From the NCBI GenBank assembly GCA_038850735.1, contig JAWCLO010000001.1:80138-144137 (forward strand): 64,000 bases of DNA, written 5' to 3'. Shown here in pieces: positions 1-64,000 of the stretch. Both the position numbers and the translations under genes were made by a program. The notes under the pieces were generated by a model. The model saw nothing but the letters and a program-made list of their open reading frames with translations, did no database searches and was not told where the DNA came from. The DNA is from Methanomassiliicoccales archaeon. GTDB taxonomy: Archaea > Thermoplasmatota > Thermoplasmata > Methanomassiliicoccales > JACIVX01. The stretch's first letter is position 1. The number at the start of each line of letters is the position of its first letter.

Positions 1-126
1 GAAGGATACAGGATCATGACAGCCACCGACTTTAAGGAAATTCTAGAAAAATGTCTAAGAAGCGATGCAACAGCGGTTATCGATGTCCCCGTGGATTACG
101 GAGAGAATAAACGGCTTGTTGACTGA
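1..126 (+). CDS. Acetolactate synthase large subunit-like protein, C-terminal end (partial)
   Basis: The open frame runs from base 1 to a TGA at 124-126 and encodes the last 41 residues of a protein whose start lies outside the window. The end reads AVIDVPVDYGEN, the conserved tail of the thiamine-diphosphate enzymes of the acetolactate synthase type (VIDVPVDY-x-EN). That enzyme condenses two pyruvates, or pyruvate with 2-oxobutyrate, in branched-chain amino-acid synthesis. Only the C-terminal TPP-binding domain edge is visible, so other TPP enzymes of the family cannot be excluded. The next gene is alaS, 114 bases downstream with its own TATA box, so the two are probably separate units. Confidence 0.6.
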   Translation, partial: EGYRIMTATDFKEILEKCLRSDATAVIDVPVDYGENKRLVD

Positions 127-209
127 AATTTTTTTGTCTACTAGATTGCCACCTGTGGGTCACCACATTATTAGAACACAGTTCTGGATGTTGAGCACAG
201 ATAAAAAGG

Positions 210-217
210 TTAAATAA
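210..217 (+). promoter_or_regulatory. TATA box for alaS
   Basis: TTAAATAA is centred about 27 bases before the alaS ATG at 241. Transcription would begin at or just before the start codon, so the message is probably leaderless. Confidence 0.5.
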
Positions 218-240
218 AGACCCTCCTAATACGCAAAGCA

Positions 241-2937
241 ATGAATCGATCAGAATACGAGCTCGATTATTTCAAACAGAATGGTTTCGTAAAGAAGAAG
301 TGTATCAAGTGCGGTAGATACTTCTGGACACTGGGAGATTGGGAAACTTGCGGTGAACCCCCCTGTGATGAATATACTTTTATAGGCCATTCCCCGATGA
401 AAAAGTCCCTTGGCCTTCATGAAATGAGAGAAGCATATCTTAGTTATTTTGAAAAGAATGGTCATACGAGGATTAACCGATATCCAATTGTTGCCCGTTG
501 GAGAGATGATGTCTTTTTCACTCAGGCATCGATATATGATTTTCAACCATGGGTCATTGAAGGAGTCGTTGATCCACCAGCAAATCCACTTGTGATTTCC
601 CAAACGTGTGTAAGATTCAATGATATTGATAATGTGGGCAAAACCGGAAGGCATTTTACGTTCTTTGAGATGCTCGCGCATCACGCTTTCAATAGGCCTG
701 GAAGAGAGATCTATTTCAAAGATAGAACTGTAGAACTCTGTCATCAATTCTTCACATCTTGCCTCGGCGCTGAGCCAAGCAAAATGAGGTACATCGAAGA
801 GTGGTGGGAGGGAGGAGGGAATTCGGGTCCGTGCCTCGAAGTCATACTCGATGGAGTCGAACTCGCTACCCTCGTCTTTATGATGTATAAGGATACCCCC
901 GAAGGAAGGAAACCTCTTGATATGAAGGTTGTCGATACGGGCTATGGACTTGAAAGAATCACATGGGTTTCGCAGGGAACTTCGTCGGCGTACGAAGCCG
1001 TTTTTGGACCGATTTTAACATATCTCAAAAAAGAATCCGAGATATCCACCGACAAGAGGATTCTCGAAGAATACAGCAAAGTGGCGGGCATGACAAATGC
1101 CAAAACTGCATCAGATATAAGGAGAATCAGGGAAATTACAGCGGAGCGAATTGGAATATCATATTCAGAGCTGATTAAGCATGTGAGACCATTGGAAGAT
1201 ATATACGTCGTATGCGACCATACAAGAGCTCTTGCATTCATGCTGAATGATGGCGTCGTGCCTTCAAACGTGAGGGAGGGTTACTTCGCTAGGTTACTAG
1301 TAAGAAGGGCGCTCAGAGCCATGCGAAACCTCAACTTGAACATTCCCCTTCATGAGATTGTTGGAAGGCAGATCGATTACTTTAGTCTAGTTTTTCCTGA
1401 TATGTTGGCAAATAAGGAAGACATTCTTGAACTTGTCAGATTTGAAGAGCAGAAATATAAAGAAACTCTGTCGAGAGGAAAACAGCTTGTATCGAGATTA
1501 ACCAAGGATCTCGGACCTGACGGGCACATCTCGACGGAAATGCTCATCGAACTCTATGATTCACACGGTCTCAATCCTGAAATCGTCCAGGAGTTCACGA
1601 CGCTGCGGGTCGATATTCCAGATGACTTTTATATTCGCGTTGCTGCAAGGCATGAACAACCTGAAGCCGAAGACGAGGAGGAGACCGTACCAGTAGAGGT
1701 GCCTGAGGATCTTCCAGAAACAAAATTGCTGTTTTACGAGGATGCCGAGCTCCTTGAGTTCGACGCAACCGTTGTAGCAACTATTGAAAAGGGTGTTGTC
1801 CTTGATAGAACTGCTTTCTATCCAGAAGGTGGCGGACAGGAATGTGATAAGGGAACACTCAACGGACAAGAAGTGGTCAGAGTTCTGAGAAAAGGAAAAA
1901 GTGTTCTGCATTTCATTGAGGGTGACATTCCGGAAGTCGGCACCGAAGTGAAGGGGATAGTCAATAAGGGAAGGCGGCTTCAGCTCATGAGACACCATAC
2001 GGCTGCACATTTGATCAACGGAATGGCAAGGAAGTTGTTGGGCAACCATGTTTGGCAGGCTGGCGCTCACAAATCTGAAGAAATGGGGCGTCTTGACATT
2101 ACGCATCACAGGAACCTCACCGATGAGGAAATCAAAAAGCTTGAATTGGAGATAAACAAGATAGTGCTGCAGAACATCCCTGTCATAATAAAAGAGATGC
2201 CGAGGATAGAAGCCGAGCGGTTATATGGATTTCGACTTTATCAAGGAGGAGTCGTCCCAGGAGCCTTCGTTAGGGTTGTTGAGATCGGAGGCGTGGATGC
2301 CGAGGCGTGTGGTGGTTTGCACGCTAGTAATACTAGTCAGGTCGGACTATTGAGCATCCTTAGAACTAGAAGAATTCAAGATGGAGTGGTTCGTATAGAG
2401 TATTGTGTCGGGATGCCCGCAGTTGAAAAGATGATCGAATTCAAAGAAAAAGTTTCTTTATTAGCTGAAAGACTCAGGGTGCCACCTGATCAAGTGCCCG
2501 CCACAATTGACAAAATCACAACGGAACTGAAAGAAACAAGGAAATCTTACGAATGTCTCCTAGGTGCATACAACAAGCTAATTGTGGAGTATCTTATGGA
2601 AAATGCGGCAGATGTGGGCGGGCTAAAGGTAATCGCATACCGGGCAAAGGAACATGAAGATCCAGTGGAAATATCCAGAACATTGGCAAAAGGGGAACGA
2701 GTAGTAGCGGTTATTTTCACACGAGACAAACCCTCGAAGGTCCTGGTTTCATGTAGCAAAGAAGCTGATATCGATTGCAGATCTCTGCTCTCCGAAATCA
2801 CGGCACATGCAGGTGGATCAGGAGGCGGCAAAAAGGATTTTGCGCAGGCGGGCGGAATCCGCGAAGAGTGTATCGATAATTTAATTGATTTAATGCCTAA
2901 CATCGTGAGAAACATCATCAAAGGTTGTGCTGGCTAA
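241..2937 (+). CDS. alaS: Alanyl-tRNA synthetase, archaeal type
   Basis: This 898-residue protein charges tRNA-Ala with alanine in the cytoplasm and edits mischarged serine or glycine. The N-terminal Cys-rich segment (KKCIKCGRYFW, later CGEPPC) is typical of archaeal AlaRS. The class II catalytic core covers roughly residues 60-400. The editing domain shows the zinc-site HxxxH (HHTAAHLING, about residue 583) and the CGGLHASN motif near residue 695. A C-Ala-like glycine-rich end (AGGSGGGKKDFAQAGG) closes the protein. Full length is usual for archaeal enzymes of about 900 residues. The ATG at 241 is leaderless behind a TATA box. The following membrane-protein gene begins on the next base, suggesting co-transcription. 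The matching tRNA-Ala is also in this window at 20035-20108. Confidence 0.97.
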   Translation: MNRSEYELDYFKQNGFVKKKCIKCGRYFWTLGDWETCGEPPCDEYTFIGHSPMKKSLGLHEMREAYLSYFEKNGHTRINRYPIVARWRDDVFFTQASIYDFQPWVIEGVVDPPANPLVISQTCVRFNDIDNVGKTGRHFTFFEMLAHHAFNRPGREIYFKDRTVELCHQFFTSCLGAEPSKMRYIEEWWEGGGNSGPCLEVILDGVELATLVFMMYKDTPEGRKPLDMKVVDTGYGLERITWVSQGTSSAYEAVFGPILTYLKKESEISTDKRILEEYSKVAGMTNAKTASDIRRIREITAERIGISYSELIKHVRPLEDIYVVCDHTRALAFMLNDGVVPSNVREGYFARLLVRRALRAMRNLNLNIPLHEIVGRQIDYFSLVFPDMLANKEDILELVRFEEQKYKETLSRGKQLVSRLTKDLGPDGHISTEMLIELYDSHGLNPEIVQEFTTLRVDIPDDFYIRVAARHEQPEAEDEEETVPVEVPEDLPETKLLFYEDAELLEFDATVVATIEKGVVLDRTAFYPEGGGQECDKGTLNGQEVVRVLRKGKSVLHFIEGDIPEVGTEVKGIVNKGRRLQLMRHHTAAHLINGMARKLLGNHVWQAGAHKSEEMGRLDITHHRNLTDEEIKKLELEINKIVLQNIPVIIKEMPRIEAERLYGFRLYQGGVVPGAFVRVVEIGGVDAEACGGLHASNTSQVGLLSILRTRRIQDGVVRIEYCVGMPAVEKMIEFKEKVSLLAERLRVPPDQVPATIDKITTELKETRKSYECLLGAYNKLIVEYLMENAADVGGLKVIAYRAKEHEDPVEISRTLAKGERVVAVIFTRDKPSKVLVSCSKEADIDCRSLLSEITAHAGGSGGGKKDFAQAGGIREECIDNLIDLMPNIVRNIIKGCAG

Positions 2938-3519
2938 ATGAGCAATAACAAACTTCTTGGCAGGCTCCGTGTGTACTCGAGAGTTACCAAACTGGATGCG
3001 ATTCTTAGGCGCTACTTCATCATCGGTGCCTTCGACGGTGCGCTGACAATTCTTGGGGTCATATTGGGTGCAGCAGCAGCTGGTCACCTAACACGGGAAA
3101 TCGTCTTGAGTTCTGGCATCGGAGGCGGAATTGCACTAGCAATTTCCTCGATCGTCGGCGCGTATGAGGCCGAAAGAATGGAGTGCCGCGTTCTTCAGAC
3201 AAATATCGAAAGAGCTATGCTCTCGCCGATATCTGGCACGGAATTTGATGAAGTCCTAAAGGTTTCTGCTGTCCTTTCATCATTGATTCACGGTTTGGCG
3301 CCGTTACTGGCTGCCCTCATCCCTGTCTCCCCATTCATTTTCCTTGATGTGAAAACGGCCGCTGTCATGTCAATCACGATCACCCTTTTGTTCCTTTTCT
3401 TCATGGGATTTTACTTCGGAAAACTTGCAAGAGAAAAGATGATCATGAGCGGTTTGAGGTTTGTACTCGTTGGTATCATAACGTCGCTGGTTATCGTGAT
3501 ATTCTTCGGTGGACATTAG
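2938..3519 (+). CDS. VIT1/CCC1-like integral membrane protein
   Basis: The 193-residue protein begins with an ATG directly after the alaS stop codon. It has about five hydrophobic segments. The order is a glycine/alanine-rich pair near residues 28-70 (DGALTILGVILGAAAAG, then GIGGGIALAISSIVGAYEAE), a short polar middle with conserved acidic residues, and three helices from residue 100 to the end. The motif pattern DGxLTxLGVxxGA...SSxxGAYxAE resembles the VIT1/CCC1-related family of small archaeal membrane proteins; yeast CCC1 and plant VIT1 move iron and manganese. The transported substrate here is not known. The abutting position with alaS is probably only transcriptional convenience. Confidence 0.65.
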   Translation: MSNNKLLGRLRVYSRVTKLDAILRRYFIIGAFDGALTILGVILGAAAAGHLTREIVLSSGIGGGIALAISSIVGAYEAERMECRVLQTNIERAMLSPISGTEFDEVLKVSAVLSSLIHGLAPLLAALIPVSPFIFLDVKTAAVMSITITLLFLFFMGFYFGKLAREKMIMSGLRFVLVGIITSLVIVIFFGGH

Positions 3520-3626
3520 GAAATGAGATGTGAAACGAAACGGGGATATAAATTCTTGAATTCAAAAAGAGCAATGACTTGATCGGAATTTCAAGATGCT
3601 GGGCAATGACCTCCAATAGAGAAACT

Positions 3627-3635
3627 CTTAAATAC
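3627..3635 (+). promoter_or_regulatory. TATA box for the uS13-uS4-uS11-RpoD operon
   Basis: CTTAAATAC lies about 70 bases upstream of the rpsM start. The same nine bases occur as the probable TATA box of the rpsL operon on the other strand at 27355-27363. Confidence 0.5.
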
Positions 3636-3689
3636 AAACTTGCGTGTAGGGGACTTGCTCCGCGTAGTGATAATGTGATTGAAAGAAAC

Positions 3690-3695
3690 GGAGGT
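3690..3695 (+). promoter_or_regulatory. Ribosome binding site fixing the rpsM start
   Basis: GGAGGT lies seven bases before a TTG at 3703. This favours the TTG at 3703 over an in-frame TTG at 3679, which has no such site. Confidence 0.6.
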
Positions 3696-3702
3696 AGGCA
3701 GA

Positions 3703-4227
3703 TTGGTCGAAACGAGTGAAATGCAAACAGCAGCAAAAGGCGATTTCAAATACATTGTTCGTTTAGCAAACACTGACCTTGATGGAAACAAGGGAGTGGT
3801 TATAGCGCTCCAAAGAATTAAGGGCGTTGGAAATCGAGTAGCTGAGATCATCGCAAGGAAAGCTGGTGTGAGTAGAGTTGAGAAAATAGGCAGCCTACCC
3901 GATTCAAAAATCGAAGAAATTGCAAAATTGCTCGAGAACTACGCAGATATTGTACCGAGTTGGGCTGTCAATAGGCCTCACGATTTTGAAACTGGTCTTG
4001 ACATTCACCTGGTGGGCACAGATCTTGAACTTTATAGGAAAGACGACATCAACAGGATGAAAATGATCAGATGCTACAAGGGCATCAGACACGAAATGGG
4101 GCAGAAAGTCAGGGGGCAACGCACCAGGTCGAACGGAAGGACTGGTCTTACGCTTGGTGTGAGCAGGCAGAAGGCGCAGCCAGCAAAGGCCGGAAGCTCA
4201 GAAAAGGAAAAATCTGATAAGAAGTAG
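3703..4227 (+). CDS. rpsM: 30S ribosomal protein uS13
   Basis: About 174 residues. The protein sits in the head of the small subunit and contacts tRNA and the 50S subunit. The archaeal S13 signature is clear: FKYIVRLANTDLDGNK at the start, IKGVGNRVAEIIARKAG (helix-hairpin-helix) and the C-terminal RHEMGQKVRGQRTRSNGR. The tail after residue 160 is Lys/Ser rich. A strong Shine-Dalgarno at 3690-3695 points to TTG 3703 as the start. It is the first gene of the uS13-uS4-uS11-rpoD operon, the usual archaeal order, with uS4 eight bases downstream. Confidence 0.95.
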   Translation: MVETSEMQTAAKGDFKYIVRLANTDLDGNKGVVIALQRIKGVGNRVAEIIARKAGVSRVEKIGSLPDSKIEEIAKLLENYADIVPSWAVNRPHDFETGLDIHLVGTDLELYRKDDINRMKMIRCYKGIRHEMGQKVRGQRTRSNGRTGLTLGVSRQKAQPAKAGSSEKEKSDKK

Positions 4228-4235
4228 GTGTTTCA

Positions 4236-4916
4236 ATGGGCGATCCGAAATTTCCTCGTAGAACTTATGATACGCCTTCACATCCCTGGAAAGCTGATAG
4301 AATTAGGGAGGAGACTGAGCTTGCCAGGAATTACGGATTGAAGAACAAGAGGGAAATCTGGAAGGCAAAGTCAATCGTCAGGAATCTTCGAAGGCAATCT
4401 AGGAATTTGCAGGCAAGGCTTAGATTTGGAGAAGAGCAGGCGAAGATCGAAACGCAGAATCTCATGGCGAGATGCGCTAAGATGGGTCTTTTGCCAATGA
4501 GCGGTGCAACTCTTGATGATGTTCTCGGTCTAACAGCAGAGTCTGTCCTCAACAGGCGTCTCCAGACGCTTGTATACAATAAAGGACTGGCAAATACCAT
4601 GGAGCAGGCTAGACAATTTATCGTCCATGGGCATATATTTGTCAATGGTAGAAAGGTCACGATTCCAGGTTACATCGTGAAAAGGGGAGAGGAGGAGAAG
4701 ATCGAATTCAACCCTGCTTCTCCGCTTGCAAATGATATGCATCCAATGAGGGTTCTGAAGAAGAAAACCAAGGAAGAAAAGGTTCCCGAGAAAGCGCCAG
4801 AGAAGCCTAAGGTACCGACGAAGATCCTCAAGGTTAAGGAAGTTGTTGAGGTTCTTGAAGAAAGCGTGCCGGATCTCGAGGAACTTGATGTTGAAAAGGA
4901 AGAGGAGGCTGAGTGA
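4236..4916 (+). CDS. rpsD: 30S ribosomal protein uS4
   Basis: This 226-residue protein nucleates assembly of the 16S 5' domain. The N-terminus ([17 protein letters not shown]) is diagnostic for archaeal/eukaryotic S4/S9. An S4 RNA-binding domain lies near residues 105-165 ([21 protein letters not shown], then HIFVNGRKV). The last 50 residues are an acidic and lysine-rich extension ([11 protein letters not shown], then [12 protein letters not shown]), longer than in many archaea and probably disordered. The stop TGA shares its A with the ATG of rpsK, so the two genes are translationally coupled. Confidence 0.96.
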
Positions 4917-5299
4917 TGGGCAAGTGGGGAATTGCGCATATTTTCGCAAGCTACAACAACATCATCATTACGCTTACAGATATAACAGGTGCGGAAACGA
5001 TTACGAAGTGCTCAGGCGGAATGGTCGTCAAGGCGGCCAAAGATGAGGCGTCGCCATACGCGGCGATGAGGGCTGCCGAACGCGTTGCTGAGATTGCAAA
5101 AGAAAAGGGAATAGAAGGGATCCATGTCAAGGTCAGAGCCCCTGGTGGTAATAAGTCGTTGTCTCCCGGACCCGGTGCGCAGGCTGCCATTAGAGCGCTG
5201 GCAAGGGCAGGACTTAAAATAGGCCGAATTGAGGATGTTACCCCCATACCGCATGACGGTACGAAGAAGAAGGGCGGACGAAGGGGAAGGCGTGTTTAG
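4916..5299 (+). CDS. rpsK: 30S ribosomal protein uS11
   Basis: This is a 127-residue platform protein of the small subunit that contacts mRNA and 16S rRNA. The start is ATG 4916 ([19 protein letters not shown]), overlapping the rpsD TGA by one base, with an AGGAGG site at 4903-4908 inside rpsD. A GTG three bases earlier is less likely. The conserved Gly-rich block [17 protein letters not shown] and the tail [13 protein letters not shown] match archaeal S11. rpoD follows 12 bases downstream. Confidence 0.96.
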
Positions 5300-5311
5300 A
5301 GGCGTCGGACT

Positions 5312-6148
5312 ATGGAAATTAAGATCCTTGAATTAACAGAAACTAAAGCAAAATTTATTCTCTCTGGTGCAAATCCAGAAGTGGCAAATGCACTGAGAAG
5401 ATGCCTTATTTCGGAAATTCCAAAAATGGCGATTGATACGGTTGAATTCCACCTGGGGCCGATCATGGACGAAGAGGGAAATGAATACGAAAGTGTTAGC
5501 CCCCTCTTTGATGAAATCATAGCTCATAGGCTTGGCATGGTACCCGTACCAACTGACCTCGATCTTTTCACTTTCCGCGACAAGTGTTCATGCGGTGGAG
5601 AAGGGTGCCCCAGCTGCACGATCATGTACTCGTTGAATAAAAAAGGACCGTGCGAGGTGTATTCGGGCGACCTGGAGCCGCTGGGCGGAAATGAACTCAG
5701 AGTGAAGGATGAGCTTATTCCTATAGTGAAGCTCGGTCCTGGGCAGGCGCTTCTAGTATACGCGTCTGCGCAGCTTGGAACGGCGAAGCAGCATGCAAAG
5801 TGGCAGGTGACGAACGGCGTGGCATACAAGTACTACCCTGAAATCACCATAGACTACAACAAATGCGAGAACGAAGACGCCTGCGTCGATGTGTGTCCTC
5901 GCCGTTGTTTCGGCAAGAAAGACGGAAAGACTGTCGTTGAAGATGCGGAAGCGTGCATTCTCTGCATGGCCTGCGTCGAGGCTTGCTCGAACAAAGCTCT
6001 GACGGTCAAAGGAAATACCGAAAAGTTCCTGTTTGAATTTGAGACAGATGGATCGCTCAGTGCTGAGAAAACGCTGATAACTGCTCTCAAGATCCTCGAG
6101 AAGAAGTTCGAAGACTTCAGGGAGCTCGTCTCATCGATCGAGTCCTGA
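5312..6148 (+). CDS. rpoD: DNA-directed RNA polymerase subunit D with ferredoxin-like insert
   Basis: This 278-residue protein is the archaeal counterpart of bacterial alpha / eukaryotic Rpb3 and forms the assembly platform with subunit L. The start (MEIKILELTETKAKFILSG) and the ANALRRCLISEIP helix are typical. Between roughly residues 185 and 235 lies a ferredoxin-like domain with two cysteine groups, CENEDACVDVCPRRCF and CILCMACVEACSNKAL. Such inserts bind one or two [4Fe-4S] clusters in several archaea. An additional Cys group near residue 90 (CSCGGEGCPSC) looks like a small zinc site. It is the last gene of the operon; polC converges on it with a 19-base gap. Confidence 0.95.
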   Translation: MEIKILELTETKAKFILSGANPEVANALRRCLISEIPKMAIDTVEFHLGPIMDEEGNEYESVSPLFDEIIAHRLGMVPVPTDLDLFTFRDKCSCGGEGCPSCTIMYSLNKKGPCEVYSGDLEPLGGNELRVKDELIPIVKLGPGQALLVYASAQLGTAKQHAKWQVTNGVAYKYYPEITIDYNKCENEDACVDVCPRRCFGKKDGKTVVEDAEACILCMACVEACSNKALTVKGNTEKFLFEFETDGSLSAEKTLITALKILEKKFEDFRELVSSIES

Positions 6149-6167
6149 GTTTTACTCGCCTCAAAAA

Positions 6168-9100
6168 TTACATGAAATCAGCCAGTGTGCACTTTTTCAC
6201 TTTATCGTTTTCAAAGAGCGAGTTGATCGAATGTTCAATGAGGGCTATGCGCTGCAATGTGTACGACGGCAGTCCGAACCTGTTGCCTATTTCCTTTGTG
6301 ATCTCCAAGTATTTCTTGATGCCCTTTTCGTGAACGGTGAGGGTAAGGTTAGCACCGCAGTAGCATTTCCCCTTCAGCGGCATGCGCCTATAATTCGCAT
6401 TACATTTTGTGCACCGAAGGCGCTGCCCTGAAAAACTGTTGAGATTGCCTATCATGTCCGGCAAGAAATGCCGTGTTATCACTCTATACACAACATCAGT
6501 TTCATCAACGGCTCTGATTTTCTTCGCAAGTTCAATCTGTGCGTTCATCTTGTCGATCATCGTTTCGAGCGTCTTGTAAGAGGAATCTTTTGGGCCCGCG
6601 GAAATGTCGGTTGTATCATGAGTGAACCCAAAGCCTTCGTACTGAAGAACTGAACCTATCCTCTTTGCCACGAGGTCCATCATCTCTTGCAATTCTTTTG
6701 GATGCTTGAAACTCGTCGACGCCTCAAAGAATTCTAAAGGATACGACCAAGCAACATCAATGTTGTGCGCTTCTTTGTCGATCTCGTTCGGATCGATGCG
6801 TGTTGTAAGAACAAGAGGCGCATCCATAAGACCTCCCCTTCTGTCAGGGAGATAAGAGCGCGAAAAGTTGATGAGCGCATCAAGCAGCAGAATGCAACTG
6901 TCCTCGTCGCCGTCGGCATTTCTCCTCTTTGCTGCGTGGAAGAACGGATGACCATAACCCACATTCGTATCCGTGAAGCCGATGATCCTGCAGAGCACAC
7001 CACCAGAAGTATGAGGCGCAAGACCCATTGCCAGATGCCCTATCAGTTCCCCGCGGTTGCTCACATTGTAAAAAGGCGCAAGACCATAATGCTTCTGCAA
7101 AAGCTCGTCGATGAACTGCGCAACCCGGACAAGGTAGTCGCCGCATGAGTTTGAAGGTATTATGTCCTGGACTTTCAGTTCACACAACTGCGAGGCATCG
7201 ATGAGCTCATTTCCGAATACATCTTTTACATAACCAAGTTCCCTTGCTCTCTCAACGCTCAGTCCAATTTCCCGAGGTCTGAAGTGCGTCAGCGGTACGT
7301 CTGTCATGTCAAATCTGATCGTACCATCTTTGAATACACACACATCATACTTCGCCCTCAGTATTCCCTTTTCGAGGGCTTCAGGGGTCTTGTTCTTCGA
7401 TATCATGCCTTGGACAGCCTTGATTTCTGGCAAGCTCCGTTCTCCAAGGCGTTCCATTGCATCCTTCACGAGTTTAGAGATATCGACGCGCTGGAGACGA
7501 GGTTCCTCTATTGGAACCGTATGAGATCCACACTCGCACGCGCACAGTAGTGTTTTTTTCCCACAGGTTTTGCACTGCCTGATACCAGCTTCGACCTCGA
7601 TTTCTCCCTCTGATATGGCCTCATTCACCAGCCGCTGCATTCCGCCGCTCTGCCCGAGAGGAAAGAGCACGTGGGGTGGTGGACGCATCTTTCTCTCTTT
7701 CGCTTTTTCTGGTCTTGCCATTCTGGCACCAATGCGGGTAACGGCTCTCGGCCGTACAGCGATCCCCATAGCCGCCGAAACTGCTTCGATGGCACTGCGA
7801 CCATCAAATGGTGCACCCACTACGATCTTTTCTCCCTCATGGGCAAGTCCCAATCCAAGGAGCAGGGGTTCCGCATACTTTTCAAGCACGATCGCAGAGC
7901 CGACAATTCTGTGAAGCGCACCTAATTTTTCGAGCGTCAGCTTTGCTTTTGAATCATTTTCAATGTAGAGATGACCGTCGGCCCACCTGGCATGGGCTAA
8001 TACATACGATCTAAGATCTTTCAATTCATCCAACTCAATATCTGACCAGAAAAGATTGTACTTGGGATGGAGGGGTACGTTGAATTTTTTTGAGAGTTCA
8101 ATCGATTCCTTGAAGTTTGGATCCTTCCAGTTATCGGGAAGCACGCCAGCTGCCTTTTTCAATTCCTCGCGGTACCACTCAAGAGAGTAGGACCCAGGCA
8201 CAAGGACGTGGTTGTTTTCAACAAACTCGCCGAATGAAATGAGTATCTCGCCAAGATCGACGATTTCCTTTATCTTTCCGCGGACGATTTCAAATTCCTC
8301 AAGAGAGTTGACTTGCACGAGATCGCCATTATCTAGGAGAAGAATCGGTCCTTCGATTGAATCACAGGGGGTAACCGCGCCAGCCTTTCCCGGTCTCTCA
8401 AGCTTGATTTGCGTCCCCACGGCAATGAATTCATCGAGAGCATACATGGTGGCTGGATTCAGTCCTACGGCAGCCAGACCTGTCGTCCTCCCCCTACCGT
8501 ACCTCAATCGAAATCCGCCGATCCTGGAAGGATGCGATAGTACCGGCCTTCCTGCTACGATGTCTTTGAGATACTTATAATCTGGCGCGACGCCTGCAAC
8601 TTCAGAGTCCTGCGCTGATTTTTTTCGGAGTTCAAGATATTCATTAATGAATTCCCATCCATCAATTCCCAACCGCTTCACGTGCTTCTGTATTTTTGGC
8701 GCCTTAAGGCAAAGACCTTCGGCGATAACGAGGCACGCACCTCCTCTTACCTTATTCGTCTGAACCCTCGGGAGATCCCGATATCCTGAGATTTCAACAT
8801 CCTCTGTGCCCTCACCATCGATACAAACGGGGCAGTTTTTAACGATGAGTTCGATCTCCTCATTCGTAGGCGTATACTGCAGGTGCTGGCACTGCTTGTA
8901 AAGCGGTATTTCTTCCTTGAACCGCTGGACTTCCCCATGAGTCGGCTTGTATTTTCCGATGCCGAGTTCTCGTCGCACGACATCGCCGATGAGGACGCTG
9001 AGAGCCTGACCCGTTCCGCCAGCTGATCGTATAGGACCGGCAAAAGAAATAGTGAGATACTCGCTTCCGTCTGGATTTCGACCGATTTTCACACCAGCAA

Positions 9101-9473
9101 TTCCCTCAAGCGGAGCAACGAGGATTCCTTCAGTAAGCACGGCGAGCCCGACCCTGATAGCCCTATCAATCGCATCTTCTCTTGATTTGGCGGGATTGCT
9201 GGCAATTTCTTTTGCAAGGAGGAGAGAAACTTCCTCCCGATCGTGGTTTCTGCTCAATGTTCTGATCTTTTCAGCAACGCCTTCAACATCCCATGAGGCG
9301 AGAAGTTTCTCCACTCTCATCGCAAGGTCGTCAGCCCTTGGTATTTCGACATAAGTCTCAGGATCAAGACCTCTCGCCCTTGCCTTCCTTGCAAGGGCAT
9401 AGCACCGGTCAAGTTCGCCTGCTAAATGCTCAAAATACCTTTTCATTTCCTCGCTACAGGCGACTTCTTTCAT
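6168..9473 (-). CDS. polC: DNA polymerase D large catalytic subunit (DP2)
   Basis: This 1101-residue protein is the polymerase subunit of the archaeal replicative DNA polymerase PolD. The catalytic block AAKRRNADGDEDSCILLLDA is present, with the aspartates that bind the metal ions. The N-terminal region (EEVSLLLAKEIASN, then GRNPDGSEYLTISFAGPIRSAGGT) is standard. Zinc-binding groups are visible near residue 625 (CKTCGKKTLLCACECG) and near the C-terminus (CTKCN, then CYCG). There is no intein, unlike many archaeal polC genes: length and motif spacing fit an uninterrupted protein. The small exonuclease subunit DP1 is not in this window. NOG1 lies 35 bases upstream on the same strand. Confidence 0.96.
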   Translation of the reverse strand: MKEVACSEEMKRYFEHLAGELDRCYALARKARARGLDPETYVEIPRADDLAMRVEKLLASWDVEGVAEKIRTLSRNHDREEVSLLLAKEIASNPAKSREDAIDRAIRVGLAVLTEGILVAPLEGIAGVKIGRNPDGSEYLTISFAGPIRSAGGTGQALSVLIGDVVRRELGIGKYKPTHGEVQRFKEEIPLYKQCQHLQYTPTNEEIELIVKNCPVCIDGEGTEDVEISGYRDLPRVQTNKVRGGACLVIAEGLCLKAPKIQKHVKRLGIDGWEFINEYLELRKKSAQDSEVAGVAPDYKYLKDIVAGRPVLSHPSRIGGFRLRYGRGRTTGLAAVGLNPATMYALDEFIAVGTQIKLERPGKAGAVTPCDSIEGPILLLDNGDLVQVNSLEEFEIVRGKIKEIVDLGEILISFGEFVENNHVLVPGSYSLEWYREELKKAAGVLPDNWKDPNFKESIELSKKFNVPLHPKYNLFWSDIELDELKDLRSYVLAHARWADGHLYIENDSKAKLTLEKLGALHRIVGSAIVLEKYAEPLLLGLGLAHEGEKIVVGAPFDGRSAIEAVSAAMGIAVRPRAVTRIGARMARPEKAKERKMRPPPHVLFPLGQSGGMQRLVNEAISEGEIEVEAGIRQCKTCGKKTLLCACECGSHTVPIEEPRLQRVDISKLVKDAMERLGERSLPEIKAVQGMISKNKTPEALEKGILRAKYDVCVFKDGTIRFDMTDVPLTHFRPREIGLSVERARELGYVKDVFGNELIDASQLCELKVQDIIPSNSCGDYLVRVAQFIDELLQKHYGLAPFYNVSNRGELIGHLAMGLAPHTSGGVLCRIIGFTDTNVGYGHPFFHAAKRRNADGDEDSCILLLDALINFSRSYLPDRRGGLMDAPLVLTTRIDPNEIDKEAHNIDVAWSYPLEFFEASTSFKHPKELQEMMDLVAKRIGSVLQYEGFGFTHDTTDISAGPKDSSYKTLETMIDKMNAQIELAKKIRAVDETDVVYRVITRHFLPDMIGNLNSFSGQRLRCTKCNANYRRMPLKGKCYCGANLTLTVHEKGIKKYLEITKEIGNRFGLPSYTLQRIALIEHSINSLFENDKVKKCTLADFM

Positions 9474-9508
9474 CGTCCCCCTTCTCTTTCAAAGCATGGC
9501 ATTTCCGA

Positions 9509-10507
9509 CTAAATAACTATCGAGTCAACCGCATTCGCATCGCCAGATCTGCTCAGCATATCGACAAGGACTCTAACCAATTCCTCGACACCTTCACCCG
9601 TGAGCGCCGAAATCTTCAATCTGGGGCTGTCCGTTTTCAAAATATCGGATTTGTTCTCCACCTCGATCATCGGGATTCCAGAAAAACTCATTTTCACAGA
9701 TTCTAACAAAGCGAGCTGGCTTTCGAGCGCGTAACCAGATGTTTCTGTGGGATCGATAAGGAAGATAATGACGTCTGCGAGATGCTTAAGCGCTAGTATA
9801 GCCTGCAACTCTATCTTATTGCGATCTTCGAGTTTCCTGTCGAGCAACCCCGGTGTGTCGATCACCTGATACCTCCGCCTGCCGGCCTCAAAATGACCAA
9901 TGCCTATCCCCTGCGTTGTAAAAGGATAAGGCGCAATCTTTGGCTTCGCGCTTGAGATTCTTTCAACGAGCTGGCTCTTTCCTACATTGGGAAAGCCTGC
10001 CACTACGGCGGTAGGGATAGATGAATCCACCTCAGGGATCTCTTTCAATTTGTCCCTTGCATAGCCGATGAATCTCAAATCTGCGTCAATCTGCCTAACA
10101 AGCGAGGACAGCCTCCCGTAAAACTCCCTTCTCAACCTAGAAACATCGTCAATCGCTGCTGCCTTGCTAATTCTGTTCTTATACTCCTTTTCAAGTTCTA
10201 GCGTCTTTTGTGAAGCCCAGTTGAGTCCTCCTAGAGACTTTTTCAGTGCGTCGATGCCCAGGATGACATCTATGAGTTCCATATCGAACTCGCTGCTCCT
10301 CGAAAGGCTGGGGAATGCCTTCACGTACTTCTCAAGGCTGGTGGCGATAATGTCGCCGGCTGCAGAAACTTTCGAGATTGCAGTTTTTCTCGCAGCATCG
10401 AGTCTATTCGTTCCTTTCTTTTGCACTTTCGAAGCTCGCTTAAAGGCCTTGTCGAGCAGCTCCTTTGACTGCAGTATCGTTGGGATCTTCTTTCGTTTGA
10501 CAGCCAC
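9509..10507 (-). CDS. NOG1-family GTP-binding protein
   Basis: This 332-residue GTPase belongs to the OBG/NOG1 group, which helps assemble the large ribosomal subunit. An N-terminal helical domain (residues 1-165) precedes the G domain: G1 GFPNVGKSQLV, G2 YPFTTQGIGIG, G3 DTPGLLD and a G4-like ENKSD. The protein starts at a GTG at 10507. No clear Shine-Dalgarno is seen, but a TATA-like GATTAAAGCT on the minus strand about 25 bases upstream suggests a leaderless message. It lacks the long C-terminal extension of eukaryotic Nog1, as usual in archaea. Confidence 0.9.
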   Translation of the reverse strand: MAVKRKKIPTILQSKELLDKAFKRASKVQKKGTNRLDAARKTAISKVSAAGDIIATSLEKYVKAFPSLSRSSEFDMELIDVILGIDALKKSLGGLNWASQKTLELEKEYKNRISKAAAIDDVSRLRREFYGRLSSLVRQIDADLRFIGYARDKLKEIPEVDSSIPTAVVAGFPNVGKSQLVERISSAKPKIAPYPFTTQGIGIGHFEAGRRRYQVIDTPGLLDRKLEDRNKIELQAILALKHLADVIIFLIDPTETSGYALESQLALLESVKMSFSGIPMIEVENKSDILKTDSPRLKISALTGEGVEELVRVLVDMLSRSGDANAVDSIVI

Positions 10508-10575
10508 AGGGGAGGTAAATTACTACAGAAGCTTTAATCTATCATGACACGAAATTTCTTCGCAATGGTGGTCGT

Positions 10576-11301
10576 TTGGATTACGAGGTTGATTACAGGA
10601 TCTGGCTGAAAAAGGGCGGTCATTTTCTCTTGAGCGATGGACGAGCGAAACTGCTGCGTCTGGTGAAGGAGTGCGGATCTCTTTCAAAGGCTGCTACAGA
10701 AATGAAAATGTCCTACAGGCATGCATGGGGTGCGATCAAGAAAATAGAGGATGCACTCGGTGCAAAGGTCGTTGTTTCTGAAAGAGGGGGTCTCGAAGGC
10801 GGGGTTTCGAAGCTGACGCCAGAGGGGGAAAAGCTACTCGAGCAATACGATCTCCAGAAAAAGCTTTTCGAGGAGCAGCTCAAAATGCTATACAAGAAAC
10901 CTACTATTGCCACAGATGGAATTGTGGTCATCGATGGAAAAATTCTTTTGGTAAGGAGGGGGAAGGAGCCGTTCAAGGGGAAGTTCGCACTACCGGGCGG
11001 CATTGTTGAATATGGCGAGACAGTTGAACACTGCGTCGTGAGAGAGTTGTTGGAGGAGACCGGACTCAAAACGAGGATCCTTGAAATCCTCGGCGTGTAT
11101 TCCGATCCCAGTCGTGATCCGCGCGGACACTTCATTTCTATCGTTTTTCACCTCCAGAAGGTGGGGGGTGAACTCAAATCAGGTGATGATGCTAGTGCAG
11201 TCGAACTCTTACCGATCAACAATCTTCCAGAACTTGCATTCGACCATCAGAAGATTGTCGATGATTTCTTGGCAAGAAAACACTCGGATCCGCTTTTGTG
11301 A
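10576..11301 (+). CDS. ModE-type HTH domain fused to a Nudix hydrolase
   Basis: This 241-residue protein has two parts. Residues 1-110 resemble the N-terminal DNA-binding domain of ModE-type regulators: LLRLVKECGSLSKAATEMKM is the helix-turn-helix and SYRHAWGAIKKIEDALG continues it. Residues 115-241 are a Nudix domain with the complete box GGIVEYGETVEHCVVRELLE...EETG (GX5EX7REUXEEXGU). Nudix enzymes cleave nucleoside diphosphates linked to another group. The combination suggests a regulator whose ligand is, or was, a Nudix substrate such as ADP-ribose or a nucleotide, by analogy with NrtR (Nudix plus HTH in reverse order). The target is unknown. The start is a TTG at 10576. Confidence 0.85.
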   Translation: MDYEVDYRIWLKKGGHFLLSDGRAKLLRLVKECGSLSKAATEMKMSYRHAWGAIKKIEDALGAKVVVSERGGLEGGVSKLTPEGEKLLEQYDLQKKLFEEQLKMLYKKPTIATDGIVVIDGKILLVRRGKEPFKGKFALPGGIVEYGETVEHCVVRELLEETGLKTRILEILGVYSDPSRDPRGHFISIVFHLQKVGGELKSGDDASAVELLPINNLPELAFDHQKIVDDFLARKHSDPLL

Positions 11302-11364
11302 CTTCTCTCGCCTTGGGACTTCATTCATGCTGAAAAATATATTTACGCATCGGGCAATATTCCA

Positions 11365-11811
11365 ATGACCTACATGGAAGACGATCTCGACAGGGAAATA
11401 CTGCGATTACTGCAGAAAAATGCTAAGATCACGTGCGAGGAGATCGGCAAGATACTGAATCGATCACCTTCTACTATAAGAGACAGGATCAAGCGCTTGG
11501 AGGAGATGAGGATCATTTTGGGGTATGCAGCGATAGTAGATTACGAGCGACTCGGTATCACGGCCGATGCCATTATCGCTGCCGATATTGACCCTACAAA
11601 TTACCCGGCGGCGGTCTCTTCGCTTTTTTCCATTGAAAACGTGATAGAGATACTCAACGTCTCGGGGGAAAGAAGAGTCATGATAAGGATGAGGGCAAAA
11701 GATAACAGGGAGCTTGCAGACCTCATTGAAAAGAAAATAAAACCTTTAGGCTTCAGGAATATTGAGACAATCGTAGTGCTGAAGCCAATCGTTAGATATC
11801 CCGGTCTGTGA
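11365..11811 (+). CDS. Lrp/AsnC-family transcriptional regulator
   Basis: The 148-residue protein has an N-terminal winged HTH (DREILRLLQKNAKITCEEIG, then NRSPSTIRDRIKRLEEM) and a C-terminal RAM/ACT-like ligand-binding domain from residue 65. Proteins of this family form dimers to octamers and sense amino acids. Which genes it controls is not visible. The neighbouring Nudix regulator ends 63 bases upstream. A C_GCAxxG protein gene converges on it from the right. Confidence 0.9.
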   Translation: MTYMEDDLDREILRLLQKNAKITCEEIGKILNRSPSTIRDRIKRLEEMRIILGYAAIVDYERLGITADAIIAADIDPTNYPAAVSSLFSIENVIEILNVSGERRVMIRMRAKDNRELADLIEKKIKPLGFRNIETIVVLKPIVRYPGL

Positions 11812-11828
11812 TGGACGGACTATGGAGG

Positions 11829-12389
11829 CTACTGAATCCGCCGTGCGTTTTCATAAATCGCTTCGATAATCTTCGTCTTTCCTGTCCTTTCCAGCTCGTC
11901 GAGTATGATTCTAGCAGCCCACACTGCTGCCTGTGCCACCAATTCGGGACATTTATTTCCCTGATACGCGACCTTGTCAAACGAAATGTAGTCTTCCGGA
12001 CTCCAGAGGTTGTAGCTCCTACCAAGGTAATTCTTCTGGATTTCCCTGCAGACCACGCTTCCGTACCTCTCAATGAATTTTTCGCTTAACTCTTTCGAAA
12101 GGCGGTAAGCGATCATACGCTTCTTCTCGGGATCTTTGAATTCCGCCCTTTCCCTGCCAAAGAACAGCCCTATAGCCATCACACCGCCTGAAAGCGCCCC
12201 ACAGGAACCTAGCGTTGTCAAACCAGCGCCACCTGAAAGGCCGCTCGCAGATCTGAAGACATTGTCATCCCTTACGCCCATCACGTCTTGAAGAGCGGCG
12301 AGACAGGCCTGGGCACATCCCCTGTTTTCTTTTTCGTACTTGAATGCAAGTTCCCTGACCCTTTGTAAAATGAATTCTAGATCTAATGC
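11829..12389 (-). CDS. C_GCAxxG_C_C family redox protein
   Basis: About 186 residues. The family signature is seen as CAQACLAALQDVMG, then GLSGGAGLTTLGSCGALSGG, then CREIQ and CPELVAQAAVWAARII: conserved cysteines with the Gly-rich centre that name the family. Members are redox-active proteins, often with a metal or an electron-transfer partner, and are common in anaerobes. The ATG at 12389 sits about 28 bases after a minus-strand TATA element (12413-12424), so it is the likely leaderless start; an ATG six codons earlier (12407) would fall before the expected transcript start. The physiological partner is not known. Confidence 0.8.
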   Translation of the reverse strand, partial: ALDLEFILQRVRELAFKYEKENRGCAQACLAALQDVMGVRDDNVFRSASGLSGGAGLTTLGSCGALSGGVMAIGLFFGRERAEFKDPEKKRMIAYRLSKELSEKFIERYGSVVCREIQKNYLGRSYNLWSPEDYISFDKVAYQGNKCPELVAQAAVWAARIILDELERTGKTKIIEAIYENARRIQ

Positions 12390-12570
12390 CATTATTTCCG
12401 AAATCATCTGGAGATTATAAATAATCTCTAATGGAGAATTGCAAGAAAGATGAAGAATTGAAATAAAGTCCTCACCGAATTGGGTCTGTAATTCCAGAGA
12501 AATCCACAGACTCTATCAAGATCTGTGAACCATTCCAGTTTAAAGTTCGAAGGTATCGGATTATAAATCC

Positions 12571-13206
12571 TCAGATTCTAACAATCGGCCTCGAGAAATC
12601 GCCAGAAGGAGATGGGGATAATTGAAAATTTCCCAGCTTCCTTGAGATCACCCAGCACCTTCTTTCAAGAATCCCTCCTTGAAGTAATAACTGATGAACT
12701 CTAGCGAGCCGGTCCAGCTGATCCTCAGAAAAGAGCTTTGAATCATATTGACACATGATCCTCAGATTATCAGGCACTCCACGCAGATCGATCGCGCATT
12801 CATAGCGAACAAATGAATCAAAAAACGAAGGGTAATCGCTGAGCCAGGAGATATCACCGACAACCGTTGCGCCACGATAACCATTATTGCTGAGTTTTAT
12901 ACTCAGTTCTTCCCAAAACCTCAACATGCGGTCTATTTCAAAATGTTCGTCAGGACAGTAGGTGGCAAATGACGGCAAAGCTCGCAGCTTTCGTTCATCG
13001 AGGCCATCTTCTATGCTGCGACGTGTTTTTGTATTCTTGCATTGCTCGATTTCTCTCTCAATATCCAAGTCGGTCACATAAACGATAATTTCATCATCAG
13101 GCGTGAAATCAATCAAATCAGAGAGAGACTCGATCGACTCAAATTTGCTTCGGAAGATGTGCATGACGTGATCCCGCTTTCGAAATCTCTCCGGCCACAT
13201 TTGCAT
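12571..13206 (-). CDS. MEDS-domain (DcmR-type) sensory protein
   Basis: The 211-residue protein resembles the MEDS sensory domain of methanogens and methylotrophs. The visible pattern is HVMHIFRSKFESIESLSDLI at residues 13-33, a stretch DDEIIVYVTDLDIE, WEELSIKLSNNGYRGATVVGD in the middle, and the late motif LRIMCQYDSKLFSEDQL. These domains are related to RecA-like folds and are thought to bind small ligands, often attached to HTH or kinase domains. No output domain is present here, so the partner must be elsewhere. The gene lies between two cysteine-rich redox proteins on the same strand. Confidence 0.6.
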   Translation of the reverse strand: MQMWPERFRKRDHVMHIFRSKFESIESLSDLIDFTPDDEIIVYVTDLDIEREIEQCKNTKTRRSIEDGLDERKLRALPSFATYCPDEHFEIDRMLRFWEELSIKLSNNGYRGATVVGDISWLSDYPSFFDSFVRYECAIDLRGVPDNLRIMCQYDSKLFSEDQLDRLARVHQLLLQGGILERRCWVISRKLGNFQLSPSPSGDFSRPIVRI

Positions 13207-13518
13207 TTATTGATTTCTCCCTGCAACCCTTCTGATAATAGAGGTGTAAGGAAGCAAATGATATAAGTTAATTGCTCACCAATTTAGCCTATTCCTTATT
13301 GTCTTCTTACGATGCGAGCGTGTTTTTTGGGCAAATCCAGCGAATATGTCATGAGGAAATTTGAAACCAATACTGAAGATTTCGCCGCATGCATCGGAAC
13401 GGTTTTTGCTTTACACTAAAATTATGAAAATCGCGTTCTCAATAGAGCTGTCAAGATGACATGAGTTCTATAACCTCAGCCTACGCAGAAACAGTGCTCC
13501 CAGTGTATTCTGTATATT
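13207..13518. other. Intergenic stretch without a recognised gene
   Basis: Some 310 bases between the MEDS-like gene and the ferredoxin gene. No open frame of useful size, tRNA or strong hairpin is seen. Confidence 0.4.
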
Positions 13519-14379
13519 TCATTCTGCGTTGATATCGACGAGTGGCGCGATCCTTTCAATCGAGGATTTCATGAAATTTTCGTCCTCGATAACAAGCTTC
13601 ATCGCCCTATGCGTGCAGAATTCAACGCACCTTGCACAGCCTTTGCAGAGGTTTTGATTTATTGATGCTCTCTCTCCTTGTATTTTTATTGCATTAACAA
13701 AACAAATTTGCTTCGATACGCATCGACCACACCCAGTGCAGAGATTCTGCTCGACCTCGACGCGTATACCAGGCATTCTTGTGACCGTGCTGCCTATCTT
13801 ATTCGAAAGGTATGGTATCATCTTCCACAGACAGCAGCACGGACAGCAACTGCAAATCGAAAGAAGATCCTCCTTGGGACTGTTCGAAAACACCATAGCA
13901 TCGATTTTATTTCGGCCTATCAAATGCACAAGACCAGCTTCCCTACATTTTCTCAGGTGCTCAAGCGCTTCTTCCTTCGTTGCCAGTCTTCCCAATCGGC
14001 TGTCAATTTTCAAGACGCCCCTTCCGAGGAATATGCAACCCAGCTCGTGCGGATAATCTTTACAGCTGTTGGATTCCCTACAGATGCAATGATTCATGAT
14101 AAAGTGGTACCGCGATTTTTCTATGAAGTGCTCGATGATCTTGGATGGAAGGACTATCGATTCTAGCTCGACCGCAATATTCAAGCTGATCTTCCTTGAT
14201 GGTTCCCGATTCTTTGCGAGCGCACTTTCCATCGGGAGAATGATTATGTCGTCGTCTTCAAAGAATGCAAATTCGATCATTCGACCAAAAACAGGAAACT
14301 TTGTTAATTTTGCGAGTAAAAAGCGCTTTTTGAAGAAACGTTTCACCAACTTAATAGCTAGGACAGTTCTAATACTCAT
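13519..14379 (-). CDS. 4Fe-4S ferredoxin-type protein with N-terminal Cys-rich domain
   Basis: About 286 residues. The C-terminal third has two classical ferredoxin motifs, CTGCGRCVSKQICFVNA and CKGCARCVEFCTHRAM. The middle holds an unusual cluster CSCCPCCC and, before it, CICRESNSCKDYPHELGC, which could bind a further cluster or metal. It is a cytoplasmic electron carrier or a subunit of an oxidoreductase; no partner enzyme is adjacent. The ATG at 14379 follows a GGTGA site at three bases; a GTG two codons earlier is the alternative. In the first motif, the usual C-P end is replaced by C-F, so that cluster may be atypical. Confidence 0.75.
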   Translation of the reverse strand: MSIRTVLAIKLVKRFFKKRFLLAKLTKFPVFGRMIEFAFFEDDDIIILPMESALAKNREPSRKISLNIAVELESIVLPSKIIEHFIEKSRYHFIMNHCICRESNSCKDYPHELGCIFLGRGVLKIDSRLGRLATKEEALEHLRKCREAGLVHLIGRNKIDAMVFSNSPKEDLLSICSCCPCCCLWKMIPYLSNKIGSTVTRMPGIRVEVEQNLCTGCGRCVSKQICFVNAIKIQGERASINQNLCKGCARCVEFCTHRAMKLVIEDENFMKSSIERIAPLVDINAE

Positions 14380-15198
14380 GTTCACCTTGAGAAAAGAACT
14401 CTAATGAATTTAGAATTTTGGAAATGTGTCCAAACCCCTGATTGTTACTTTTCACGCCCTAATCGATAACTCTAAAAAAAGAATTTTACTTCGCAGTCAG
14501 TCTATCTAGGCATAGAGCCGTCGATCTTTTGAAGGAAAGAACAGGGTAAGTGTTATAGAGGGGCGCTTCAAATGCGGACACCTAACGAATGACGTACTTC
14601 TAAGGCTTTTCAAAAAGAAATCCTCTTACTAGATTTTTCTAAAAGGTGTATTCAAAAAGACCGTGTCTTGGAGTTAATAGCCAAGGATTTGAAAATGAAG
14701 AGCAAACTCAGTCCTGTATCAAATACCCAGTAAGGGAAACGCAGAGATCTAATAGCCATTGGGTACAAGAGCTCCTATCGAGCTTCAGGAAAGTGATAAT
14801 TCAAAGCTGTCTCTATAAATGCACATCGGTTTTCAATGACGAGAATCTAAAAAGAGTTACCCTTGAAAAAGAAGCATTCAAGAGGACATTGGAAAGGTAC
14901 GTCAATGTGAGACTCTTCCCGCATAACTGAATCCCTAAAGGCATGATTAATATGGCAGAGGTTAGAGAACACTCGATGGTCTTCTCGCGACAGTGCAATC
15001 TAATTCTGAAATACGAAAAGCAAAAGAAATTAATTCAATCTAAATAAAGATACCCGCAAAATTTAGATTGAAAGTCTATCACTCTCAAAGTTTTTATTCG
15101 AAAATTGAAATAGGTTAGATGAATTTTCAATATATAATTTATAATTTATACATGATTTAAATGGTATTTTAAGAAAACTAGATAAATATAGGTATCTG
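14380..15198. other. Long intergenic region
   Basis: About 800 bases between the ferredoxin and ZIP genes. A 94-codon open frame at 14646-14930 has no recognisable domain, ribosome site or promoter and is not called. The last 130 bases before the ZIP gene are very AT-rich with several TATA-like words and probably hold its promoter. Confidence 0.4.
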
Positions 15199-15954
15199 TT
15201 GACGTTAGGTGCAGAAGCAATCTTCCTTGGATCAATCGGCAGCTTTCTAGCAGGCCTAGCAACAGGAGCAGGCGCCCTGCCCATATTGTTTATTCGGAAA
15301 CTCTCAGATAGGATGCTCGATGTGATGCTTGGACTTTCCGCAGGCATCATGCTTGCTGCTACGTTCTTCAGCCTCCTTATTCCAGCAATAGATTTCGGAG
15401 GAGTTGGGATTGCCATATTAGGAATAATCATTGGAGCGCTTGTACTTCACCTAGCAGATCGCTTCATTCCTCACACTCATGCAATCATCGGAAACGAAGG
15501 AAGTCCTGCAAGAATTGCAGGCGTGTGGCTTCTCATATTAGCGATGACGATACACAACTTCCCAGAAGGGCTTGCAGTAGGCGTGAGTTTTGGGGGAGAA
15601 GGGGTTGCGACAGGTATTGAAGTTGCAACAGCAATCGGTTTACAAAATATGCCAGAGGGTTTAGCAGTTGCATTGCCATTGGTGGGAATGGGTTACAGCA
15701 AAATTAGAGCGATCGGATATAGCACACTAACAGGTCTCGTTGAGCCCATTGGAGGAGTTCTGGGCGCTGGTTTAGTAACAATCTTTCATTTTATACTGCC
15801 GTTGGCACTTGCCTTTGCAGCCGGAGCAATGATTTTTGTTGTCAGCGATGAGATGATACCTGAAAGTCACAGAAAGGGGTTTGAAAGGCAGGCCACGTTT
15901 GGACTGATCATTGGCTTCATCGTCATGATGATGCTTGATTCAATGCTGGACTAG
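15199..15954 (+). CDS. ZIP-family metal transporter
   Basis: This 251-residue membrane protein has about eight transmembrane helices. Family signatures are HNFPEGLAVGVSFG in helix 4 (the metal-binding HNxPEG) and NMPEGLAVALPL in helix 5, the paired histidine/glutamate sites that carry zinc or related divalent ions into the cytosol. A histidine-containing loop between helices 3 and 4 is short (IPHTHAIIG). The N-terminus reads MTLGAEAIFLGSIGSFLAG from a TTG at 15199. The gene is bordered on both sides by AT-rich non-coding DNA and lies just left of the integrated element. Confidence 0.92.
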   Translation: MTLGAEAIFLGSIGSFLAGLATGAGALPILFIRKLSDRMLDVMLGLSAGIMLAATFFSLLIPAIDFGGVGIAILGIIIGALVLHLADRFIPHTHAIIGNEGSPARIAGVWLLILAMTIHNFPEGLAVGVSFGGEGVATGIEVATAIGLQNMPEGLAVALPLVGMGYSKIRAIGYSTLTGLVEPIGGVLGAGLVTIFHFILPLALAFAAGAMIFVVSDEMIPESHRKGFERQATFGLIIGFIVMMMLDSMLD

Positions 15955-16337
15955 GCACTCCTAATTGTAAAATGAAATGCAATCATTCAAATGTCCAACC
16001 AGCCCACTAGATTTGATCCAAAAAGTCATCATAAAACATTTTTTTAGGCTGATTTCAAGAAACCTTCGTCAAATTTGATAAGCATTTAGTGAGCATATTA
16101 TAATTTTCAACTTGCTTCTTAATAGTCTTTTGAAAATTTGCCGTGAACTCTATTTCAATCAGTGCTTAAGATTTGACGATCACTCTCCTCAAGCTGGAGA
16201 CTTTTTTGTAAGAATTTCAAAGTAATTCGATTGTAGAAATGCAACAAGAAAAGATATTTGTAACTTTGATTCAAACACCTCGAATTTTCTTTCTTTTATA
16301 TACTTATTCACAATTCAACTTTTTAGGATGAATGGAA
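15955..16337. other. AT-rich spacer left of the integrated element
   Basis: No gene is visible in these 380 bases. The stretch ends at the left copy of the att direct repeat and is probably ordinary chromosomal DNA. Confidence 0.4.
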
Positions 16338-16371
16338 AAAGCCAGCGTTGTGAGTGGACCGAGTGGGATTT
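16338..16371 (+). repeat. Left att repeat (attL)
   Basis: Thirty-four bases identical to 20018-20051. Its last 17 bases copy the 3' end of tRNA-Ala (discriminator, acceptor 3' strand and part of the T arm). Confidence 0.85.
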
Positions 16372-16403
16372 CTTACTCTGAAAACAACTGGATAGAGGCT
16401 AAA

Positions 16404-16422
16404 AGTGCCCTAAATCGGGCAC
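16404..16422. repeat. Hairpin word, left copy (GTGCCC/GGGCAC)
   Basis: AGTGCCCTAAATCGGGCAC occurs here and at 19991-20009. Arms GTGCCC and GGGCAC flank TAAATC. Each copy lies inside the element next to an att core, so it may be an arm-type integrase site. Confidence 0.7.
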
Positions 16423-16503
16423 CTCGCTGTGGAGGAGATCGAATCCCCTTCATATCGGAATACATACAAATCAATCCCGTCATATCGTGGAAACTACTCC
16501 TTA

Positions 16504-16563
16504 ACAAAGGTAACAAGGTAACACTTTTGACATCTGGATCAGGTGTTACCTTTGTGTTACCTT
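16504..16563. repeat. 60-bp inverted repeat, left copy
   Basis: These 60 bases are the exact reverse complement of 18892-18951. The unit is itself an imperfect palindrome: two AGGTAACA-type words, a centre containing GACATCTGGATCAG, then two TGTTACCT words. Two more AAGGTAACA words follow outside the repeat near 16571 and 16608. Confidence 0.9.
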
Positions 16564-16852
16564 TGTTTGAAAGGTAACAGTTTCCGATATCTGGATTATT
16601 TATATAAAAGGTAACACAATAAAATTATGGGACAAAAGCCATTATTAAGACTAGGAATATGTGAATTGTAAGCGTATCAATTCGACAATTTTCAATCCTC
16701 TTTTCTTATCAAGACTTTCATATGGTCAACAATCCGAAAGATTACCAATTTCTTTTAATTGGATCAATTTTATAACAATGAATCGTCTCGTTTCATCATT
16801 GTGACATAATAACCATTATATTTCAGTGTATATTCCGTAGCATTTCCAGGTA

Positions 16853-16902
16853 CTTTATAAACGATGGTTGTCGTATAATTGATGCATTATATATATTATT
16901 GA
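16853..16902 (+). promoter_or_regulatory. Promoter/operator region of the element's HTH gene
   Basis: TTTATAAA near 16854-16860 is a good TATA box for a transcript starting near 16883. The 20-base word TGCATTATATATATTATTGA at 16883-16902 recurs with one mismatch at 17374-17393 before the next small gene, so it may be a binding site for a common regulator. Confidence 0.45.
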
Positions 16903-16908
16903 TAGCAA

Positions 16909-17334
16909 ATGAAAAGCGAAATCAGACAGCGGGGACTTCAAGACGAAATAATCAACATGAGGCTTCTTGGAAAGACTTACCAAGAAATAGCAGATCAATT
17001 TGGCTTAAGTGTGAGCCAAGTAGGAAGATTTCTGAAGAGGCAGACGAGATTTTCAATTTTTCCGCAAGTTTCTCAGCTAAAAAAAGAAATTTCCCGAGAA
17101 TTTGCAGATTCAGAGCTCAAGAAACAGCTATCCGAGTATGAAACACTCTTCAACAATGCGCTTACAAATAATAACGAAAAAATGGCTTATCGGTGGGCGG
17201 CTTTAAGGCTCGAATGCCTAAAGCTTATTTACAAAGTATATTCCGGCGCCGAAGGGCCATCGACGATAAAAGTGATTTTTGAACAAGTAAAAGCTGATGA
17301 GAAAAATATAAATAATGCTTCTTCAACATCTTGA
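16909..17334 (+). CDS. HTH-domain protein of the integrated element
   Basis: The 141-residue protein has an N-terminal helix-turn-helix, MRLLGKTYQEIADQFGLSVS followed by QVGRFLKRQ (residues 17-45), of the resolvase/HTH_23 type. The rest is a predicted helical region (ISREFADSELKKQLSEYETL, then NNNEKMAYRWAALRLECLKL) that recalls small DNA-packaging or dimerisation modules but cannot be assigned. It is probably a regulator or replication accessory protein of the element. The ATG at 16909 lies very close to the TATA-like repeat; an internal ATG at 16957 is possible as start. Confidence 0.55.
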   Translation: MKSEIRQRGLQDEIINMRLLGKTYQEIADQFGLSVSQVGRFLKRQTRFSIFPQVSQLKKEISREFADSELKKQLSEYETLFNNALTNNNEKMAYRWAALRLECLKLIYKVYSGAEGPSTIKVIFEQVKADEKNINNASSTS

Positions 17335-17373
17335 CAGCCAGCATATCCTGTAACTCGTTTGTGCACTATATTG

Positions 17374-17393
17374 TGCATTATATATATCATTGA
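17374..17393 (+). promoter_or_regulatory. Second copy of the 20-base TATATAT operator-like word
   Basis: TGCATTATATATATCATTGA matches 16883-16902 with a single difference. An additional GTGCACTATATTG just before it forms a partial tandem copy. It lies 45 bases ahead of the 58-aa gene. Confidence 0.45.
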
Positions 17394-17437
17394 GAAGTCG
17401 AGGCATCTGAAACCTTGACTCTCAGGAATGATAAAAT

Positions 17438-17614
17438 ATGAGAGAAGAAGACATGAAAACGGATGTTTCTTTTGGGCTTGTTTTGCGAGTGCCAATCGAA
17501 GTTATTCCTCTGTTAAAGAGGAAAATCTTCGAGGTTGAAGGCGTCCGAACAGTGTATTATCGGATCAGTGCCAAGCATCTTGTAATAAAGGAGGAGGAAG
17601 ATGCCGAGTGCTGA
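17438..17614 (+). CDS. 58-residue hypothetical protein of the element
   Basis: A short gene with ATG at 17438 and TGA at 17612-17614. It overlaps the start of the ATPase gene by 14 bases in another frame. The protein reads MREEDMKTDVSFGLVLRVP and continues with IEVIPLLKRKIFEVEGVRTV and YYRISAKHLVIKEEEDAEC. It is probably a two-strand, one-helix fold with alternating hydrophobics; no family is recognised. Support comes from the shared operator-like word upstream, the tight overlap with the ATPase gene (whose GGAGGAGG ribosome site lies inside it), and protein-like composition. Confidence 0.5.
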   Translation: MREEDMKTDVSFGLVLRVPIEVIPLLKRKIFEVEGVRTVYYRISAKHLVIKEEEDAEC

Positions 17615-18953
17615 GATCCTCGACATCGAGCCATACAGAGAGAACGGAGAGGTGTACCTTGCGATAGTCTTTTCAAACTCTCAGGTTAAGTATGTGGAAA
17701 GGAAAAGTTTAAGAAAATGGAAAGAACAAGCCACTGAAGAAAAGGATATCAAATTTCAAACGCTCCTGCTAAACTACGAGAAGAATATTTTTTGGGAAAC
17801 AGCAGATACGCCGCTCCCTTCAGGGGTTGATGAAGATATAGATCTCTTCATGTTGCAAAGGGACATCCAGAGATGCATGAATGACTATATTGTACTAAAT
17901 GACAGCAGATATTACACTCTGGTAGCACATTTTATCATGTGCACCTGGGTTCACGAAGCATTTAATCACGCCCCGAGGTTGCTCATTTATGCCCCTACTC
18001 GCTCGGGAAAAACCCAACTTATCAGATTCCTAAGCGCCATGTGCTACAGGGGACATGATTACACCAATCCGAGCGTTGCAGCGCTCTATAGAGATATAGA
18101 AGAATACCACCCAACGATCTGCATTGATTCGTGGCAAAGGATCAACGATGAAAGAAAGAAAGAACTCGAATGGATCTACGAAAAGGGCTTCACAAGGGGA
18201 GGCAGTGTAGCAAGGGTAAACAACGACGGAGGAAAAGTGCAGAGGTTCCGAGTCTTCTCATTTATGGCAGTAGCAACTAAAGACCTCAATATCCCAGAGG
18301 ATCTGCAGAATAGAAGCATTCTCATTCCAATGAGCGAGGGGAAACCCGAGAAAAAGAACTTCGACCTGGAAGAAATCAGCAAAATCAAGAGTATGCTCCT
18401 TGGTTTGCGTTTCGCATTCCTTACCGGCAAGACTAGTGTTGAATCAAAGGAAGTCAATAATACGTCATTGGACCCAAGGTCAATAGACATGGCAGCCACT
18501 CTTTTATCACTCTGCACGAACGAGGATAATGAAGAAGCAATCCTCTCCCTCATTGAAGAAGCTCAAGAGGCTTCAAAAGAAGCTTTGAAAGAGACAACAG
18601 AAGCTGACGTATTCTATGCGCTTTGTGAGGTCATTAAGGAGAAGTTGCTCGCCTCAATTGATCAAAAGCTTGATCCATCTTCGATAACTGTCTCTGAAGT
18701 GACAGAAAAGGTAAATGAAGGCAGAGAATACCATCTGACGCACAAAAGGGTCGGACAATTACTCAGAACGCTTGGCTTTGAGTTAAGAAAGGGAAGCAGG
18801 AACAGGACATATTTCACCAGAAAGCACTTTCACAGCGTATTTAAGAACAACTGCAGCAAATTCGGTGTTACCATTGATGTTACCTTTGACGAAGGTAACA
18901 CAAAGGTAACACCTGATCCAGATGTCAAAAGTGTTACCTTGTTACCTTTGTAG
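17601..18953 (+). CDS. P-loop ATPase, DUF3631/primase-helicase-like
   Basis: The 450-residue protein carries a Walker A motif LLIYAPTRSGKTQLIRFL near residue 130 and a Walker B-like HPTICIDSWQRI near residue 172. SVAALYRDIEEYHPT before it and NIPEDLQNRSILIPM after it match the pattern of DUF3631-type ATPases found C-terminal to primase domains on plasmids and viruses (second motif 'lpdtlaDRsI'). An N-terminal primase domain is not evident, so it may be a helicase-like replication protein acting with a separate primase. The C-terminal 150 residues contain a winged-helix-like part (LTHKRVGQLLRTLGFELRKG). The final 20 codons lie in the right copy of the 60-bp inverted repeat. A GGAGGAGG site lies directly upstream. 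Confidence 0.65.
   Translation: MPSAEILDIEPYRENGEVYLAIVFSNSQVKYVERKSLRKWKEQATEEKDIKFQTLLLNYEKNIFWETADTPLPSGVDEDIDLFMLQRDIQRCMNDYIVLNDSRYYTLVAHFIMCTWVHEAFNHAPRLLIYAPTRSGKTQLIRFLSAMCYRGHDYTNPSVAALYRDIEEYHPTICIDSWQRINDERKKELEWIYEKGFTRGGSVARVNNDGGKVQRFRVFSFMAVATKDLNIPEDLQNRSILIPMSEGKPEKKNFDLEEISKIKSMLLGLRFAFLTGKTSVESKEVNNTSLDPRSIDMAATLLSLCTNEDNEEAILSLIEEAQEASKEALKETTEADVFYALCEVIKEKLLASIDQKLDPSSITVSEVTEKVNEGREYHLTHKRVGQLLRTLGFELRKGSRNRTYFTRKHFHSVFKNNCSKFGVTIDVTFDEGNTKVTPDPDVKSVTLLPL
18892..18951. repeat. 60-bp inverted repeat, right copy
   Basis: Exact reverse complement of 16504-16563. It overlaps the last codons of the ATPase gene. Two further TGTTACC words lie just before it (18867-18886). Confidence 0.9.
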
Positions 18954-19072
18954 GGGGGTAGGGCAGCAGTGTACTTTCGGTGCATATATCAATAATAGTA
19001 TAAAGAACTAGAAATAAATAATAACGCAGTGCCTCAGCATGCCTTTTATACCGGCAACCCCTACTTCAGTGA

Positions 19073-19079
19073 TGGAGGA
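19073..19079 (+). promoter_or_regulatory. Ribosome binding site of the integrase
   Basis: GGAGGAG lies five bases before the integrase ATG at 19085. Confidence 0.5.
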
Positions 19080-19084
19080 GCCTT

Positions 19085-20053
19085 ATGCCGACGAAATTGA
19101 GACTCCTCCGCAGCGATATTGAAAAGTATCTCAGCGAGCTCACGGAAGGGGGCAGGAGCTCCGTGACAATCAGAGACTACAGATATACATTAAATAAACT
19201 CTTCCAAGCCCTGAACGACTCAGGCAGAGAAATTAATCCCAGAAAGGTAACAAGAGAAGACATCCTCTTTCTAAAGGACGAGTTTCTTACTGGGGGAGAA
19301 AGATACAAGAAAAATGCGATATCGATCCTTCTCTCCTTTCTCAAGTGGTCTGGAAACACTGAGTCCACAAAATGGCGGTTTGGCTATGGCGATATTTCTC
19401 CGAAGAACATCCGTTGGTTGACCGACGAGCAGGCAGCTCTGGTCAGATTGGAGGCGAGAGGCATCGAGAGGATCATCGTGCACCTCGAACTCGATTTGGG
19501 ATTGAGAAGGTGCGGCGTGCTGAACCTAAAGCTAAAGGACTTCTACAGAGGAAGGCAAAACACCATCCACGTGCTTGAAAAGGGTAGAAATGGAGGGAAG
19601 CCGAGGATCATCCCTTGGGATCCCGAGACGGAGATGTATCTAGCGGAATACCTTGAGCTGAGGGAAAGAGAAATCGAAGAGGCGAAAAAGAAGAACCCCG
19701 ATGTCAAAATCCCAGAGAACCTGCTCATATACGAAAGGGGAGGGAAGCTGCATCCTTACAGGAAGTCAGCAATCAACAAGATTCTCGATCATCTGGGCAA
19801 GCGCCTAGGCTTTCCCCTGTCGAACCACGACCTCAGGAGGACATGCGGAAGGCAGATGTATTTCTCCGGAGTGCCGATTGAGGAGATTGCGATGATGCTA
19901 GGGCACTCGGATACGAAGACGACTCTTCATTATTTAGGCATCAACACCGATCATTTAACGGAAGCCCAGAAGAAGTATGCTGAGTACAGAAGTGCCCTAA
20001 ATCGGGCACTTTTTGAGAAAGCCAGCGTTGTGAGTGGACCGAGTGGGATTTGA
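19085..20053 (+). CDS. Tyrosine recombinase / integrase of the element
   Basis: This 322-residue recombinase has an N-terminal SAM-like core-binding domain (residues 5-95) and a C-terminal catalytic domain. The full catalytic set is visible: Arg141 in GLRRCGVLNL, Lys near 166 in EKGRNGGK, His248 and Arg251 in NHDLRRT, His274 in MLGHSD, and Tyr283 in TTLHYLG. The last 11 codons lie in the att core, and the stop codon is supplied by tRNA-derived sequence. In the excised circle the frame would instead continue for 68 codons into 16372-16577. The integrase runs antiparallel to tRNA-Ala and overlaps its 3' end by 19 bases. Confidence 0.92.
   Translation: MPTKLRLLRSDIEKYLSELTEGGRSSVTIRDYRYTLNKLFQALNDSGREINPRKVTREDILFLKDEFLTGGERYKKNAISILLSFLKWSGNTESTKWRFGYGDISPKNIRWLTDEQAALVRLEARGIERIIVHLELDLGLRRCGVLNLKLKDFYRGRQNTIHVLEKGRNGGKPRIIPWDPETEMYLAEYLELREREIEEAKKKNPDVKIPENLLIYERGGKLHPYRKSAINKILDHLGKRLGFPLSNHDLRRTCGRQMYFSGVPIEEIAMMLGHSDTKTTLHYLGINTDHLTEAQKKYAEYRSALNRALFEKASVVSGPSGI
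19991..20010. repeat. Hairpin word, right copy
   Basis: AGTGCCCTAAATCGGGCACT forms seven-base arms and is followed by TTTTG. The first 19 bases repeat 16404-16422. It is inside the integrase coding region, eight bases before the att core. It might also act as a weak terminator. Confidence 0.65.
20018..20051 (+). repeat. Right att repeat (attR)
   Basis: Thirty-four bases identical to 16338-16371. Bases 20035-20051 belong to the tRNA-Ala gene on the minus strand. Confidence 0.85.
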
Positions 20054-20108
20054 ACCCACGGCCTCCTGCTTGCAAAGCAGACGATCTTCCAGGCTGATCT
20101 ATCGGCCC
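20035..20108 (-). tRNA. tRNA-Ala (anticodon TGC)
   Basis: The 74-base gene reads GGGCCGATAGATCAG at the start and ends GGGTTCAAATCCCACTCGG then TCCA. The acceptor stem GGGCCGA/TCGGTCC contains G3-U70, the alanine identity pair, and A73. The anticodon loop is TTTGCAA with TGC. CCA is not encoded. The gene is complete and serves as integration site for the element on its 3' side. Confidence 0.95.
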
Positions 20109-20235
20109 GCTGGAATGGCGTAGTATCTCATTTATTCATATAAATTTCGCTCGCTCTAGACCCTATACTTAGTTGACGAGATCAAAAGACTCACAAGAAT
20201 TGAAAAATAAATAAAGATAGAGAATACAAAACTGC

Positions 20236-21882
20236 TCATTTGCATATAGCACCCCTTGCCGCACTAGATACCAGCTGACGATACTTCATAAGAATGCCTC
20301 TCACTTGTTTCTCAGGGATGCGCGCTTTCGACAATCGATTCTGGATTTCGTCATCCGAAACCACGAGTTCAAGCCTCCTTTTCGGTATATCAATGAGGAT
20401 TTCGTCGCCATCCCTTACAGCAGCAATCGGCCCTCTCTCGTATGCTTCTGGTGCTACGTGTCCTATACAGGGTCCGCGCGTGGCACCAGAGAATCTCCCG
20501 TCTGTGATGAGGGCCACACTCTCTGAAAGTCCCATGCCAGCAATCAGACTCGTTGGTGAAAGCATCTCCGGCATCCCGGGTCCTCCCTTTGGACCAACGT
20601 ACCGTATGACGACGACATCCCCCTCTGCAATCTTTCCCTTCGAAATCGCCTCGATTGCATCGCGCTCCGAATCGAATACCCTTGCTTTTCCTTTGAATTT
20701 CAACATGTTCTTACTCACAGCTGCCTGCTTCACAACCGAGCCTTCGGGAGCAAGATTGCCGTAAAGCACTGCAATTCCTCCTTCACTGTGAAACGGCCTT
20801 GTGATAGGTCTGATCGCCTCGCAGTCGTAGATCCTCGCCTCATCGGCAATCTGATAGATCGTCTTTCCGGAGACCGTCATGACATCCGCAAGTTTACTCT
20901 TGAGCCTCTTGAGAACGGCAGGCACACCTCCCGCTCTTTCAAAGTCGCTCATGAAGTAGGGTCCGCTAGGCCTGAGGCTCATGATGTGAGGTATTTCCCT
21001 TGAAACCTTGTCAAATGTTTTCAGCTGGATGTCATAACCAAACTCGGCTGCGATCGCAGGGATGTGCAGCGTCGTATTCGTCGATCCACCGATAGCCATA
21101 TCGACTTTGATCGCGTTGATGAAAGTTTCTTTTGTTACAAATTTGCTGGGCTTCACACCCTTGCGCACTAATTCAACAATTCTCCTCCCGGTCTCCCTTG
21201 CGATTTCTCTTTTCTTCCTGCTGATCGCGAGTGACGTGCCGCAACCAACGAGACTAAAACCCATAGCCTCTGTAAGGCACGCCATAGTGTTTGCCGTAAA
21301 GAGACCGGCACAAGACCCCTCTCCGGGACAGGCGAACTTCTCTACAATTTCGACTTTTCTACCATCTGCCTTGCCGGCAGCGTACTCACCGAGAACCTCG
21401 AATACGCTCTGCGTATCGTATTTTTCATCGTCAGCGCAGCCTTCTAACATGGGGCCGCCTGTAAGAATGATACCTGGAATATCAAGCCTGCCGAGGGCCA
21501 TCAGCATGCCCGGCGTGATCTTGTCGCAATTTGTGATGCCGACCCACCCATCGAAGCAGTGCGCTTCAATCATGAGCTCGACACAATCGGATATCGTTTC
21601 CCTCGACGGCAGTGCAAAGCGCATGCCATCGTGGCCCATTGCGATGCCGTCGCAAACGCCGGGCAGACCAAAGGTGAACGGGATCCCACCAGCCTCAATT
21701 ATTCCTTTTTTCACCTCTTCAAGAAGCCTATTCAAGTGAATATGACCGGGAATGACCTCATTCCACGAATTCGCTACCCCTATGAATGGTTTCGAAAAAT
21801 CATCGTCAACCAATCCAGTCGCCCGGAAAAGCGCTCTGCTCGGCGCCTTTTCCAGACCCTTCTTTACTGTATCGCTCCTCAT
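20236..21882 (-). CDS. ilvD: Dihydroxy-acid dehydratase
   Basis: About 548 residues. It converts 2,3-dihydroxy-isovalerate and the methylvalerate analogue to 2-oxo acids in valine and isoleucine synthesis, using an Fe-S cluster. The cluster cysteines are seen in [15 protein letters not shown] and [19 protein letters not shown]. The C-terminal signature [15 protein letters not shown] and the [20 protein letters not shown] block are complete. The start is taken at [14 protein letters not shown] (ATG 21882), the standard N-terminus; a TTG four codons earlier is possible. It stands alone here. An acetolactate synthase-like gene end at 1-126 and citramalate synthase at 52942 belong to the same pathway. 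Confidence 0.96.
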
Positions 21883-22292
21883 GTTTTTCCCCAAAAATTG
21901 TATAGTCGAAGAATTAGAATAAGGTATCTAAAAGATCATAACACAGGCATGAGATATGTAGAGTATTCTTAGATTCATGATCTCCATTTGTGCGTGACTA
22001 CGCTGCATTCAGTTCCTACTATTGTTTCCATAGGTGATTAAAACTGGATGTAATCTTGAGTAAACTGGTGAACTTATTTCTATTGGGTGAATGCAGACTA
22101 GGAACCTCACCATAAGGAACCTCCATGCTTCCTCCAAACCAAAATGTCCTCTATTTGATCAAATAATTACTGATTTAATCAAGTCGAAAAAGTATTAATT
22201 TAATGGCCATCAATTGACCGTATAGAACCAATAAAAAATGCGTGAATTCGAATTGACGGAAAAAAAAGATTTTATTTCAACAGTGAACCAAA
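21883..22292. other. Intergenic region between ilvD and rpsJ
   Basis: About 400 bases with no gene. The left part should hold the ilvD promoter (minus strand). The right end has a run of eight A at 22260-22267, that is T8 on the minus strand, a likely terminator for the str operon. Confidence 0.4.
22258..22275 (-). terminator. T-run terminator after rpsJ
   Basis: On the minus strand this reads as a run of eight T, starting about 25 bases after the rpsJ stop. U-rich stretches without strong stems are common archaeal terminators. Confidence 0.4.
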
Positions 22293-22604
22293 TCAGGATC
22301 GCAGGACAATTTCAATGTTGACACCGTCAGGAACTTGAATCCTCATGAGCTGCCTTAGCGCTCTTTCGTCAGCATCGAGGTCGATCAGTCTCTTGTGGAT
22401 CCTCATCTCCCAACGATCCCATGTTTCCGATCCTTCGCCGTCTGGCGATTTTCTGCACGGCACGACAAGCCGCTTCGTCGGAAGAGGTATAGGTCCTCGG
22501 ATTGCCACTCCTGTTCGCTGTGAGATCGCCTTGATCTGATTGCAGACGCTGTCCACCTTTTTGGGATCAGTGCCGCTCAATGAAATCCTTGCTCTCTGTG
22601 CCAT
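22293..22604 (-). CDS. rpsJ: 30S ribosomal protein uS10
   Basis: This 103-residue protein of the small-subunit head starts at the ATG encoding [14 protein letters not shown], behind an AGGTG site. A GTG three codons earlier is less likely. The conserved [20 protein letters not shown] region and [18 protein letters not shown] fit archaeal S10. It is the last gene of the str operon, 32 bases after tuf, the usual archaeal position. Confidence 0.95.
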
Positions 22605-22636
22605 ATAAAACACCTAAAATGTAAAAGGAAAAGGGT

Positions 22637-23914
22637 TTACATTTCTTTCTTCTCGACGTCGATACACACACCAGCGGCAACGGTGATACCCATGTCCCTG
22701 ATGGCAAATCGACCGAGTGGCGGGAAGTCCTTAGCCCTTTCGATAACCATTGGCTTTGTAGGCTCGACCTTCACAATTGCTGCATCACCAGTCTTGAGGA
22801 ACTGCGGGTTCTCTTCTTTCACAGCGCCAGTCCTCGGATCAAGCTTCTTCTGCAACTCAACGAACCTGCATGCTACCTGAGCAGTGTGGCAGTGGAACAC
22901 TGGAGTGTATCCGACGGTGATGACCGACGGATGGTTGAGTACCATGATCTGCGCGGTGAAACTCTTTGCCACTGTTGGCGGATTATCAACCGGTCCAGCC
23001 ACGTCGCCGCGCTTGATATCTGTCTTCGCGATACCCCTTACGTTGAACCCAATGTTATCGCCAGGTACCGCCTGCGGCAGAGGCTCGTGGTGCATTTCGA
23101 TGCTTTTGACTTCACCCACTTTGTTTGAGGGCATGAAGATGACCTTTGTATCTGGCTTGAGCACGCCTGTCTCAACCCTTCCCACAGGTACAGTACCGAT
23201 ACCTGTGATCGAATATACATCCTGAATCGGGATTCTTAGGGGCAGGTTGATAGCCTTTGGAGGTTCTTCCAAAGCATTCAATGCCTCAACAAGCGTCGGG
23301 CCTTTGAACCAGCTGAGATTCGGCGTCTGCTTGACAACATTATCCCCGTTGTAGGCGCTGATGGGAATAAACTGAATTTTCTCAACTTTATATCCTACGA
23401 GTTTCAGGAGGTTCGTCACCTGATTCTTGACCTCTTCATATCGCTTCTGATCATACGGCGGCTTGGTGGCATCCATTTTGTTGATTGCAACAACGACTTG
23501 GTTCACACCTAGGGTTCTTGCAAGGAAAATGTGTTCCTTCGTCTGTTCCTGCGGACCTTCCGCAGCCGATACCACAATAACCGCTGCATCCGCCTGGCTC
23601 GTACCTGTGATCATGTTCTTAACGAAGTCCCTGTGGCCCGGTGCGTCGATGACTGTGAAGTAATACTTATCCGTATTGAACTTCTTGTGAGAGACGTCGA
23701 TCGTCAGACCGCGTTCTCTCTCCTCCTTCAGGCTGTCCATAACCCAGGCAAATTCGAAAGTCGCCTTTCCCTTTTCTTCAGCCATCTTACGATACTTCTC
23801 AATCAAATACGGTTCAATGTGGCCAGTGTCGAGCAGCAATCGTCCTACAGTCGTCGATTTACCGTGATCGACATGACCAATGAACACCAAGTTCATGTGA
23901 GGTTTTTCAGCCAT
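22637..23914 (-). CDS. tuf: Elongation factor 1-alpha (EF-Tu equivalent)
   Basis: This 425-residue GTPase delivers aminoacyl-tRNA to the ribosome. The G1 motif is GHVDHGKST, the G3 motif [15 protein letters not shown], and the G4 motif NKMD. Domains 2 and 3 (from about residue 230) include the archaeal block RPIQDVYSI-type (here [20 protein letters not shown]). Length and all motifs are normal. It lies between fusA and rpsJ in the str operon. Confidence 0.97.
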
Positions 23915-24005
23915 GTTCTTGCCTCCATTTTTTACAGTAAAGCATTCAATTTTGAATCTTGTCCTGAGTCTCCATAATGTTCTTGATATTTAACGCTTTT
24001 TCCAT

Positions 24006-26204
24006 TCAGCCAGCATAATACGATGCGTCGTAAGGTTCTGGCTTCAATCCTTTTCTCGTTCGGATTTCCGACACGATCTTTGGCTGCAATTCAGGCGGCA
24101 CACGCACAAATCCCGCATTCTCGGTTGACCAGAGTGCCCTTCCTTGCGTGGCGCTCCTGATTGCACTCGCAAATCCGAACATCTCGGCAACAGGACACTT
24201 CGCCACGATGACCGTTGCATCCTGTTCCTGCTTAATATCCTCGATGATGCCTCTTCGAGACTGCAGTTCCCTGACAGCATCTCCCATGTATTCTTGCGGC
24301 ACGTTGATGAAAACCTTCTGAATTGGTTCAAGCAGTATTCGCTCGGCCAAACACATGGCACCATATATCGCCGATCGTGTCGCTGGTATGACCTGAGCAG
24401 GGCCTCGGTGAATGCTGTCTTCATGGAGTTTTGCATCGACCAGCCTTACCTTGAGACCCATGACCTTCTCCTGGGCTAAAGGCCCCAAATTCATAGCCTC
24501 CTCAAACGCCTGCTTGCACAGCTCAATCGTTTCGTGCAGGTACTGGATTCCCTTCGTTACGTCGAGGAAAACGTTTGTGTCTTTGAAGGCCACGACTCCC
24601 TTCGATTCTTCCTTATCCATGCCGAGGTCCTGAAGCTTCTTCGCGAGCGCCTTCGCATCCTTGATCCTTCCCTCAGTTTGAATCTCTCCAGATCGAATCG
24701 CTTCAACCACAGCTTCTTCAAGCGGTTCGACTTCTATGTAGAACCGATTGTGCTTGTTCGGCGATTTTCCTTCAAAGGGTCCTCCTTTGCCTTTTACACA
24801 TTCCCTATAAACGACGATTGGCTTAGAGGCCTTAATCTCTACCTTGTAATCATTAATGATCCTATACTGGGTAACTTCCAAGTGAAGCTCTCCCATACCG
24901 GAGAGAAGATGCTCTCCCGTTTCCTGATTGATTTCTACCTGAATTGATGGGTCTGCTTTTGCAACGGTCCGAAGGACTTCGACGAGCTTGGGCAGATCCT
25001 TCATGTGCTTCGCTTCAACTGCAATCGTTACAACAGGCTCGCTGTAATGTACAATTTTTTCAAAAGGCTCCATGTCTTTCATTGAGGAAATCGTGGCACC
25101 AGCAATTGCATCCTTTAAACCCGTGACGGCTACAATATTGCCAGCAGAAATCGAGTCGACGGGAATCCTGTCAGCTCCCACAGAGAGGGCAACGGTCTGA
25201 ACCCTGTTGATATCAGGCATTCCTATTACATAAAGCTCGTCGCCCTTCTTGATCGTGCCACTGAACAGACGGCCGACCGCGACCTCGCCGGCGTGGGGAT
25301 CCATAATGATTTTAGTCACCATAAACGCTGTTGGACCGTTGGGATCGCAGCTCAGCATCGCCTTCCCTATTTCGGACTCGTGATCACCCTTCCAAATAAT
25401 TGGTATCCTGATCTTCTGTGCCTCGAGGGGATTGGGAATGTGGTGAATGACCGCGTCCAACAGTACCTCATGGAGCGGCGATCTCTTCGAGAGTGTTTTC
25501 TGATCGTTGTTCTTGCAGTACTCATAAATGTCGTTGAATGTGATCTTGTTTTTCTTCATAAAGGGAACGGAAATCGCCCATTTGTTGAATGCAGATCCAA
25601 AGGCAACGCTCCCGTCTTCTACTCTTACCTGCCAGGTCTTATTGAGAGGCTCGGGAAGGTACTTTGCGATTCGCCTGTTGACCTCTGTGATGATGTTGAC
25701 GAATCGCTGCTGCATTTGCTGGGGCGTGACTTTGAGTTCATTGATGAGTCTGTCAACCTTGTTTATGAAAAGGATCGGTCTAACCCGCTCCTTTAGCGCC
25801 TGTCTGATCACGGTTTCCGTCTGCGGCATGACGCCCTCTACCGCGCATACAAGAATGATCACACCATCAAGCGCACGCATGGCCCTTGTTACATCACCGC
25901 CAAAGTCGACGTGACCAGGCGTATCGATCAGATTTATTAGATATTCCTCACCTTCAAAAGTATGGACCATCGAGGCGTTGGCGGCGTTGATCGTGATACC
26001 GCGGGCCTGCTCCTGTTCGTCGTAGTCAAGGAGCAACTGCTTACCTGCGAGCTCCTCCGACATCATGCCCGCACCGGCGATCAAGTTATCGCTGAGCGTC
26101 GTCTTTCCGTGGTCGATATGTGCCGCCGTGCCAATATTACGAATGTGCTTAGGATCCGTCATTATCTTTTGGGCTTTCTTGATGTTGTCCTCTTTACGAC
26201 CCAT
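24006..26204 (-). CDS. fusA: Elongation factor 2
   Basis: This 732-residue translocation GTPase shows G1 [10 protein letters not shown]3 [12 protein letters not shown] and G4 NKVDRL. Domain IV carries the loop [17 protein letters not shown], whose histidine is the diphthamide site of archaeal and eukaryotic EF-2. The C-terminus ends in [12 protein letters not shown]-like sequence ([12 protein letters not shown]). Starts at ATG 26204, 49 bases after rpsG. It is a normal, complete gene. Confidence 0.97.
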
Positions 26205-26253
26205 ATATTTCCCCCATAGAAATCAAAACGTCAAACTTTCTGGATATGTTCGA

Positions 26254-26877
26254 TCATCGCGCTGATGCAGCTACGCGCTCAATCTCTTCTTTCTTAGCGA
26301 CCGAATAGCTGTTCATATCGCCCTTGGACGCGAGCATGAGTTCATTTGCGAGGCACTCTTCAATAGGCTTAGGACTCTTGAAACTCGCAGTAATCGCGCC
26401 AACAGCGATATTCCTTAATGCGATGTCAAGTCGTCTCGAAGGCGAGATGTCGACGGCTTTGGGAACAGAAATTCCTCCAAACTGAAGCCTTGTTATTTCC
26501 TCTCTAGGCGCCGCGTTTTCGATTGCCTCAATCAATACCTGAATAGGATTCTTCTTTGTCTTCTCAGCGACAAGTGCGAAAGCTTTCTTCACGGTCGTGT
26601 ATGCTTTCATTTTCTTCCCTGTGAAGTCCTCCGTCCTCATCATGTTGTTTATGAGGCGCTCGACGATGTTGACCTTCGACTTTCCAAACCATTTGTTGGC
26701 ATGCTTACCCCCGGAGTGTGGAACAAGAACTGGCGTGAGATCAATATACTTGGCGAGACCGCTGTCTTTGATGATGACGTCGCGAATGTCGTAGCTCCCA
26801 AAAAGAAGCACGTTTTTTCCAAGCACTTGCTGATTAGACTGTTGAGTCTGGATATTTGGCTGCAATTCTTCGGGCAA
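26254..26877 (-). CDS. rpsG: 30S ribosomal protein uS7
   Basis: This 207-residue protein organises the 3' domain of 16S rRNA. Core motifs are GGKHANKWFGKSKVNIVERL, NPIQVLIEAIENAAPREE and PKAVDISPSRRLDIALRNI. It begins with a TTG at 26877, behind the GAGGTG site that also contains the rpsL stop codon. A glutamine-rich N-terminal extension of about 20 residues (NIQTQQSNQQ) is unusual in length. Confidence 0.95.
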   Translation of the reverse strand: MPEELQPNIQTQQSNQQVLGKNVLLFGSYDIRDVIIKDSGLAKYIDLTPVLVPHSGGKHANKWFGKSKVNIVERLINNMMRTEDFTGKKMKAYTTVKKAFALVAEKTKKNPIQVLIEAIENAAPREEITRLQFGGISVPKAVDISPSRRLDIALRNIAVGAITASFKSPKPIEECLANELMLASKGDMNSYSVAKKEEIERVAASAR

Positions 26878-26881
26878 TCAA

Positions 26882-27310
26882 TCACCTCACTGGCTTCTCC
26901 TTTCGTCCTCTCACGAGTTCCCTAAGGGAGACGTTATTTACCTTGATGACTTTGTACCTTACACCAGGAATGTCACCATAAGACCTTCCGAGTCGCCCTC
27001 CAATTCCCTCGACGAGAACCTCATCATGTTCATCAATAAAGTTAATCGCACCGTCACCAACGGCAAAGGCCGTTATCTGGCGGCCATTCTTGATCAGTTG
27101 AACTTTAACACATTTTCTGATTGCGGAGTTGGGCTGCTTCGCCTCAATACCGACTTTTTCCAATACTATGCCTCTTGCTTGCGGTGCGCCCTCTAACGGA
27201 TCAGATTTCTCCTTTAGATGCAGCATTCTTCGCTTATAACTGCTATCGCTCCACCTGAACTTCTTGCGATTTTCTTTCAATTTTCTTGCAGTGTAAAGTC
27301 CACTTGGCAA
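26882..27310 (-). CDS. rpsL: 30S ribosomal protein uS12
   Basis: This 142-residue decoding-centre protein has the invariant loop [19 protein letters not shown] and a second loop [20 protein letters not shown]. It starts at a TTG with AGGTG five bases before it. First gene of the str operon (rpsL-rpsG-fusA-tuf-rpsJ). A minus-strand TATA box at 27355-27363 precedes it. Confidence 0.96.
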
Positions 27311-27705
27311 CCTTTCACCTCTTTATCAGGGGCGGCGACCCTATTACGGTCGTCGTATTTAAGCGTTAGGTGACGCTCAGTATTTTCAGACCATCAAGAC
27401 TCTAAATTTGATATTAAAAGATATCGGTTGTTGTGACCATTGCGAATCTGGGGCGGATAACTTGACCGGTGAGCGAATTGCACTCACGAGCGCTTTCTCA
27501 GATTCTAGCCTTGTTATGTTCTCTTCTTATTTTTAATTCACACTCGTAGCTCTTTAATCGGCGATCTTCTGATTAAGGATGGTTCAAAGTGAACTAGAGT
27601 TGCGATAAACGTAGCGTTTGTTGATCATAAAGCCGAAAATATCAAGAGGCGAAGAGTCCTGCAAATGAATTTATATCTGGAATCCAATTGAATGCATGGG
27701 ATGGG
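27311..27705. other. Divergent intergenic region
   Basis: About 390 bases between rpsL (minus) and a membrane-protein gene (plus). It holds the rpsL promoter at the left and a TTTATATC box near 27670 for the right-hand gene. Nothing else is recognised. Confidence 0.4.
27355..27363 (-). promoter_or_regulatory. TATA box of the str operon
   Basis: CTTAAATAC on the minus strand lies about 50 bases upstream of rpsL and is identical to the box before rpsM. Confidence 0.5.
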
Positions 27706-28395
27706 ATGATCGGGATTTCGGAAAGTCAGTATGAGTCTCAGGTGGAAAAGTGGCAAACAGTTATTGAATTCTGGCTCGGGGTAGTAATACCTTCAGTGTT
27801 TTCAATTATGTTATATTCATATCTGATTTTTCCTCTTGCAGTCCAGTGGTTATTTGGCACCTCGCTTGTTATAGCACTTTTTCTGCTTGTCCCAGCAAAA
27901 AAATTGCACGATCTTCATTTCCATTGCTGGTCTACGAATGTAATGCCGATAAAAATTATAACTGGTATGGTAGGCATGATATACATTACCGTCATTTCGA
28001 TCTTCACGATCTCCCTTTTGTCAATATATAAAGGACTGGAACCAAATGAGCCGACAACCGCTGTCGTACTCGTTGTCCTACTTGCGGTACTGATAGTTCT
28101 GCTCGCACTGCATTCAAAATACAAAGAGCGCTTTCTTTCATCTGAAAAGCGCTTTTTTGCCACAAACTCATTTCACATCGAGAGGATCATCATAGAATTT
28201 CTGGAACGATCTGGTGAACGGTACATGCGATATCCCCAAGAAACTGGACTCAATGTACATCTCGATGCGGCTGGTTTGACTGTTAGAGTCTTACCCCTAT
28301 GGAACGGATCTTCCGAGGTTATCATCGAAAATATTGAAGCAAAGAATCTAGACACTCTCATGGCGATCAAGTCCCTTCTCAGGGAAAAAGTTTAG
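27706..28395 (+). CDS. Membrane protein of unknown function
   Basis: The protein has about 229 residues with four hydrophobic segments in the first 140: one around VVIPSVFSIMLYSYLIFPLA, one around WLFGTSLVIALFLLVPA, one around GMVGMIYITVISIFTISLL, and one around AVVLVVLLAVLIVLLAL. A soluble C-terminal domain of about 90 residues follows (HIERIIIEFLERSGERYMRY...). No family is recognised. A TATA element at 27669-27676 favours a leaderless start at ATG 27706; a TTG at 27688 would add six residues. Its downstream neighbour converges on it and nearly overlaps. Confidence 0.6.
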   Translation: MIGISESQYESQVEKWQTVIEFWLGVVIPSVFSIMLYSYLIFPLAVQWLFGTSLVIALFLLVPAKKLHDLHFHCWSTNVMPIKIITGMVGMIYITVISIFTISLLSIYKGLEPNEPTTAVVLVVLLAVLIVLLALHSKYKERFLSSEKRFFATNSFHIERIIIEFLERSGERYMRYPQETGLNVHLDAAGLTVRVLPLWNGSSEVIIENIEAKNLDTLMAIKSLLREKV

Positions 28396-28964
28396 GCGGG
28401 ACCTCTCGATTCGCCGTGGACAATCGCACTGGCGATCAAATGGGCCACTCTAATAGGTTCGGGAATGTTGCCGCGAAGGATGCACGATCGAATGATGCTT
28501 GTTGCCTCTTCGAATTCCATGCCGTCTACGGCCACGAAGATCCGTTTGTGATCGATTGATACGGGATTAGGGAAGAAGCGCGTGATGACTTCGAAACGTC
28601 GCTCCCAGTCGGGAAAGTGTTTTACCAGCGCTTTCTTCATCATATCTAGATCTGGCTTCTTTCTTGTGATTGTAGCGCACGGTATTCCCGTTGCTTTATG
28701 TATTATTGAAGGGTCAATAACGTTGAAGCCACCGAGGGCGATTCCGTCGATGAGAATAATTTTAATCTGCTCCTTGAATCTTGAATTTATTATCATCCTG
28801 ATGACGGAGTCATTCGCGTCTGAGCCGTCGATATCGCACTCACTCTTCGTCACCCCTTCGATGTACGATGGAAGTCTCATTACAACGCCTATTACTGTAA
28901 CGCGGGAAGTACCAAATGTGAAAGGCGAATCATCGATACCCAAGACACGGATTTGGTTCTTCAA
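28392..28964 (-). CDS. DUF99 family protein
   Basis: The 190-residue protein matches the archaeal DUF99 (UPF0215) family. Visible motifs are RVLGIDDSPF at the start, IIFLDGIALGGFN-like IKIILIDGIALGGFNVID in the middle, and GIPCATITRKKPD. The family has an endonuclease V-like fold and an unknown role, probably in nucleic-acid metabolism. Starts at a TTG directly after the pth2 stop, so it is co-transcribed with pth2. The last four bases overlap the end of the convergent membrane-protein gene. Confidence 0.85.
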   Translation of the reverse strand: MKNQIRVLGIDDSPFTFGTSRVTVIGVVMRLPSYIEGVTKSECDIDGSDANDSVIRMIINSRFKEQIKIILIDGIALGGFNVIDPSIIHKATGIPCATITRKKPDLDMMKKALVKHFPDWERRFEVITRFFPNPVSIDHKRIFVAVDGMEFEEATSIIRSCILRGNIPEPIRVAHLIASAIVHGESRGPA

Positions 28965-29339
28965 TCACACCAGCCCCAGGTGTCCAGTCACTTTGTCCAG
29001 CGTTTCTTCCGGAGCCGGTCCTATGCCGAGGCAGGTTGTCGTTCCCGGCGGAAGCTCCGTCAAACCTGCGTCTACGACTAAGGAAGTGATGAGCCCGATA
29101 GCTTCAGCTGTGCCCTTTATTTCGTAAAGTTCACTGAGATTTTCAACTTTGACAACAACCTTTTTCTGCCCTTCATCGTACCATTTCTCAAACCACTCAG
29201 GTCTTTTTTTCATCGACTGGATTGCGCAGTTAACCGCTGCATGGGCTACTTGGACCGCCATTTTTCCCGGCGACAGTCGGAGATCCTTTCTCACCACAAT
29301 GACCATCTTGTATTCCATGTCATCATCTGGCACTGGCAT
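28965..29339 (-). CDS. pth2: Peptidyl-tRNA hydrolase, archaeal type
   Basis: This 124-residue enzyme releases tRNA from stalled peptidyl-tRNA. The Pth2 signature is complete: YKMVIVVRKDLRLSPGKMAVQVAHAAV at the start and GLTELPPGTTTCLGIGPAPE near the end (the longer runs contain the catalytic Lys/Asp set). It is followed directly by DUF99. The tgtA gene starts divergently 46 bases away and shares an AT-rich promoter word near 29354-29364. Confidence 0.95.
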   Translation of the reverse strand: MPVPDDDMEYKMVIVVRKDLRLSPGKMAVQVAHAAVNCAIQSMKKRPEWFEKWYDEGQKKVVVKVENLSELYEIKGTAEAIGLITSLVVDAGLTELPPGTTTCLGIGPAPEETLDKVTGHLGLV

Positions 29340-29353
29340 ATCGCTTTGTGAAA

Positions 29354-29364
29354 GACTTAAAAAC
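29354..29364. promoter_or_regulatory. Shared AT-rich promoter word between pth2 and tgtA
   Basis: GACTTAAAAAC lies about 25 bases from both divergent starts (29339 minus, 29386 plus). It may serve as TATA element on either strand. Confidence 0.4.
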
Positions 29365-29385
29365 TTCGGTGCACTTTGCTACAGA

Positions 29386-31353
29386 GTGTTCGAAATCATA
29401 GAGAGAGACGGGCTGGCGAGGATTTGCAGATTTCATACGAGGCGGGGGATTCTAGAAACACCGTGTCTGCTGCCCGTCGTAAATCCTAATGTAAATACGA
29501 TTCCACCGAGAGAATTATATGCAGATTTCGGGGCACGGGCTGTCATCACAAATTCGTATATCATTTTGAGAAATAAGGAACTGCGTGAAAGAGCGCTGAG
29601 AGATGGAATTCATGGAGTGCTCGATTTTCCAGGCGTCATAATGACGGATTCGGGCACCTTTCAGTCTCATGTATATTCCGAAATTGAAGCCGAGAACAAG
29701 CAGATCGTGCAATTCCAAAAAGACATCGGATCAGACATCGGAATGGCCCTTGATATTTTCACGGAACCTCACTGGGATCGAGAAAGAACCCTCCAGGCAA
29801 TTGAACTAACAATTGCACGTACTAAGGAAGCTTCAGAAATGAAGGGCGACATGCTGATCGGTGGGGTCATTCAAGGATCGATTCATGCCGATTTAAGGGA
29901 GCACTGCGCCAGAGAGATGAGCGATCTTGATGCTGACATACACCCCATCGGCGGAGTCGTGCCTCTGATGGAGAGCTACAGGTTTGATGATCTTGTTGAT
30001 GTGATCATTTCGTCAAAAAAAGGCTTGATTCCTGCGCGCCCCGTGCACCTTTTCGGGGCGGGACATCCGATGATCTTTGCTCTTGCAGTGTTACTAGGAT
30101 GTGACACATTCGATTCGGCTTCCTATGCGAAATTTGCCAGAGACGGTCGTTTCATGTTTCCAAACGGAACATTCCGCATCGAAGACATGAAAAAGCTCGT
30201 ATGCAATTGCCCAGCTTGCAGAGATACAGACATTGCTGCAATTAAGAAAATGAGTGAAGATGACCGCGCGCAGCTCATCGCGAGGCATAACCTTTTCATA
30301 TCATTCACGGAAATCGAAAACGTCAAGAAAGCGATAATGGAAGGAAATCTGTGGGAACTTGCCGAGCTCAGATGCCGTTCGCATCCAGCACTTTTAGACG
30401 GTTTAAGAAGGATTGCGAAATATAAAGACTTCCTAGAAAAATACGAGCCACTCAGCAGGGACGGCGCATTCTTTTACACGGGAACTGAAAGTCTTGACAG
30501 ACCAGCGGTTTACAGGTACGAGAAGAGGTTTTTCGAGCGTTACACTCAGCCGGATACGCAGGTACTTGTAGGATTCGAAGATTCTGAGAAACCATATAGC
30601 TCGAGATATGATAAAGAAATGCACAAAATTTTGTCGATCTGCGATGCACATTTCGTCGTTTCATCTCCCTTCGGTCCAGTTCCCATTGAGCTCGACGAAA
30701 TCTATCCAATAGCGCAGTCTGTTTTTCCTAAGAATCGCGACAGCGTGCTCGAGGAAAGAATGAAGCATTTAATGGAGAGGATGTCGCATATCCAGAGGTA
30801 TGGTATAGGTGTGGTCTTTGAAGGTGACGAAACAATAAGATTGCTGGAAGCGATTGCTCCTGGCAAGTCCACATTCAATATTGATATCGCGAGGATTAGG
30901 GCTGTCGCAGATTATCAATTTGGAAAAGGGGCTTCGGATGCGCTATTAAGCGGTGTGATATCCCTTGTGAAATCAAAGAAAACAGGAAGGATCCGCAATG
31001 TTCTGGTTGACGGAGAGCTCGTGCTTTCCATAAGGGCGAGTGATGGGTTTTTCTCACTCAGGCTTGCCGGTGCTAAGAGACTTCACTCCGCATTTCGTAC
31101 GCCCACACTCAGGGTGATTGTCAATAAAGATTCTGCCGAATTCAATCGAAAGGGACGGAACGTGTTCTGCAAATTTGTCATCGATTGCGATGATGAGATT
31201 AGACCGAGAGATGAGGTCATCGTGGTCGATGAAGAAGATCGGCTCGTCGCATGTGGCAGGTCACTTATGACGAAAGATGAAATGCTCTCATTCAAGAAGG
31301 GAGTTGCGGTCGAAGTGAGGGAGGGGGTCGCTGATAAAGAGAATTCCACTTAA
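29386..31353 (+). CDS. tgtA: tRNA-guanine transglycosylase (archaeosine synthesis)
   Basis: The 655-residue enzyme exchanges G15 of tRNA for preQ0, the first step to archaeosine. It starts at a GTG at 29386 (FEIIERDGLARICRFHT), which fits the usual N-terminus. The open frame extends further upstream, but that part is antisense to pth2. Catalytic motifs include MTDSGTFQSH (Asp nucleophile) and LDIFTEP. The zinc site is CNCPACRD near residue 275. The C-terminal region carries the linker and PUA domain (RPRDEVIVVDEEDRLVACGRS). Length fits the long archaeal type. Its last 66 bases overlap the end of the minus-strand pcc1-like gene. Confidence 0.93.
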   Translation: MFEIIERDGLARICRFHTRRGILETPCLLPVVNPNVNTIPPRELYADFGARAVITNSYIILRNKELRERALRDGIHGVLDFPGVIMTDSGTFQSHVYSEIEAENKQIVQFQKDIGSDIGMALDIFTEPHWDRERTLQAIELTIARTKEASEMKGDMLIGGVIQGSIHADLREHCAREMSDLDADIHPIGGVVPLMESYRFDDLVDVIISSKKGLIPARPVHLFGAGHPMIFALAVLLGCDTFDSASYAKFARDGRFMFPNGTFRIEDMKKLVCNCPACRDTDIAAIKKMSEDDRAQLIARHNLFISFTEIENVKKAIMEGNLWELAELRCRSHPALLDGLRRIAKYKDFLEKYEPLSRDGAFFYTGTESLDRPAVYRYEKRFFERYTQPDTQVLVGFEDSEKPYSSRYDKEMHKILSICDAHFVVSSPFGPVPIELDEIYPIAQSVFPKNRDSVLEERMKHLMERMSHIQRYGIGVVFEGDETIRLLEAIAPGKSTFNIDIARIRAVADYQFGKGASDALLSGVISLVKSKKTGRIRNVLVDGELVLSIRASDGFFSLRLAGAKRLHSAFRTPTLRVIVNKDSAEFNRKGRNVFCKFVIDCDDEIRPRDEVIVVDEEDRLVACGRSLMTKDEMLSFKKGVAVEVREGVADKENST

Positions 31354-31569
31354 CCTCACCGCATCCTCAGCAGCTTTCATGCACGACAAAAGATCCTCCA
31401 GCGTGTGGAGCATGCTGAGTACTGAATGTGAGGAAGTTTTGACAACCAATATGCGACCTGTAACGAATGCCGTTGCGTACTTATCATTTTCGAGTTCAAT
31501 AGCACTCTTGACAATGCTGGCTATTTTCTCATCGCCGTAATCGACTTCAAGAACGCACTCGAGAGACAC
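31288..31569 (-). CDS. KEOPS subunit Pcc1-like protein
   Basis: This 93-residue protein fits the Pcc1/CTAG family. The pattern is a first strand (CVLEVDYGDEKIASIVKSAI), a middle strand with KYATAFVTGRILVVKTSS and a helix HSVLSMLHTLEDLLSCMKAA. Pcc1 is the dimerisation subunit of the KEOPS complex that makes t6A37 in tRNA. No other KEOPS gene is in the window. It starts at a GTG and overlaps the tgtA 3' end tail to tail by 66 bases. The C-terminal 20 residues exist only in this overlap and may be less conserved. Confidence 0.6.
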   Translation of the reverse strand: MSLECVLEVDYGDEKIASIVKSAIELENDKYATAFVTGRILVVKTSSHSVLSMLHTLEDLLSCMKAAEDAVRLSGILFISDPLPHFDRNSLLE

Positions 31570-31676
31570 TGGGGGCAGATGAGATTCTAATCATTTAAAC
31601 ATCATCACGTGGGCATTACCCAACTTGAAGGAAAAATTGTAATGCCCGAATCGACTAATATTTGATGTGATAGTCC

Positions 31677-32195
31677 ATGGAACTCGTTGAGTGTATTCGT
31701 AAGAGAAGAAGTGTCAGGAGTTACAGCGATGAGCCCGTGCCTGAAGATGTGATTATAGAAGCAATTCAGCTAGGTAACCTTGCACCATCGGCAGGGAATT
31801 TGCAGGCAAGGGATTTTATAATCGTAAGAAACGAGGAGACTAAACGAAGGCTTGCCACGGCGGCGCTCCGACAGAATTTCGTCGCTCAAGCACCCGTTGT
31901 CATCGTTTGCTGCGCGAATCTGGAAAGGATAAGGAGCTACGGTAGAAGGGGAATTGAGCTCTACTGCTTGCAGGATGTAGCCGCTGCTGTCGAAAATATG
32001 CTGCTTTATTTTGTTGACAAGGGCTACGCAAGTTGTTGGGTAGGAGCCTTTGATGAGGATGCGGTTTCGAGAATCTTGTCGATACCGTCGCATGTAAGAC
32101 CTGTAGCGCTATTACCTGTAGGCAAGCAAAAGGGAGCTTCAGGAGGCACTTCGAGGTTAGGAACTCAAGAGATTATTCACAGAGAAAGGTGGTAG
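31677..32195 (+). CDS. Nitroreductase-family flavoprotein
   Basis: The 172-residue FMN-dependent oxidoreductase begins MELVECIRKRRSVRSYSDEP, the phosphate-binding RxRRSxRxY motif. LAPSAGNLQARDFIIV is the second conserved block, and SCWVGAFDEDAVSRIL near residue 120 the third. Family members reduce nitro-compounds, quinones or flavins; the substrate here is not known. It starts at ATG 31677. The gene is followed by a VOC-family gene on the same strand. Confidence 0.88.
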   Translation: MELVECIRKRRSVRSYSDEPVPEDVIIEAIQLGNLAPSAGNLQARDFIIVRNEETKRRLATAALRQNFVAQAPVVIVCCANLERIRSYGRRGIELYCLQDVAAAVENMLLYFVDKGYASCWVGAFDEDAVSRILSIPSHVRPVALLPVGKQKGASGGTSRLGTQEIIHRERW

Positions 32196-32262
32196 CTCGG
32201 GTTATCGAAGGCATTAAAAGATCGGTGTTCAATCTTCATATCACAATTCATAGGATGGTGAT

Positions 32263-32706
32263 TTGGTGATAAAGGGAGTTGACCATATTGCAATTACGGT
32301 ATCGGACCTCGAGAAATCGGTTGCATTCTACAAGAAAGTTCTCGATCTCGAAGAGGTTATGAGACTTAAATCAAAAATACCTGGCATAAAGGAAATTGTC
32401 TTTCTGAAATCTCAAAATACAATGCTCGAACTTTTGGCAGTGGAAAATCCGAAAAAGGCGATGCCGGAAGAAATGGCAGTTCCAGGTGTCAAGCATCTCT
32501 GCTTCTCGGTGGAAAACCTCCACAAAGAAGTTGAACGCATCAAGAGTCTTGGCGTGAAGATGGTGGAGGACAAACATATTCTCAACGCCCAGCATCTCGA
32601 AACTATATTTAGCAAGATTAAGCACGCGAGTATTGAAAGGGGTCTCGAAAGGGCCGTATTTGCTGACCCTGATGGCATTCTGATAGAAATTGCTGAGTGG
32701 AAGTAG
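32263..32706 (+). CDS. Glyoxalase/VOC-family protein
   Basis: The 147-residue metal-dependent protein has the paired beta-alpha-beta-beta-beta modules of the vicinal oxygen chelate fold: VDHIAITVSDLEKSVAFYKK (first His), TMLELL (Glu), GVKHLCFSVENLHKEVERIK (second His) and FADPDGILIEIAEW (second Glu). The four metal ligands are present. Similar archaeal proteins act as methylmalonyl-CoA epimerases or glyoxalase-like enzymes; which applies here is open. Start is a TTG at 32263 or the next codon, GTG, behind a GGATGGTG site. Confidence 0.8.
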   Translation: MVIKGVDHIAITVSDLEKSVAFYKKVLDLEEVMRLKSKIPGIKEIVFLKSQNTMLELLAVENPKKAMPEEMAVPGVKHLCFSVENLHKEVERIKSLGVKMVEDKHILNAQHLETIFSKIKHASIERGLERAVFADPDGILIEIAEWK

Positions 32707-32738
32707 GGGTAAATTCGATCAATCTAATGATTAAGAAG

Positions 32739-32811
32739 TAGCCCCGGGCAGATTCGAACTGCCGTCGCCGGCTCCAAAGGCCGGCATGATTGACCACTAC
32801 ACCACGGGGCT
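32739..32811 (-). tRNA. tRNA-Gln (anticodon TTG)
   Basis: A 73-base cloverleaf: acceptor AGCCCCG/CGGGGCT, anticodon loop CTTTGGA, T arm GGCAGTTCGAATCTGCC. Discriminator A, no encoded CCA. The acceptor starting with A-T fits archaeal glutamine tRNA. Confidence 0.93.
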
Positions 32812-32990
32812 ATTCTCTGCGCCGATATAGTTTCGGCTATATAACAGTCCCTCTTAAGATTTATCCAAATGATTCACGGACAGGGAAAATGATTTCTTAA
32901 TCGGTCAATCTAATGACTTTCAAATTCTAACATCTTGTTAAGCCTCGCAATCTGAAACGAAAAGATTGGACCCGATTTGTAATACGGCGA

Positions 32991-34244
32991 TTAGGGACTT
33001 CTCCTGTCGATAACTTCTCCATAGAGGTGGGTACGCGCAGCACCGATAATTTGTACCTTGGCGAACATACCAAGTTCAATTTGTTCCTTGACGACAACAG
33101 GCACATATGCGTTCGTTCTGCCGATCATCGTTCCGGATTTACCATGCTCTGTGATTAGTATCTCCTCCACTGCACCAATTTTCGACTGGTAATTCCGCTC
33201 ACTGATGTCAAAGCGCAACTTCGTTAGTTCTCTGGATCTATTCTTGGAAACCCATGAAGGGACGCGCGGCATCATTGATGCAGCTATGGTGCCTGGTCTT
33301 GGAGAAAACCGCGTTACATTGAGTATGTTTGGCTCGATGTCTTTGATAAGTGCGACCGTCGCCCTGTGATCTGCTTCCGTTTCGCCAGGGAAGCCCGTGA
33401 TAACATCGGTCGAAAGCGAAAGTTCTGGAAATACATGCCTAATAGTGTTCAGCTGAGTTTTGAACTGATCCACGGTATATCCTCTTCGCATCAGTGTGAG
33501 GATCCTGTCACTTCCGCTCTGAACAGGTATATGGAAGAACTTGTAGACTTTTTCGTTGCCCCAAATCTCAAGGACATCATCTAGGATCTTCTGCAGACTT
33601 TCGGGGTTCATCATCCCTATTCTAATTCTGAAGTCTCTTTCTATGCTGACGATCTTCGCTAGCAGGTCGCGTAGAGTTAAACCTATATCGATACCGTACG
33701 CAGCTGAGTCCTGAGCTGTCAACAGAATTTCCCTAGCCCCCATTTCAAGCGATTTTCTGACTTTCTCAACTATTTTTTCCGGCTCGTAGCTTCTCAGATT
33801 TCCGCGAGCTAGTTTTGTAATGCAATACGAGCAGTTGCCCAAACATCCCTGTGCAATCGGGATTATAGCAGTTGTTTTCTTATCACAAGGTGCACCTTCA
33901 ACAGCGATTCGACCATAATTCGTCTCAATAATCTCTTCAAAGCGATAATAATCACGAGGCATGAGTATCGTGACATCAGGGGCAATTTCACGTATGTCGT
34001 CAGTCTGAACCGCAGCCATGCAACCAGAGACAATGATTTTCTTGCTGCAGCGATGCAGGTTTTCAAGGCGTTTAAGTATTTTGAGCTGAGTCGATTCGAT
34101 AACAGTACAAGTGTTCAAAACAACCAACTCTGCTTCATCAGACGAGCTAACAGGCTCGTGACCGAGAGCTCTCAACCTATCATGGAATTCCACGCCTTCG
34201 CCTTGATTCAACGTACAACCGTACGATTCAACGAAGAACTTCAC
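32991..34244 (-). CDS. Threonylcarbamoyladenosine tRNA methylthiotransferase (e-MtaB type)
   Basis: About 417 residues. The radical-SAM enzyme adds the methylthio group to t6A37 of tRNA (ms2t6A). Domains in order: UPF0004 Fe-S domain (VESYGCTLNQGEG, then NTCTVIEST, then SGCMAAV), radical SAM core with CLGNCSYCITKLARG (CxxxCxxC), and a C-terminal TRAM domain (EILITEHGKSGTMIGRTNAY). The archaeal/eukaryotic CDKAL1 group is the closest type. A GTG at 34244, about 24 bases after a TATA-like element, is the likely leaderless start. Confidence 0.92.
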   Translation of the reverse strand: MKFFVESYGCTLNQGEGVEFHDRLRALGHEPVSSSDEAELVVLNTCTVIESTQLKILKRLENLHRCSKKIIVSGCMAAVQTDDIREIAPDVTILMPRDYYRFEEIIETNYGRIAVEGAPCDKKTTAIIPIAQGCLGNCSYCITKLARGNLRSYEPEKIVEKVRKSLEMGAREILLTAQDSAAYGIDIGLTLRDLLAKIVSIERDFRIRIGMMNPESLQKILDDVLEIWGNEKVYKFFHIPVQSGSDRILTLMRRGYTVDQFKTQLNTIRHVFPELSLSTDVITGFPGETEADHRATVALIKDIEPNILNVTRFSPRPGTIAASMMPRVPSWVSKNRSRELTKLRFDISERNYQSKIGAVEEILITEHGKSGTMIGRTNAYVPVVVKEQIELGMFAKVQIIGAARTHLYGEVIDRRSP

Positions 34245-34259
34245 GTTCAATTCAATCAA

Positions 34260-34490
34260 ATTCTAATATATTACTTTATGGCATTGAGAGGTATGTTGTG
34301 AAAAGCAATTGTCAGCGGAAATCATAGGGCAGAATGTCTTACAAATGAATGGAATCGAATGAAAGTTTGAATATTGCTCGGACTATATTATTAATTATTT
34401 GAGTCATTATCAAATTATCTAATCGGAGCTCTAATTCGTATCGATGCTCATATTGAGTATTGTAAGCGCAGTCAAAAGGAGATGTAGCTC
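34260..34490. other. Intergenic region without a recognised gene
   Basis: AT-rich sequence upstream of the Hdr/GlpC-like pseudogene. Several TATA-like words are visible but no gene. Confidence 0.3.
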
Positions 34491-35815
34491 TTGAACGTTG
34501 TAATGGCGAGATTTTTGAAAGCTGCTTGTTCGGGTTGGATGATTATGTCACTGTCGTTATTTGACAATATGAGAGATTTTTACGATTCATATCTAAGCTA
34601 ATTCTTGGAACAATGTACGTCATGCGGAAAATGCATCGAAGTCTCTCCACTACTTAAGTTCACCCATTTGGAAGACATCGACCCCAAAAATGCAATTGAA
34701 ATTGTGCTAAATTACGTAAAATCGGGAAAGCACCTGCCCGATGCTTCTACAAAGGCTTACACTTGCTCGAGTCGTGGGCGGTGTTCGATGGCTTGCGAAA
34801 GGGGACTCGATCCTCTACTGGCATTTGAGGCAATAAAATCCAAATTAGCAAGAGAGGGACTAGCTCCTCAAGACTTGAATCAACTGAACCAATCGCTAAG
34901 AATCTGGAAGATACTTGCCGCCTTGCAGGCAGAGTTCTTGAAAATTCGATTAACAAATAACATGACAGTTTCCAGGACGAGAAGACCTCATGTATTATTT
35001 CTTGGCTTTACTCTGAGCGCGTTTCTAAACATTGTCGATTCCATGCTTGATGTCCTAGGAAACATCAAAGAAGAATTCGTAGTGCTCCAAGGCGGAAATC
35101 TCTGCTGCGGATTTCCATATGGGCCAGCGTGCGGTCTAATGGATGAGGTTGACACAAAAGCTAGGGAACTAATATCAACCATCAAGAGTTTCAATCCCGA
35201 GAAAGTTATTTTCGCATGTGCTGGGTGTTACAGAATGTTCACCGAGATCTATCCTAAGTTCCTTCGCATTGATTTCAGAGTACAGCATCTTAGCCAATTC
35301 CTGCTTGATCGATTGGGAAAAGTATCATCCAGCAAACCTTCATCAATAAGAATACTCTTTCGTGAATCGTGTATGAGCAGACGTACGCGAGTGTCGGAGC
35401 ACGATCTTAGACTCCCGGTGGCATTACCAGGCGTGGAAATTGTTAACATTGGCTGAATTTATTGCGGTGGTACGCCGGGCCTATGACTGTGCCGAAAACT
35501 GTTTTGAAACTAGGACCTATTATGTTAAAAACAATTGAAAGGAAATCAAGTTGTCAGGAAGTTGATTGTGTTGTGAAGGATTACCAATTGTTCGGATTGG
35601 TATGTCATCGTACAGGAAACAAGAAGTTCTGTGAAGTGAAAGATACATGGACCTTGATCAGTAAAATACCTGATGGCAGAACGTACGAAGGTCTCTGGGA
35701 GATTTTCGAAGGATTGGATAGTATCGAGAAATTTCTGCAAGGCAAAAAATTTCTTCAAGAGAATTGTACAAGCGAACAAGAAGCGAAATCGATCTTACTC
35801 TCGCTGTTCCCATAA
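34491..35815 (+). pseudogene. Broken heterodisulfide reductase / GlpC-like Fe-S protein
   Basis: The region reads as one ancestral gene damaged by an in-frame TAA at 34599-34601 (likely CAA before), a TGA at 35454-35456 and a frameshift near 35480. The ferredoxin part has only three of four cysteines in each motif (CTSCGKCIEVSP and CSSRGRCSMACERG). The first CCG domain is good: LCCGFPYGPACGL then FACAGCYRMF. The second CCG domain begins CMSRRTRV, continues after the TGA as IYCGGTPGL and then in another frame as DCVVKDYQLFGLVCHRTG; its cysteines are partly lost. Intact relatives transfer electrons to heterodisulfide, quinone or glycerol-3-phosphate systems. A ribosome site AAGGAG precedes TTG 34491. 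Confidence 0.6.
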
Positions 35816-35868
35816 AATATTCTCTTTTATGACTAATGAAATATTATTTCAAAAATAGCGATTAAAAG

Positions 35869-35967
35869 CGCGGGGAGGGGGATTTGAACCCCCGAGTCCT
35901 TTCGGACAATGGATGTTTGCCATTAATGATAGCAATCCATCGCCTTGCCGAGCTGGGCCATCCCCGC
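35869..35967 (-). tRNA. tRNA-Ser (anticodon GCT) with a 15-base intron
   Basis: Acceptor GCGGGGA/TCCCCGC with G73, and a long variable arm (GTCC GAAA GGAC), which define serine tRNA. The anticodon stem is ATGGA/TCCAT. Between them lie 22 bases; removing 15 after position 37 leaves the loop TTGCTAA with anticodon GCT. The intron is placed at 35915-35929. Confidence 0.9.
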
Positions 35968-36234
35968 TTTTTTCTCAAAAGATTTTTGACGCTAATAATT
36001 CTTTTGATCATGGTATTACCAAATTATTATAATCGAGTTCATTCATTCTTTTGAACTGTGAACGAAGCTCTTTTATTGGACAACGAATGAAAAAATGATG
36101 ATCTTATGAATAGAGGTCCCACTCCGGTTTAAATCTGGATAGAGAGCTGGAAAACTATCAACATAGAAATGCTCAAATACTTCCTCAAGTGATTAAATAA
36201 ACAGGCGCTATTTGGAAAATGGCGCCCCGAAACG

Positions 36235-36242
36235 CATAAATA
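36235..36242 (+). promoter_or_regulatory. Probable 16S rRNA promoter (TATA)
   Basis: CATAAATA preceded by CGAAACG, a purine-rich BRE-like element, about 260 bases before the mature 16S 5' end. The leader in between would carry the processing stem. Confidence 0.5.
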
Positions 36243-36499
36243 CGGCCTCGATATTAGAGGGGCCTACGCTTATCCACAGCGTGCGAATTGATGCTGAGAA
36301 GGTCGCAGGACCGTCTATGAGGCAATCAAATCCAGAGCTGTGGACAATGATGGGGGACCGAGATCCCCGTGTTTGCACGTGAACTCTCGGTTCCGACGTT
36401 CGATGTACGACGATCAAATTGATTGTCGTTGGTGAAACTTGGAGATCCTGCCAATCTCCTAGAATCCTTAGCGGCATTTGATAATTGCCGAATGGATCG

Positions 36500-37967
<1,468 letters not shown>

Positions 37968-37973
37968 GCGCAA

Positions 37974-37995
37974 GGAGGGGCAGCAACGCCCCTCC
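37974..37995 (+). terminator. Hairpin after 16S rRNA
   Basis: GGAGGGGC, loop AGCAAC, GCCCCTCC: an eight-base perfect GC-rich stem seven bases after the mature 3' end. It may be a terminator, a processing element or an alternative partner for the anti-Shine-Dalgarno. Confidence 0.55.
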
Positions 37996-38158
37996 ACCAA
38001 TTCCCGGCAGGATCCCAAGCACCATAAAACATCGAACGTCTGAACCCTGAGAATTTCTCACGATTTTCATTTCCAAACAAATGGCGTATCGTTACTTTTC
38101 AATGATCATAAATTGAAGGACCCAAATGAAACGACGATGGGGTCGCAACTTAAATTAT

Positions 38159-39073
38159 CTAAAAAGTAAAATTGCCAAATATTAAAAGGTAAGTAATCAA
38201 GAACCCTGCTATCGCTCCCCCGTTGATAAAGGGTAGAGCTGCATGTGGCTTACCTTTTTTTGCAGAGAAAAAGAGCATTAACAAACCGCAAAAAGATCCG
38301 ATCAGTGTGCCAACCGATACCAGCAAATTTGCTGAATATACAGAGCCTGGAACCCCTGAAAGAGAGACAAAAGAAGAGACGACCAAAATGCCAGGAATGA
38401 TGGCATCGCCCAAACCCATGATCACTACTTCCCGTATAGAAGTTCCTTTTGGTATTTTGTCCAAGTTCATCGACCCAATCGAGAATCCCTTTCGCTTGGG
38501 AATGATAAACACAACGGGGATGCCCATGGAAACAATACCTTCGGCAAGCGGGACCATATGTTTCGTTACGTAGACAGCAATTGCGTCATAAAGCGCCAAA
38601 ATCACTAAGAGAACGAGTGCAGGGATAACGCCCAGAGACATACCCAATAAAGCGGCGACGCCGCATCCCATCAGGAATGCCACGGTATTCATCACGTACC
38701 ATTCTGAATGTATAAACAATAGAGCAATCATGAATCCCGCAAATATCATTGAAAGCGCAAGAGAAATCAGCATGTCTTCAATGACCATGAAGGCGAGCGG
38801 AAAAACAACAAAGGAGATCGTAACGAACACCGCATATGCAAAAACCGCCTTGAGAACGACTTCCATTCGCAGCTTCAAAAGGAGTAGCATCAATGCTGTA
38901 ACCACAATAATAATCAGTACATAAAAGAGTGAGTTTTTGATGTCTCCTGGGTCACCGAAGATTCGGTATTCACGAGGATATATCGGCACAATCAAGAGCG
39001 CTACGATCTGTACGCCTAGGAATGTGAATGCCATTAATACCCGCGGAGAAATCGACTTCACTACAAATGCCAT
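38159..39073 (-). CDS. Presenilin / signal peptide peptidase homologue
   Basis: This 304-residue protein has about nine membrane helices and is an intramembrane aspartyl protease. Catalytic motifs are in the proper order: LALYDAIAVYV (YD, helix 6), GLGDAIIPGILV (GxGD, helix 7) and ALPFINGG (PAL-like, helix 9). Family members cleave membrane-spanning peptides such as signal peptide remnants. Length and topology fit archaeal PSH enzymes. The ATG at 39073 is the only good start. It stands apart between 16S rRNA and aIF2-beta. Confidence 0.92.
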   Translation of the reverse strand: MAFVVKSISPRVLMAFTFLGVQIVALLIVPIYPREYRIFGDPGDIKNSLFYVLIIIVVTALMLLLLKLRMEVVLKAVFAYAVFVTISFVVFPLAFMVIEDMLISLALSMIFAGFMIALLFIHSEWYVMNTVAFLMGCGVAALLGMSLGVIPALVLLVILALYDAIAVYVTKHMVPLAEGIVSMGIPVVFIIPKRKGFSIGSMNLDKIPKGTSIREVVIMGLGDAIIPGILVVSSFVSLSGVPGSVYSANLLVSVGTLIGSFCGLLMLFFSAKKGKPHAALPFINGGAIAGFLITYLLIFGNFTF

Positions 39074-39278
39074 GATCTTGCTCCTCTGTTTCCAGCAATA
39101 CAGGTTACGCGATCAATAATTAAAAGAACTACCTTTGAAGTTTGTCGATTAACTTTTTTATAGGATGGCTTTGAGGATAGTTTCTTACATAGAAACAACT
39201 GGCAATGGCAATCTATTTTGCTTTTTCACGAGCTCACTGCTAAAAGAATTTTTGGTTTTTCATTCCAGCTAAACAAAG

Positions 39279-39911
39279 TCACCTGTTGCCGGATTCTATG
39301 TGCACCGTGGCAAACGCGACGTTGCCTGCGACCTTATTGATTTTCACCTTTGTTCTTATCCCCTTTACCGTTCCAGGTACATAGATGATATAGTTGCCCA
39401 GTCGTGCAATGCCATCCCCTTTTTTGCCAACGTCCTCGATGAGCACTTCAATAATATCGCCGTCCTTGAGCGCCGTCTTCTCTTCGACCTTTGTAGTCTT
39501 TTTGACGCTCACGGGTCTATGAGCTCCACACGCCTCACATTCAAGGATGAGTATTCGACCTTCTTTCACTATGTGCGTATCTGGTCGCCCACATTCAGAA
39601 CAAAGAACAAACGCTTCTGTGTAATCCCGAATTCTATCAGCAATCTGGCTGTCAGCAATTTTCGCTTTGAATACTGCTCTAGTTCCCTCTATATACCCAG
39701 GTGCCCCGAGTTCCCTCAAAAGAAACTGCAGTAAATGTGTTGGCTCGCGACGCAATGCGTCTGCGATTTCATTGAAATTCCTTATCATCGTTGTCTTCCC
39801 CTCTTGGAAGACATCCGGTTCAGGTACGGTGAATCGTTCATGCTTTTCAATTTTCTCAGGCAATTTCTGCTTTGCCCTATCAAGAAGGGCTAAATACTCT
39901 TCTTCAGCCAT
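39279..39911 (-). CDS. Translation initiation factor aIF2 beta with a C-terminal TRAM domain
   Basis: Residues 1-145 are aIF2-beta: an N-terminal helix, the core KTTMIRNFNEIADALRREP, and the zinc ribbon CSECGRPDTHIV...CEACGAHRPV. Residues 147-210 form a TRAM domain (GDIIEVLIEDVGKKGDGIAR, then NYIIYVPGTVKG, then VKINKVAGNVAFATV). The factor is part of the heterotrimer that brings initiator tRNA to the ribosome. The TRAM addition, a small RNA-binding fold, is present in some archaeal lineages but not most. The gene is separate from alpha and gamma subunits. Confidence 0.92.
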   Translation of the reverse strand: MAEEEYLALLDRAKQKLPEKIEKHERFTVPEPDVFQEGKTTMIRNFNEIADALRREPTHLLQFLLRELGAPGYIEGTRAVFKAKIADSQIADRIRDYTEAFVLCSECGRPDTHIVKEGRILILECEACGAHRPVSVKKTTKVEEKTALKDGDIIEVLIEDVGKKGDGIARLGNYIIYVPGTVKGIRTKVKINKVAGNVAFATVHIESGNR

Positions 39912-40007
39912 ATTACCGAGCCTTCAAGCCGCTTCCCCCTTATAAATTTTGTCAGCAAATAGAGTGTAGCTGGATTGTGATGCAGTCTTTGAATAAATCG
40001 AAATGCC

Positions 40008-41612
40008 TCATCCGTATTTTCGTTTCAAAGCTTCCTGGACAAGACCATAATGAAGCGGAGAAGGTCTTCTCGGTCTTGATTTGAACTCAGGATGAAATTG
40101 CGCAGCTACGAAAAAATCATTGGCGCTGAATTCACCAACCTCCATTCTCTTTCCATCGGGCGATTTACCTGTGAATTCCCAACCATTCTTCTCAAATTTC
40201 TCTATGTACCTGGGATTGATCTCATACCTGTGTCTATGTCTTTCCACAATTAGCGCCTTTCCGTAAAGATTGAATGCCCTGGAATTCTCTTTAACGACAA
40301 TCGGCTGCGCGCCCAATCGCATTGTTGCACCCTTCTGCCTCAGATTCTTTTGCTCAGGCAGCAAATCTACCACTGGGTCTGGCGTTTCTGGATCGAATTC
40401 GGTGCTGTTCGCGTTCTTTAATCCTAGAACATTTCTGGCAATTTCTATGGTAGCTATCTGGAATCCTAAACATATTCCCAAAAAGGGGATGTTACCTTCG
40501 CGTGCATACTGAGCTGCCATTATTTTTCCGCCAATTCCTCTACTACCAAATCCTCCAGGTATGAGAACACCATCAGCTTCTTTCATTTCCCGCGGAACGC
40601 CGCATTTCTCAATATCCTCGGCGTCGATAAAGACGATATTGACCTTCGTGTCCAATTCGGCTCCAGCGTGGTGAAATGCTTCGATATGGCTGATATAGGA
40701 ATCGGCCAAATGCGTGTACTTACCGACACACGCGATTGTCACGGATCTTGATGGTCTCAAAATGCGCTCAAGAAACTCTTTCCATTCTGTCATATCCTCT
40801 TTGCGCGGGACGAGCTTCAGTCTACGGAGAATAAACTCTGTGAGTCCTTGTTCCTCCAGAATTAGCGGGACCTCATATATAGAACGAGCATCTGGTGCTG
40901 AAATCACTGCCTCAAGCGGTACATCACAGAACAGCGAGATCTTCCTTTTGATTGAGTACTCAAGTGGCTGGGATGATCGTGCCACGATGATATCCGGCTG
41001 AATCCCTAATGATCGCAACTCTTTCACAGAGTGCTGTGTGGGCTTGGTTTTCTGTTCACCCACTGTCCCAAGAATTGGTACAAGCGTGGTGTGCACAAAA
41101 AGGCAGTTTTCGCCCCGACCCAATTCGGTATTCATTTGTCTGACCGCTTCAAGAAATGGCATGGATTCGATGTCTCCAACGGTTCCCCCAAGTTCGACAA
41201 TACAGATATCAGCATTTGTTGATTCCGCAACCGTTCTTATCTCATTTTTTATTTCGTTCGTAATATGAGGGATGATCTGAACGGTCTTCCCAAGGAATTC
41301 CCCCATTCTCTCCTTTTCGATAACAGTCCGATAAACCTTGCCTGTTGTGATGTTGTGAGCGCTTGTCAGATCGACATCAAGAAACCTTTCGTAATTGCCA
41401 AGATCCAAGTCAACTTCTCCGCCATCCTCAAGAACGAAGACCTCCCCGTGCTCAAAAGGATTCATCGTTCCAGCATCTATATTGAGATAAGGATCGATTT
41501 TAATGGCAGTGACATCGAAGCCCCTGGATTTTAGAAGTCGTCCAATCGAAGAAGCTGTGATTCCCTTTCCAAGGCCAGACAGAACTCCGCCGGTAACAAA
41601 AATGTACTTCAT
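40008..41612 (-). CDS. pyrG: CTP synthase
   Basis: The 534-residue enzyme makes CTP from UTP, ATP and glutamine. The start [20 protein letters not shown] fits all homologues and is at ATG 41612; longer upstream reading is not supported. The synthase domain has [20 protein letters not shown]. The glutaminase domain (from residue 290) has GICLGFQIA with the catalytic Cys, and HRHRYEINP and QFHPEF near the end with the catalytic His and Glu. Complete and normal in length. Confidence 0.97.
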
Positions 41613-41796
41613 CGTCTCTACGGCAGCAGTCGATGCCTTTTTGATTAATAATAGTTTTCCATCCTTCTGCAAATCCCCCAGAGCATCGCAGATATATCAA
41701 AGCAAAAATTATGAAATATAATAATGTAAAAAATAATAGCGCAGAAACTACAATATATGCACGGGCAGTTAGATACGATAGCCTGGGTGTAAGTAA

Positions 41797-42447
41797 ATGA
41801 CATCATTGAAGTTCCTTGTGATATCAGACATACATGGAAGGGAGCGCGTTATCGAGTGGGCAAATAATCTCGCGAAGGAAAGGTCTGTGAATGGCATCAT
41901 AATACTAGGGGATATAACGCAATTTGGTCCTCCAGAGTGGGCTGAACATTTCTTGAAGTCCCTCAAATTTCCTACTTATGCAATTCCTGGCAATTGCGAT
42001 CCACGAGAAGTGATTGCGGCAATCGATAAATCTGCAATATTGCTACACAACAGAAAAGTGCGGATAGGGAATGAGACTTTTGTAGGATTTGGAGGATCAA
42101 ATCCAACAATTTTCAACACGCCATTTGAGATGGAAGAGGACCAGATCGAAAATGCTCTAAGGAAGATATGTGAGCCTAAGATGGTGCTTGCAACACATAC
42201 GCCTCCGCAGGGTATCAACGATATTGTTCCCTCTGGTAGACACATTGGAAGTACGGCAATAAAGAAAATCGTTGAGGAATTCAGACCAAAAGTCGTTCTA
42301 TCTGGTCATGTTCATGAGGCGTGGGGAATCCAAAAGAGTGGTGAAACTGTCTTTGTCAATCCAGGTGCTGCAAAGGATTTTCGGGCTGCTACACTTGTAT
42401 TGAACAACATTCCGCATGCGGAGCTTATTGAGCCGCAACATTCATAA
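41797..42447 (+). CDS. Metallophosphoesterase (YfcE/MJ0936-like)
   Basis: The 216-residue protein belongs to the calcineurin-like phosphoesterases. Metal-binding motifs are in order: DIHGRERV (D-x-H), ILGDITQFG (GD), IPGNCD (GNxD) and LSGHVHEAWG (GHxH). The small size and lack of a cap domain fit the YfcE/MJ0936 group of phosphodiesterases; the natural substrate is not known. ATG 41797 is the start. The gene is monocistronic. Confidence 0.88.
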   Translation: MTSLKFLVISDIHGRERVIEWANNLAKERSVNGIIILGDITQFGPPEWAEHFLKSLKFPTYAIPGNCDPREVIAAIDKSAILLHNRKVRIGNETFVGFGGSNPTIFNTPFEMEEDQIENALRKICEPKMVLATHTPPQGINDIVPSGRHIGSTAIKKIVEEFRPKVVLSGHVHEAWGIQKSGETVFVNPGAAKDFRAATLVLNNIPHAELIEPQHS

Positions 42448-42682
42448 CTTTTTCAATTCTCCTCTAACCAGGAGTAACAACTAGTAAGCTCGAGACCTAA
42501 CCATAAATACTTCAAAAATTTCCAAAAATATAGCAAATTAGCCATATTGCGTGGAAGATTTCAAGAATTCATGAATCGATTCGAATGACGTCGTAAACTA
42601 GGAGCTTATGTAGCAACATGAAATGAAGCTCTAACAAAGAAGTTGATAAACTTTCATAGTCATACAGTTCTACCAGCGATCG

Positions 42683-42694
42683 AATTATATATCG
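42683..42694 (+). promoter_or_regulatory. TATA box of the ferritin-like gene
   Basis: AATTATATATCG about 40 bases ahead of the ATG at 42727, with GGGTG as ribosome site at 42716-42720. Confidence 0.45.
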
Positions 42695-42726
42695 ATTGAA
42701 TCGTATTACACAATAGGGTGTTCAAA

Positions 42727-43170
42727 ATGTCGAAGGAAGAAATAATAAAATTGCTGAACCATGCTCTTGAGCTCGAGCACGGTGCATACGTACAGTATCT
42801 CAGCCATGCCGAAGTGGTTGAGGGGATAGAGTCAGAGCCAATCATCGAAAGACTGAAAGAGATAGCGAATGATGAGAAGGCTCACGCGGAGAAATTTAGG
42901 GCCCTAATTGGGGCGCTCGGAGGCGTGCCGAGCATGGGAATAGCTGAGACGCACACAGCGAAGGATATCAAAGAGATCCTGGAGCAGAATCTAAAAGATG
43001 AAAAAATGGCGGTCGACACCTACCGCGCAATTCTCGAGAAGCTTAAGAAAGAGAAAATCAAGTACTACGATTTCTTGCTCGAGCACGATGTACGTCACAT
43101 ATTGATGGAAGAACAGGAGCATATCACGGAGCTTGAGCTGTTGCTTGGAATCAGTGGAAATAGCTACTAA
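42727..43170 (+). CDS. Ferritin-like / bacterioferritin-family protein
   Basis: This 147-residue four-helix bundle shows the two-iron ligand pattern: ELEHGAYVQYLSH (Glu in helix A), NDEKAHAEKF (ExxH, helix B), QNLKDEKMAVDTY (Glu, helix C) and EEQEHITELE (ExxH, helix D). Such proteins store iron or remove hydrogen peroxide in anaerobes (Dps/bacterioferritin group). The start at ATG 42727 follows GGGTG at six bases. A T-rich stretch at 43185-43199 ends the transcript. Confidence 0.88.
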   Translation: MSKEEIIKLLNHALELEHGAYVQYLSHAEVVEGIESEPIIERLKEIANDEKAHAEKFRALIGALGGVPSMGIAETHTAKDIKEILEQNLKDEKMAVDTYRAILEKLKKEKIKYYDFLLEHDVRHILMEEQEHITELELLLGISGNSY

Positions 43171-43184
43171 CAGTCTTCCCATCA

Positions 43185-43199
43185 CTTTTTCTTTTTTTG
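43185..43199 (+). terminator. T-run terminator after the ferritin-like gene
   Basis: Twelve T in 15 bases (with CTTTTTC and CTTTTTTTG), 15 bases after the stop codon. Confidence 0.4.
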
Positions 43200-43488
43200 T
43201 TGGCGCGTAATTTTTCAGTGGCAAATGCTGCATGTCATGATTTTCATGCCGATTTCAGTTGCTGTTTTCACTATCAACATGCGTTCTTTTTGCAATCCTT
43301 AGCTTCATTCATTTGCTTTATTAATGTGGCTATCACGCATTGATGAGTGATTACGATTTCAGTGATGGCTTTTTTTGGCACACGATTCCGATGTTCATGC
43401 GCGTTGGTTCTATTCAACGATCCTTAACGATAGACAATTCAACATAATGGCAGAATTCCCTATAATTTCAAAATTGGAAGTCACGAGA

Positions 43489-43611
43489 TTAAACGAGGAA
43501 AAGGACAGCTCCCAATTCGATTCCAAAAAGGAGAACAAGCAGCAGCGCTGCTCTTAATACTTCAACGAGCCTAATTTCGTCGTAAATTTCTGAATTCTTG
43601 TTTTCATTCAT
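43489..43611 (-). CDS. 40-residue single-pass membrane peptide
   Basis: The frame starts at ATG 43611, five bases after a perfect GGAGGTG site (43623-43617, minus strand). The protein is MNENKNSEIYDEIRLVEVLR followed by AALLLVLLFGIELGAVLFLV: 20 polar residues and one C-terminal membrane segment. The frame is open further upstream (to 43689), but the strong ribosome site favours the short form. No family is recognised. Small membrane peptides of this sort often regulate a larger membrane protein; no partner is visible here. Confidence 0.5.
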   Translation of the reverse strand: MNENKNSEIYDEIRLVEVLRAALLLVLLFGIELGAVLFLV

Positions 43612-43623
43612 ACTTTCACCTCC

Positions 43624-44604
43624 GTCGTCTTGATTTGCGTACCTCGTGGACAGGAAGTTGGAGATCCAATTCTTGTCGATTTTGAGCATCCCGCACGGCT
43701 AATACTCCTATTTAATTTTTTGCAACTACAGGAAAAGGCGATAAAAATGACAGCAACTTTCTAGCCAAATTGTGGATAGTATAGATCCCAAGAAAAAGGA
43801 AAGATATTTCCAGTTTTTTGGAAATCCATCAAAACATCACATCCAGATTCAAATCCAGATAATAATTTATTCAATGGTGCTTATACATAGAATCTTGCAG
43901 TAAATTTTCCATAATTCGCTGTACTTGATCGATCAAAAGAAAAATCACCAAAGTAGTGAAGAATTCATATCAACTAATTTGCTGCGCAGAAAACACTATT
44001 TACTTATCGAAGTCTAGTATCTGACCCTAAATAGTGGCTGCTTTTTATTCAAAAGCTTTTTCTAATTCTTCCAATATTGCTATATTGGGGAGTCCCCGTG
44101 GACCTTCTCCAACTTCCCCACCGTTTTATCTTTTTCTTCGGGGACTCCCCACCAATTGTTCATTTTGCAATAAAAAGGTAGCTAGGCAGGTTTTCGCTAT
44201 CGTTGAGTTTTGGACGCCTGTATTCTAGCTATTTTGCACGTAAGGGCTTTGGAATGAAGCATAAAATAACAGAGACTTCCATGCTGGGGCGTAAATGAGA
44301 AAAAATGAAAAAATGAGCATGTCAGGTTAAGATAATCAACAAGTTACTGATTTGGAGAAGCCTATTGGATTTATAAGGGATGCGTTGAATGGGGTAAACA
44401 GTATCACGCAGAGTTTGAGTTGAGGTCCTTTTTTTCTTCTTAGGGATTATTTTTTACGTACCTAGATGTTGAACTTCTCCCCGTTCATGAAACTCTATAA
44501 TCGCTACCTTCTTTCTACAGAACCTAGTTTTTGATTTCATAATTTTCTGGTGAATTTGAAACGAGTTTTTTCAATTTTTAGTTATTTACAATGGGGCACG
44601 CCTC
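43624..44604. other. Long AT-rich region downstream of the CARF-PIN set
   Basis: About 980 bases with low coding quality. It holds the pair of GGGGAGTCCCC-type palindromes at 44087-44150. A 64-codon frame at 44034-44228 runs through the palindromes and is not called. Confidence 0.35.
44087..44150. repeat. Inverted pair of GGGGAGTCCCCG palindromes
   Basis: GGGGAGTCCCCG at 44087-44098 and its reverse complement CGGGGACTCCCC at 44139-44150. Each half is itself an odd-centred palindrome. They could form a 12-base stem with a 40-base loop or two dimer binding sites. Confidence 0.7.
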
Positions 44605-45720
44605 TCACTTAATGCATCTGATATCAGCCACTTCTTGGATTCTGTCAAGAATTTTCAAATCCCTCTGGATATTTTGTTCGAGCGAAGAGCCTTCCTCAAT
44701 TAAGAGCTTAAGGTTTTCTGCGTAAAAATCATTTGTTGTTTTGCCAGACCAATCCCCTAATATTCTTATGCCAAGGTCTTTAAAAGAAATTGCGCAGAAA
44801 ATCACAGAGAGATCGTAAAGAAGCTCAACAAGCAACCACTCATTAAGCTCGTGATTGAAAAATGGAATTGGAGCATAGTCAAGCCATATTGAGCCAACTT
44901 TGTTAGCAAGCGCATGGGCTCTGCATTTATCATCGGCTGTCACAAAAACAAGATCTAACTTCTGCGCATCGGCATACCCCGCCAAGACTCTAAGTATCTC
45001 AGCATCTCTCTGTTCCTTATTTTGATGAAATTCGCCGCCAGGTACGTCTATGCATGTATACATATCTTTGATGATTTTAAGTTCCGTCAAGGCTAAGAGG
45101 GCCTTTCGACCTTTCTTATTGCAACAGTTGAAGAGAGATCTCAAAATCTTTTTTCCATCGAGTGCGCGATAGAGTTCTTCTACGTCCTGCTTTGTGTATT
45201 TTTCTTTCACATTTGCTGTGATCTCCATGCGCACAAGATCTGGAATGAGAATCATAAAATTCCGTGCCCTCCCATCATCAAAAAGATCTGAGAAATCTGA
45301 ATGGAACTGAAGTCTACTCATCAATCTCTTATAAATGATATTTGTATCTACCCCAATGCATTTAGATCGTGGAAATCTAAGAGTATTGTTGCTTTTTCTT
45401 TCGATGTCTTTAAATTCAAGAGCTAATTCGCTTGCATTCGACGGGAGCTGAAGAGAAGATTGCAACGCTTCCTTCAAGTCTGAGTAATCTGGAATTTCAT
45501 CCTGAAGCTTTTTTGAGGAGATTCGAAGGTTAACTTGAGAGACAGCATCGTCGAAGTTTTTTTGATCGACAATCGTGTCAATCTTCTTCTTCCTAATATT
45601 CAAATTGAGCAGAGGTAGGTCAAGTAACTCCGATTGCACAACAAATCTTTCCACTCCGCTTAGCAGCATTTCATTTAAAACTGCCATAAGATAATCCTTG
45701 CAGATGATCGCTTCCATCAT
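44605..45720 (-). CDS. PIN-domain nuclease-like protein in a CARF operon
   Basis: About 371 residues. The centre carries a PIN-type acidic set: Asp125 in CIGVDTNIIY, Glu166 in IPDLVRMEI, Asp239 in EQRDAEILRVL and Asp263/264 in LVFVTADDKCRA. PIN domains are Mg/Mn-dependent ribonucleases. The N-terminal 115 residues are helical and of unknown fold. The C-terminal 100 residues (FNHELNEWLLVELLYDLSV...) are also unassigned. The ATG at 45720 follows GGAGG, and its ATGA overlaps the CARF stop, so the two are translationally coupled. No antitoxin is next to it; the CARF-like protein is the likely controller. Confidence 0.6.
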   Translation of the reverse strand: MMEAIICKDYLMAVLNEMLLSGVERFVVQSELLDLPLLNLNIRKKKIDTIVDQKNFDDAVSQVNLRISSKKLQDEIPDYSDLKEALQSSLQLPSNASELALEFKDIERKSNNTLRFPRSKCIGVDTNIIYKRLMSRLQFHSDFSDLFDDGRARNFMILIPDLVRMEITANVKEKYTKQDVEELYRALDGKKILRSLFNCCNKKGRKALLALTELKIIKDMYTCIDVPGGEFHQNKEQRDAEILRVLAGYADAQKLDLVFVTADDKCRAHALANKVGSIWLDYAPIPFFNHELNEWLLVELLYDLSVIFCAISFKDLGIRILGDWSGKTTNDFYAENLKLLIEEGSSLEQNIQRDLKILDRIQEVADIRCIK

Positions 45721-46190
45721 TTGGCCTCCGATATAATCTCGTGAAGGTGCTGGCACGAAAGCGGAATCAAAAGATATGGTCTATTTGCTTTAAAGAGGGA
45801 ATCTATATACAAATAAAAAATAAAATCAAATACGTATCGATCCCAGCCAGCAAAAACCGATCCTAATACAAATATCTTCCTGCCAGGCGTAACCTCAAGC
45901 GCAACAACGTCGCCATTCTGTTTGTGCATTGTGGCGATACTCCTAACTTTATTCGATACTGTCCTTATTTCGTCACTCCTCAGGACTTCTATTTTGATTT
46001 CAAGTTGTGATCCGTATGCACCGACGAGATTTGGCAACAATTTTTCTAGCACTGCTGCTTGTTCCTGCTCCTCCTCTGTCGTAAGAATGTAAATCAGCTG
46101 AGGTATGAAATTGTAATTTCGAATCATTGCCCATACAGAATTGAAACCACCCCAAACACTCCTCCCGGTCATCATGATGAGAACCTTCAT
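45717..46190 (-). CDS. CARF-like Rossmann-fold sensor protein
   Basis: About 157 residues from ATG 46190 (MKVLIMMTGRSVWGG), behind GGTGG; a start 13 codons earlier is possible. The pattern fits the CARF superfamily: a first strand and glycine/serine loop, a second strand LIYILTTEEEQEQAAVLEKL, a third strand EIKIEVLRSDEI and the motif VVALEVTPGRKIFVLGSVFAG (residues 95-115), which mirrors the 'D-x-TGG-x-K-x-M' ligand-binding loop. A late IPLSCQHLHEI end is also seen in relatives. CARF domains bind cyclic oligoadenylates or related nucleotides and switch on linked nucleases. There is no fused effector here; the downstream PIN gene would play that part. Confidence 0.55.
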   Translation of the reverse strand: MKVLIMMTGRSVWGGFNSVWAMIRNYNFIPQLIYILTTEEEQEQAAVLEKLLPNLVGAYGSQLEIKIEVLRSDEIRTVSNKVRSIATMHKQNGDVVALEVTPGRKIFVLGSVFAGWDRYVFDFIFYLYIDSLFKANRPYLLIPLSCQHLHEIISEAK

Positions 46191-46225
46191 GATTCCACCA
46201 TAATCATAGATTAGTAGGATGTATG

Positions 46226-47167
46226 TCAATTCCCAAGAACTAATTTTCGAATGGCTTCTTGCGATTCATGAGGCGTCTCTACTGTATTCACCAAATATAC
46301 CTTCGACTGCTCCAGCAATCTTTTGAAAAACGCAGTTCTGATGTGCATTTTTCTTCGATCGCGAACGAGTTGATGCGGATTGCAGAAATCATGAGCGATA
46401 AGGTATTCTAAGGCTTCATCAGCTGAAAGTTCTCTCGTAATCACAGGGTCCTTTCGATCTCGTTTCAGCAGAATTATATGGTAAATTGATGTCATCGGAA
46501 CGACACCACCGTCGCCAACTATCCACCTAACATTAACAATGGCCCTACCATTATAATCAAATTTCGATCGTTCGATGAGGGGTTTGTATTCTGACCAAAT
46601 CTGTCCAATATCGGCCTCTGCATAACAATTCTTTTCAGATCCGAAAGCCAATGCACGTTTGCTCGATAACCTAACAAAGTACCAGTCGTCCGTCACTAGG
46701 CGAGCTTCTGGCAGCCTCAATAATCCCCAAGAATGCGTTGTCTTGCCTGTTTTTGATGGGGCTATAATTGAAACCCCTCTCCCATTAATATCTATCGCGG
46801 CACCATGCACATGGTAAATCCTATGTTCATCTTCGAGGACATCGCCAGCAACTGCGAGAGCTATACTTTTGATCCAGCCATAATAACCGATGTTGAATAG
46901 GAAAGCGGTCTTTGTAACAGGTTCATACTTAACATACTGCCTGCCAGTCTCATCTGAAAGAACAATGATGCGGCCGTGGGAGCGTATGTTTTCACTCATG
47001 GTATAGAAGTTGTCCTCCCATCTATCTTTCACAAATTCATTATCGGTAAGGAGCTTTATGCAGCAGCCGTAAATTTCTGCTTTTCTTGTGTAAAGAAAGC
47101 GATTCTGGAATTCTTCGTAAAGTCTGTCCATTTCTTCCATCGAAATCAATTCGATTTCATAACCCAT
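46226..47167 (-). CDS. HPr kinase/phosphorylase-like P-loop protein
   Basis: About 313 residues from ATG 47167, four bases after GGGTGAG; the frame is open to a TTG at 47227. Residues 118-165 read HVHGAAIDINGRGVSIIAPS, then KTGKTTHSWGLL, then EARLVTDDWYFVRL. This parallels bacterial HPr kinase: HG before the P-loop, a Walker A with GKT, and an LVxDD motif. HPr kinase and PEP carboxykinase share this fold. There is no HPr/PTS gene here, so the substrate is unknown; a nucleotide-handling or protein-kinase role for the CARF-PIN set is an inference. It ends 35 bases before the CARF start. Confidence 0.55.
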   Translation of the reverse strand: MGYEIELISMEEMDRLYEEFQNRFLYTRKAEIYGCCIKLLTDNEFVKDRWEDNFYTMSENIRSHGRIIVLSDETGRQYVKYEPVTKTAFLFNIGYYGWIKSIALAVAGDVLEDEHRIYHVHGAAIDINGRGVSIIAPSKTGKTTHSWGLLRLPEARLVTDDWYFVRLSSKRALAFGSEKNCYAEADIGQIWSEYKPLIERSKFDYNGRAIVNVRWIVGDGGVVPMTSIYHIILLKRDRKDPVITRELSADEALEYLIAHDFCNPHQLVRDRRKMHIRTAFFKRLLEQSKVYLVNTVETPHESQEAIRKLVLGN

Positions 47168-47237
47168 TTTCTCACCCAAATCATATATGCTCAAGCACCT
47201 TATAGAATTCATTTGAATAGTAGACAAAATTGCAAGA

Positions 47238-48251
47238 TCATGCTGACTTTCCTGAACGATCTTTTAGAAGCGCAACTAAATCACTGAGAATCGCACTTGC
47301 CGTCTCGAATTTGCCCGCTCCCCTTCCAACTACTGTGATTTCTCCTGCAAGATCTGTTGAAAGTTGAATGATGTTCAAAGTTCCGCCGATACTGAGAGGA
47401 TGACCGATGGGGACCAAGCGCGGCGAAACTTCGAGTCGCTGATTCGATATTTCTGCAATCAATCTGACCACTTTCTTTTCTTCCGCGGCAAGTCCGATCG
47501 CATCTTCAGTGATGCCTCGAATTCCCGTTCTTTTAACATCTGAATACGTCTTGTCAACGCCAAAAATCGCGTTGGCCAGTATGACAGCCTTGCACGCGCT
47601 ATCGACTCCCTCTATGTCATAAGAAGGGTCTCTCTCTGCTATACCGATTTCTTGCGCCTCCTTCAAGGCCTGAGCGAAAGGGAGTCCCTCTTCTCCCATT
47701 CTGTGCAAAATAAAATTGCAAGTACCATTAAGAATACCCCTAACGGAGCTAATCTTCTCGCCCATCAAAACGTCCTTTGCAAGATTGATCACCGGTGTCG
47801 CACCCCCAACAGTTGCTTCAAATCTCAGCTGGGCACCGTGTTTTTCAGCCGATTTCATCAGCTGTAAATAGCGGAGCGCCAGCGGTCCTTTGTTGGAAGT
47901 AATCACGTCTTTTCCATCGCATAACGCGGCAAGAATATTAGAATATCCGGGTTCGCCTGTAATGATATTTGTTGGCGTCGCTTCTACTAAAACATCATAA
48001 TCGATGCTTTTGAGAATCTCAGGAGTATCATCAACGGATTCCCGACTTCCTACCCTCCCAGTCATTTTCTTTCGTCTTACTAGTTCAATTCCATCGAGGC
48101 CGCGACTCGAAAATTCGAATGAGTGCGAGTCAAAAACAGCCACGATTTTGACCTTTTCTTTAAAGATAGTTTCAAACCAATGGCTCCGCCTCGCTAGGAC
48201 CTCGGCTACGCCTTGCCCAACCGTTCCAAAGCCCACAATTGCGACGTCCAT
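47238..48251 (-). CDS. hom: Homoserine dehydrogenase
   Basis: About 337 residues. The enzyme reduces aspartate semialdehyde to homoserine for threonine and methionine. The start is MDVAIVGFGTVGQGVAEVLA at 48251, three bases after the upstream ACT gene with GGAGGACT overlapping its end. The Rossmann nucleotide site GFGTVG, the ITSNKGPLAL motif and the catalytic GATPVINLAKD and GILNGTCNFILHRM blocks are all present. There is no C-terminal ACT domain; that role may be taken by the separate ACT protein. Confidence 0.95.
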   Translation of the reverse strand: MDVAIVGFGTVGQGVAEVLARRSHWFETIFKEKVKIVAVFDSHSFEFSSRGLDGIELVRRKKMTGRVGSRESVDDTPEILKSIDYDVLVEATPTNIITGEPGYSNILAALCDGKDVITSNKGPLALRYLQLMKSAEKHGAQLRFEATVGGATPVINLAKDVLMGEKISSVRGILNGTCNFILHRMGEEGLPFAQALKEAQEIGIAERDPSYDIEGVDSACKAVILANAIFGVDKTYSDVKRTGIRGITEDAIGLAAEEKKVVRLIAEISNQRLEVSPRLVPIGHPLSIGGTLNIIQLSTDLAGEITVVGRGAGKFETASAILSDLVALLKDRSGKSA

Positions 48252-48252
48252 G

Positions 48253-48750
48253 CTAGTCCTCCAGACTTCTGATGACAAGGAATCCCTTTTCCCTCGCCTT
48301 AGAATCAAGTAGCTGTTCTATCATCATAGCGGTCTCCTTTTTTCTCACCCTTCCAAAAATAAACGCGGCCTTACCATCTGACAATTGCGATACGGAGTAG
48401 CGAATGCTGATCGATTCGAGATCTTTCATAGACTCAATCTCACTCACAATCTCATTGAGCTCCTTTGTGCTAATATTACCTACAATCAAAAACTCGATCG
48501 CAAATGTCTCATAAATCGAGCCTAGACGTGCAACATCGATTTCCCTTTCTTTCCAAGTGTCCAAAATCCTTTCAAGAGTTTTCTCCGATTTTACCTCAAA
48601 AGTGACGTTTACAGTAATGTGGCCTCCCACAACAACGTCTCTATGATGCACTACACCGACAATATTTCCACCATTCGCTGAAATTGGTTCCAGCGCGAGG
48701 ACCAATTGCCCAGGTACATCCTTAAGCCGGAGATCGACGTTGACTTTCAA
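48253..48750 (-). CDS. ACT-domain regulatory protein paired with hom
   Basis: This 165-residue protein contains an ACT-like start (MKVNVDLRLKDVPGQLVLAL) with the GGNIVGVVHHRD loop and a second, degenerate domain from residue 90. Such proteins lie next to hom in many archaea and probably bind an amino acid (threonine or a relative) to regulate it. Its stop codon TAG is directly followed by the hom start, so they form one operon. Confidence 0.8.
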   Translation of the reverse strand: MKVNVDLRLKDVPGQLVLALEPISANGGNIVGVVHHRDVVVGGHITVNVTFEVKSEKTLERILDTWKEREIDVARLGSIYETFAIEFLIVGNISTKELNEIVSEIESMKDLESISIRYSVSQLSDGKAAFIFGRVRKKETAMMIEQLLDSKAREKGFLVIRSLED

Positions 48751-49119
48751 TGAAGAGCCTCCAGTTCTGATATGCAGAGGGTATATAGCTACGTGATAAT
48801 TAATAGCATTCTGTTCCGCTATTAACTGAGCTCGCGCAAAAGAGAGTCGTTTGCTTCAAATATGAACTTTAGCATCATGTCTTACAATATAATTCGAATC
48901 GCGCTTTGGTCGATTCCAAGTCAATAATGAGTCTTTCCTAGGCGTTTTATAAAGGAAGTGCCTTAGAACGATTCTGCCCACGATCTCAAATTGAAAAAAC
49001 GCATACTTGGCATTTGCCGATCAACAGATCTTCGTTCGCCACAGGAAAGTAGATCCATCCTCCATCCGATCGACGCTCAAGTGAGCGCTAACCTGTAAAA
49101 TCATAGATTACCAAGTTGG
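48751..49119. other. Intergenic region upstream of ACT-hom
   Basis: About 370 bases. A minus-strand TATA element (GTAGCTATATACC near 48777-48789) should drive ACT-hom. No gene is recognised in the remainder. Confidence 0.35.
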
Positions 49120-49221
49120 CGCCGAGGGGGAGATTTGAACTCCCGAGGCGCATAGCGCCACGAGCTCTCCGTTGACAAGAAGACTCCAGGCTCGCGCCTT
49201 ACCGGACTGGGCCACCTCGGC
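49120..49221 (-). tRNA. tRNA-Ser (anticodon GGA) with a 17-base intron
   Basis: Acceptor GCCGAGG/CCTCGGC, G73, and a long variable arm GGCGC TAT GCGCC. The anticodon stem is CGAGC/GCTCG, separated by 24 bases. Removing 17 after position 37 (intron 49167-49183) leaves loop CTGGAGA with anticodon GGA. A TATA-like GTTTAATAAGG lies about 30 bases upstream. Confidence 0.88.
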
Positions 49222-49577
49222 ATTCTGTTGAGGCTTACTGCCTTATTAAACTTAAAATTTGCTCAATTTGCAGTATTCGGGCCAAGACTTTCAAGAAAAG
49301 GAACTTTCTCGGTGGATATAATGAGATAGCCAGTGTAATTTCTTCCCCTATCGGGAATCATATTCTTCAAATCTCCTATTCTAGTCGCTTTGAACTTGGT
49401 TACACAAGAAGAACTCAAAATCATCTTGATCTTGACTTGTGAAGGATCGAAGCCGCTGTATTACCTGCTAACGACCTCACAAAGAATTTGCCCCTAAACA
49501 ATTTTCTGCAGGGATTTCATGTAAAAAACGACGTACCTCACAATTTTCAATTTCTATGGCGATGAACGCTACTTCAA
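49222..49577. other. Intergenic region between tRNA-Ser and nitrilase
   Basis: About 355 bases. Two short minus-strand frames (49290-49450 and 49460-49575) faintly recall a decayed small protein but are not called. The tRNA-Ser promoter is at the left end. Confidence 0.3.
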
Positions 49578-50372
49578 TTATTCAAACCATAGATTACTTA
49601 GCTCGATGGCATTGCGAAGGGTTGGGCGCATCTGCCTTGCAAGACGGATTGATGTTTGATCTATGTCAATTGCGACCAGGTCTTCTTCGAAGTACTTGCA
49701 TTTTGCGATAATTTCGCCACGAGGATCTGATACCTGGCTTCCCCCGAAAAAGACTTGATTTAATTGTGTACCCGTTTGATTGACATAAAGGAAGTATGTA
49801 GTATTTTCAATGGCTCTCGCTGGGATCATGCGTTCGAAAAACTGCTTTGAAGTCAGTGGGGATGCTGCTATGCAAATAATAGCATCGGCTCCATTAAGCG
49901 CGTAGAATCTTGAAATCTCTGGGAAAAAGATATCATAACAGATAATAGGTCCAACTTTGAACCCCCCGACTTCAAAAAGCGCTGGCCTGCTTCCCCGCCG
50001 GAAATAGAGTTTCTCTTCGAAAGGACCGAAATTCGCGAGCGACAATTTGTCATATCTCTGTACAGTACCATCAGGGGATACGCAAACTGCACTGTTCGTA
50101 ATCAATGAGGAAATTTCTTCATCAAGCACTGGCATTCCAAAAAGAATGTAACAACCATGCTCTGATGCTATTCTTTCAATTTCTTGAACGCTGTTTCCGT
50201 CCAATGGTTCGGCCAATCTGAAAAATAGGTCTCTACACATATATCCTGTGAGGAATGTTTCAGAGAACACGAATAGGTCTGCCTCATTAGCGTCGATGAT
50301 TTCTTTCATTTTATCAATGTTTTTTCTCTTGTCTGCGAGAGCGCATTCTACTTGAACCAAGCCGACTTTCAT
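49578..50372 (-). CDS. Carbon-nitrogen hydrolase (nitrilase family)
   Basis: The 264-residue protein has the full catalytic triad: Glu in LFVFSETFLTGY, Lys in RYDKLSLANFGPFEE, and Cys in PIICYDIFFPEISR. The family hydrolyses amides or nitriles. It is divergent from nadE with a 116-base promoter region. In eukaryotes and many bacteria a glutaminase of this superfamily is fused to NAD synthetase, so this protein may supply ammonia to NadE; that is an inference from position only. Other amidase functions remain possible. Confidence 0.85.
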   Translation of the reverse strand: MKVGLVQVECALADKRKNIDKMKEIIDANEADLFVFSETFLTGYMCRDLFFRLAEPLDGNSVQEIERIASEHGCYILFGMPVLDEEISSLITNSAVCVSPDGTVQRYDKLSLANFGPFEEKLYFRRGSRPALFEVGGFKVGPIICYDIFFPEISRFYALNGADAIICIAASPLTSKQFFERMIPARAIENTTYFLYVNQTGTQLNQVFFGGSQVSDPRGEIIAKCKYFEEDLVAIDIDQTSIRLARQMRPTLRNAIELSNLWFE

Positions 50373-50488
50373 AATGACATCAGGAATCGAATCGATCGGA
50401 TATCATTCTTTTCATAACTTTTTTTGTCAAGTCAATAGCTCGTAGAACTCAAGAGTGCTTATTTATCTGCAGTGACGTTCTAGGATCG

Positions 50489-51289
50489 ATGCACCCGAAA
50501 CTGCACGAACATGCCTACGTTGCCATTACGAATTTCATCAAGCAAAAGGTAAGGGAATCAGGGAGCAATGGAGTAGTAATTGGCCTAAGCGGAGGTATAG
50601 ATTCTGCAGTAGTTTCAAAATTATGTGCGGATGCGATAGGGCCCGATAAAGTTCTGAACATCTTCATGCCCACGAGCGTCTCCTCAGAGTCCGATAAAAG
50701 GGACGTTGAAGAATTTTGCGGAAAATTCCAGATGGAATTGAAGATTATTGAAATAGCACCAGTCGTCGAAGCTTTTGAAAAAATGCTCCCAGAATCAGGC
50801 CGTAAAGACTTGCTGGGAAATATTATGGCGCGGTGCAGAATGATTATACTATTCCACGAAGCTAATTTGCGTAAACGAGTAGTCATGGGCACAAGTAACA
50901 AGAGCGAGCTTCTCATCGGCTATTTCACTAAATTTGGCGATGGTGGATCGGATTTCTGTCCGATCGGCGATCTTTACAAGACCCAGGTACGAGAGCTCGC
51001 GCGGCAAATAGGCATTCCTGAGAACATCATAAAGAAAATACCAACTGCTGGCCTATGGAACGGACAAACAGATGAGGGCGAAATTGGCGTATCGTACGAT
51101 GATCTCGACCGCATCCTCTATGGTTTCGAAATGAATATGACAAATGAAGAGATTGCCTTGAAAACTGGGCTACCGATGCATGTCATTGAGCGTGTCTGGA
51201 AGATGCATAGAACCACTGCCCACAAAAGAAAGATGCCGCTGATTCCAAAGATAGGCATTAGAACTCTTGGAATTGATTGGCGCGAATAG
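50489..51289 (+). CDS. nadE: NAD synthetase
   Basis: The 266-residue enzyme amidates nicotinate adenine dinucleotide to NAD. The N-type PP-loop SGGIDSAVVSKL, the GTSNKSELLIGYFTKFGDGG block and PIGDLYKTQV are intact. It has no glutaminase domain of its own, so it uses ammonia or a separate subunit. The nitrilase-family neighbour on the other strand is a candidate. The ATG at 50489 fits homologues. Confidence 0.95.
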   Translation: MHPKLHEHAYVAITNFIKQKVRESGSNGVVIGLSGGIDSAVVSKLCADAIGPDKVLNIFMPTSVSSESDKRDVEEFCGKFQMELKIIEIAPVVEAFEKMLPESGRKDLLGNIMARCRMIILFHEANLRKRVVMGTSNKSELLIGYFTKFGDGGSDFCPIGDLYKTQVRELARQIGIPENIIKKIPTAGLWNGQTDEGEIGVSYDDLDRILYGFEMNMTNEEIALKTGLPMHVIERVWKMHRTTAHKRKMPLIPKIGIRTLGIDWRE

Positions 51290-51782
51290 ATTTTATGTGG
51301 TTCTCCAAGACGCGTAGCAATCCATCTGTGTCGATCACATCAAAATAAACTACTTCCGCCTTTTTTCCTAGAGCCCACACGAATCTCTGCTTTCTTTTCA
51401 GATTTAGCCTGATCAGATTGTATCTTGCAGAGGTTACGAAAAGTTCGGGACGCACGATACTGAAGAACACACCACGTCTCACGGGACCTTTTTGAACTCG
51501 AATTATTTGGTCGATGTTGGTTAAGGGTATTTTGGCTCTGAATACTAAACCTCTTTTCAAAACGAGAGTGCGATTGACTATTTCATGCGAAGTTAGGAGT
51601 GGAGATATTCCAAAAACGACAAGGAATAACAAACATACTATACATACTGCCAAGAAACCATATGAACTTGTACCAAAGAGATCAACTGCTATGATGACCG
51701 AAGAAAGCGCTATGATTAAAATGATGATTAGATCAAAATAAGCGGAATGGCGCGGATACGGAAATTCACTACTCTTGCTCAC
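51258..51782 (-). CDS. Membrane protein with bacterial PH domain
   Basis: This 174-residue protein starts with a short cytoplasmic tail, two membrane helices (LIIILIIALSSVIIAVDLFG, then GFLAVCIVCLLFLVVFGIS) and a soluble part of about 110 residues. That part (VNRTLVLKRGLVFRAKIPLT, then NIDQIIRVQKGP) fits the bPH_2-like domain. The function is not known. The 3' end overlaps the nadE end by 32 bases tail to tail. GTG start at 51782. Confidence 0.65.
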   Translation of the reverse strand: MSKSSEFPYPRHSAYFDLIIILIIALSSVIIAVDLFGTSSYGFLAVCIVCLLFLVVFGISPLLTSHEIVNRTLVLKRGLVFRAKIPLTNIDQIIRVQKGPVRRGVFFSIVRPELFVTSARYNLIRLNLKRKQRFVWALGKKAEVVYFDVIDTDGLLRVLENHIKSIRANQFQEF

Positions 51783-52019
51783 TAACTCCAGATTAGCTAA
51801 TGGCGGATTAAAACATATTGGTTCACTCGATTTCGGGATATTGAGTAGAATTGCCTAGAAATTATTTTGCAAGCGTTCTTACACCGTGTTGAGGCTAAAA
51901 GAGAGAAAACAAATGCTGCCAGCGTCAAGTTTGCCGGGAGCTATGACATACCAGTCTAAATGAGAAACATGGATAGATATGAAAAGCTTTAATAAAGGCC
52001 ATTTTATTGGCGCTTCGAT

Positions 52020-52094
52020 GCTCCCGTAGTGTAGTCCGGTCAATCATGCGGGCCTCTCGAGCCCGCGACTCGGGTTCAAATCCCGGCGGGAGCA
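52020..52094 (+). tRNA. tRNA-Glu (anticodon CTC)
   Basis: A 75-base cloverleaf: acceptor GCTCCCG/CGGGAGC, anticodon loop CTCTCGA (CTC), T arm CGGGTTCAAATCCCG, discriminator A. No CCA. A TATA-like CTTTAATAA is about 30 bases upstream. Confidence 0.93.
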
Positions 52095-52257
52095 TATCGT
52101 TACCCTCCATTCACACCGCATTTGTACTTGTTCATAGGCAATTACAGACGCAAGATACGATTCTCAGACCTTCAAAGCAAGCTTTAAGCAGATTATTCCA
52201 TCTGATCTAGCCATATCGTAGATGCCGAAATTCAAGATTGATCATCTTACCAAGCTC

Positions 52258-52812
52258 TTATTTTCTCTCCTTGCGATCAAGCACATAATTTATTATGCAC
52301 ACGCACTGGGCTGAGGTATAATCTTTTCCGCCTAGGGACACTCGCCGGCCTTTCCTTAGAGCGTATTTTTCCTCCTTTTTCGGCAATCCAATCTGATCAC
52401 CCAAAATAAAGACCGGATTATCACCAAAATCAATTTCGAATAAGTCGGTGCCTTTCCTCTCGAGCACGTACACTTCATCCTTCATATCAATCAGCGCTTG
52501 AAGGCTATTTTTCTTCAAGCCGACACCCTCATGCGTCCCGCCGGATAGTATCTTTCTCACGATTTTTTCCCATGCCACATCATTGGGAGGAGCGTCCTCA
52601 AGGAGACGGCCGTCTATGATCATCTCCTTAGGAGGGTCTGGGGGACCGTTGAGAAGTGCATGAAAAATAACGTCCTTCCGCATAGCGTAGGAGTGATAGA
52701 GTGCCATCTGGATGCATTGAGAAACGACATCAAGTCTCCCCGCTTCGTGAAGATTCCCAATCTTACCGCCTGTCCTACCCGTACGGGAATAAAGTACAAA
52801 TTCTCTTAGCAT
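52258..52812 (-). CDS. trmY: tRNA (pseudouridine-54 N1)-methyltransferase
   Basis: The 184-residue SPOUT enzyme methylates pseudouridine 54 in the T loop of archaeal tRNA. The start MLREFVLYSRTGRTGGKIGN, the middle HALLNGPPDPPKEMIIDG and the knot motif FILGDQIGLPKKEE are typical. The start is taken at 52812 (MLREFVLY); an ATG eight codons earlier is unlikely. It is the fifth gene of tRNA metabolism in this window. Confidence 0.92.
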   Translation of the reverse strand: MLREFVLYSRTGRTGGKIGNLHEAGRLDVVSQCIQMALYHSYAMRKDVIFHALLNGPPDPPKEMIIDGRLLEDAPPNDVAWEKIVRKILSGGTHEGVGLKKNSLQALIDMKDEVYVLERKGTDLFEIDFGDNPVFILGDQIGLPKKEEKYALRKGRRVSLGGKDYTSAQCVCIINYVLDRKERK

Positions 52813-52941
52813 CGACTCACTGACCAAACCATACAAGATGAATCAAACTAATCAAATTTGCAGTTCAAATTGATGAACGTCCACTGTTCTCAAATCATTA
52901 CTAAGCGCCTTGAACCATCAAGAGACTCCATTTGAATAGAA

Positions 52942-54561
52942 TTAAGATTTACCTTTTCTTTCTAGCAATTTGTACTCAATGGAATCGAGGAGTGCTTGTA
53001 AACTTGCTTCGATGATATTCGTTGAAACCCCCACGGTTGCCCATGTTCTACTGCCGTCCGTTGATTTTATGAGCACTCTTACTTTGGCAGCTGTAGCCGA
53101 AGTGGTATCAATCACCCTCACTTTGTAATCGATGAGTTTCATTTCTTGGATCTCCGGGAAAAACCGTACAAGCGCCTTTCTCAAAGCACGATCTAGTGCA
53201 TTTACTGGACCGTTTCCGTCAGATGCCGTGTGCTCCACCTCTCCACGGGGATCGACGACCTTCACTATCGCTTCGGATCTTGTCGAACCCCCAGATACGT
53301 CAACAAGCACTCGGAAGCCCTCAAGACGGAAATGTGAAGGCATCTCATTTCTAAGCCTGCGGATGAGAAGATCAAGGCTAGCCTCAGCTCCTTCGAACTG
53401 ATATCCATAAAATTCCATTCTCTTTAATTGTTCAAGCAGCGACTTTGCTTCTTCTCGATTATTAACTCCCAGAGTTTTCACTTTTGAAAGAATGCCAGAG
53501 ATGCCTGTCAATTCTGAGATCACTATATGCCTCACGTTCCCAACCTCTTCTGGATTGACGTGCTCATACGCGGCAGGATTTTTCAATACCGCATCGATGT
53601 GGATACCAGCCTTGTGCGCAAATGCGCTTGATCCGACGTATGGAAGTCTGGGATCTGGGACGAGATTTGCAACTTCATAAACAAATTTCGATAACGACGT
53701 TAAATCGTGAAGATTCTGTACAGATAGCCTCCTTTTCATTTTAAGTGATAATGCGGGGATGAGTGAGCAAAGATTCGCGTTTCCGCAACGCTCGCCTAAG
53801 CCGTTGATTGTTCCCTGCACTAACTGTACGCCCACTTCCACCGCAGCAATCGAATTTGCGACTGCCGTTTCTGCATCATTATGCATATGAACTCCCAACT
53901 GGATCTGCGTCATTCTCCTTACTGCCTTGACTATGTCCGAAACTTCGAACGGCAAACATCCACCATTAGTATCGCATAACACAATGCAGTCTGCACCAGC
54001 CTCAACAGCAGTCGAAACAATACTCTCTGCGAAGTCCTTATTTTCCTTCCAGCCGTCGAAAAAATGCTCAGCATCAAAGAAAACCATTCGCTCTTTCGAT
54101 TTTAAATATTCGATCGTTTCTCTGACGCTTTTGACATACTCTCCAGGCGTAGACGATAATACGTGTTTTGCATGCCTTTCCGAGGATTTTCCTACGACGC
54201 AGACCCATTGAGTATCGCTTTCAAGCAGTGCCTTCATCATTGGGTCGTCCTGTACGGTTCGATCTTTCCTCCTGGTAAATCCAAACGCCACCAATTTCGT
54301 ATGCTCAAGAGTAATCCTGCTCGCTCTTCTAAAGAATTCCATATCCTTCGGATTCGAACCAGGAATTCCTCCCTCAACGAAATCAATGCCGAATGCGTCG
54401 AGGCGCTTCAAAACATCAATTTTGTCTTCGACCGAAAACGAGATACCTTCGGTCTGCGCACCATCTCGAAGTGTCGTGTCGTAGAGCTGGACATCAACAA
54501 ATAAATAAATCCCTTCTTTGGAGGGGGTCGACCTGTATTTTGGTTTCCATGAAGCCAGCAT
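52942..54561 (-). CDS. cimA: Citramalate synthase
   Basis: The 539-residue enzyme condenses pyruvate and acetyl-CoA to citramalate, the entry to isoleucine through 2-oxobutyrate without threonine. The DRE-TIM metallolyase core has YDTTLRDGAQTEGISFSVED, HMHNDAETAVANSIAAVE and the GxGERxGN motif (GLGERCGNANL). The C-terminal regulatory LeuA-dimer domain is complete. Length (about 530) and motifs match the bacterial-type CimA group rather than the shorter archaeal MJ1392 type. Assignment rests on this subgroup pattern; an isopropylmalate synthase-like function is the alternative. Confidence 0.82.
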   Translation of the reverse strand: MLASWKPKYRSTPSKEGIYLFVDVQLYDTTLRDGAQTEGISFSVEDKIDVLKRLDAFGIDFVEGGIPGSNPKDMEFFRRASRITLEHTKLVAFGFTRRKDRTVQDDPMMKALLESDTQWVCVVGKSSERHAKHVLSSTPGEYVKSVRETIEYLKSKERMVFFDAEHFFDGWKENKDFAESIVSTAVEAGADCIVLCDTNGGCLPFEVSDIVKAVRRMTQIQLGVHMHNDAETAVANSIAAVEVGVQLVQGTINGLGERCGNANLCSLIPALSLKMKRRLSVQNLHDLTSLSKFVYEVANLVPDPRLPYVGSSAFAHKAGIHIDAVLKNPAAYEHVNPEEVGNVRHIVISELTGISGILSKVKTLGVNNREEAKSLLEQLKRMEFYGYQFEGAEASLDLLIRRLRNEMPSHFRLEGFRVLVDVSGGSTRSEAIVKVVDPRGEVEHTASDGNGPVNALDRALRKALVRFFPEIQEMKLIDYKVRVIDTTSATAAKVRVLIKSTDGSRTWATVGVSTNIIEASLQALLDSIEYKLLERKGKS

Positions 54562-54719
54562 TTATTGCAAAATTACTAATAAATGTTTCGCAGGAAGTTT
54601 CATTGGCTTAACTGAAGTATTACTGATTATATCCATAGAGATCCAATAAAGCCGTTCATTTTCGCATTGAGAATTCGATCAAAATTTTTAAGCTCTAGTG
54701 GCATTTGCTATGGCTTATC

Positions 54720-56021
54720 ATGGACTACGGCATTGATCGAATAACGCAGGCCGCTCAAAAAGCAAAAAGCGCATTTCTTAAAATCCAAAGTCTACCGCAT
54801 AGGATTCGAAATGATGCGCTCTTAAGAATCGCAGAAAGTCTCCAGGCAATGGAGGACGAAATTATAGCTGCCAATTCGATTGATTTGCAGCACGCAGAGA
54901 AATCGGGATTGCCGAAGGCCATGCTCAAGCGCCTTATATTTGACAGTCAAAAAATCAAAGAAGTGATAACCTCGCTTCGATCTCTGATGTCCCTCGAAGA
55001 TCCGGTTGGAAAGGTCTTGATGAAGATGGAACTCGATGAAGGATTGATACTTGAAAAAGTTAGCTGCCCGATTGGCGTTATTTGTGTGATATTTGAATCA
55101 AGACCAGACGCCCTTGTTCAAATTTCATCGCTTTGTATCAAATCGGCGAACGCGGTGATTCTTAAAGGAGGAAGGGAGGCACAACATACAAACGAAGTTT
55201 TAGCGAGAATAATTGAAGAATCGCTTCTTTCCATTGACGCAAGGTTTGACGGTGCCGTTCAGTTGCTTTCAACGAGAGAAGAAATTGCGGAGATTCTCAA
55301 GATGGATGGGCTCATTGATTTAATCGTCCCAAGAGGATCGAACGAACTTGTCAGGACAATTATGAACTTGACCAAAATACCAGTTCTCGGTCATGCATCT
55401 GGCGTCTGTCATACATATGTGGACGAAGATGCAGATATCGGTATTGCGCTTAAGATCTGTTTCGACGCAAAAGTTCAGTACCCAGCCGTATGCAATGCGA
55501 TGGAAACGCTTATTGTCCACGAAAAAATTGCGCCCATCTTCTTACCGAAGATCGCGCGGTTGTATGCAAGCGCAGGCGTGAAATTGAAAGGGGATGCGCA
55601 AACGAGAAACATCATTGAGGCGGATGAAATTAGGGATAATGATTGGTCGACAGAGTACGGGGATCTTGTTCTTAACATCAAAATCGTCTCTTCTATGGAA
55701 GAGGCGATCGACCATATAAATCGGTACGGCTCGCATCATACTGATGCAATAGTGTGTAAATCAAAGGAAAGAGCGACAAGATTTATGGAACTTGTTGATT
55801 CGTCGAGCGTGATGTGGAACTGTTCTACGAGATTTGCCGATGGTTACCGGTACGGGTTTGGTGCAGAGGTAGGAATCAGCACCAATAAGATCCATGCGAG
55901 AGGTCCGGTTGGACTTGAAGGATTGACGATTTACAAATATCGATTGATCGGAAATGGACATGTGGTTTCCGATTACGTTGGTGAAAATGCTAGGAAATTC
56001 GTGCATAGGCGATTGGTATGA
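54720..56021 (+). CDS. proA: Gamma-glutamyl phosphate reductase
   Basis: About 433 residues; the second enzyme of proline synthesis, an aldehyde dehydrogenase-like protein. The catalytic Cys is in YPAVCNAMETLIVH. The substrate motifs PIGVICVIFESRPDALVQI and GLEGLTIYKYRL near the end are standard. A TATA-like element near 54686 favours the ATG at 54720; a TTG at 54705 would add five residues. Its stop overlaps the proB start (ATGA). Confidence 0.95.
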   Translation: MDYGIDRITQAAQKAKSAFLKIQSLPHRIRNDALLRIAESLQAMEDEIIAANSIDLQHAEKSGLPKAMLKRLIFDSQKIKEVITSLRSLMSLEDPVGKVLMKMELDEGLILEKVSCPIGVICVIFESRPDALVQISSLCIKSANAVILKGGREAQHTNEVLARIIEESLLSIDARFDGAVQLLSTREEIAEILKMDGLIDLIVPRGSNELVRTIMNLTKIPVLGHASGVCHTYVDEDADIGIALKICFDAKVQYPAVCNAMETLIVHEKIAPIFLPKIARLYASAGVKLKGDAQTRNIIEADEIRDNDWSTEYGDLVLNIKIVSSMEEAIDHINRYGSHHTDAIVCKSKERATRFMELVDSSSVMWNCSTRFADGYRYGFGAEVGISTNKIHARGPVGLEGLTIYKYRLIGNGHVVSDYVGENARKFVHRRLV

Positions 56022-57115
56022 GGCATCTAAATCCAAAAAGAATCGTTGTTAAGATAGGTACAAATACGATCTGCAAGGAAGACGGCACAGTTGATCAGGA
56101 ATACATCGCTGATATTGCGAGGCAAATAGTTGAGTTGGAATCTAAGGGCATTCAATCGATTATCGTTACCTCAGGTGCAATTGGTTCTGGGTCAACTGAG
56201 CTTAAGCTCAACGGTAAAAATAAAGATCTCGCCATGAAACAGGCCTGCGCTGCGGTTGGCCAAGCTTTGTTGATGTTGGCATATCGTACTGCTTTTGCCA
56301 AATATTCAAAACCGGTTGGCCAGATCTTGCTAACCTATGGCGCCTTTTCTGATCGGAAAAGATATTTGAATCTGCGCAAGACAATCGATGAATTGTTCAA
56401 ACTAGGTGTTGTTCCGATCGTGAACGAGAACGATGTTATCGCAACTGATGAAATCGACGAAATTTTCGGAGATAATGATAAACTTTCAGCGCTCGTCGCC
56501 ACTCATATGGATGCGGACCTTTTGTTACTGTTGACTGATGTTGATGGTCTTTATGATCGCAATCCAACTGTGGATCCCGATGCAAGACTGCTGAGCGTGA
56601 TCGATGAAATAACGAAGGATATTGAACGCATTGCAGGCGGTGGAAAGAACGAAAGATCTGTTGGGGGCATGCGCACGAAAATCACTGCAGCAAAGATCGC
56701 GATGCAGTCGGGATGCAATATGGTGATCGCAAACGGAAGACTTGAGGATGTCATCTTACGAGTGGTCGCTGGTGAGGAAATTGGGACGCTTTTCACTTCA
56801 ACGCCAAAATATGCGATAAAAGAACGATGGATTCTCTTCGCATCTCCACGCGGAAAGCTCCTCGTTGATGAGGGAGCAGAAAAAGCGATCAGAGAAGGTA
56901 AAAGCCTGCTGTTATACGGAATACATAAAATTGAGGGTAACTTCAGAAAAGGCGACGTGGTGAGAATAGGCAATTTTGCAAAAGGAATTGTGACGTGCTC
57001 TTCAGAGGAGCTGAATACTTTTATTGCATCATTAAAGGATTCTGCATCGAAGAACAATGATAACATCAGAAAAAAAACTATCGTTGAAAATGAGAACATC
57101 GTCGTTCTTGAATGA
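56018..57115 (+). CDS. proB: Glutamate 5-kinase
   Basis: The 365-residue protein phosphorylates glutamate at the start of proline synthesis. The kinase domain has RIVVKIGTNTI, ITSGAIGSGS-like IVTSGAIGSGSTEL, and LLTDVDGLYDRNP. GGMRTKITAAKIAMQSG closes the domain. A PUA domain occupies residues 270-345 (GKLLVDEGAEKAIREGKSLL). Overlaps proA by four bases, so the pair is coupled. No proC gene is in the window. Confidence 0.95.
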   Translation: MRHLNPKRIVVKIGTNTICKEDGTVDQEYIADIARQIVELESKGIQSIIVTSGAIGSGSTELKLNGKNKDLAMKQACAAVGQALLMLAYRTAFAKYSKPVGQILLTYGAFSDRKRYLNLRKTIDELFKLGVVPIVNENDVIATDEIDEIFGDNDKLSALVATHMDADLLLLLTDVDGLYDRNPTVDPDARLLSVIDEITKDIERIAGGGKNERSVGGMRTKITAAKIAMQSGCNMVIANGRLEDVILRVVAGEEIGTLFTSTPKYAIKERWILFASPRGKLLVDEGAEKAIREGKSLLLYGIHKIEGNFRKGDVVRIGNFAKGIVTCSSEELNTFIASLKDSASKNNDNIRKKTIVENENIVVLE

Positions 57116-57333
57116 ATCTCAATAGGGATGCATACCCATTATGCAGGTTAGGATGATTATTACCATAACACAATTTGTTCTACTTTTCAATTTGCCGGAA
57201 TAAGTATCGTCATTTTTCTGAAATGTATATTTCGCAAGAAATTGAATCAAAAGTGATGGAGAGGGGGCACCTCCATAATAAGAAGTTCGTCTCGCAATCT
57301 TGCCAGTACTTTTATTGAGAAAGGATTTAACAT

Positions 57334-58647
57334 TTGACTGCAATCCCTCGATCGTTGTCTGAGGGTTCGCGAATCTCTGAAAGCTTCACTCGACCGATTA
57401 TAATGATGTTTATAGCCACTATTGTTGCTGGTAGTTGCGATTACATATATCAGATTATCATGGGACGCCAGCTTGGACCAGCAGGTTATTCCGAACTTAA
57501 TGCGATGCTATCGATTTTTTACATAATATCAGTTCCCACTCAAACAATTGCAGCGTTCGTCGTGAGACACGTTTCAAAATACAAAGCTCAAGACAATGAC
57601 GAAGCGATAAGGTGGCTGGTTAGAAAAACCCTGTTAATTTCATTCTTTGTGGGACTCATAATTGCAGTAGGAATCTGTGCTACCGTTCCCACATTCACCC
57701 GTTTTGCATCGCTCAGTTCTAGCCTTCCCCTTTTCATACTAATGATTGGTACTGTTATCGTGTTGATGAGCCCTGCAGGATACGGGACAGTACAAGGTCT
57801 GCAAAAATTCCATTTGTCAGCTCTTTGCGCTATTTCGGGCCCCGTCGCCAAATTGTTTTTCGGTGTATTGCTCGTTTTCGCAGGTTTCAGTACCAACGGG
57901 GCATTTGGCGCCGCAATAATTGGTGTCTTTTTTACATTCGTTGTGGGGATAGTATTCATTAGAAACTTTCTTCGCCAAAAAGCGAGAAATGAAAACAAAC
58001 CAGATCTTTCACACGCAGTATCCTATCTCGCAAAAGCGATTGTGGCGGTTGTGTGCTTTTCTATCTTGATCAATATAGATGTATTTATGGCGAGGCGCTA
58101 CTTGGGCCCCTATGATGCTGGAGTTTACACTGTGGCATCTATTCTTAGCAAAGTCATCTGGTTCCTGCCAGGCGCTGTTTCCACTGTTATGTTCCCGAGA
58201 GTATCGGAATTCTACACAAGAAATAAAGAGACTGCTGGCGTGCTACGAAGAGCAATATTTTATACGCTATGCATCACGGGACTTGTTGCACTTGCTTATG
58301 TAGTTATACCAGATAGGATCATAGTAGTATTTTATGGAGATACGTACCTGGATGCGGCGCCGGCACTCTCAGTGCTAGGCATTGCAATGACTCTTTTCGG
58401 ACTCTCAAGCCTGTTCATGAATTACAGTCTCGCAATTGAGAGCCGTGCTTACATCGCGATTTTCTGTTTCTTCACTGCTCTCGAGATTATTTTGATCATG
58501 ACATTTCACACAACGATGATCAGCATCGCGTACGATCTTTTCATTGCAAGTGCAGGGATTCTGTCACTAAGTTGGCTTTATTTCGAAATCAAAACAAGAG
58601 AAATGCGAAGAAATAAGAATAAATTCCAAGAACCAAAGATCCGATAA
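57334..58647 (+). CDS. Polysaccharide flippase (Wzx/MATE-like membrane protein)
   Basis: The 437-residue protein has about 12 transmembrane helices over its whole length. It belongs to the MOP superfamily of oligosaccharide transporters that flip lipid-linked sugars. The early part (GSCDYIYQIIMGRQLGPAGY, then SELNAMLSIFYIISVPTQTI) with the GRxLGPxxYG-like pattern is characteristic. A central break at about residue 220 separates the two halves. The start is a TTG at 57334. No sugar transferase is next to it, so the substrate is unknown. Confidence 0.85.
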   Translation: MTAIPRSLSEGSRISESFTRPIIMMFIATIVAGSCDYIYQIIMGRQLGPAGYSELNAMLSIFYIISVPTQTIAAFVVRHVSKYKAQDNDEAIRWLVRKTLLISFFVGLIIAVGICATVPTFTRFASLSSSLPLFILMIGTVIVLMSPAGYGTVQGLQKFHLSALCAISGPVAKLFFGVLLVFAGFSTNGAFGAAIIGVFFTFVVGIVFIRNFLRQKARNENKPDLSHAVSYLAKAIVAVVCFSILINIDVFMARRYLGPYDAGVYTVASILSKVIWFLPGAVSTVMFPRVSEFYTRNKETAGVLRRAIFYTLCITGLVALAYVVIPDRIIVVFYGDTYLDAAPALSVLGIAMTLFGLSSLFMNYSLAIESRAYIAIFCFFTALEIILIMTFHTTMISIAYDLFIASAGILSLSWLYFEIKTREMRRNKNKFQEPKIR

Positions 58648-58856
58648 GGCAATGATCACCAATATGACAATCTGTATCTGGAGGCACGATCTTATCACAC
58701 CTTAGGTCATCTGGACATCTGCAGTTTGAAAAGTCACGAAAATTAACCAGACGCTTATCGCTGATCATGAATCAAGCAACTATTGAGGTTGAAAAAGCGG
58801 CCTGATGGGCAACTTTTCGTCGTGGAAATTAAGTAGAAAAAGTATGAAAGAGACTT

Positions 58857-59591
58857 CTAAAAAATCATTTCTCCACTGACAAATGCCCGGGTCCGCTCGT
58901 CGATAGGGTTTGTAAAAATCCTTGATGTTTCACCTTCCTCAACGATCTTGCCCTCCATCATTAGAGCAGTTCTGTTGCACAGCCTCTTTGCCTGGAAAGG
59001 ATTGTGAGTGATGATGATAGCAGCTCTCTCGCCTTCCGATATGAAGTCTCTTACAGCATTTTCCAGAATCGATATGTTAACTGGATCTAAATTGGCAGTA
59101 AACTCATCGAGCAACAACAATGTGGGATCAACAATTACGGACCTTGCAAAGCACATCCTTTGCATTTCTCCTCCCGAGAGGGATCGAGCGTTCCTATCTC
59201 GACTTTCGGTAAGATAAAGCTTCTTTAGGTAATACTCTACCTTTTGCTCTATAATCTCACGAGGTACTTCTCTTAATTCTAAACCATAGGCAATATTGTT
59301 GAAGACACTCCTATTCATAGCAACAGGCTTCTGTGATACGAAAGCCATCTTCCTTCTTATAAGATAAGATAAAGGACTGAAATGCGAGATTTCTTGGCCC
59401 TCGAAGAGAATTCTTCCACTTGTAGGAGGCTCTAGCAAATTTATCAATCTGAAAAGTGTTGATTTTCCAGATCCGCTTGGTCCTATGATTCCCAAAACAT
59501 CTCCCACTTTCACGGAGAGATCTACTTCGTCGACAACTGTGCGATTTCCGTATCGTTTTGACAACTTCTCAGTTCTGAGAAGCTCCTTCAC
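58857..59591 (-). CDS. tupC: ABC transporter ATP-binding protein (tungstate-type, TupC)
   Basis: The 244-residue ATPase shows Walker A GIIGPSGSGKSTLFRL, Q-loop FVSQKPVAMNRSV, the signature RSLSGGEMQRMCFARS, Walker B PTLLLLDEFTANLDP and the H-loop IITHN. It starts at a GTG overlapping the TupB end by four bases. It powers uptake of the oxyanion bound by the TupA-like protein of the same operon. Phosphate- or molybdate-type function is less likely because of the TupA signature. Confidence 0.88.
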   Translation of the reverse strand: MKELLRTEKLSKRYGNRTVVDEVDLSVKVGDVLGIIGPSGSGKSTLFRLINLLEPPTSGRILFEGQEISHFSPLSYLIRRKMAFVSQKPVAMNRSVFNNIAYGLELREVPREIIEQKVEYYLKKLYLTESRDRNARSLSGGEMQRMCFARSVIVDPTLLLLDEFTANLDPVNISILENAVRDFISEGERAAIIITHNPFQAKRLCNRTALMMEGKIVEEGETSRIFTNPIDERTRAFVSGEMIF

Positions 59592-60244
59592 AGCATCTCA
59601 CGCTCCTGGATCCATCTCATAAGCAGAAAAACACCACAAGCAACGATCATCAATACAACTCCAAGCCCCACCGCATACTCGAAATGCCCCATCCTTGTTT
59701 CAAGCATGATGGCAGTTGTCAGGATTCTAGTCTTGCCCTCAATATTTCCTCCAACCATATATGCAGCACCGACCTCGGCAATCGCCCGGCCGAAGCCGAT
59801 CATCACCGCTGTTACAACACCTACCCAAGCTTCTCTGATGATGGTAAAGGTCGCTTGTCGATTGCTTGCTCCCAACGATAGAATCGTATTCTTGATACTT
59901 TTATCTACCTCAGAAATTGAGGAGATTGTCACTCCTGCCACCAGCGGAGCAACAAGCAGGGTTTGTGCTAGTATCATTGCAGTTGGTGTGAACAATATGC
60001 CGAATGATCCTAAAGGACCTCCTCTTGAAAACAAGTAATAGATAAATAACCCTGATATTACAGGAGGAAAACCATACATTGTGTAAGTAATTGTCTTGAG
60101 CAACCCTTTTCCACCGAATTCTTTAAGCCCTATAAGTGCTCCCAGCGGCACACCAATGACTGAGCCGAGTACTGTTGCGCTTCCCGAAACGTATAGAGAG
60201 AGTAATGTTACTTGTAAGACATCATAAGACACTACGTCTGTCAT
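59588..60244 (-). CDS. tupB: ABC transporter permease (tungstate-type, TupB)
   Basis: This 218-residue protein has five to six membrane helices and the EAA-type loop GFGRAIAEVGAAYMVGGNIE near residue 150. Its stop and start overlap with the flanking genes (ends in the first bases of tupC, begins just after tupA), so the three are one operon. The short permease fits the TupB group (about 220 residues). Confidence 0.88.
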   Translation of the reverse strand: MTDVVSYDVLQVTLLSLYVSGSATVLGSVIGVPLGALIGLKEFGGKGLLKTITYTMYGFPPVISGLFIYYLFSRGGPLGSFGILFTPTAMILAQTLLVAPLVAGVTISSISEVDKSIKNTILSLGASNRQATFTIIREAWVGVVTAVMIGFGRAIAEVGAAYMVGGNIEGKTRILTTAIMLETRMGHFEYAVGLGVVLMIVACGVFLLMRWIQEREML

Positions 60245-61231
60245 TCAATTCCCCCATAGAATAATCTGGTCATGACCCAAGTGACTTTTCCATGAGGCTG
60301 CACATTGTTCCGATGCTTGCATCTTGAGGTAATAATAGTCTTTAATTAACGATAAAGAGTGAATATCGTTCACAACATTTGCATTTGGAACAAAGAGCTT
60401 GTGACCGTAATTATCTGTGAAGTTTCCGATCATTTGCTGAATCTCAGGCGATGTAATCCAATCTGCAAATTGCACCGCGAGTTCATGACGAACGTGGGGC
60501 CACTTCGTGTGGTTAACGAGAATTATACTATATTGATTGAATAAGATAGCGTCGCCGCTGTACAAAATCATGAGATTTGGAATCATACCAGTTTCTCGTC
60601 TCGTGTAGAATGTAGCTTCGTCGGATAAGGTGTACCCCAATTTTTCTTGAGTGATGTCAAGAACCGCACCCATTCCTTGCCCTGTCTTCAAATACCATCG
60701 ATCCGAGAAAGCGGAGCTATCTAATCCTATCAATGACCAAATTTCTAATTCCTTAACATGGGTTCCAGAGCCGTCCCCTCTTGAAATGAAATAAATTCGT
60801 CCCAAAGTTCCATTTTCATAAATCCTCCGAAACGCATCAGTGGCATTTTCTGCCTCATGTATCCCCGCGGGATCACTTGAAGGACCAACAATAACAAATC
60901 TATTGTAACATACTGGTCTTCGATATTCTCCGTATCCCTTTTCTATGAAATCCAACTCGGCCTCTGGCGAATGCACTAGCAACACATCAACGTCTCCACT
61001 TTTTCCAAAGTTTATAGCCTGGCCGCTTCCTGCAGCGATGACGTCTACGGTGCAGTCGAACCGTTTTTCAAAGTCCGGGAGGATGTAGGACAAAAGACCG
61101 GTATCATAGACGCTTGTAGTAGTCCCGAGAGACAACCTATTGTTTGATTGCGATAATAATGGCAGGCCGATGAGAATGGGAATAGTGATCAAAATTATGA
61201 TTGTCCCTATTGCAATCAGCCTCCCCTTCAA
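60245..61231 (-). CDS. tupA: Tungstate-binding protein (TupA-like)
   Basis: The 328-residue extracytoplasmic binding protein has one N-terminal membrane segment (RLIAIGTIIILITIPILIG), either an anchor or an uncleaved signal. The motif SLGTTTSVYDTGLLSYILPD corresponds to TTTS-YD-GLL, the oxyanion-binding loop of TupA. AAGSGQAINFGKSGDVDVLL follows as in the family. It supplies tungstate, needed for tungsto-enzymes such as formate or aldehyde oxidoreductases; none is in this window. TTG start behind GGAGGGG, with a TATA box CTTATATAAAAAGC at 61271-61284. Confidence 0.9.
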   Translation of the reverse strand: MKGRLIAIGTIIILITIPILIGLPLLSQSNNRLSLGTTTSVYDTGLLSYILPDFEKRFDCTVDVIAAGSGQAINFGKSGDVDVLLVHSPEAELDFIEKGYGEYRRPVCYNRFVIVGPSSDPAGIHEAENATDAFRRIYENGTLGRIYFISRGDGSGTHVKELEIWSLIGLDSSAFSDRWYLKTGQGMGAVLDITQEKLGYTLSDEATFYTRRETGMIPNLMILYSGDAILFNQYSIILVNHTKWPHVRHELAVQFADWITSPEIQQMIGNFTDNYGHKLFVPNANVVNDIHSLSLIKDYYYLKMQASEQCAASWKSHLGHDQIILWGN

Positions 61232-61270
61232 GTAAAGCCCCTCCGATATGCTTGATCGGACTTAACGCTC

Positions 61271-61284
61271 GCTTTTTATATAAG
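61271..61284 (-). promoter_or_regulatory. TATA box of the tup operon
   Basis: CTTATATAAAAAGC on the minus strand, about 45 bases before the tupA start; a GGAGGGG ribosome site lies between. Confidence 0.55.
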
Positions 61285-61373
61285 TTTTGCGAAGTGACCG
61301 GCTCTTCGAGCAAGATCCAGACGCACTTATCAAGTATGAGATTTGCTAGCGCAACAATTAATCTTAGAAGGCG

Positions 61374-61904
61374 CTATCTAAAATTCTTCCTGAACATCTC
61401 GAGACTTCTGCTGATTGCCTCTAGTGCAATTTCCTTCCGCTCCCATCCGATAACCTTAGTCCCCTTTCCTTCTTCTAATCGCTTGTATGTGAGAAAGAAC
61501 TCGGCTATTTCGTTAAGGTAGTGAAGCGGAAGATCCTCCAACTGCTGATACTCCTTATATCGTGGATCTCCCAAAGCAACCGTCAGAACTTTATCGTCTT
61601 GTCCTTTTTCATCTATCATCTTAAGCAATCCAATCGGTCTTGCCTCGATCACACAACCGGGAAATGTCGGCTCGCTGATCATGACCATCGCGTCTAATGG
61701 GTCACCATCCTCGTAATAGGTTCTCGGAATGATACCATATGCCACCGGAAAAACTACGCTGGAATGCAATACTCTATCAAGAAGAATGCAATCATATTCT
61801 TTTGAGATTTCGTACTTATTCTTACTCCCCTGAGGCGTTTCAACAACAACATTTATGATCCTCGGGGGATCTCTTCCAGACGGTACCAATTTCCATAGAG
61901 ACAA
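61374..61904 (-). CDS. ppa: Inorganic pyrophosphatase
   Basis: The 176-residue soluble family I enzyme hydrolyses pyrophosphate. The active-site motif DGDPLDAMVM is complete, with YGIIPRTYYEDGDP before it and GDPRYKEYQQLEDL later. Length fits archaeal hexameric pyrophosphatases. Starts at a TTG at 61904. It is a single gene between the tup operon and the antiporter. Confidence 0.95.
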   Translation of the reverse strand: MSLWKLVPSGRDPPRIINVVVETPQGSKNKYEISKEYDCILLDRVLHSSVVFPVAYGIIPRTYYEDGDPLDAMVMISEPTFPGCVIEARPIGLLKMIDEKGQDDKVLTVALGDPRYKEYQQLEDLPLHYLNEIAEFFLTYKRLEEGKGTKVIGWERKEIALEAISRSLEMFRKNFR

Positions 61905-62202
61905 GAATAAAACCTCCCAGCTTTGCTGTTCAATTCCTTATCTGCCAATGGATGAACATTATTAAAAATGTATCATCTTACGCGAATCTATTATTGATCA
62001 ATAAATGAGTTCAAAATGCAAATATGATTGGTATTAAACTGGAACTGCAATACCGCATGCGCTTCGACTTTGGTCCCAAAGTATCAAAAACAGGACATCT
62101 AGTGAGATAAGGCAATTAAGAGGCAGTCTTCTCAATAAAAATCTTATATAGATTTTGATCATACGCAACCGCTTCAGAGTCACATGGTAGAAGGTTGCGA
62201 CT

Positions 62203-63408
62203 TTGATCGAATTCATCCTACTGCAATTGTTCGTACTCGTACTAATGGCGAGGGTTTTCGCCCAAATTTTCGAAGCGGTGAAAATACCACCGCTAGTAGG
62301 TGAAATTCTAGCTGGAATTGTCATTGGAAATACCTTCCTCTATGATTCTTTGCATTTAGAGACAGATATCGAAGTCTTTCGTGTGCTTTCTGAACTCGGT
62401 GTAATCTTTTTGCTTTTCACGATCGGTCTTGAGACGCCTTTTTCTGAGCTGAAAAAGGTTGGGCGCACCTCAACCCTTGTCGCATTATTCGGTGTCTTAG
62501 TTCCGTTCGCTGCTGGTTATTCTGTTATCATGCTTCTTGGTCATCCTGATGTTGAGGCACTTTTCATCGGAGCGGCAATGGTGGCTACGAGCGTAGGAAT
62601 CACCGCCCGGGTTATCAGAGATATGGGGTTGACCCAAACCACCGAGTCTAGAGTGATCATAGGCGCAGCGGTCATAGATGATATTCTTGGTATGATTGTC
62701 CTTGCAATAGTCAGCGGAATTGCTGTTGGTGGCACACTCAATATTATTGATACAATAATTGTTGCGGCCCTTGCCGTCTTTTTCGTTCTTGCTGTAATTT
62801 TCATAGGAACCGGGGTTATTCCCAAGGCCAGTAGAAAGGTAAAACTTCAAACAAAGAAAAAGCAAAGAAGACTGCTGCGAGTGGGATCAAGTCCACTTGC
62901 CCTTGCGATCATCATATGCTTCGGGCTTTCAGCTCTGGCATCATACGTAGGATTAGCGGCGATCATTGGGGCATTCCTCGCTGGGATGGTATTCGCAGAA
63001 TTCAGAGACAGCATGCCTGTTGCGGAAAAGTTCGAACCGATCAACGAATTTCTCGTGCCCTTCTTTTTCTTGTACATAGGAATATCTGTTGACATAGGCG
63101 CCTTTGGCCAAGTTGCCATACTATCCCTTATCATAACTTTACTCGCGATAGTCACTAAATTCATAGGCTGCGGGTTGGGGGCATACAAACTAGGAATGAA
63201 GTCCGCAACTGTCATTGGCGTCGGAATGTCGCCGAGAGGAGAAGTAGGATTAATAGTGGCTTCAGTAGGTCTTGGCATCGGATCGATCTCATCTGGCATG
63301 TTCTCAGTGGTAGTTGCCATGTCTCTCCTTACCACACTCATCGCCCCGTTCCTTCTAACCTATACTTTCAGGCGAATGCATCTCAATGGAAAAAGAGACA
63401 TCAAATAA
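62203..63408 (+). CDS. Cation:proton antiporter, CPA2 family
   Basis: The 401-residue membrane protein has about 12-13 helices. The pattern PPLVGEILAGIVIGNTFL, then ELGVIFLLFTIGLETPFSEL is diagnostic of the CPA2 (KefB/NapA) group. The ion-binding motif AAVIDDILGMIVLAIV carries the double aspartate. It exchanges sodium or potassium for protons; no regulatory TrkA domain is attached. The start is a TTG at 62203. Confidence 0.9.
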   Translation: MIEFILLQLFVLVLMARVFAQIFEAVKIPPLVGEILAGIVIGNTFLYDSLHLETDIEVFRVLSELGVIFLLFTIGLETPFSELKKVGRTSTLVALFGVLVPFAAGYSVIMLLGHPDVEALFIGAAMVATSVGITARVIRDMGLTQTTESRVIIGAAVIDDILGMIVLAIVSGIAVGGTLNIIDTIIVAALAVFFVLAVIFIGTGVIPKASRKVKLQTKKKQRRLLRVGSSPLALAIIICFGLSALASYVGLAAIIGAFLAGMVFAEFRDSMPVAEKFEPINEFLVPFFFLYIGISVDIGAFGQVAILSLIITLLAIVTKFIGCGLGAYKLGMKSATVIGVGMSPRGEVGLIVASVGLGIGSISSGMFSVVVAMSLLTTLIAPFLLTYTFRRMHLNGKRDIK

Positions 63409-63526
63409 TAGAAAAAAAACGCAAGAACAACACCCTGTACCTATTTCGAACAATCAGATAGGTCAATGTCAAAATGCAACACCAAGTAATGTCTGGAGGT
63501 GATGTGTTTGGTCAACTTATAATAGA

Positions 63527-64000
63527 TTACACATATTCAAGTGGAATTCTGTTTATGACATTTCCAGATTTGTATGCATTTATTGTTTCTATTGTGGTAG
63601 CGACAATCCTATCTAAAACTTCCTTCGTGTAAAAAGCAGAATGAGGTGTGACAACGAGATTCGGCGCATTAAGTAATACCTCCCGTTCCACATGGTCTTC
63701 ATCTTCCAACACATCTATCCCTGCGCCCCAGAGGTGACCGTCTTCAAGGGCTTCTTTTAGTGCCTTGCTGTCGACCACAGCGCCACGTGACGTGTTGATC
63801 AGTATACTCCCCTTTTTCATTCTCATAATCTTTTCTTTGTCAATCAAGTGATACGTCTTAGGAGTAAGCGGAATATGTAGTGTAACAAAATCGCTTTTGG
63901 AAAGCAGCTCTTCCAGGGGAAGATACGGGAACCCATATTTCGCTTGAAGAGGTTTGTTCTCGATAACATCGTACGCTACAATTCTCATACCGAATCCAGC
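63527..64000 (-). CDS. D-isomer 2-hydroxyacid dehydrogenase (partial, C-terminal part)
   Basis: The gene continues beyond the right edge of the window. The visible 157 residues start in the nucleotide-binding domain (AGFGMRIVAYDVIENKP) and include the standard NTSRGAVVDSKALKEALEDG and GIDVLEDED. The catalytic His is in NLVVTPHSAFYTKEVLDRI. The family reduces 2-oxo acids with NADH (lactate, glycerate or hydroxy-isocaproate dehydrogenases). The substrate cannot be told from this part. Confidence 0.88.
   Translation of the reverse strand, partial: AGFGMRIVAYDVIENKPLQAKYGFPYLPLEELLSKSDFVTLHIPLTPKTYHLIDKEKIMRMKKGSILINTSRGAVVDSKALKEALEDGHLWGAGIDVLEDEDHVEREVLLNAPNLVVTPHSAFYTKEVLDRIVATTIETINAYKSGNVINRIPLEYV

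Follow-up and report, generated by a model that had tools for sequence, protein, structure and literature searches.

What becomes of an integrase whose gene crosses the attachment site of its own element? Archaeal integrases with an attachment site (att) in their own gene are described either as split and inactivated upon integration (SSV-type) or as left intact (pNOB8-type). In the window, the 64,000-nt stretch of Methanomassiliicoccales DNA analysed here, a 3.68-kb element occupies a tRNA-Ala(TGC) gene (20034–20108, minus strand). The host is a methanogen, as its genome contains mcrA. The element encodes a tyrosine recombinase, int (19085–20053, plus strand), which starts with ATG and closes inside the tRNA gene at a TGA (20051–20053) provided by the complement of the T-loop.

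This integrated form of int comprises 322 amino acids. It matches PF00589 with 60.7 bits (curated cut-off 27.1) as well as an N-terminal SAM-like domain, and residues 9–299 align to XerA structures. The residues R141/R142, K166/K172, H248, R251, H274 and Y283, which we assign to the R-K-H-R-H-Y catalytic set of the family, are located upstream of the recombination junction and are invariant in nine aligned relatives. The integrated frame retains the N-terminal and catalytic domains with every one of these residues and ends in GPSGI, encoded by the tRNA gene. Fold and catalytic residues are shared with the archaeal XerA recombinases (PDB 4a8e, 5hxy). Xer proteins do not integrate into tRNA genes, whereas int adds a C-terminal extension reading into the tRNA. 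Int scores 101 bits with the curated XerA equivalog profile, whose cut-off is 220; judged by this score, int is a relative of XerA, not XerA itself.

An exact direct repeat of 34 nt, far above chance expectation, forms the left (16338–16371) and right (20018–20051) attachment sites on the plus strand; including its flank, the repeat extends to 37 nt at 97% identity. Its right copy reaches into the tRNA-Ala gene at the 3′ end. Joining 20051 to 16372 yields a single open frame of 390 amino acids, in which 16372–16577 (plus strand, stop codon 16575–16577) would supply the last 68 codons of int in the predicted circular form. An earlier, sequence-only reading of this locus had placed the repeat inside the int frame, derived the 322-residue end from the tRNA and predicted an unbroken addition of 68 codons; the coordinates of repeat, tRNA and frames bear this out. 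Its statement that only the C-terminus is exchanged in an unsplit gene with a whole catalytic domain, unlike the SSV-type, also agrees with the position of the catalytic residues. The 34-nt repeat was confirmed as exact, but not as the core. Sister genomes retain the tRNA-Ala/ilvD neighbourhood, and three of them (G001, G002, G004) carry no element there. The left attachment site has just 17–18 nt in common with the empty sites of G001 and G002, equivalent to 20034–20051, a segment complementary to the tRNA-Ala sequence from its 3′ end as far as the T-loop. The core repeat of related elements likewise ends 18–20 nt into the tRNA. The comparison with empty sites places the true core at 18 nt instead of 34, with minimal copies at 16354–16371 (GTGGACCGAGTGGGATTT) and 20034–20051.

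Beyond this core, the int side of the repeat carries 16 nt more (AAAGCCAGCGTTGTGA; 16338–16353 in the left copy), which are probably the scar of an earlier insertion by a related element. They contain AGCCAG, the int-side arm (16340–16345, and 20020–20025 in the right copy), and the left copy therefore resembles the attP (the phage-side attachment site). A stretch of 26 nt identical to the end of the window int adjoins another tRNA-Ala gene on contig C3 of the same genome, and a similar stretch adjoins the tRNA-Ala gene of G003, the closest match to the window. Both would represent scars of earlier insertions. By reading, the tRNA-Ala on C3 is of the CGC type.

The predicted attP shows the layout palindrome-AGCCAG-core-CTGGCT-palindrome. 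AGCCAG is located about 30 nt ahead of the core end on the int side, CTGG(A/C/T)T 16–18 nt past the core end on the other side, and palindromes of the form CC-N5-7-GG lie outermost. Since AGCCAG and CTGGCT are reverse complements, attP is roughly symmetric. In the window, CTGGAT (16388–16393, plus strand) mirrors AGCCAG across the core at the conserved spacing, CTGG following 16 nt past GGGATTT. The palindrome AAGTGCCCTAAATCGGGCAC occurs at the left end of the element (16403–16422) and, identically, within the 3′ end of int (19990–20009). Palindrome half-sites vary from element to element, yet the same half-site is present at both ends in six of seven elements (permutation 6/5040, hand-aligned). 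An attR-like signature, AGCCAG-N5-10-core-tRNA, was detected in 18 of 400 genomes and the reversed pattern in none. AGCCAG, CTGGCT and the palindromes resemble the arm-type sites of a DNA-binding protein.

Related integrases of the order follow two layouts. In the first, the frame enters the tRNA by 20–22 nt (64 nt in G033, 48 nt in G068). This layout occurs at tRNA-Ala (G016, G033, G028, G013, G037, G052, G025, G050, G019, G040, G068), and at tRNA-Trp (G027); a different order of the same class has it at tRNA-Ala (G260) and tRNA-Val (G148). In the second, the gene stops about 29–153 nt ahead of a tRNA-Ile, -Pro, -Trp, -Val or -Met. G227, a relative within the class, carries a TGA immediately ahead of the core. 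On a tree of 37 rows, the layout trait needs three changes, at least two of them forced, while shuffled assignments need 12.6. The integrases ending in a tRNA form a deep clade, with the layout conserved across deep divergence.

The rejoined frame is open, over 17–103 codons, in every element with a located other end. Left ends were located for the window, G016 (33 codons), G033 (25), G028 (33), G037 (35), G050 (103) and G138. The rejoined tail of G003 comprises 25 codons and is shorter than the 68 of the window. Tandem arrays in G138, G016 and G045 consist of an int frame or its relic, the core and the left end of the neighbouring element, with no tRNA in between. Fused frames therefore exist physically in DNA and are more than a construction. 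Contig C60 of G138 had been considered as a free plasmid; it was rejected on its chromosomal genes and a second core, which indicate a tandem array.

The repeat, the frames and their recurrence, the symmetric motif and its distribution across the clade are probably to be read as traces of a compact integrative element that has its attP packed within the 3′-terminal part of int. Int would recombine the 18-nt core, which in the circle is bordered by a mirrored pair of arms (AGCCAG, CTGGCT) and by two element-specific palindromes. Integration would leave one arm on each side and place the tRNA, with the TGA from its T-loop complement, after the int-side arm. Since the TGA lands there, the integrated gene encodes the short form, and the circle would encode the long one. 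Most likely, the tail swap merely follows from the attP packing as a structural by-product. Direction would be determined by how the arms are distributed (two in attP, a single one in attL and in attR) together with an accessory DNA-binding protein encoded by the element. We infer that the element circularises, that both integrase forms are active and that Int or the accessory protein binds the arms.

The sequence-only reading had gone further, proposing that the two integrase versions could determine which way recombination runs. The tail of the circular form would then be a functional C-terminal peptide, serving activity, an oligomer contact or a stability signal, and integration would exchange it for the tRNA-encoded GPSGI end, so that both forms differ in favoured reaction or in lifetime. 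Such a state-dependent integrase is unlikely, though it has a precedent in the integration-dependent immunity of mycobacteriophages (PMC9262239). In ten of ten elements, the rejoined tail stays open over 16 codons or more; each of the other frames does so in two of ten. A motif-aware null with independently sampled columns already gives an open 16-codon tail with a chance of 0.79 per element, and a p of about 0.1 for all ten. Differences among the tails are not enriched at third codon positions (0.43, 0.48, 0.40). Along the gene, in a comparison of five sequences only, the third-position excess is present upstream (0.49, 0.55, 0.72) and absent from about 66 nt before the core end into the tail, a limit close to the end of the XerA homology at residue 299. 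The symmetric DNA site accounts for most of the tail conservation. A tryptophan shared by the tails was considered as conservation at the protein level and mostly rejected, as its codon, TGG, belongs to the CTGG motif. A direction-setting switch is unproven because the DNA motif explains most of the conservation and nearly the openness, a third-position excess is absent from the tail and the p amounts to about 0.1. Tail lengths, moreover, spread over 17–103 codons, the window tail is lengthened by an inverted repeat, and sister clades manage without a swapped tail. Free relatives with an integrase ending before att had been named as counter-evidence to the switch. Integrases ending there do occur in the sister clades and in G227; these copies are integrated or displaced and not demonstrably free.

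Some constraint at the protein level is suggested by the frame and by the tips of the tails. Up to the core, the int frame is stop-free in 16 of 16 members, which were partly selected for openness and are biased to this extent, while the other frames contain stops in 14 and 12 of the 16. Seven of 11 tails carry K or R as the last residue; in each of the other frames the count is one of 11. A hydrophobic-x-R/K end, a motif chosen after inspection of the data and counted on rows related to one another, terminates 8 of 14 circular-form tails (FER, FER, FVR, LLR, IRK, YRK, IER, YKR) and none of the other frames inspected. Three left ends located after the K or R ending had been noticed gave open tails of 25, 19 and 26 codons, two of them ending in IER and YKR. 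Relatives with a gene stopping before att often end similarly, in VSR, ISR, VAR, VCR or FAR. The circle could accordingly restore a tip which is permanent in the uninterrupted relatives: a C-terminal peptide of the element's own would be installed in the circle and removed by the stop from the tRNA T-loop complement, resulting in state-dependent recombination without a switch gene. This version is doubtful as well, and the tip is a lead that keeps the switch alive, not a result. An ssrA-like degradation tag was considered for the circular-form tail; no such end was visible.

Less probable still is a decaying or incidental frame, in which the element is immobile and the open tail a chance read-through. 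The scar-like flank on the left repeat is consistent with decay, as is the outcome of searches for free forms. Queries of viral contigs (IMG/VR) with individual proteins, one alignment and two patterns for attP gave no match. Plasmid and phage records contained distant integrases only, of which the closest with a name belongs to a tailed virus of Methanomassiliicoccales (23%), and genome contigs gave distant bacterial matches only. Free plasmids with the long form, which the sequence-only reading had suggested looking for, were not found in IMG/VR, plasmid or phage records. Against decay, the catalytic residues, both attachment sites and the arm sites are intact, the same layout has been kept over deep divergence, and an int gene 87% identical to that of the window is present on another contig of the same genome. 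An SSV-type variant, with an enzyme disabled by integration, would fit the location of att within the int frame and is highly improbable, as all swapped residues follow the Xer fold and the integrated frame has every catalytic residue.

Among known systems, the pNOB8-type (class II) leaves the gene intact after integration; here, the catalytic residues are all kept and the C-terminus is changed. Integration of SSV-type elements inactivates the integrase gene, dividing it into int(N) and int(C) (PMC8371274). Location of att inside int and a tRNA target are shared with the SSV-type, whereas in the present case only the tail changes, and the N-terminal and catalytic parts stay together. The lineage would represent a middle case, in which the gene survives with a C-terminus taken from the tRNA when integrated and from the other end of the element when free. 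Pleolipoviruses possess coding sequences spanning attP that exist only in the circle, e.g. orf26 of SNJ2 (PMC7911831, PMC13107129), which is essential for genome replication after excision (PMC13107129). The present element is likewise archaeal, with a frame across attP in the circular form only and beside int. In pleolipoviruses, this frame belongs to a gene of its own that lies downstream of int, whereas the frame described here continues int itself.

The closest working parallel is the integration-dependent immunity of mycobacteriophages. In phages such as BPs, attP is located in the repressor gene and attB in a tRNA gene, and integration trims the C-terminus of the repressor. The first bacterial base beside the core creates a stop codon, and the viral and prophage proteins differ by a tail. 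The lost repressor tail acts as an ssrA-like degradation tag, and the phages are described as lacking arm sites and a directionality factor (PMC9262239, PMC4557955). Both systems have attP in a coding gene, attB in a tRNA and an early stop from the host tRNA (here TGA 20051–20053). In contrast to the phages, the trimmed gene here encodes the integrase instead of the repressor, and arm-like sites are present. An integrase with its own tail swapped on integration was not found in the literature searched, which covered few subscription journals. If the tail matters, the integrase itself would read out the integration state, in parallel to the repressor tail; if not, the lineage still shows attP arms packed within a coding sequence. 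AGCCAG-core-CTGGCT may serve as a DNA signature by which elements, left ends and scars can be located in the genomes of methanogens.

Besides int, the element encodes a helix-turn-helix protein of 141 amino acids (16909–17334), a 58-residue protein of unknown family (17438–17614) and a P-loop protein of 450 amino acids (17601–18953), all on the plus strand. The last is a putative replication protein (rep), which matches AAA weakly and shares 21% identity with a protein from a Haladaptatus plasmid. A second tRNA-like T-arm lies in the tail at 16434–16454, and no other copy of it was found within the genome. The distal part of the 68-codon tail repeats the 3′-terminal sequence of the putative rep gene in inverted orientation (16494–16566, 93%), the second arm of this inverted repeat being located at the gene end (18889–18961). 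The inverted copy is rich in GGTAACA repeats and possibly represents origin iterons.

Related elements occur in tandem arrays in three genomes (G016:C4:103000-131000, G045:C133 and G138:C60). In these arrays, the integrase frame of one element, or its relic, is fused to the tail from the left end of the following element. Among the tails added to the frame in the circular form, 8 of 14 possess a hydrophobic-x-R/K terminus, similar to the VSR, ISR and FAR termini of relatives in which the gene stops before att.

T-rich stretches (CTTTTTCTT-like) are located 3' of the tail stop in the left ends of five loci (L046, L047, L048, L156 and L168), about 80-150 nt past the core. They may act as terminator of the integrase transcript when the element is circular. 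After integration, by contrast, transcription of the integrase gene would extend into the tRNA in antisense orientation.

The genome of the window harbors another element fragment on a contig of 5553 bp (G000:C24, L037). Its integrase is 87% identical, and the frame leaves the contig end within the att region (GAAAAAGCCAGCGTT). The fragment may represent a free copy, another insertion or a strain variant.

In the window element, GGTAACA repeats at 16494-16616 and 18889-18961 form a large inverted repeat, with one arm at the left end and the other at the 3' end of the gene for the putative replication protein (17601..18953, + strand). These repeats are possible iterons of a replication origin.

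A further tRNA-Ala, CGC by reading and called tRNA-Pyl by ARAGORN, is present at G000:C3:110500-110620 (L041, 1400-1560) and is adjoined by a probable 26-nt scar of an integrase end. Its D-arm region appears to contain an additional segment, perhaps an unusual intron. Another unusual ARAGORN call, a 100-nt tRNA-Asp with the anticodon ATC at 35868-35967 of the window, may conceal an intron or a different tRNA.
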